23,040 nt of DNA from a virus, in the IMG/VR virus record IMGVR_UViG_3300033149_003182, positions 1 through 23,040 of that record; one strand, given 5' to 3'. Shown here in pieces: positions 1 to 23,040 of this stretch. The notes below the pieces were generated by a model that worked only from the letters and a program-made list of their open reading frames with translations, was not told the origin of the DNA and did no database searches. The stretch's first letter is position 1, and each line of letters starts with the position of its first letter. Both the position numbers and the translations under genes were made by a program.

Positions 1-124
1 GTATTGTACTCATATCTCCGCCCTCCGTGGTTGTTTGTTTGGGTCATACTCCCAAGCATACTACGTCGGGCGGAGCTTTCAAGTCCTTCAGGACATGTGG
101 GTAATCACCAGAGGAGCATGGGTC

Positions 125-152
125 TTGACACAGCCGATGCTTTGAGTATAAT
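125..152 (+). promoter_or_regulatory. Consensus-like sigma70 promoter (TTGACA - 16 bp - TATAAT)
   Basis: A perfect -35 hexamer TTGACA (125-130) is followed after 16 bp by a perfect -10 hexamer TATAAT (147-152) in a locally AT-rich stretch of an otherwise GC-rich window. Transcription would start near 159, about 40 nt ahead of the ATG at 199. It is the best sigma70-type promoter I can find in the window, and the + strand genes downstream run almost without gaps. The 16-bp spacer is one base short of optimum. Activity is inferred from sequence only. Confidence 0.6.
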
Positions 153-198
153 AATTACAGAGGGTACCAGCAGAGGCGAGGAGTCCGGGGTACCGACC

Positions 199-417
199 AT
201 GGTCGGCGCTCCGGTTTTGTTTATGACGGCCAATGATCCGCGCGATTCGGACAGTGTTGTCTCTGGCTTGCAGGTCCTCAATGAAGCAAGGGTGAAGCAG
301 ATCGACCGCCTGCTCTATCTCATTATGGAGTCAGGACACGGCGAGTTGCGCCTGGTTATTCGAGATGGTAAGTTCCGCTGGGTGGTCCCCAGCATTTCGT
401 TAGAGGCAATATGGTAA
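199..417 (+). CDS. 72-aa protein of unknown function at the head of the late region
   Basis: I do not recognise this small protein. The reading frame is open to the left edge of the window, but the consensus promoter at 125-152 lies inside the upstream part of the frame. The first good start downstream of the predicted transcript start is the ATG at 199; a second in-frame ATG is at 223. The ATG at 118 would lie upstream of the promoter and has a purine-rich box only one base away. The protein has a variable N-terminus, then a helix (about residues 28-44, NEARVKQIDRLLYLIMES), then a strand-turn-strand (ELRLVIRDGKFRWVV). This shape resembles tiny DUF2292-like proteins that end in a beta hairpin with a DGK/DGR turn. 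The gene is followed by a dyad and a strong terminator, so it forms a separate short transcript. Given its place upstream of the lysis genes, a regulatory role (for example in late control) is possible but unproven. Confidence 0.45.
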   Translation: MVGAPVLFMTANDPRDSDSVVSGLQVLNEARVKQIDRLLYLIMESGHGELRLVIRDGKFRWVVPSISLEAIW

Positions 418-424
418 CAGAATC

Positions 425-447
425 TATCTGGTAACCGTTATCAGATA
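425..447. promoter_or_regulatory. 23-bp imperfect palindrome, operator-like
   Basis: TATCTGGTAAC (425-435), a central C (436) and GTTATCAGATA (437-447) form a dyad with 11-bp arms and a single mismatch (TATCTGGTAAC against TATCTGATAAC). It lies just after the stop of the 72-aa gene and about 27 bp before the terminator. A related half-sequence, TGGTAACA, occurs at the stop codon (412-419). The symmetry fits a dimeric repressor or activator site, or an RNA hairpin acting on the terminator. Which of these applies cannot be decided from sequence. Confidence 0.4.
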
Positions 448-473
448 AACCGCCCGGCTGAGATGGGGAATCC

Positions 474-506
474 GGGGCGACGCTCGTAGCGTCGCCCCTT
501 TTCTTT
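474..506 (+). terminator. Strong intrinsic terminator upstream of the lysis cassette
   Basis: GGGGCGACGCT (474-484), loop CGT (485-487) and AGCGTCGCCCC (488-498) form a perfect 11-bp GC-rich stem. It is followed directly by the T-rich tract TTTTCTTT (499-506). This is a textbook rho-independent terminator for + strand transcription. The next gene starts only 22 bp later, with no convincing promoter between. Confidence 0.9.
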
Positions 507-527
507 ACAACATTGGGAGGTATACAG

Positions 528-839
528 ATGGCTGATATTCCAAACCTGGTCGATGTCCTGGGGATGCTGGCCACCGCTGTGGCGGTAGGGCCTGTCATCT
601 CATTTTTGTTTGAGAGGTTCGCGTTTTTCCAAGCTCTCTCATCTCAGGAGCGGTTCTGGCTCATCTTCGTAGTGAGTCTGGGCCTGCCCATGCTGGCTCA
701 GGTGCTGCTCCAATCTGTGCCGTCCACGACTTGGGCGGTGTTGGAACCATACTGGCACTCGCTGGCATACGGGTTCCTATTCTGGTCAAGTTCCCAGGTT
801 GCTCACAAGCTGTTTGGGCGCTACCACGTGATCGGTTAG
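528..839 (+). CDS. Small multi-helix membrane protein, holin candidate
   Basis: This 103-aa protein has three hydrophobic stretches that could span the membrane: about residues 7-27 (VDVLGMLATAVAVGPVISFL), 42-62 (FWLIFVVSLGLPMLAQVLL) and 76-95 (WHSLAYGFLFWSSSQVAHKL). Small size, two to three helices and position directly before a coiled-coil membrane protein and a peptidase fit a holin, which would form membrane pores to release the lysin. Holins share little sequence, so this rests on topology and context. I chose the ATG at 528 because GGGAGG (515-520) sits 7 bases ahead; an upstream GTG start at 513 would include this ribosome binding site in the coding region. It is the first gene after the terminator. 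Confidence 0.55.
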   Translation: MADIPNLVDVLGMLATAVAVGPVISFLFERFAFFQALSSQERFWLIFVVSLGLPMLAQVLLQSVPSTTWAVLEPYWHSLAYGFLFWSSSQVAHKLFGRYHVIG

Positions 840-843
840 GGGC

Positions 844-1131
844 ATGACCACGACAGTTCTGGCAGTCATTGCCGCGTTCGGCGGCCTGACCGGCATAGCC
901 GGGCTCATCTCAGCGCTCTCGGCACGTCGCTCCGCCCAGAGCGCAGCGCGCAAATCTGATGTTGAGGTACTGGCAGTAACGATTGATGCGCTGAGTGATG
1001 AGAACAAGCGATTGCGTGAGTTGGTAGACAATCTGCGCCGCCAGGTCGACCGGCTGGAGAAGAAGAACCAGCGGCTGCGGCGACGGGTATCGGAGCTGGA
1101 GCAGGAGAACCGGCGGCTGCGGGGGGGATGA
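844..1131 (+). CDS. Membrane-anchored coiled-coil protein (spanin- or holin-accessory-like)
   Basis: This 95-aa protein has one N-terminal hydrophobic helix (about residues 4-25, TVLAVIAAFGGLTGIAGLI). A long basic/acidic heptad coiled coil follows (about 45-93) with regularly spaced leucines, as in LRELVDNLRRQVDRLEKK. The topology is like an i-spanin (Rz) and roughly the reverse of XhlA-type holin helpers, which carry the membrane helix at the C-terminus. No partner lipoprotein (Rz1-like, with a lipobox) is evident in another frame. It starts 4 bases after the previous stop, with AGGGG just upstream, and its stop overlaps the next start (ATGA). Together with its neighbours it makes a plausible lysis cassette. 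The exact role is inferred. Confidence 0.5.
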   Translation: MTTTVLAVIAAFGGLTGIAGLISALSARRSAQSAARKSDVEVLAVTIDALSDENKRLRELVDNLRRQVDRLEKKNQRLRRRVSELEQENRRLRGG

Positions 1132-1739
1132 TGCTGGCTGATTGCGTTCGCCGCATCCGGGATGCATCCGCTGACCTGGCTAGCGTGGCGGCGGGGCTGG
1201 AAGGAATCTTACAAGGGGAGCCATGTCAATTCAGCCAGCGGGATCCCCGGTGGCGAGATGGTTTACTTGGCTACAGCCACAAGACGATAGGGAACTATGG
1301 CTGTGCGCTTTGCTGTGCGGCAATGGTAGCGTCACTGGTAGAGCCGGAGATCACCCCAGCAACCCTCAATAACCGGCTCAAACAGGCCGGCGGATTCTAC
1401 AACCAGATTGTTCTGCGCTGGAGGATAGTGCCGCAGGTGGTACCGGGTCTGACGTTTGACGGGCGCGCGGATTGGCGCTGGGGACTGGCCGATCTGGAGG
1501 CACTGAGGCAGGAGCTAGAGCAGGGCCCGATTATCGTCCAGGTTGATTCCCATCCTGGCGGACGGCTCGATACCCATTTCGTGCTGGCCATTGATGTGGC
1601 TGGCGAGTCCGACCTATGGGTGTTCGATCCCTGGGATGGGGCTGAGGTGCGGTTGCTGCTTCGATACGCACAGAGGAGTTGGGATCTGGCCCGGGCGGTG
1701 TATGGGATGCGGCTGCTGCGTGTGAGGGAGGAAGGGTGA
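1128..1739 (+). CDS. C39-like cysteine peptidase, putative endolysin
   Basis: The 203-aa protein has the pattern of papain-like C39-type (C39_2) peptidases. The first conserved segment is FSQRDPRWRDGLLG (about 35-48), followed by TIGNYGCALCCAAM with the probable nucleophile Cys59. The catalytic His is probably His150 in DTHFVLAIDV, and the third residue Asp167 in VFDPWDG. Phage lysins of GC-rich hosts often use such a domain to cut peptidoglycan cross-links. No separate cell-wall binding domain and no signal peptide are visible; the N-terminal 30 residues form a short helix. The start overlaps the previous stop (ATGATG at 1128-1133; either ATG is possible). Position behind a holin-like and a coiled-coil gene supports a lysis role. 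A virion-maturation protease is the alternative. Confidence 0.7.
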   Translation: MMLADCVRRIRDASADLASVAAGLEGILQGEPCQFSQRDPRWRDGLLGYSHKTIGNYGCALCCAAMVASLVEPEITPATLNNRLKQAGGFYNQIVLRWRIVPQVVPGLTFDGRADWRWGLADLEALRQELEQGPIIVQVDSHPGGRLDTHFVLAIDVAGESDLWVFDPWDGAEVRLLLRYAQRSWDLARAVYGMRLLRVREEG

Positions 1740-1740
1740 G

Positions 1741-2106
1741 ATGCCACGGCGGGCAGCACGACCGTGCAGTTATCCGGGTTGTACGTGGTTGGTTCACGAT
1801 CCGGCTCGGCGGTTCTGTCCCCGCCATTTGAGCGAATATCGCAGGCGACAGGATGCGCGCCGGCCCAGCAGCAGCGCGCGGGGATACAATGCAGCCTGGC
1901 GCGCAGCCCGCGTGAAATATTTGGCAGATCATCCAGTCTGTGAGCGCTGTCAAGCGCCGGCCGAGATAGTACATCACATTCGGGCAAAGCGCGCAGGTGG
2001 CTCGGACGACCCGGAAAATTTACTGGCGTTGTGTGTGTTGTGCCACGCGCAGATCGAGGCTCAAGCCGGTACGTTGTTCGCTGGCCAGGCCCAGCAGCGA
2101 CGGTAA
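1741..2106 (+). CDS. HNH endonuclease, packaging-associated
   Basis: This 121-aa protein carries an N-terminal zinc-binding motif (CSYPGC ... RFCPRH, about residues 9-29) and a complete HNH nuclease core. The core consists of CERCQAPAEIVHHIRAKRAG (about 72-91), then NLLALCVLCHAQIEA (about 98-112), with HH, N and CxxCH present. The family is a metal-dependent DNA nicking/cutting enzyme. Genes of this type sit directly beside the terminase in many HK97-like cos phages, where they assist terminase in cutting concatemers at cos; the position here is the same. The start ATG (1741) follows the previous stop by one base, with GGAGGAAGG upstream. Confidence 0.88.
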   Translation: MPRRAARPCSYPGCTWLVHDPARRFCPRHLSEYRRRQDARRPSSSARGYNAAWRAARVKYLADHPVCERCQAPAEIVHHIRAKRAGGSDDPENLLALCVLCHAQIEAQAGTLFAGQAQQRR

Positions 2107-2205
2107 TGGGGTTCAAATCGCTGGCTTACCATGTTGGTTTGACCGCGCGGGTAATCTCGCGTATGTGAATATGAGTTACATTAATTTTCCTAGGGCGAGG
2201 AACAG
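2107..2205. other. 99-bp intergenic gap between HNH and small terminase (possible cos/promoter region)
   Basis: This is the largest gap in the late gene run and is clearly more AT-rich in its second half than its surroundings. It contains TTGACC (2139-2144) and, 17 bp later, the weak -10 candidate TATGTG (2162-2167), plus a CCTAGG palindrome near 2189. None of this is strong. By position between HNH and terS it is the natural place to look for a cohesive end site or a minor promoter. I see no clear terminator or RNA gene in it. Confidence 0.3.
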
Positions 2206-2643
2206 ATGAAGCCGGGACCGAAACCACAGGTAAAACTGGCCTCTGGAGCGCTAAAGACACCCAATGGGCGAATACCGCGCGGGCAAATGCTTCATGCTGA
2301 GGCCAAACGATTCTGGCGGGAACTGGCGCCGGAAATGATCCGGGTGGGTCTGTTGACAGAGATAGACGTCCCGGCATTTTTGTTGCTCTGCGAGCACTAC
2401 GCGGTTGCTATACAAGCAGCACGCACGATCGCGAAGGACGGGCTCACACGCAATGATGAGAACGGAGTGGCGCGGAAACATCCACTGCTCCAGGTGTTGC
2501 GGGACAACAGCCGGGCGTTCCGAATGTACGCCACTGAGTTTGGGTTGGTGCCGAGTAGCCGCCAGCGGCTGAAGTTCGAGGAGCCCGAACCAGATGATGA
2601 GCTGACGCGATTGTTTTTCCGAACATCGCTGACGAATGAGTAG
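2206..2643 (+). CDS. terS: Terminase small subunit, P27 family
   Basis: The 145-aa protein has the layout of P27-type small terminases. It starts with a basic KPGPKP segment. A helical middle follows (FWRELAPEMIRVGLLTEID, about 36-54), then a helix with LLCEHYAVAIQAARTI. The family-typical end is KHPLLQVLRDNSRAFRMYATEF followed by GLVPSSRQRL (about residues 91-122). It recognises the packaging site in phage DNA and regulates the large subunit during motor assembly. The ATG at 2206 has GAGG five bases upstream. The end overlaps the large terminase start by 8 bp, the usual coupled arrangement. Confidence 0.88.
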   Translation: MKPGPKPQVKLASGALKTPNGRIPRGQMLHAEAKRFWRELAPEMIRVGLLTEIDVPAFLLLCEHYAVAIQAARTIAKDGLTRNDENGVARKHPLLQVLRDNSRAFRMYATEFGLVPSSRQRLKFEEPEPDDELTRLFFRTSLTNE

Positions 2644-4321
2644 TAGCGAGAACGTTGTTGCGCAATATTGCACCGACGTGATGACCGGCGTGGTCCCAGC
2701 CTGCGAGTGGGTAAAACTGGCGGTAAGCCGGCATTTGGCCGATCTGGAGAACGGGGCGGAACGAGGGTTGCACTTTGACAAAGATGCGGCCCAGCTCGTG
2801 GTTCGATTTCTCGGCTTGCTGAAACATAGCAAGGGGGAATGGGCTGGACAGCCGCTTCACCTGGAGCCGTGGCAGCAGTTCGTGGTGTGGGTGCTGTTTG
2901 GGTGGAAGCAGGCAGATAGGACACGACGATTTCGCACAGCATACCTGGAGGTGGCGCGGAAAAACGGGAAATCCACGCTGGCAGCCGGATTGGGGCTTTA
3001 TTTGCTGGTGGCGGACGGGGAGCCAGGCGCGGAGATCTACACGGCAGCCACCAAAAGAGACCAGGCCCGTATCTCGCACGGCGAGGCGACACGGATGGTC
3101 AAGGCCTCGCCGGCGCTACGGCGGAGGATTACGACGTTCCGCGATAATTTGTTCATTGAGGGAACGGGCAATAAGTTCGTGCCGCTGGGGGCGGACAGCG
3201 ACACAATGGACGGGTTGAACGTCCATGGAGCGATCGTCGATGAGCTGCATGCACACAAAACCCGCGACGTGTGGGACATTCTGGACACAGCGACCGGTTC
3301 GCGGCGGCAGCCGCTCCTGTTTGCGATCACGACGGCGGGATATGATCGTCATACGGTCTGTTGGGAGCAGCGCGAATACACACAGAAGGTATTGAGCGGG
3401 ACGATCCAGGATGATACCTGGTTTGGGATCATTTACACATTGGATGAGGGAGAGGAGGAGGATTGGGCTAACGAGGAACTGTGGCCCAAAGCAAATCCCA
3501 ATCTGGGGGTATCAAAAAAATGGGATGATATGCGGCGGAAGGCGGCGCGGGCGCAGGAGATGCCCTCCGCATTGAACGTATTCTTGCGCAAAGAGCTGGA
3601 CATCTGGACGCAAGCGGAAACAAAGTGGATTCCGCGGCCGCATTGGGATCAGTGTGGGCAGGCAGTGGATGCCCAGGGGCTGCGCGGGCGGACGTGCTAT
3701 GGAGGCCTTGATCTTTCCAGCACAACTGATATTTCGGCACTGGTTCTGGTTTTTCCCCCACAGGTCGAGGATGAAGCATACCAGATACTGTGTAGATTTT
3801 TCATCCCGGAGGACGCGATGCACGCACGGACGCGCAAGGACAAGGTGCCGTATGAGAGCTGGGTCAGGCAGGGGTACATCACGGCCACGCCAGGCAATGT
3901 AGTCGATTACGACTGGATTCTGCACCAGATTGACGAGGATATGCAGAGCTACGATATGTGCGAATTGGCATTCGACCGCTGGGGAGCCTCACGAATCCAG
4001 ACGCAATTGATTGAGCTAGGCGGTGAGGATTTCCTGGTGCAATTCGGGCAGGGCTATCGGTCGATGAGCCCGCCGACAAAGGAACTTGAAAAGCTAATCC
4101 TGGGTCACCAGTTGGCACATGGAAACAATCCAGTGCTGACCTGGATGGCGGACAACTTGGTGGTGCGCTCCGATCCGGCGGGCAACATCAAGCCGGACAA
4201 GGAGAAATCAACGGAACGAATTGACGGAATGGTAGCGTTGGTGATGGCGTTGGATCGTGCATTGCGGCACGAACCGAAGCGGCGGAGCGTGTATGAGAAG
4301 CGCGGGCTGGAGAGCGTGTGA
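2636..4321 (+). CDS. terL: Terminase large subunit (packaging ATPase/nuclease)
   Basis: This 561-aa protein is a full-length HK97-type large terminase. The ATPase domain has a modified Walker A, VARKNGKST (residues 106-114), and Walker B AIVDE (199-203, Asp202/Glu203). An ATTAGYDR-like coupling segment lies near 231-238 (AITTAGYDR). The C-terminal RNase H-like nuclease domain shows GGLDLSSTTD (356-365, Asp359), AFDRWG (445-450, Asp447) and STERIDGMVAL (525-535, Asp530), matching the three metal-binding acids. The protein pumps DNA into the prohead and cuts concatemers. Its start overlaps terS by 8 bp. All key residues are present, so it looks functional. Confidence 0.95.
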   Translation: MSSSENVVAQYCTDVMTGVVPACEWVKLAVSRHLADLENGAERGLHFDKDAAQLVVRFLGLLKHSKGEWAGQPLHLEPWQQFVVWVLFGWKQADRTRRFRTAYLEVARKNGKSTLAAGLGLYLLVADGEPGAEIYTAATKRDQARISHGEATRMVKASPALRRRITTFRDNLFIEGTGNKFVPLGADSDTMDGLNVHGAIVDELHAHKTRDVWDILDTATGSRRQPLLFAITTAGYDRHTVCWEQREYTQKVLSGTIQDDTWFGIIYTLDEGEEEDWANEELWPKANPNLGVSKKWDDMRRKAARAQEMPSALNVFLRKELDIWTQAETKWIPRPHWDQCGQAVDAQGLRGRTCYGGLDLSSTTDISALVLVFPPQVEDEAYQILCRFFIPEDAMHARTRKDKVPYESWVRQGYITATPGNVVDYDWILHQIDEDMQSYDMCELAFDRWGASRIQTQLIELGGEDFLVQFGQGYRSMSPPTKELEKLILGHQLAHGNNPVLTWMADNLVVRSDPAGNIKPDKEKSTERIDGMVALVMALDRALRHEPKRRSVYEKRGLESV

Positions 4322-4518
4322 TGAGATTTTATCCGGTTAGACGGCGGGTGATCGTGAACACGAGGACAAATCGCGCGTTCCGGGGCGTGTTGTGGCGGCG
4401 GGGATGGCGCTACCTAGTGTTGCGCAATTCAGAAATGCTCAAGGGGCCGGAGACGGTCCCGATGGATGGCGAGGTAGTTATTGAGCGAACGAATGTGGAT
4501 TTTATCCAGGTGATATGA
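4321..4518 (+). CDS. Small conserved-looking head-region protein, probable Sm/SH3-like barrel
   Basis: This 65-aa basic protein sits between terminase and portal. The sequence is predicted to be nearly all beta: RRVIVNTRTNRAFRGVLWRR, then WRYLVLRNSEML, and finally VIERTNVDFIQVI. Short beta-barrel proteins with a terminal arm of the form 'I/V-x-R-x-N-V-x-F/W-I-Q-V' occur at this position in other HK97-like phages, and the pattern looks like an Sm/SH3-type barrel. Their role is unknown. The ATG at 4321 overlaps the terL stop (TGATG); a GTG at 4318 is also possible. The end overlaps the portal start by 4 bases, so it is translationally coupled on both sides. Confidence 0.7.
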   Translation: MRFYPVRRRVIVNTRTNRAFRGVLWRRGWRYLVLRNSEMLKGPETVPMDGEVVIERTNVDFIQVI

Positions 4519-6434
4519 TGCCGACAGTTGTGCAGAGCCTGGGCGCGCTGACGGAACTGGGTGCAGTACCGTGGTACTCCTTGCGTAGTTCCCGGTCGGT
4601 GCGGCTATACGACCAGTACTATTACGATTACGCAGCGCTCTACCGCACCCAGCCTAATGTGCGCGTGTGCGTCGATTTCCTGGCCAGGAATATTGCGCAG
4701 TTGGGATTGCACGTGTTCAGGCGGGTGGATGAGAACGACCGGGTGCGGCTGCGGGACCATCCGCTGGCGCGGGTGCTCAAGCAACCGTTACCCCGGCAAT
4801 TCAAGATGACACGATACCGGCTGATCGAAAGTTTGATCAGCGATTTGGGGATTTACTACAACGCATTCTGGCTCAAGATGCGCGGGGACAATGGCGCGCT
4901 GGGGCTGTTGCGGATACCTCCTCCTATGATGACAGTGAAGGGTGGGCTGGTGCCGACACAATACGAGGTAACTCTGAGCGGGAGACCGAAGACTTTTGAG
5001 CCAGAGGAGATCGTGCATTTCCGGGGGTACAACCCGGAGAATCCGGTCGCTGGGATAAGTCCGTTGGAGACGCTGCGGCGAATTCTGGCTGAGGAACATG
5101 CAGCGGGGGATTACCGCGAACATTTTTGGCAGAATGCGGCGCGGATGCACGGGATCATCGAGCGACCGGAAGGGGCGCCGGAGTGGAGCGAGACAGCACG
5201 CGGCCGGTTCAAGAGTGAGTTTGAGGCGCTGTACTCGGGGAACAAGGGAAGCGGGAAAACGGCTGTGCTCGAAGAGGGGATGACCTGGAAGACGGTCGAA
5301 TTCAATGCTCAGGAGAGCGAGTACCTGGCTGGTCGCAAACTAACGCGAGAGGAGTGCGCGCGGGCGTATCACATCCCCCTGCCGATGGTGGGGATTCTGG
5401 ATCATGCGACGTTCTCCAACATCAGAGAGCAGCATAAACATCTCTACCAGGACAGCCTGGGGCCGTGGCTGGCGATGGTGGAGGAAGACATCATGCTCCA
5501 ATTACTACCGGATTTCGAGGACAGCGACGGGGTGTACATCGAATTTAACATCCAGGAGAAACTCCAGGGCAATTTTGACGAGCAAGTGAAGGCGCTACAG
5601 AGCGCGGTTGGGCGGCCATGGATGACGGCGAATGAGGCGCGGGCGCGACTTAACCTGCCGAGCCGGGGCGGGGATGCAGACGCGCTGGTGACACCGCTGA
5701 ATGTGATCATAGGTGGGCAGGCTTCCCCACGCGATAGCGCGCCAAAGTTGTTGTTGAAAGCGGATGCGGACGGGGAGATCGATCCCACACAGCCCAAGCT
5801 GCGCGAACGATATCGAGAACAATGGACGCGGCTGCTGGTGCGGACATTCGAGCGACAGGGGGCGGCGGTGCTGAACCGGGTCAAGGCGAAAGAGTTGCCT
5901 GACCTGGCAGCGCTCTGGGATGAGGAGCGATGGAACCGGGAGGTGACGGAGGATTTCTACCGGCTGGGGGCCGAGACGGCCGGGGCGTGGGCAGGTTACG
6001 TGGCAAACGAACTGGGCTTCGAGTTGGACGTAGAGGAGATGTTACCGTGGTTGCAGAAAAACGCGCGGGTGACAGCCGCGTATGTGAATGGCTCGACGCG
6101 GGCGCAGATAGAGGCAGCGCTGTTGGAGGATGACCCGCTCGAGGCGCTGAAACGGATGTTCGAGATGGCAGTGGGAGTACGGGCAGCACAACTGGCGTTG
6201 GGACGGGTGACGGCCCTGGCGAATTTTGGCGCGGTGAACGCAGCCCAGCAGGGGGGACTGCGGCGCAAAACCTGGCTGGCAGGGCCGAATCCGCGACCGA
6301 GCCACGCGGCCCAGGACGGGGTGACAATGGACATCCACGACACGTTTCCAAACGGTTTGCGCTGGCCGGGGGACCCGCGCGGATCGGCTGAGGAAAACGC
6401 GGGGTGCAATTGCAGTATGAGTTATGGGAGGTAG
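4515..6434 (+). CDS. Portal protein fused to Mu gpF-like minor head protein
   Basis: The 639-aa product contains two proteins that are usually separate. Residues about 30-400 form an HK97-type portal: QPNVRVCVDFLARNIAQLGL, then a variable wing, then PEEIVHFRGYNPENPVAGIS, then REECARAYHIPLPMVGI. The portal makes the dodecameric DNA channel at one capsid vertex. Residues about 425-639 look like the Mu gpF/SPP1 gp7 head morphogenesis domain. It ends in the typical cluster RRKTWLAGPNPRPSHAAQDG, a DTFPNGLRWPGDPRG segment and a cysteine-containing tail NAGCNCSMSYGR. The frame is continuous with no internal stop. The usual length of an HK97-type portal alone is about 400-450 aa, so the extra 220 residues are a true fusion. 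ATGATG at 4515 overlaps the upstream stop. Confidence 0.88.
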   Translation: MMPTVVQSLGALTELGAVPWYSLRSSRSVRLYDQYYYDYAALYRTQPNVRVCVDFLARNIAQLGLHVFRRVDENDRVRLRDHPLARVLKQPLPRQFKMTRYRLIESLISDLGIYYNAFWLKMRGDNGALGLLRIPPPMMTVKGGLVPTQYEVTLSGRPKTFEPEEIVHFRGYNPENPVAGISPLETLRRILAEEHAAGDYREHFWQNAARMHGIIERPEGAPEWSETARGRFKSEFEALYSGNKGSGKTAVLEEGMTWKTVEFNAQESEYLAGRKLTREECARAYHIPLPMVGILDHATFSNIREQHKHLYQDSLGPWLAMVEEDIMLQLLPDFEDSDGVYIEFNIQEKLQGNFDEQVKALQSAVGRPWMTANEARARLNLPSRGGDADALVTPLNVIIGGQASPRDSAPKLLLKADADGEIDPTQPKLRERYREQWTRLLVRTFERQGAAVLNRVKAKELPDLAALWDEERWNREVTEDFYRLGAETAGAWAGYVANELGFELDVEEMLPWLQKNARVTAAYVNGSTRAQIEAALLEDDPLEALKRMFEMAVGVRAAQLALGRVTALANFGAVNAAQQGGLRRKTWLAGPNPRPSHAAQDGVTMDIHDTFPNGLRWPGDPRGSAEENAGCNCSMSYGR

Positions 6435-6436
6435 CG

Positions 6437-7354
6437 ATGGAGAAAAAGGTGTTTCGCGCACCACTCAAACTGAAAGAGGGCAATGAGACTGGGGAATTCA
6501 CGGCGGTTTTTTCCACGCTGAACGTGGTGGATCTGGACGGCGACGTGACATGCCCAGGAGCGTTCAGGGACGGCCAGAAGGTGCGGATCGCGGCGTGGGG
6601 ACATAATTGGGGCGACATGCCAGTGGGCCGGGGCATGATCCACGCGGATGACGAAAAAGCCTGGGTTGATGGTAAGTTTTTCCTGGATACGGAGAGCGGG
6701 AGAGAGACATATCGCACTGTCAAAAATCTGGGCGAGCTGCAGGAGTGGAGTTATGGCTTCGACATCATCGCCCAGAGCCTGGGGAAATTCGAGGGCCAGG
6801 ATGTCCGATTTCTGGAGAGGCTGGAGGTGTTTGAGGTCTCGCCAGTGATGCTGGGCGCGGGGATCGGGACACACACAGAGCAGATCAAGGCAGCACTGGC
6901 ATCACATTCAACGGATACTACAGATGCGGCCTGGAATGGCCCAGCGAATGAGGCGCGGGTGCGTTCCGGCGAGTCTGAGCCGTACTACCGCCAGATTTAT
7001 GCCTGGCGCGACCCGGGTGGCGATCCGGCGGTGAAATCATCGTACAGGTTCATTCACCACATGGTGAATGAGGATGGAACCCCGGGCGCGGCGAACATCA
7101 GGGGCTGCCAGATAGGGATCGTGGTATTGAACGGCAGTCAGGGAGAGGCGACGACGATACCAGACGCAGACCGGCAGGAGGTGTGGAGCCACCTGGCTCG
7201 GCATCTGCGGGATGGGGGTCAGGAGCCGCCAGAGTTGGAGGCGGCCGGAGATCAGGCGGGAGAGGGCGAAGGCCAGGCCGGTGAGGGCGAGCCGAGCGTA
7301 CTAAAACCGCACATTGTGTTGACTGGAATCGAAATTGAACTGCTGGAGGTGTAA
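6437..7354 (+). CDS. Prohead maturation protease (S78-like) with extra C-terminal domain
   Basis: This 305-aa protein matures the capsid by removing the capsid delta domain and itself. The N-terminal 155 residues match S78-type herpesvirus/HK97 assembly proteases: FSTLNVVDLDGDVTCPGAF (25-43), AAWGHNWGDMPVGRG (52-66, catalytic His56) and LQEWSYGFDI (101-110, catalytic Ser105). Residues about 166-265 form a second domain: AWNGPANEARVRSGE, SSYRFIHHMVNEDGTPGAAN, VLNGSQGEATTIPDADRQ and HLARHLRD. This module recurs at the ends of phage head proteases, where its role is unclear. A short acidic Gly/Glu linker with a tandem QAGEGEG/QAGEGEP repeat precedes the last 20 residues. The start at 6437 has GGGAGG five bases before; the longer frame from 6404 would overlap the portal and lacks such a site. 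Confidence 0.9.
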   Translation: MEKKVFRAPLKLKEGNETGEFTAVFSTLNVVDLDGDVTCPGAFRDGQKVRIAAWGHNWGDMPVGRGMIHADDEKAWVDGKFFLDTESGRETYRTVKNLGELQEWSYGFDIIAQSLGKFEGQDVRFLERLEVFEVSPVMLGAGIGTHTEQIKAALASHSTDTTDAAWNGPANEARVRSGESEPYYRQIYAWRDPGGDPAVKSSYRFIHHMVNEDGTPGAANIRGCQIGIVVLNGSQGEATTIPDADRQEVWSHLARHLRDGGQEPPELEAAGDQAGEGEGQAGEGEPSVLKPHIVLTGIEIELLEV

Positions 7355-7356
7355 AG

Positions 7357-8622
7357 ATGATCAAGAAGGAAAAGCTGCGAGATATACTACTGAATGCACG
7401 TACTATTTGCGAGAAGGCGGAGAGCGAAGAGCGCGACTTTACCGCTGAGGAGCGGACGCAGATCGCGGCGTTGCTGGAGGATGCAAAGCGGATCAAGGAG
7501 GAGATCAAGATATCCGAGGGAGATGCCGCGCTCAAGGCGGCTATCCTGGGCTTCGAAGCTGAGATGGGGCAGAACCCAGTGCAGGCAGCACTGAAGGCGA
7601 GCCTGGGGCAGCGGTTTGTCGAAAGCACGGAGTTCGTGGCCTGGCTGAAGCAGGTTGCTCCTGGCGGGCAGATACCGGATTCGATGCGAGGATTGAGTTC
7701 CCCTCCCGTCGAGTTCCGCTCGCTGCTGGGGCTGAAGGATGTGGTGACTGGGGCCAGCGACACGAGTGCGGGCGCGTTCGTGCAAGTGGACTATACCGGC
7801 ATCTACGAACCGCTGGGGCGGTATCCACTGAACGTTCTGGAACTGCTCAGCCGGAGGACAACCGAGAGCGATCTGGTGGAGTTCGTGCGGCAGGCCACGC
7901 AGGTGCAACAGGCTGCGCCAGTGCCGGAGGCAAACGTCGCTGATTATAACGGCGCTACTGGCGAGATCAGCGGCGAGAAGCCTGAAGCAACCCTGGGATT
8001 CGAGAAAGTGCAGGAGCCGGTCAAGACCATCGCGGTCTGGATTCCAGCGACCAAGCGTGCCCTCTCGGACGCGGCTCAGTTGCGGGGGATCATTGACCAG
8101 GAGCTGCGCGACGATCTGAATGAGGAGCTGGAGGATCAACTCCTCAATGGCACGGGTGTCGGCGAGAACTTTACCGGCATTTTCAATACCGCCGGGGTGC
8201 TGGTGCAGGCGTTCGACACCGACATCATCACCACCACGCGCAAGGCAATCACTACGATCCAGGTGACCGGGCGCGCCAAGCCGACCGGCTGGGTACTGAA
8301 CCCGGTCGACTGGGAAACGATCGAGCTGCTGAAAGATGCGAACAACCGCTACTACTGGGGTGGCCCGATGGTGCAGGGCCGTCAGCAGTTGTGGGGCGTG
8401 CCAGTGGTGACGAGCCAGAGTGTGACGCAGGGCACAGCGCTGCTGGGCGATTTCCGCAAGGCGGTGTTGTGGGACCGCGAGAAGGCTTCTATCCAGGTGA
8501 GCGACAGCCACGCGGATTTCTTCATCCGCAACATGGTGGCGATCCTGGCCGAGATGCGCGCCGCGTTTGGGGTGATCCGCCCCTCCGGGTTCGTGATGGT
8601 GGATCTGGAGAGCGGTTCCTAG
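7357..8622 (+). CDS. Major capsid protein, HK97 fold
   Basis: The 421-aa protein is an HK97-type major capsid protein. Residues 1 to about 110 form a charged helical delta/scaffold domain (FTAEERTQIAALLEDAKRIK). The next gene upstream is the protease expected to remove it. The body starts near GLSSPPVEFRSLLG and shows family segments: the N-arm/E-loop region with ALSRR-like LLSRRTTESDLVEFVRQ, VKTIAVWIPATKRALSDAAQ, the spine-helix ELEDQLLNGTGVGENFTGI, and P-domain/A-domain strands WVLNPVDWETIELLKDANNR and LWGVPVVTSQSV. Capsomers of this fold build the icosahedral shell. GGAGGT six bases before the ATG gives a strong ribosome binding site, as expected for the most abundant virion protein. Confidence 0.95.
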   Translation: MIKKEKLRDILLNARTICEKAESEERDFTAEERTQIAALLEDAKRIKEEIKISEGDAALKAAILGFEAEMGQNPVQAALKASLGQRFVESTEFVAWLKQVAPGGQIPDSMRGLSSPPVEFRSLLGLKDVVTGASDTSAGAFVQVDYTGIYEPLGRYPLNVLELLSRRTTESDLVEFVRQATQVQQAAPVPEANVADYNGATGEISGEKPEATLGFEKVQEPVKTIAVWIPATKRALSDAAQLRGIIDQELRDDLNEELEDQLLNGTGVGENFTGIFNTAGVLVQAFDTDIITTTRKAITTIQVTGRAKPTGWVLNPVDWETIELLKDANNRYYWGGPMVQGRQQLWGVPVVTSQSVTQGTALLGDFRKAVLWDREKASIQVSDSHADFFIRNMVAILAEMRAAFGVIRPSGFVMVDLESGS

Positions 8623-8646
8623 CAAACGGCAGGCAGGAGGCAGAAG

Positions 8647-10356
8647 GTGGCGCTGCGTGTCAACGTCGTGTGCCGCAATCTGAACGACGACCGCGTGATA
8701 CCGCGTTTCGCGCGGTATCTGCGCGACGCGAATGGCTGGACGTTGAGCGCAGCGCCACAATCAGGGTTCGATGTGTATTACCTGAGCGGTTATTTTGAAG
8801 CCCAGGTATGCAAGCCGTGGCCGTCCGCGCCGGTGGCGGCGCTCTTTACCCATCGCGAGGAGGAGCCACCGGGCAATGCAAAGGCAAAACTGTTCGATGC
8901 GGTGGCGAAACGAGTGCAGTTGAGGGTAACAATGTGCAGGCTCTATGCCGGGCCGTTGAGTCAGTACGGGCCGACCATCCAGCCGCCGTTGCCGGTCGAG
9001 CGGGAGCGTTTTACTATCGCAGAGCAACGGAGTGGACAGCGGCCGGTAGTGGGTCTGGCCGGGTATACCTATCGCAACCATCGCAAGGGCGAGGACCTGG
9101 CGCGGGCATTGCTGGCCAGCAAGGCAGCCCAGGGGGTGGAGTGGCGTGCAAGCGGGCGCGGGTGGCCGGTGACGACGAAACAGTATGCCTGGCGGGATAT
9201 GCCCGAGTTTTATCAGGGCCTGGATATACTGGTAAGTACCTCGTTGGTGGAGGGCGGCCCAATGCCGCCGTTGGAGGCGCTGAGCTGTGGAGTGAGCGTG
9301 GTGGTGCCGCGCGGGGTGGGATTGCTCGATGAGTTGCCGGACGCATTGGGGATTCATCGTTACGAACGAGGGGATGCCGCCGATCTGGCACGGGCGCTAC
9401 GAGAGGCGCTGACAGCGCGGGGAGAGGTGAACCGGGAGACGCTGCGGGCGGTGACGGAGCGCTACACAGTGGAGGCATGGTGCGCAGCGCACGAGGCGGC
9501 GATGGAGAGCCTGGTGGCGGTGGATGGGGGATTGGCGAGTACCGGGGCAATAGCGGCCCCATTACGGGTGCTAGAGATCGAGGAGAGGCCGGAGCCAATA
9601 ATGCAGGAGACAGGCAGCAAGCGAGGCATCTATTGTGTGGCGTTCGGGGATCCAGCGCGCCGGTGTGCGCTGCGGATGATGGAAAGCGCAAAGACGTTTA
9701 TGCCGGATGTGCCGATCTGTCTGTGCGCGAAGAGGGGAATCGGGCCAGAGGACGTATTGATCAAACATCCAGACTCGGACATCGGCGGGCGGCGGGCCAA
9801 GCTGCGGGCCTACGAGCTGGCGCCGGCGGAGTGGCAGGCGGTGTTATATCTGGATGCTGACACGAAGGTCGTGGCTCCGATCCATCAGTATTTTGAGTGG
9901 ATCGAGAGCGGGTGGGAGTTTGTGATCTGCAAAGATCCCCATTTGATGGACACGATGCACGCCTTCAGGCGGCGGGGGAATAGCATCGAGCTGCGTGACA
10001 CGGAACGGCAGATTCGCACGCTGCACACGCTGCAATACAACGGCGGGGTGTGGGCGTTTGGGAGAAACAAGCGAGTGCAGGCATTTTTCGCACGCTGGCT
10101 GGCGGAATGGGAGCAATACGCTGGGCGCGATCAGGCGGCGCTAATCAGGGCAATGTATGCGGAACCGTTGAAGGTGCTACTGTTGGGGAACGAATGGAAC
10201 ACGTTCCCCAAGTACACGAAAGGGATTCATACGGCAGGGCTGATGCACTACCCTGGGGAGGCGCGACGGTGGAAGGGCAACATCCCGGGTCGGATTGACA
10301 GTCCGGCAGCGTGGACGGCGGTGCATGATTGGGAGAAAGGGAGGCAACGACGATGA
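8647..10356 (+). CDS. Two-domain glycosyltransferase (GT-B/GT4-like plus GT-A/GT8-like)
   Basis: This 569-aa protein appears to join two glycosyltransferases. Residues about 1-290 resemble GT-B enzymes of the GT4 type: VVGLAGYTYRNHRKGEDLAR (134-153), then LDILVSTSLVEGGPMPPLEA (192-211) with the donor-binding EGG motif, then GVSVVVPRGVGLLDELPD. Residues about 325-540 resemble GT8-type GT-A enzymes: VLYLDADTKV (399-408, metal-binding DxD at 403-405), YNGGVWAFGR (464-473), RDQAALI (494-500) and NEWNTFPKY (515-523). The two parts are linked by a low-complexity segment. Such enzymes transfer sugars from nucleotide donors. Position directly after the major capsid gene suggests a virion protein as acceptor, though host glycans or phage DNA are alternatives. 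The start is GTG at 8647, with AGGAGG five bases ahead. Confidence 0.8.
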   Translation: MALRVNVVCRNLNDDRVIPRFARYLRDANGWTLSAAPQSGFDVYYLSGYFEAQVCKPWPSAPVAALFTHREEEPPGNAKAKLFDAVAKRVQLRVTMCRLYAGPLSQYGPTIQPPLPVERERFTIAEQRSGQRPVVGLAGYTYRNHRKGEDLARALLASKAAQGVEWRASGRGWPVTTKQYAWRDMPEFYQGLDILVSTSLVEGGPMPPLEALSCGVSVVVPRGVGLLDELPDALGIHRYERGDAADLARALREALTARGEVNRETLRAVTERYTVEAWCAAHEAAMESLVAVDGGLASTGAIAAPLRVLEIEERPEPIMQETGSKRGIYCVAFGDPARRCALRMMESAKTFMPDVPICLCAKRGIGPEDVLIKHPDSDIGGRRAKLRAYELAPAEWQAVLYLDADTKVVAPIHQYFEWIESGWEFVICKDPHLMDTMHAFRRRGNSIELRDTERQIRTLHTLQYNGGVWAFGRNKRVQAFFARWLAEWEQYAGRDQAALIRAMYAEPLKVLLLGNEWNTFPKYTKGIHTAGLMHYPGEARRWKGNIPGRIDSPAAWTAVHDWEKGRQRR

Positions 10357-11114
10357 CGGTTCGGGAAAACGACCTGACGAAAGGAGTCGCGCGACCAGCC
10401 GTGATCATCGCAGCATTACGATCTGGGGGGACGTTTCTGGCGCATTGTTTGAGCAATCATTCGCAGGTGTTTTGTGGGCGGGGAGAACCGTTGCATCACC
10501 TCAGTCCCTGGTACACCGAATTGGGTATGAATCGCGGCAGGTTGCTGCGGGTGTTGCTGAACCAGACAGGCTACCAGGTGAGTATGTGCAAATTGACATA
10601 CATGCAGGCATTCCACCGGGAGATATGGCCTGATTTGGTCAGAATCAATCCTCTGGTGTTGTGGTTGCGACGTGAGAACGTCGTGCGCCAGGCGGTGAGT
10701 TTGTTGATCAACCACATGGCGCGGAAGGGACTATTGGAGCGACCTCAACACACGTTCGCTGCGCCGAAAAAGGCGTGTGCAGTGGAGATTTCGCCAGAAT
10801 TGGTGCTCAAGACGGCGCGGGGGCTGGTCGAGTGGGACCAGGATGCGCGGAAACGATTGGACGCACTAGCAGTTTGCGAATTGACATACGCTGAGGTGGT
10901 AGGCAGCGAGAGCAAGTCAGCCAACCGGCTGCCGACGCAAACGGGGCGAAGAATCTCCAAGTTTCTGGAGGTGCGCTATGAGGCGCTACGCTGTGACCTG
11001 AAGCGGGTGAATCCATATCCGCTGCGAGAGTTGTTGTCCAATTGGAGTGAGGTAGAGAAGGCGGTGCTGGGGAGTGAGCTTGCCGGGTTGCTGGAGGATG
11101 AATGGACATCCTAA
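10353..11114 (+). CDS. Sulfotransferase-like protein
   Basis: The 253-aa protein has the two PAPS-binding signatures of sulfotransferases. The 5'-phosphosulfate loop is AALRSGGTFLAHCLSNHSQ (20-38), matching the RSGTTFL-type loop followed by 'NHP' and then a GEPLH glutamate element. The 3'-phosphate motif is LVLWLRRENVVRQAVSLL (101-118), with Arg106/107 and Ser116. A late VRYEAL segment also matches the family. These enzymes move sulfate from PAPS to a hydroxyl or amino group of a sugar, lipid or protein. The middle loop has GG where TT/ST is usual, so the exact substrate class is unclear. The ATG at 10353 overlaps the preceding stop (ATGA) and has GGGAGG upstream; the end overlaps the methyltransferase start by 13 bases. 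Confidence 0.7.
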   Translation: MTVRENDLTKGVARPAVIIAALRSGGTFLAHCLSNHSQVFCGRGEPLHHLSPWYTELGMNRGRLLRVLLNQTGYQVSMCKLTYMQAFHREIWPDLVRINPLVLWLRRENVVRQAVSLLINHMARKGLLERPQHTFAAPKKACAVEISPELVLKTARGLVEWDQDARKRLDALAVCELTYAEVVGSESKSANRLPTQTGRRISKFLEVRYEALRCDLKRVNPYPLRELLSNWSEVEKAVLGSELAGLLEDEWTS

Positions 11115-11554
11115 ACCTGGGAGCAGGCAACCGGATCATTGAGGGAGCGATCAATCATGATCTACAGCGGTATCGGCCAGAGATTGACGTGGCCTGGGAT
11201 TTGAACGAGTTGCCATGGCCATGGGAGGATGAGTCGTTCGACAAGATACTGGCAATCGCTGTGTTGGAACATCTGCGGTTGAATTTGGTCGAATCAATGA
11301 ACGAGTGCTGGCGGCTGTTGCGTCCGGGGGGGGTATTGTATGCGAAACTGCCACACTGGCAAGCGGATGGTAGTTACATCGACCCAACACATTACTGGCG
11401 ATTTAGTGTCAAATCGCTGGACGTGTTTGATCCGGAGACAGAATATGGACAGCGGTACAGCTTCTATACCGGGCGCAAATGGCGGTTCATCAAACGGCCC
11501 AAGCTGAACGATGCCAAAACATCATTTGCGGCGACGCTGGAGGTGCGCAAGTGA
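11102..11554 (+). CDS. Class I SAM-dependent methyltransferase
   Basis: This short (150-aa) protein has a class I methyltransferase core of the Methyltransf_11 kind. Motif I is LNLGAGNRIIEG (4-15). The acidic post-I position is probably DVAWDLNELPWPWEDESFD, followed by KILAIAVLEHL, and motif III is RLLRPGGVLYAKLPHW. The HYWRFSVKSLDVF segment is often found in small sugar- or lipid-modifying methyltransferases of this group. It would methylate a small molecule or glycan using S-adenosylmethionine. Its start lies inside the end of the sulfotransferase gene and its stop overlaps the next start (GTGA), so the group is expressed together. Confidence 0.82.
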   Translation: MDILNLGAGNRIIEGAINHDLQRYRPEIDVAWDLNELPWPWEDESFDKILAIAVLEHLRLNLVESMNECWRLLRPGGVLYAKLPHWQADGSYIDPTHYWRFSVKSLDVFDPETEYGQRYSFYTGRKWRFIKRPKLNDAKTSFAATLEVRK

Positions 11555-12183
11555 GCAAGGGATCCTCGGGGTCGGGGATCGTATCGATCGGTGAGGATGC
11601 AGGGATCGAGGCAGGCGCGAAACGGGCGCGGATAGCGTTGACGACGGCGGGGCGGTATGGGCCACCACCATTTGGGAAGACGTTGTTTGTGCAACCCAAA
11701 ACGGCCGTGCCGTGGGATCTATTGTCGGTGGCGTACCATTTCCTGGAGCGCTGGGATGCAGCGGTGCCACTTTGGCGGTATGGGGTGCTGGCAGCGAATG
11801 TGGGGCGCGAGGCAGAGCGGGAACAAACGGCAGAGGTGGTAGGAGACTTACGGGTGCTGCTATATGCACATGAATTGCTGTTCGTACGGAATAATGCAGC
11901 CGGACGGGCGTTAATGGCGGTGTTCGCGGAGGAGTTGGAGGGGGGCGGGGAGGCGCGACTGGCATTTCTGCGAGCGTTCTTCCGGGTGAAACCGAAAATG
12001 TGTGTGCTGCCCCGCTCGTGGCTGGCAGAGGTCGCCAGGCGGACGTCAGAGGTGCAGCATCCACGCGGGCGACCGTTGGTGACGGTGGAGGTCGACCCGG
12101 GACGGTACGTGCAATGTTACGCTGGGGATGAGGAGCAGGTGCGGGAGCGGCTCCGCGCGCGGCGGAGCAGAAGGAGACGATAA
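11551..12183 (+). CDS. Unknown 210-aa protein at the end of the modification block
   Basis: I do not recognise this protein. It starts with a Gly/Ser-rich segment, SKGSSGSG. A conserved-looking middle follows, VPWDLLSVAYHFLERWDAAV (about 53-72), then LWRYGVLAANVGREAEREQT. Two helical pairs (VVGDLRVLLYAHELLFVRNN and ARLAFLRAFFRVKPKM) come next, and the protein ends in a strongly basic tail, RERLRARRSRRRR. No signal peptide, membrane helix or catalytic motif is evident. The paired helices could be a short TPR-like fold, as in some glycan-processing partners, but that is a guess. GTG at 11551 overlaps the methyltransferase stop (GTGA) with GGAGG upstream, so translation looks coupled to the enzymes. 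A role as adaptor for them or as a minor head protein is possible. Confidence 0.6.
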   Translation: MSKGSSGSGIVSIGEDAGIEAGAKRARIALTTAGRYGPPPFGKTLFVQPKTAVPWDLLSVAYHFLERWDAAVPLWRYGVLAANVGREAEREQTAEVVGDLRVLLYAHELLFVRNNAAGRALMAVFAEELEGGGEARLAFLRAFFRVKPKMCVLPRSWLAEVARRTSEVQHPRGRPLVTVEVDPGRYVQCYAGDEEQVRERLRARRSRRRR

Positions 12184-12184
12184 G

Positions 12185-12289
12185 ATGCATCGGGAGGAAG
12201 CAGAGCGACGCGGGTTGATCAAAGCGCTGAAGAAGAAACAACGGCGGCAGGTCGAGAATAAGATGCGGGATGCGTCGAGGGACAAATGA
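12185..12289 (+). CDS. 34-aa very basic microprotein
   Basis: A small gene starts at the ATG at 12185, one base after the stop of the previous gene (12181-12183), and ends at the TGA at 12287-12289. That stop overlaps the ATG of the next gene (ATGA at 12286). AAGGAG lies about 9 bases ahead. The peptide, starting MHREEAERRGLIKALKKKQR, is amphipathic and rich in Lys/Arg. The exact fit between its neighbours, with coupled junctions on both sides, is the best argument that it is real. Function is unknown; nucleic-acid or capsid-interior contact would fit the charge. Confidence 0.6.
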   Translation: MHREEAERRGLIKALKKKQRRQVENKMRDASRDK

Positions 12290-12585
12290 GACTGGCATTT
12301 GGGGAAACATCGTTGGCCGATCTAACCCACATGGTGCAAACAGCGCTGGGATTGCTGGACAGTGAGACGGCTGACCAGATCATTGGCGAGCAGACAGACG
12401 AATACCGGAAGCTGATCCAAGGCGCAAACGCGCTGGTGGCGATAGATTGGGCGGTTAAGAAAGCGCAGTATGGGCTGCGGGAAACCAGTCGCTCATTGAG
12501 CGACGGAGCCAAAACATTGGCGATGGTTTTGACACTGGTGCACTATGCATACGCGCTGGGGATGCGTCGGGGGCGCGAGGAGTAG
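12286..12585 (+). CDS. Unknown 99-aa helical protein
   Basis: I do not recognise this protein. It appears all-helical: SLADLTHMVQTALGLLDSET, then DEYRKLIQGANALVAIDWAV, then LAMVLTLVHYAYALGMRRGR, the last being hydrophobic enough to be a buried or weak membrane helix. It lies between the accessory block and the head-tail adaptor, sharing start-stop overlaps with both sides (stop TAG at 12583-12585, next ATG at 12586). It may be an accessory structural protein or belong to the modification block. Confidence 0.6.
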   Translation: MRLAFGETSLADLTHMVQTALGLLDSETADQIIGEQTDEYRKLIQGANALVAIDWAVKKAQYGLRETSRSLSDGAKTLAMVLTLVHYAYALGMRRGREE

Positions 12586-13185
12586 ATGGCTGATTTCTGC
12601 ACAGTGGCTGACCTGGAACAATTTCTACAGATCGAGATAGCGACGACAGCGCAGGTTACCTCGGCAGAGCGGGCGATTGGCGAGGCGACGGAGGCGATCC
12701 GCAACTATTGCCACCAGTATTTGGAATTGGTGACGGATGAGACGATCGTGCTGGATTGCGCGGGTGGGACGCGGCTGTATTTGCCAGAATTGCCAGTGGT
12801 GAGCGTCAGCGCAGTGGTGGAGGACGACGATACGCTGACGGAGAATGACGATTACAAACTGGGTCAGTGGGGCATCCTGCATCGGGTGGGTGGCAACTGG
12901 GCGCAGGGCGTGCAGATCGTTCGGATAACGTACACGCACGGGCACGAGACTATACCGGACGACATTAACTCTGTGTGCGTGCGGGCGGCGGCTAGGGCGT
13001 ACCAGATGGGATTGAGAAGCGCGGAGGTGGCGGGGGTGCCGGGGATCACGGCGACGGCCCTGGGCGATTATTCGGTCTCATATGCCACCCCGGACACTGA
13101 GGGGCTGCTGGGAGCCAGCGGGGGGCGGATGCTGCTGTTGAGCGAGAAGGACATGTTGGATCGGTACAGGTACGTGGCGCTATGA
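12586..13185 (+). CDS. Head-tail connector/adaptor protein (gp6-like)
   Basis: This 199-aa protein matches the DNA-packaging adaptor family (HK97 gp6/SPP1 gp15). An N-terminal helix pair covers about 1-42 (TVADLEQFLQIE, then TSAERAIGEATEAIRNYCHQ). A strand region with YLPELPVVSVSAVVEDDD follows. The typical turn RITYTHGHETIPDDI precedes a helical end (VCVRAAARAYQ). The protein forms a ring under the portal and starts the connector. It is directly followed by the remaining connector genes in canonical order. Confidence 0.82.
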   Translation: MADFCTVADLEQFLQIEIATTAQVTSAERAIGEATEAIRNYCHQYLELVTDETIVLDCAGGTRLYLPELPVVSVSAVVEDDDTLTENDDYKLGQWGILHRVGGNWAQGVQIVRITYTHGHETIPDDINSVCVRAAARAYQMGLRSAEVAGVPGITATALGDYSVSYATPDTEGLLGASGGRMLLLSEKDMLDRYRYVAL

Positions 13186-13186
13186 G

Positions 13187-13534
13187 ATGAGCATTGACGG
13201 GCTGCTGAACAATACATTCGCGATCCAGCGCCGGGACAGGCTCAGCGATGGGCAGGGGGGATGGATGATCATCTGGGCCGAGATCGGGACGGTGGAGGGA
13301 CGGCTGAGCCCGCTGCATGGCAATGAGCGAATGGTGGCGGATTCGGAGGAGGACCAGATCACGCATGTACTCTACACCAGGTCGGGCGTGGACGTGGCGC
13401 GGGGAGACCTAGTGGTGTGCGGGGATGTGACGGTGGAGGTGCTGGGGATACGGGAGCCGAGCCTGGCGGATCATCACTGGGAGATTGACTGTTTGGAGAG
13501 ACAACAAGAATTGGTGGAGGAGAGCGGTTCGTGA
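13187..13534 (+). CDS. Head closure / head-tail joining protein
   Basis: The 115-aa protein fits the head-tail joining family (SPP1 gp16-like). It begins FAIQRRDRLSDGQGGW, the usual strand with an arginine hairpin, and continues with IGTVEGRLSPLHGNER, ITHVLYTRSGVDVARGDLV and VLGIREPSLADHHWEIDCL, the beta-barrel pattern of the family. It seals the capsid under the adaptor ring after packaging. It starts 1 base after the previous stop (ATG at 13187) and ends overlapping the next start (GTGA). Confidence 0.82.
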   Translation: MSIDGLLNNTFAIQRRDRLSDGQGGWMIIWAEIGTVEGRLSPLHGNERMVADSEEDQITHVLYTRSGVDVARGDLVVCGDVTVEVLGIREPSLADHHWEIDCLERQQELVEESGS

Positions 13535-13902
13535 GCAGGGGCGCGGTAGTGGAATGGAACCCGCGCGCGGTATTTGACGCTGTGGCGGCGCAGGTAACCA
13601 AGAATATGGAGACGGCAGCCAAGGCGGTAGAGCTCGACGCCCGGCACCGGCTGCTGCGAGTGCGGGAGCCGGAATTCGGCATCAAATATCGCTTAGTCTT
13701 GGCCCTGTATCGACTGACGAGCGGGGTGCAGCAGGAAGGCGCGGGGATTGAGGCGCGAATCGGGATCCCGCGTGGGAGAAAGGGTGGAGATTATGGATTT
13801 TGGATTGAGACGGGCAGCCGGACGGCCCCAGCGCACCCCTGGCTGCGGCCAGCGCTGCTGGCGAATCTGAGGGTTATTCTGCAATTGCTGGAGGGGAAGT
13901 AG
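13531..13902 (+). CDS. HK97 gp10-like tail-joining protein
   Basis: This 123-aa protein matches the HK97 gp10-like family. It has a helical N-terminus, NMETAAKAVELDARHRLLRV, then a beta section, and the signature ending GFWIETGSRTAPAHPWLRPA (about 91-110). Members act at the head-tail junction or on the tail. The family is fixed in position between the head closure and the tail terminator genes, as here. The start is GTG (13531), overlapping the previous stop. Confidence 0.85.
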   Translation: MSRGAVVEWNPRAVFDAVAAQVTKNMETAAKAVELDARHRLLRVREPEFGIKYRLVLALYRLTSGVQQEGAGIEARIGIPRGRKGGDYGFWIETGSRTAPAHPWLRPALLANLRVILQLLEGK

Positions 13903-14310
13903 GTGCTGACGCAGGCAATTTATGACAAGTTGGCGGAAGACGTGGCTCTGACAACGCTGCTAGCAACATACCAGGGCCAACCAGCGATATTTACGACACA
14001 GCCAGCGCCAGGAGACGCGACACTGCCCTATATCATCACGGCAGGTAATGTGGCGGTGGTTCCATTCGATACAAAGACGACGCAAGGACGGACCTTCACG
14101 CGTGATGTGCGCTGCTATGCAGCAGCGAGTGGGAGCGCCGCGACAGTGGAGGCGATTGCGGAGCGGGTACGGACATTGCTGCATCGCAGCGCTCTGATAG
14201 TTGAGGGTTTTGCGTGGGTTTGGGCGAAATGCTCGGGGCCAATAGCGGCGGATGAGCAAGATACATACGCCAGAATCATTACGGTGACGATGACGATTGA
14301 AGAACTGTAA
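13903..14310 (+). CDS. Tail terminator/completion protein, DUF3168-like
   Basis: The 135-aa protein matches the DUF3168 (tail completion, HK97 gp11-like) family. It begins AIYDKLAEDVALTTLL, continues with TLPYIITAGNVAVVPFDTKT and ends with a strand pair, TYARIITVTMTIEEL. The family caps the tail tube at the end facing the head. The start is GTG at 13903, with GGAGGGG about 8 bases upstream. Confidence 0.82.
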   Translation: MLTQAIYDKLAEDVALTTLLATYQGQPAIFTTQPAPGDATLPYIITAGNVAVVPFDTKTTQGRTFTRDVRCYAAASGSAATVEAIAERVRTLLHRSALIVEGFAWVWAKCSGPIAADEQDTYARIITVTMTIEEL

Positions 14311-14322
14311 GGAGGTTTCGAG

Positions 14323-14730
14323 ATGGCAATGAACGGGAGTGACATTTTGCTGTTAGTGAATATCGGGACGCCGTCCGTGCCCGCCTACCAAGTGGTAGGA
14401 TCACAGCGGGACATGACGTTCGACGAGGCGACGGAGGAGATAGACGTCTCTTCGAAATCCAGCCGGGCCAAGCGGGTGCTGCCAGGGCGGTACAGTTCCA
14501 GTATCTCACTAGATGCGCTATACGTACCAACGCGCGACGATTACGATGCGCTAAAATCGGCAATGCGGAACGGCGAACTGATCCTAGTGGCACGCCAAGA
14601 GGAGGGCACGACCACAGAGACAGCCGATGCCCTTGTGACCTCACTGAGCGAATCTTTCCCCGACCAGGGAGAGGCGACGATCAGCGTGGCACTGACGATC
14701 GATGGGGAGTGGACGGAGGTCGGCAGCTAA
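14323..14730 (+). CDS. Major tail tube protein
   Basis: This 135-aa protein is a tube-forming major tail protein of the TP901-1/Phi-type family. It opens MAMNGSDILLLVNIGTPSVP, followed by VGSQRDMTFDEATEEIDVSS (the classic 'set of residue changes to sulphur/serine' hairpin region) and KRVLPGRYSSSISLDALYVP. It ends in SVALTIDGEWTEVGS. It has the best ribosome binding site in the region (GGAGG at 14311-14315), consistent with high copy number in the virion. It precedes the tail assembly chaperones in the normal order. Confidence 0.85.
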   Translation: MAMNGSDILLLVNIGTPSVPAYQVVGSQRDMTFDEATEEIDVSSKSSRAKRVLPGRYSSSISLDALYVPTRDDYDALKSAMRNGELILVARQEEGTTTETADALVTSLSESFPDQGEATISVALTIDGEWTEVGS

Positions 14731-15086
14731 TGCCCGGAGCACGAGGGGAGGCAGTAATACAGATCAGCGACCAGCGGGAAGTGCATGTGCTCTTCACGAA
14801 CCGCGCATTGGCGAACGCTGAGAAGATGCTACATCGGGGTATTCTCGCAATCGCTCAGGGATTTATGGATGGCGAGAGCGGCGTTTCCGACATCGCCACG
14901 CTGCTGCTGGCTGGGATGCAGGCCGCGCGCCAGGAGGCGCACACTGGTGGCCGCCAGATGACTCTCAATGACGCATTCGAGATCCTTGATGAGGTCGGAT
15001 TTGCCGCCGTCGCCGGCCCAGTGATGGAGGCTATATCCAGCGTCCTCAGCTATGGTAGTAGTAACGGTGGCGACCCAAACGGGTAG
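14730..15086 (+). CDS. Tail assembly chaperone 1 (gpG-like), 0-frame product
   Basis: The 118-aa protein starts at the ATG at 14730, which overlaps the major tail protein stop by one base (TAATG), with GGAGG upstream. A helical core contains NRALANAEKMLHRGILAIAQ and MTLNDAFEILDEVGF. By position, between the major tail protein and the tape measure, and by helical content, it is the first tail assembly chaperone (lambda gpG analogue), which binds the tape measure during tail assembly. The stop TAG (15084-15086) follows just after a -1 slippery heptamer (15074-15080). A minority of ribosomes is expected to continue into the next frame and make a 233-aa fusion with the second chaperone. Confidence 0.8.
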   Translation: MPGARGEAVIQISDQREVHVLFTNRALANAEKMLHRGILAIAQGFMDGESGVSDIATLLLAGMQAARQEAHTGGRQMTLNDAFEILDEVGFAAVAGPVMEAISSVLSYGSSNGGDPNG

Positions 15087-15119
15087 ATGAGCAGGCCCTC
15101 GATTTTGAGAGCCTGCTCA
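15074..15119 (+). promoter_or_regulatory. Programmed -1 ribosomal frameshift signal
   Basis: The heptamer CCCAAAC (15074-15080) sits in the chaperone 1 frame as C CCA AAC, the exact X XXY YYZ arrangement for tandem -1 slippage. After a 7-nt spacer, TGAGCAGGC (15088-15096) pairs perfectly with GCCTGCTCA (15111-15119), and an inner CTC/GAG pair (15098-15100 with 15107-15109) extends the stem past one mismatch to a GATTTT loop. The 0-frame stop (TAG, 15084) lies just downstream of the heptamer. Slippery site, spacer length, stimulatory hairpin and the open -1 frame all agree. Confidence 0.88.
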
Positions 15120-15430
15120 AAACAGCTCTGCGCTGCGGCGTGACCGTATCAGAGTTCTGGGCGATGACCCCACGCGAGACATTCGCTACCATCGATGCCG
15201 CCAACTGGCGCGCGGACGTACAGCGCCACCGGGATATATGGTTCGCGTGGCACATTGCCGCGCTATCGCGCGCGAAGCGGATGCCGCCATTGCAGCGGTT
15301 GCTGGGCGGAGGTCAGGCGAAAGCATTGGCTGGGAAGGCCCTGGAGAAGCGCAGGAGAGAACATCAAAAAATCAGGGCATCAATCAATGTCGATCTAATC
15401 AACGAGGTTATGAGGGACCGTGGGAGTTGA
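15080..15430 (+). CDS. Tail assembly chaperone 2 (gpT-like), made by -1 frameshift from chaperone 1
   Basis: In the -1 frame relative to chaperone 1, the reading frame is open from 15065 to the TGA at 15428-15430. After slippage on CCCAAAC it reads RVDEQALDFESLLKTALRCG, continues as VTVSEFWAMTPRETFATIDA and ends KIRASINVDLINEVMRDRGS. The fusion is 117 + 116 = 233 aa. No good independent start exists: the nearest, a GTG at 15140, has no clear ribosome binding site and would drop 20 conserved-looking residues. The EFWAMTPRET segment fits the tail chaperone 2 family. The end overlaps the tape measure start by 11 bases. Confidence 0.8.
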   Translation, partial: RVDEQALDFESLLKTALRCGVTVSEFWAMTPRETFATIDAANWRADVQRHRDIWFAWHIAALSRAKRMPPLQRLLGGGQAKALAGKALEKRRREHQKIRASINVDLINEVMRDRGS

Positions 15431-17678
15431 TGTCAGCTTAGGCCGCGCGAATGTCGCAATTCGCGCCACAATGGACCACCTCGACGGCGATCTGAATCAG
15501 GCGCGGGGGCGAGTCGATGGCGCAGTGCGCCAAATGACTCACGGCGCCAGTGAGGCGTTCCAAGGCCTGGGCCGCGCTGCCCTGGGTGGCATTGGCATCG
15601 CCTCCGGCGCGGTCGCCGGGCTGGCAGGGACGTTGGCGGCAATCACAATTGCCGCGGCCCCGATCCAGAATCTTCAGGATGCATTTGCCGGGCTGGCGGA
15701 GAGCGCCGGGATCGGAATGGATGATATGCTGGCAGCGCTGCAACGAAGCAGCTCGGGCATGATCGCCAACCGCGACCTAATGCTGTCGTTCAACCGGGCC
15801 GCGCAGTTGGTGAGTGTCGATTTCGCTACGCAGCTCCCGGAAGCGATGCAATATCTATCGCGGGTCTCAGCGTCCACTGGCCTCGATATGAAGTACCTCC
15901 TGGACAGCCTGACCCTCGGTGTGGGACGACTGTCGCCGAAAATTCTGGACAATCTGGCCATCCAGGTATCGCTCGCAGACGCTACGGAGGCCGCCGCCAT
16001 GATGTATGGCGTTGAGGCGGATGAGCTGAGCAATGTACAGATACAGGCCGGGATGATGAGCGTGGTCCTCGACCGGCTTGCGAAAAACACGGCCGCGATG
16101 CCTGATATAACCCAAACTGCGGCAGCCAGATTGGCACAGATGCGGACGACGTTCCAGAATCTGAAGGATACGATCGGGATGGCGTTTCTGCCTGTCCTGA
16201 ACACATTGTTAACGACAGTTGGCAATCTGGCAGAGCGGTTTCTGCCCCCGCTGGTTGATTTTCTCGAATCGTCCGTTGTGCCGGTGTTCGACACAGTCGC
16301 ATTCGCGATCGATTCATTTGTCGCTGCAATTATGTCCGGACAGAGTCCGATCGATGCTCTGACCGGAGTTCTCCGAGACATTGGCCTCGACAGTCTGGCC
16401 GACCGGATTGATGCAGTCGTTGCGGCCATAACGCCGTTCATCGAACAGATGACGACACTCTTGACACCGGTTGGAGAATGGATTCGGGAAAACGTCAGCT
16501 TGCAGGATGTCCTGCTGGTTCTCGGCGCTGCAATCGCAACGGTGGTATTGCCTGCGCTGTGGAGCGTGATCACCACCGTCGCACCAGTAGTTGCTGTTTT
16601 TCTGCTCGCGGTCGGGGCGGTGGCGGCGCTACGAACGGCGTGGGAAAACGATTTTCTCGGGATACGCACAGCGATCATAGAGGCGTGGGAGGGGGTGATC
16701 CTGCCGGCGCTGCAACAGTTGTGGGAGTGGCTGCAGGTCAACGTCCCGATTGCCATCCAGACCCTCTCTGACTTTTGGACAAACACACTGTTACCGGCGA
16801 TCCGGCAGGTATGGGAATGGGTGCAAAGCACACTATTGCCGATCCTCGCCGATCTGTGGAACTGGTTGCAGGAGAATGTTCCTGCAGCGATACGAACACT
16901 CTCCGATTTCTGGACAAACATCCTGTGGCCAGCGATTCAGGCGGTTGTTGGATTTTTCCAGAACAGCGTTATGCCAGTGCTCGCGGAGGTCGCGAGCGTG
17001 GCCAGCGCTGTGCTTGGGGCGGCCATTGAGACAGTGTCGGCGATATGGGAATCAATCCTGTTGCCGGCGATTCAGATCGTGTGGGGATTTTTTCAGGACA
17101 GCATCATACCGGTAATGCAGGCTGTGGCCGAAGTGGCAGGAGCCATACTGGGCAAGGCGGTCGAGGCGCTTGCCGGCCTCTGGCAGAATGTGTTGTGGCC
17201 CGCGCTAGAGGCAGTGTGGGACGTGATCAAGGCCAATGTACTGCCGATATTTCGAGAGATCGCGGACTTTGTCAGGCAGAATATTGGCCCAGCATTCGAG
17301 CAATTGGCCGAGCGTGTTCTGCCGCCGATCCGGGTGGCATTTGAGGGAATCTCCGGGGCGATCTCGGACGTGGTGGGGTGGCTTCGGGACCTGGCCAGCA
17401 ACATTGGCTCAATAGAGCTCCCTGATTGGCTGACTCCGGGCAGCCCAACGCCATTTGAGCTCGGATTGCGAGGGATCGGAGATGCGATGCGCAGGCTGAC
17501 CCAAATGCAGATTCCACAGCTCTCCTCAGAGCTGCGACAAGTATATGAGGTAGAGGCGGTAACTAGGCCAGACAATGGCGGAGGTGGGCGAAGGCAACAG
17601 GTGGTAATTTACGGACTGACACTCGAGGGTGTGCAGGATCGCCAGGGATTATTGGCTGAGTTGCAGGCATTGATATGA
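15420..17678 (+). CDS. Tape measure protein
   Basis: The 752-aa protein has the expected position, size and composition: long helical stretches, hydrophobic segments (about 56-84, AALGGIGIASGAVAGLAGTL; about 361-405, LVLGAAIATVVLPALWSVIT) and repeats. Five repeats with a Trp every 45 residues run from about residue 408 to 632 (W408, W453, W498, W543, W588), with a WxxxLLPAI-like core. The protein sets tail length and is threaded through the tube; at about 0.15 nm per residue it predicts a tail of roughly 110 nm. No peptidase or lysozyme domain is evident. The GTG start at 15420 overlaps the chaperone 2 end and has GAGGG close by. The end overlaps the next start (ATGA). Confidence 0.92.
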   Translation: MGVDVSLGRANVAIRATMDHLDGDLNQARGRVDGAVRQMTHGASEAFQGLGRAALGGIGIASGAVAGLAGTLAAITIAAAPIQNLQDAFAGLAESAGIGMDDMLAALQRSSSGMIANRDLMLSFNRAAQLVSVDFATQLPEAMQYLSRVSASTGLDMKYLLDSLTLGVGRLSPKILDNLAIQVSLADATEAAAMMYGVEADELSNVQIQAGMMSVVLDRLAKNTAAMPDITQTAAARLAQMRTTFQNLKDTIGMAFLPVLNTLLTTVGNLAERFLPPLVDFLESSVVPVFDTVAFAIDSFVAAIMSGQSPIDALTGVLRDIGLDSLADRIDAVVAAITPFIEQMTTLLTPVGEWIRENVSLQDVLLVLGAAIATVVLPALWSVITTVAPVVAVFLLAVGAVAALRTAWENDFLGIRTAIIEAWEGVILPALQQLWEWLQVNVPIAIQTLSDFWTNTLLPAIRQVWEWVQSTLLPILADLWNWLQENVPAAIRTLSDFWTNILWPAIQAVVGFFQNSVMPVLAEVASVASAVLGAAIETVSAIWESILLPAIQIVWGFFQDSIIPVMQAVAEVAGAILGKAVEALAGLWQNVLWPALEAVWDVIKANVLPIFREIADFVRQNIGPAFEQLAERVLPPIRVAFEGISGAISDVVGWLRDLASNIGSIELPDWLTPGSPTPFELGLRGIGDAMRRLTQMQIPQLSSELRQVYEVEAVTRPDNGGGGRRQQVVIYGLTLEGVQDRQGLLAELQALI
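16641..17315 (+). repeat. Five 135-bp (45-residue) repeats inside the tape measure gene
   Basis: Conserved TGG (Trp) codons start at 16641, 16776, 16911, 17046 and 17181, exactly 135 bp apart. The matching peptide cores are WENDFLGIRTAI, WTNTLLPAIRQVW, WTNILWPAIQAVV, WESILLPAIQIVW and WQNVLWPALEAVW. Copies 2 and 3 are the most alike at the DNA level (for example TTTTGGACAAACAC against TTCTGGACAAACAT), suggesting recent duplication. The first copy is the most diverged. Confidence 0.75.
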
Positions 17679-19543
17679 TCACATCGATTGTGAGTTATGA
17701 CGGCAACTCATTTGCGCCGGATTACGAGGTGGGATTCGTCACGGGATCGGAGCCACGGCTGCCTGGCACATCAGTCAAAACGCTGGAGCGGATTGGGGCA
17801 TGGCCGGTAATCGTAGCGTTGCGGCGGAAACCGCAGAAACTGGCATTGCTCATCCGCATTGTTGGCAGCGACCGAGACACTCTGCGAACGCAGACGTTCC
17901 AATGGTTCGACCCGGAGGACGAGACACCCAGGACGCTGGTGGGCGAGAACCACGCCGGCATCCAGATGTCGGTGGATGCGTTGTGTGAGGAACTGCGCAT
18001 CTACGGTGACCAGCGTCACGACACAGTTTTCGTGGTGACGATGGTAGTAGACGGCGATGTGCGCTGGCGGGCGAGTGAGGAGACGTCAGACGAGTGGAAC
18101 ATTACGGCGAGCGGGCAGACGAACACGATCAACAACACTGGGGAGGATGATGCGTACCCGACGCTGGAGATCAAGCCGACATCGTCTAAGAGCGGCGGAT
18201 ACGACTACAAACGTTACTGCTTGGTGACTTGGCGAGCGATCAATGACGGCTCGAATTATCCCGTGCGGCTGGGGCCACTGGACACAGCGACGCTGGTCAG
18301 CGGCGGGAAAATGCAGGCCGATGGTGACGACCTGCGGGTGTTCGTTGATGGCACTGAAGTGGCACGCCACCTGGTCGCTATGAATGATGCTAATACATAC
18401 ATCTGGTTTTCGGCGAATTGGAAACCAGCCCCGGCGCTGGAGCTGACCGCATCGATTGCCGGGAGTGGGACGGTGGACAGCATTGAGCTTGACGACGCTG
18501 ATGAGATGGATAAATTGGACGCGAGCGGGTTCGTGCGCGTAGGCAGTGAGGTGCTCTCATATTCTACCAAGGATGTGACAAACAAGCGCCTGACCGGCAT
18601 AGAGCGAGCAGTATGGGGAACCTCGGCAGCGGCACACAGCGCGGGTGACGCTGTCTACTGGATGCAACACGAGGTGGTGATCGTCTATGGCAACGCCTCA
18701 GCCACCGCCCCAAACATAGCAGACACGGAGCCGGTATTTGAGCTCGATCTCAGCTCGAATACCGAGTGGGTGTTCGAGGAGTTTGGCGAAACTGCCAGCA
18801 GGCCAGCGTCGTGGCAGCAGTGGGGGAACCTCACCCTATCTGGTCGTGGTGGAACATATTCCGCATCTCAACGAACGCTGGCCTCGCCGTACACCGTTGC
18901 TGGGGCGTGGCTTTCGGAGCTGCACGGCAACGCATACGGCTGGAGCCTGCACAATCCATGCGGGATCGTCAATGCGGCCTGGGCAGACGGGTACAAACGA
19001 GCGCAGGTAAAGGAAGATTTTCTGGTCCACCTGATGTATTTGCTGCGAGATGACGCATACTGGACATGGCAAGCGACGCTGACAGATCCATCAGCAGATG
19101 ATGCCTGGGAATCCTGGTCTGAGGCGGCTGCTGCATCGGATTGGGATCCTGCCAGCGAATTAGCGATCGCGGCATATTTCTATGCGCAGGATGTCGAGGT
19201 AGGAACAGTGACCATCTCGCTAAACTCGACCGAGACGCCAGTCGCATCAATCGGGAGTGAATCGGGAAATTACACATTGTCCGCGACAATCACAAATGAG
19301 ACAACCGGTGAGGCGATGGCGATTTCGTTCGAGATGACAGTCAATGAGACACTACGGATCATCACTGATCCAGAGAATCTGGCAGTCATGTATCTGGCTG
19401 ATAACTCGAATCAATTCCAGGCGGTGACACCATCGGTAGCGCGGCGACTGCGATTGGTCCCGGGGAACAATGTGCTGCGGTTCGATGATACCGGGACGGT
19501 GGCTGTAACGCTGACAACGGTGTTTCGCAGGCGGTACTACTGA
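17675..19543 (+). CDS. Distal tail protein (Dit-like) with inserted domains
   Basis: The 622-aa protein directly follows the tape measure, the normal place of the distal tail protein. The N-terminal 130 residues fit a siphovirus Dit: VSYDGNSFAPDYEVGFVTGS, followed by a segment with LIRIVGSDRDTLRTQTFQWF. The C-terminal end (about 560-622, ITDPENLAVMYLADNSNQ, then RLRLVPGNNVLRFDDTGTVA and FRRRYY) closes the Dit/tail fold. In between is a region like DUF2341 (about 175-250 DDLRVFVDGTEVARHLVAMN and 332-365 EVVIVYGNASATAPNIADTE). It is split by an insert at about 258-331 (GSEVLSYSTKDVTNKRLTGI, then TSAAAHSAGDAVYW). Such inserts often bind carbohydrate or help host attachment. Usual Dit proteins are 250-300 aa. 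The ATG at 17675 overlaps the upstream stop. Confidence 0.75.
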   Translation: MITSIVSYDGNSFAPDYEVGFVTGSEPRLPGTSVKTLERIGAWPVIVALRRKPQKLALLIRIVGSDRDTLRTQTFQWFDPEDETPRTLVGENHAGIQMSVDALCEELRIYGDQRHDTVFVVTMVVDGDVRWRASEETSDEWNITASGQTNTINNTGEDDAYPTLEIKPTSSKSGGYDYKRYCLVTWRAINDGSNYPVRLGPLDTATLVSGGKMQADGDDLRVFVDGTEVARHLVAMNDANTYIWFSANWKPAPALELTASIAGSGTVDSIELDDADEMDKLDASGFVRVGSEVLSYSTKDVTNKRLTGIERAVWGTSAAAHSAGDAVYWMQHEVVIVYGNASATAPNIADTEPVFELDLSSNTEWVFEEFGETASRPASWQQWGNLTLSGRGGTYSASQRTLASPYTVAGAWLSELHGNAYGWSLHNPCGIVNAAWADGYKRAQVKEDFLVHLMYLLRDDAYWTWQATLTDPSADDAWESWSEAAAASDWDPASELAIAAYFYAQDVEVGTVTISLNSTETPVASIGSESGNYTLSATITNETTGEAMAISFEMTVNETLRIITDPENLAVMYLADNSNQFQAVTPSVARRLRLVPGNNVLRFDDTGTVAVTLTTVFRRRYY

Positions 19544-20625
19544 TGACTGTGCGCGTTGTCCTTGGGGACCAGACGGGACGTATTCGCACCGAACTGGCCG
19601 CTGGCAACGTCAGCAACATTGAATGGCGATTGAATGGTGCTGGAACAGCAACCGTGAGTATCAAGCGTGGCTCATCTGCATTCCGGCGCGAATTGTTAGA
19701 GCCAGGGGCAAGAATCTATATCGAGTTCGAAAATGGTCTGCCGGCGTGGGGCGGGATTGTGGACCTACCGCGCTCGTGGGAACACGGGGTCATTTTGGTA
19801 CGCGCTCATACGATCGAGCGTTTGCTGAGATTCCAAATCACGTCCAGAACGCGCGCGTTTTACGGCGATGTGGTTGGGAGTATCTTTAACCAGATCCTGA
19901 ATGAGATCGATGCATCGATCGGGATCACAATTGGACACGTATGGTTTGGCGGAGCTGCTCACTACCCACGGTACCATTTCCGTGATGTGATGTGGGTTAT
20001 CAATAATTCAATCAGAAAAATGGAGAATTGCGACTACCGATTCGTTCCCTACCTCAATGGTGGCCGGATTGTATTCCGCGCAGAACTGCACGAGCTGCTG
20101 GGGAATGATAGGCGCGAGCGCGTTGCATTGGTCGAGGGTGCGAATGTTGGCAAAGTGCTCAGCTTCTCCGAGCAGGGCGACATTATCAACCGCGTCGTTG
20201 CAGTGGGAAGCGGAGCGACGTGGGCAGAGCGGGAGGCTGTTTGGGGCGTAGAGGAAGCGAGCAAGCGAAGATTTGGATTGCGCGAGGCAGTGATGATGCC
20301 TGCCGACGTCTCGCAGACTGTGACGCTGTCCAGGTATGTTGGAAACGCAATCCGCAACAGCGCGTATCCACACTCGCTGGCGAAACTGAGTGTGTCAGAC
20401 AGCGCGCCGGCTGGATTCGGTGACTATGACGTAGGCGACATTGTCAGGGTAATCCTGCCATCGTTTGGTTTTGATGGCTTTGGCTATGATGCACCGATGC
20501 GGGTTGTGGCGCGGGGATTCGATCCGCAGTCTGGAAAATGCGAGGTGGTTTTGGACGAGCGATTTGAATATCTGCCGGTTATCCAGGGTGAGGACACGAC
20601 ACAACCTGGTGGGGAAGAGGAATGA
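19543..20625 (+). CDS. Tail/baseplate protein, Gp37-like (hub-type)
   Basis: This 360-aa protein resembles the siphovirus ReqiPepy6 Gp37-like/hub proteins found after Dit. It opens VRVVLGDQTGRIRTELAAGN, then AGTATVSIKRGSSAFRRELL and ARIYIEFENGLPAWGGIVDL, the split barrel typical of tail hubs. Later segments are EQGDIINRVVAVGSGATWAE and VGDIVRVILPSFGFDGFGYD. It likely closes the tail tube end and carries the tip protein encoded next. The start at 19543 is in a TGATG overlap with the previous stop, and the end overlaps the next ATG. Confidence 0.75.
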   Translation: MTVRVVLGDQTGRIRTELAAGNVSNIEWRLNGAGTATVSIKRGSSAFRRELLEPGARIYIEFENGLPAWGGIVDLPRSWEHGVILVRAHTIERLLRFQITSRTRAFYGDVVGSIFNQILNEIDASIGITIGHVWFGGAAHYPRYHFRDVMWVINNSIRKMENCDYRFVPYLNGGRIVFRAELHELLGNDRRERVALVEGANVGKVLSFSEQGDIINRVVAVGSGATWAEREAVWGVEEASKRRFGLREAVMMPADVSQTVTLSRYVGNAIRNSAYPHSLAKLSVSDSAPAGFGDYDVGDIVRVILPSFGFDGFGYDAPMRVVARGFDPQSGKCEVVLDERFEYLPVIQGEDTTQPGGEEE

Positions 20626-22925
20626 TGCTAGAACGGGACGATGTTTACAATGACATTCTGGATAGATTGAGCTCGTTGGAGGCCCTGACCCAGGACCTGC
20701 ATGAGGTGTCTCGGCCAGCCGAGGTTGTTCTGGTCGAACAACCAGAGTGGCAGGCATTGGCCGGATGGGTATCAACCGGCTCGGTGCTGCGGGACGTAAT
20801 CGGCCAGATCATTCTGGACCCGGCTACGCCAATGATTCAAATCGCTGCAGGCGGGTATATTCAGTCTGATGATTTTGTCGGTGGATCTGCCGGGTTTCAG
20901 ATCAATGGTGGAACGGCGGAATTCAATGATGTCGTAGTTCGTGGTACTGTCTATGCCGAAAGCGGAGAAATAGGGGGCTGGAGCATCGGCACATATACAC
21001 TAACCGCCGACTCTGGCGCGGTGGGGCTGAACTCGGAGACAACGGGAGGAACAGACATTAGGATCTGGGCTGGCGATACTGACCCAGCGAGTGCTCCGTT
21101 CAGAGTCAGCGAGGGCGGCGAGATATGGGCCACAAATGCCCATATCACTGGGGAGATTGATGCTGAGAGCGGCCATCTCGGCGACCTGGCCATCGATGGA
21201 GTAGTAACAATCGGAACCAGCGCGCCATATATTCAGCTTGACGGACCAAACAAGCGTATCAGGGCCTCCACCTATTCTGCCGGACTTCAGGGGTTTAGTA
21301 TTGAGGAGGACGGTACGGCCGAATTCGCCAATATCTCCGTGCGGGGCGAGATTCACGCCGCGACAATGGCTTACGGGGAGGCACATGCTATCGCCGGCTC
21401 TCTCCTGGTCTCCAAGGCGGCCGGCAAGTTGAAGAATGATGTCACGACGGCTGCCAGTCCAACGACATTCAATATAGACATTGAGGACCCCGACATCGGA
21501 CACGTCCAGCTATTTGACACTGGGGACATCCTGCAGCTCAAGGACGGGAGCGGGAATGACAACTGGGTGTCGGTCAGCTCGGTCTCCGACCAGACTAGCT
21601 TCTATCGTTATGTTTGTACGTTGGAGTCCGGCTCACCAGCGGCACTCCACGCTGGTTGTGTTGTGGTGGACTATGGTGCCAGTGGGGACGGGCTACTGAC
21701 CCTCACCGCTGATGCGACCAACGCGCCCTATATGGTCATTGAGACCCACACCGGCTCGCCCTGGTCAACGCGGCTAGAGAAAGTACGCCTGGGAAATCTT
21801 AATGGCATCACCGATCCGACGTTTGGCGCTCTTTCGGGCTTTGGTCTGTGGACTGATAATGTCTATCTGACCGGGAAGATTTCTGCGACTGGTGGGGAAA
21901 TCTCCGGCATGCTCGACATGGGCGACGGAGGGGAAATCAGGCTGGGTAGTGGTGAGCCCGGAACTGATTTTACGGGGCTGAGATTGTATCGCTCTGGTTC
22001 TACGTATCGCCTGGCGGGATACGATGAAGACATCCTTCAGGCGTATTTCGATAGTGACGGAATACTGAAAGCTGGAAACGTCTCGCTCAAATCTGATGGG
22101 ATTTCGATAGATGGCTCTGCGCTTGATTCTGCGATTAAGGTTAAGCATTTAATCAGCGGATCGTTGTACGCAAGCAGCTATGCGTATTATCAGTCCTCAG
22201 GGGGTGGGGCGTTGGCGGGCAATCAGTTCGTAATCAAGAACGCCGGGGCCGGATACCCAATCATTAGGGCATTGGATGACGAGATAATAATTGGGGGTGC
22301 AATCTCTCCTCCCTCGACCGCAATTGGTGGAGGGTTGGCTATTGGGTGGGAGGCGTACAACATATCCACGCTCCCGCCGAGCGTGGCCAACCAGGATTGC
22401 TATGTCCGACGCGACTGTCGATTTGGAGGGGGCATCTACGTTGGAGACACCGGCACAGACCCTGACGACGACGATATCTACTTCGAGGGCGACCTACGGC
22501 CTGTGCGCGGGGGAACGGCGTACATAGGCCAGACAGTTATTGAAACTGGGTTTGATTACCAAGCAACTGCTCTCTCCGGATTCGATAGCACGACGTTTAC
22601 TGATATGATGGCAAAGACTGTTACCGTGCCAACCGGTGGAGGTACGCTGATTGTCTGGGCAAACTGGACGGTTGAGGATGATGGATCGGGCAGCGGAGAT
22701 AGTAAGTGGCGAGTGCGGCTGAAGATTGATGGAACAACCTACGGGGAAGACAGTCTTTGGCTGCGGGCTGACAACGATACTATCAGTGGATGCTTAGTGG
22801 GCAGACAGGCAGAAGTCTCAAGCGGCTCTCATAACATTAAAGTTAAAATCAAGAGGGAAAGCGGTGCTAGGAAGGTTGACACCTCAACCCAGAAGAACAG
22901 TATTACATATATACTGACTGTCTAA
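20622..22925 (+). CDS. Tail tip/fibre protein with repeated beta modules
   Basis: The 767-aa protein is probably the tail tip or fibre that contacts the host. A short N-terminal helix (DDVYNDILDRLSSLEALTQD) is followed by repeated beta-rich modules. Each begins with a 'GFxI' strand and contains a 'TAEFxxVxVRGxIxA' segment: residues about 91 (GFQINGGTAEFNDVVVRGTV), 159 (PFRVSEGGEIWATNAHITGE), 224 (GFSIEEDGTAEFANISVRGE) and 406 (GFGLWTDNVYLTGKISATGG). The C-terminal 100 residues look like a separate beta sandwich (GGGTLIVWANWTVEDDGSG onward). No catalytic motif or S74 chaperone is seen. The start is ATGATG at 20622/20625; the second ATG has the better spacing from AGAGGA. It is the last gene of the late run visible here. 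Confidence 0.75.
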   Translation: MMLERDDVYNDILDRLSSLEALTQDLHEVSRPAEVVLVEQPEWQALAGWVSTGSVLRDVIGQIILDPATPMIQIAAGGYIQSDDFVGGSAGFQINGGTAEFNDVVVRGTVYAESGEIGGWSIGTYTLTADSGAVGLNSETTGGTDIRIWAGDTDPASAPFRVSEGGEIWATNAHITGEIDAESGHLGDLAIDGVVTIGTSAPYIQLDGPNKRIRASTYSAGLQGFSIEEDGTAEFANISVRGEIHAATMAYGEAHAIAGSLLVSKAAGKLKNDVTTAASPTTFNIDIEDPDIGHVQLFDTGDILQLKDGSGNDNWVSVSSVSDQTSFYRYVCTLESGSPAALHAGCVVVDYGASGDGLLTLTADATNAPYMVIETHTGSPWSTRLEKVRLGNLNGITDPTFGALSGFGLWTDNVYLTGKISATGGEISGMLDMGDGGEIRLGSGEPGTDFTGLRLYRSGSTYRLAGYDEDILQAYFDSDGILKAGNVSLKSDGISIDGSALDSAIKVKHLISGSLYASSYAYYQSSGGGALAGNQFVIKNAGAGYPIIRALDDEIIIGGAISPPSTAIGGGLAIGWEAYNISTLPPSVANQDCYVRRDCRFGGGIYVGDTGTDPDDDDIYFEGDLRPVRGGTAYIGQTVIETGFDYQATALSGFDSTTFTDMMAKTVTVPTGGGTLIVWANWTVEDDGSGSGDSKWRVRLKIDGTTYGEDSLWLRADNDTISGCLVGRQAEVSSGSHNIKVKIKRESGARKVDTSTQKNSITYILTV

Positions 22926-22927
22926 AG

Positions 22928-22993
22928 TGTACTCTAATGTTTCTTTCTTGACAAATGGTGTATACTGGTGGAACCCTGTCAAGGAGAGACGAG
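22928..22993 (+). promoter_or_regulatory. Leader between tail fibre and next gene: possible promoter/operator or IS end
   Basis: This 66-bp AT-rich leader has TTGACA (22948-22953) and TGTCAA (22977-22982) as an inverted pair, a GTATAC palindrome (22960-22965) and TATACT (22961-22966) as a possible -10. TTGACA is too close to TATACT to pair with it as a normal promoter, so the elements are more likely an operator, or the -10 alone with a poor -35. A second TTGACA (22876-22881) with TATTAC 19 bp on (22901-22906) lies inside the tail fibre end. AAGGAGAG at 22981-22988 is a good ribosome binding site for the ATG at 22994. The leader starts TGT (22928), as IS481-type ends do. Confidence 0.35.
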
Positions 22994-23040
22994 ATGAACA
23001 CCGATCCGGTCACCAAACTGGCTCGCCAACGGCTCAGCGT
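22994..23040 (+). CDS. Start of a gene cut by the window edge, possible IS481-like transposase
   Basis: Only the first 15 codons are present (MNTDPVTKLARQRLS). They follow a good ribosome binding site (AAGGAGAG, 6 bases ahead) and their own promoter-like leader, so this is a separate transcription unit from the phage late genes. The opening matches, from memory, the start of IS481-type helix-turn-helix transposases, where an 'ARQRLSVL' segment precedes the helix-turn-helix. With 15 residues this cannot be confirmed; a phage gene or a regulator is also possible. Confidence 0.35.
   Translation, partial: MNTDPVTKLARQRLS

Follow-up and report, generated by a model that had tools for sequence, protein, structure and literature searches.

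A putative programmed -1 frameshift signal joining two tail assembly chaperone genes in a siphovirus-type genome and its relatives

The two tail assembly chaperone genes of an IMG/VR virus record are very probably joined by a programmed -1 ribosomal frameshift of the lambda G-GT type, a reading that draws on comparison of sequences and to which a probability of about 0.96 is assigned. The window, the whole stretch of DNA analysed here, comprises 23,040 bases of that record, and the features that bear on the junction are collected in Table 1.

Table 1. Features of the chaperone junction and its flanking genes (positions in the window)
Feature	Position	Strand	Basis or remark
Major tail tube protein gene	14323..14730	+	PF06199 Phage_tail_2, E 2e-16; phrog_1407, E 3e-24; directly upstream of chaperone 1
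Tail assembly chaperone 1 (gp1), frame 0 product, 118 aa	14730..15086	+	PF11836, AlphaFold, fold matches
Chaperone 2 (gp2), open -1 frame	15065..15430	+	phrog_19318, E 3e-15; fusion part begins 15074
Slippery heptamer C_CCA_AAC	15074..15080	+	frame 0 of chaperone 1; reading GAC CCA AAC GGG TAG
Spacer, 7 nt	15081..15087	+	contains the frame 0 stop, 15084-15086
Stimulatory stem-loop (putative)	15088..15119	+	15088-15096/15111-15119, mismatch, 15098-15101/15106-15109, 4-nt loop
GTG, first in-frame start of chaperone 2, unlikely to be used	15140..15142	+	without Shine-Dalgarno sequence; residue 23 of gp2
Tape measure protein gene	15420..17678	+	phrog_58, E 2e-21; directly downstream of chaperone 2

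Slip site and gene neighbourhood

In the proposed model, most ribosomes would read chaperone 1 and terminate at 15084-15086. At the heptamer, the P-site tRNA on CCA and the A-site tRNA on AAC would move back one base onto CCC AAA, with the stem-loop 7 nt ahead of the slipping ribosome, and a minority of ribosomes would shift and continue in the -1 frame. The product would be a fusion of about 233 residues, running from chaperone 1 to ...DPN and then through RVDEQ... into chaperone 2, and made at a low, constant ratio. If the roles follow those in lambda, unfused chaperone 1 would coat the tape measure protein, and tail tube subunits would be recruited by the chaperone 2 portion of the fusion. 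We infer the occurrence of the slip, its rate and the roles of the chaperones as parts of this model. The model would fix the annotation across this phage family as one gene with a frameshifted long product, the second chaperone of which is otherwise mis-called from an internal start.

The sequence-only reading had placed a CCCAAAC heptamer in the correct frame within 15074-15119, and its frame and coordinates are exact when the sequence is read in the frame of 14730-15086. The 7-nt spacer and the -1 frame that it reported as open from 15065 are likewise present in the sequence, the open frame ending at the TGA at 15430. Within chaperone 1 gene bodies, in-phase X_XXY_YYZ heptamers occur at a rate of 0.0016 per codon, and the chance of finding one in the 7-codon overlap is about 1%. 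There are 19 such heptamers in the 7032 codons of the plus strand genes of the window, and only the one at 15074 combines a position at a gene end, more than 100 open -1 codons, a downstream gene lacking a start codon and a strong hairpin. The heptamer mutant put forward in the sequence-only reading (CGCAGAC) changes the frame 0 protein too.

Profile matches in the window place the chaperone pair between the tail tube and tape measure genes. The morphogenesis region is of the ordinary siphovirus type, with the order terminase, portal-like (called from position and length only), prohead protease, capsid, head-tail connectors, tail tube, chaperones, tape measure, Dit-like and tail tip. Between the major capsid and head-tail adaptor genes (8647-12183) are glycosyltransferase, sulfotransferase-like and methyltransferase genes together with unknown genes, which perhaps serve in modification of the capsid or the host surface.

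Chaperone identities and the start of chaperone 2

Assignment of the two genes as tail chaperones, as the sequence-only reading had it, is supported by matches of relatives to PF11836 and PF09550 and by the tail tube and tape measure flanks. The match of gp1 in the window to PF11836 Phage_TAC_11 (GTA gp10) is weak (E 8e-4, 19.9 bits versus a curated cut-off of 27.8), while 54 of 61 gp1 relatives match the profile at E <= 0.01 and relative L029 scores 31.1 bits, above the cut-off. The structure of gp1 was predicted by AlphaFold with a pLDDT of 91, and its fold resembles those of predicted phage tail assembly chaperones, including gp1 of Caulobacter phage Kronos, with modest scores; searches of the PDB with this structure (Foldseek, VIA-align) gave no meaningful match. 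All 56 members of the gp2 family match phrog_19318. The gp2 of the window reaches 15.9 bits against PF09550 Phage_TAC_6 (curated cut-off, 23.4), 13 of 56 relatives match that profile at E <= 0.01, and the homologous gp2 of Kronos is barely above the cut-off at 23.5 bits. A whole-genome search with PF09550 also gave a match above the cut-off in the assembly containing relative L132. By these matches, the pair is provisionally assigned to the TAC_11/TAC_6 (GTA gp10-like) chaperones, with a predicted -1 signal of the lambda G-GT type.

Rather than being fused to chaperone 1, chaperone 2 could be made separately, ribosomes initiating internally or re-initiating beyond the chaperone 1 stop, at the GTG at 15140 or a later ATG, with the heptamer incidental. 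The GTG is available, and gene callers pick such starts in relatives. Its use is unlikely since no Shine-Dalgarno sequence is found in the preceding CAGCTCTGCGCTGCGGC, and initiation there would cut off both L15, A18, L19 and G22, which are nearly or fully invariant in the family alignment, and the first helix, which the predicted gp2 structure (pLDDT 87) places with confidence at residues 11-20. These observations bear out the claim that the second chaperone has no good start of its own. A -1-frame start near the junction is absent from 54 of 72 homologous loci (described below), and just 4 loci offer a start together with a Shine-Dalgarno-like sequence. Separate synthesis would also leave the conservation of the heptamer and stem unexplained, and it is considered very improbable. 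The automatic mis-placement of the chaperone 2 start that had been predicted is seen in annotated relatives, where the start lies past the slip site by 72 nt in Kronos (L002), 114 nt in Pben1 (L004) and 120 nt in Psul1 (L135), in each case beyond part of the conserved N-terminal region.

Heptamer and stem-loop across homologous junctions

Searches with the tail tube protein yielded 72 distinct homologous junctions. Scans of viral_contigs with gp1 or gp2 as single proteins found no relatives, a DNA search of phage records gave no match, and distant gp2 sequences varied too much for their alignment to be scanned. The contig bins containing the junctions include Anaerolineaceae, Anaerolineales, Dehalococcoidia, Zixibacteria and Synergistales. 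Judged from these bins, to which prophage contigs are assigned with some uncertainty, most hosts of this little-studied phage family are probably Chloroflexota.

Relative to gp1, gp2 lies in the -1 frame at all 72 junctions. An in-phase X_XXY_YYZ heptamer is present in the overlap of 71 of them and within the last 12 codons of gp1 in 70, versus 1.9% expected from the heptamer rate in the rest of gene 1. The heptamers, as chosen by script, are CCCAAAC (43), AAAAAAC (11), CCCAAAT (4), CCCAAAA (4), CCCCCCA (3) and GGGAAAC (2). CCCCCCG, AAATTTG and CCCTTTA occur once each, as do the non-canonical CCCTTAG of L053 and the CCCGGGG of L044, which is overlapped by a CCCCCCG one codon upstream of it. 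The coordinates first described are thus exact for the window, but the heptamer itself is CCCAAAC in just 43 of the 72 members. Parsimony on a tree of the flanking proteins, which was built quickly and has many weak branches, requires at least 23 heptamer changes, all but one of which end on another slippery heptamer; the sole change that leaves the X_XXY_YYZ class is that leading to L053. From the sequences compared, it is slipperiness rather than a particular sequence that is conserved, and slippage itself appears to be under selection, for which the heptamer changes are the strongest evidence. Together with the universal -1 phasing and the covariation of the downstream stem, the retention of a slippery heptamer through base changes supports the earlier proposal of a -1 frameshift signal joining the chaperones.

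Six loci (L006-L008 and L012-L014) had been considered to carry a single long ORF across the junction, which proved to be an artefact of choosing the longest ORF; homology gives the usual -1 arrangement. The only junction without X_XXY_YYZ, in L053 (4126-4132), has C_CCT_TAG, which puts a stop codon in the A site. A strong stem with GGCCAGCAAAG-type arms comes after it, and the junction is possibly a shifty-stop variant.

A message in the -1 frame could alternatively arise by transcriptional slippage on a homopolymer, as the runs of six to seven A or C in a few relatives (AAAAAAC, CCCCCCG) might suggest. In the window and most relatives the heptamer is CCCAAAC, whose runs are only three long, and the base changes preserve tandem tRNA re-pairing, not a homopolymer. 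With a downstream stem that covaries as well, slippage of the polymerase is exceedingly improbable, and ribosomal frameshifting is the preferred explanation.

The perfect 9-bp stem extended past one mismatch, as first described from the window, was confirmed by folding and by its coordinates: beyond the C15097/A15110 mismatch, 15098-15100 pair with 15107-15109 and G15101 pairs with U15106. The stem is present in the minimum-energy structure of the 70 nt after the heptamer (-32.1 kcal/mol), which has a z of -4.0 versus dinucleotide shuffles, none of 200 being as good, and a z of -2.8 versus recodings that preserve the -1-frame protein. No Rfam family scored above threshold, and a search for terminators returned no such site at the junction, so the stem is not a simple terminator.

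In the 24 gapless sequences, 9 of 13 stem pairs have two-sided changes, a result reached in none of 500 shuffles, a control that leaves relatedness in place. Paired cells in the gapless junctions amount to 90.4%, versus 78.7 +/- 1.3% when the 3' letters are dealt among sequences. They fall to 39-48% in slid registers, a control that keeps relatedness and favours the true register on percentage paired since the structure was derived from the same sequences. It might be argued that the stem-loop is a by-product of gp2 coding (Q-E-x...L-L) and that the heptamer alone matters, as conservation of the coded residues lets arms taken from different sequences pair at 74-79%, and a clear stem is missing in some members. 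Pairing within sequences is far higher (86-90%), however, the double changes affect 9 of 13 pairs, and the downstream RNA is more stable than protein-preserving recodings across the family (mean z -2.2; below -2 in 44 of 72 junctions). That the stem merely follows from the coding is improbable, and a stimulatory role is preferred.

Spacers of 7 or 8 nt are the commonest in the family, and the covarying helix falls in the range of 5-8 nt after the heptamer that is expected of a stimulatory stem-loop. At about 10 of the 72 junctions (L045, L048, L049, L120 and L131 among them) the expected place holds no convincing stem, and the predicted stem is a common, not universal, element of the family. 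In L118 (2186-2260) and L125 (3761-3860), GC-rich palindromic inserts encoding proline-rich repeats directly follow the slip site within the -1 linker, and these may substitute for the usual stem.

Known systems, the A-site codon and other slippery sites

Frameshifting between tail chaperones is already known in kind, and the A-site codon is the one unusual feature here. In lambda G-GT, as in the window, two overlapping genes lie between tail tube and tape measure, gene 1 carries the -1 heptamer close to its end, gene 2 lacks its own start, and a minor fusion product is expected. The lambda heptamer is GGGAAAG, whereas the family described here mostly has CCCAAAC and its proteins probably belong to the TAC_11/TAC_6 (GTA gp10-like) families. 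The -1 shift between tail chaperones is conserved in long-tailed phages, and some tailed-phage shifts apparently need no stimulator (PMC5009743), whereas a strong, conserved stem-loop lies 7 nt downstream here. In phages of Rhodobacter capsulatus, frameshifting in the chaperone genes has been described as usual (PMC8601537), and GeneTack work gave 6-7% frameshifting for two phage chaperone genes (PMC3711429). Paracoccus phages Pben1, Psul1 and Pthi1 and Caulobacter phage Kronos share with the window GTA-type tail chaperones, an identical gene order, a homologous gp2 and a -1 overlap with an in-phase slippery heptamer, which is G_GGA_AAG in Pben1 and Psul1, G_GGA_AAC in Pthi1 and C_CCC_CCG in Kronos. 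The proteins are only 25-30% identical, and the records consulted carry no frameshift annotation. The transposase signals of IS3/IS1 elements are alike in combining X_XXY_YYZ with downstream structure and in their low-efficiency A_AAC motifs, AAAAAAC and GGGAAAC being used by insertion sequences, and differ in that they serve transposase fusion, not tail assembly (PMC4066793).

A point against frameshifting is that C_CCA_AAC requires non-cognate re-pairing in the A site, from AAC to AAA. Bacterial ribosomes, those of E. coli among them, tolerate this re-pairing poorly, and the best motif in E. coli is C_CCA_AAG, at up to 54% (PMC4066793). Expectations drawn from E. coli may not hold for the phage host. 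Across the 72 junctions the A-site codon is AAC in 56, AAT in 4, AAA in 4 and AAG in none, whereas the family's genes use AAG 582, AAC 336, AAA 322 and AAT 254 times. The P-site triplet varies (CCC, AAA, GGG) while the A-site AAC stays. This preference is suggestive only, because the counts are non-independent, with about 13 YYYZ changes on the tree. It is tentatively proposed that either weak motifs with a strong stem are selected for a small fusion ratio, or Chloroflexota ribosomes and tRNAs obey another slippage rule, under which non-cognate AAC-to-AAA re-pairing is well tolerated. Tuning to a low fusion ratio with help from the stem is the simplest reading of the A-site AAC; the hosts may, however, slip by another rule. 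Since heptamer and stem vary independently in the 72-junction data set, the bacterial slippage rule of cognate A-site re-pairing becomes testable outside E. coli.

A further C_CCA_AAC in the window (18709-18715) was considered as a second frameshift site and rejected, as its -1 frame runs for only 10 codons before a stop and four relatives do not preserve the peptide. It is in phase within the Dit-like tail gene (17675-19543) and is followed by a stable fold (-26.6 kcal/mol); the heptamer is probably there by chance. At 1122-1131, G_GGG_GGA stands right before the ATGATG at which a coiled-coil ORF (844-1131) overlaps a C39-like peptidase gene (1128-1739), with a -1 frame open for 205 codons, and a frameshift there is unneeded because the peptidase gene has its own ATG. 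CCCAAAC occurs 12 times in the whole window versus 3 expected from dinucleotide shuffles, and 9 of these lie on the minus strand and read GTTTGGG on the plus strand.
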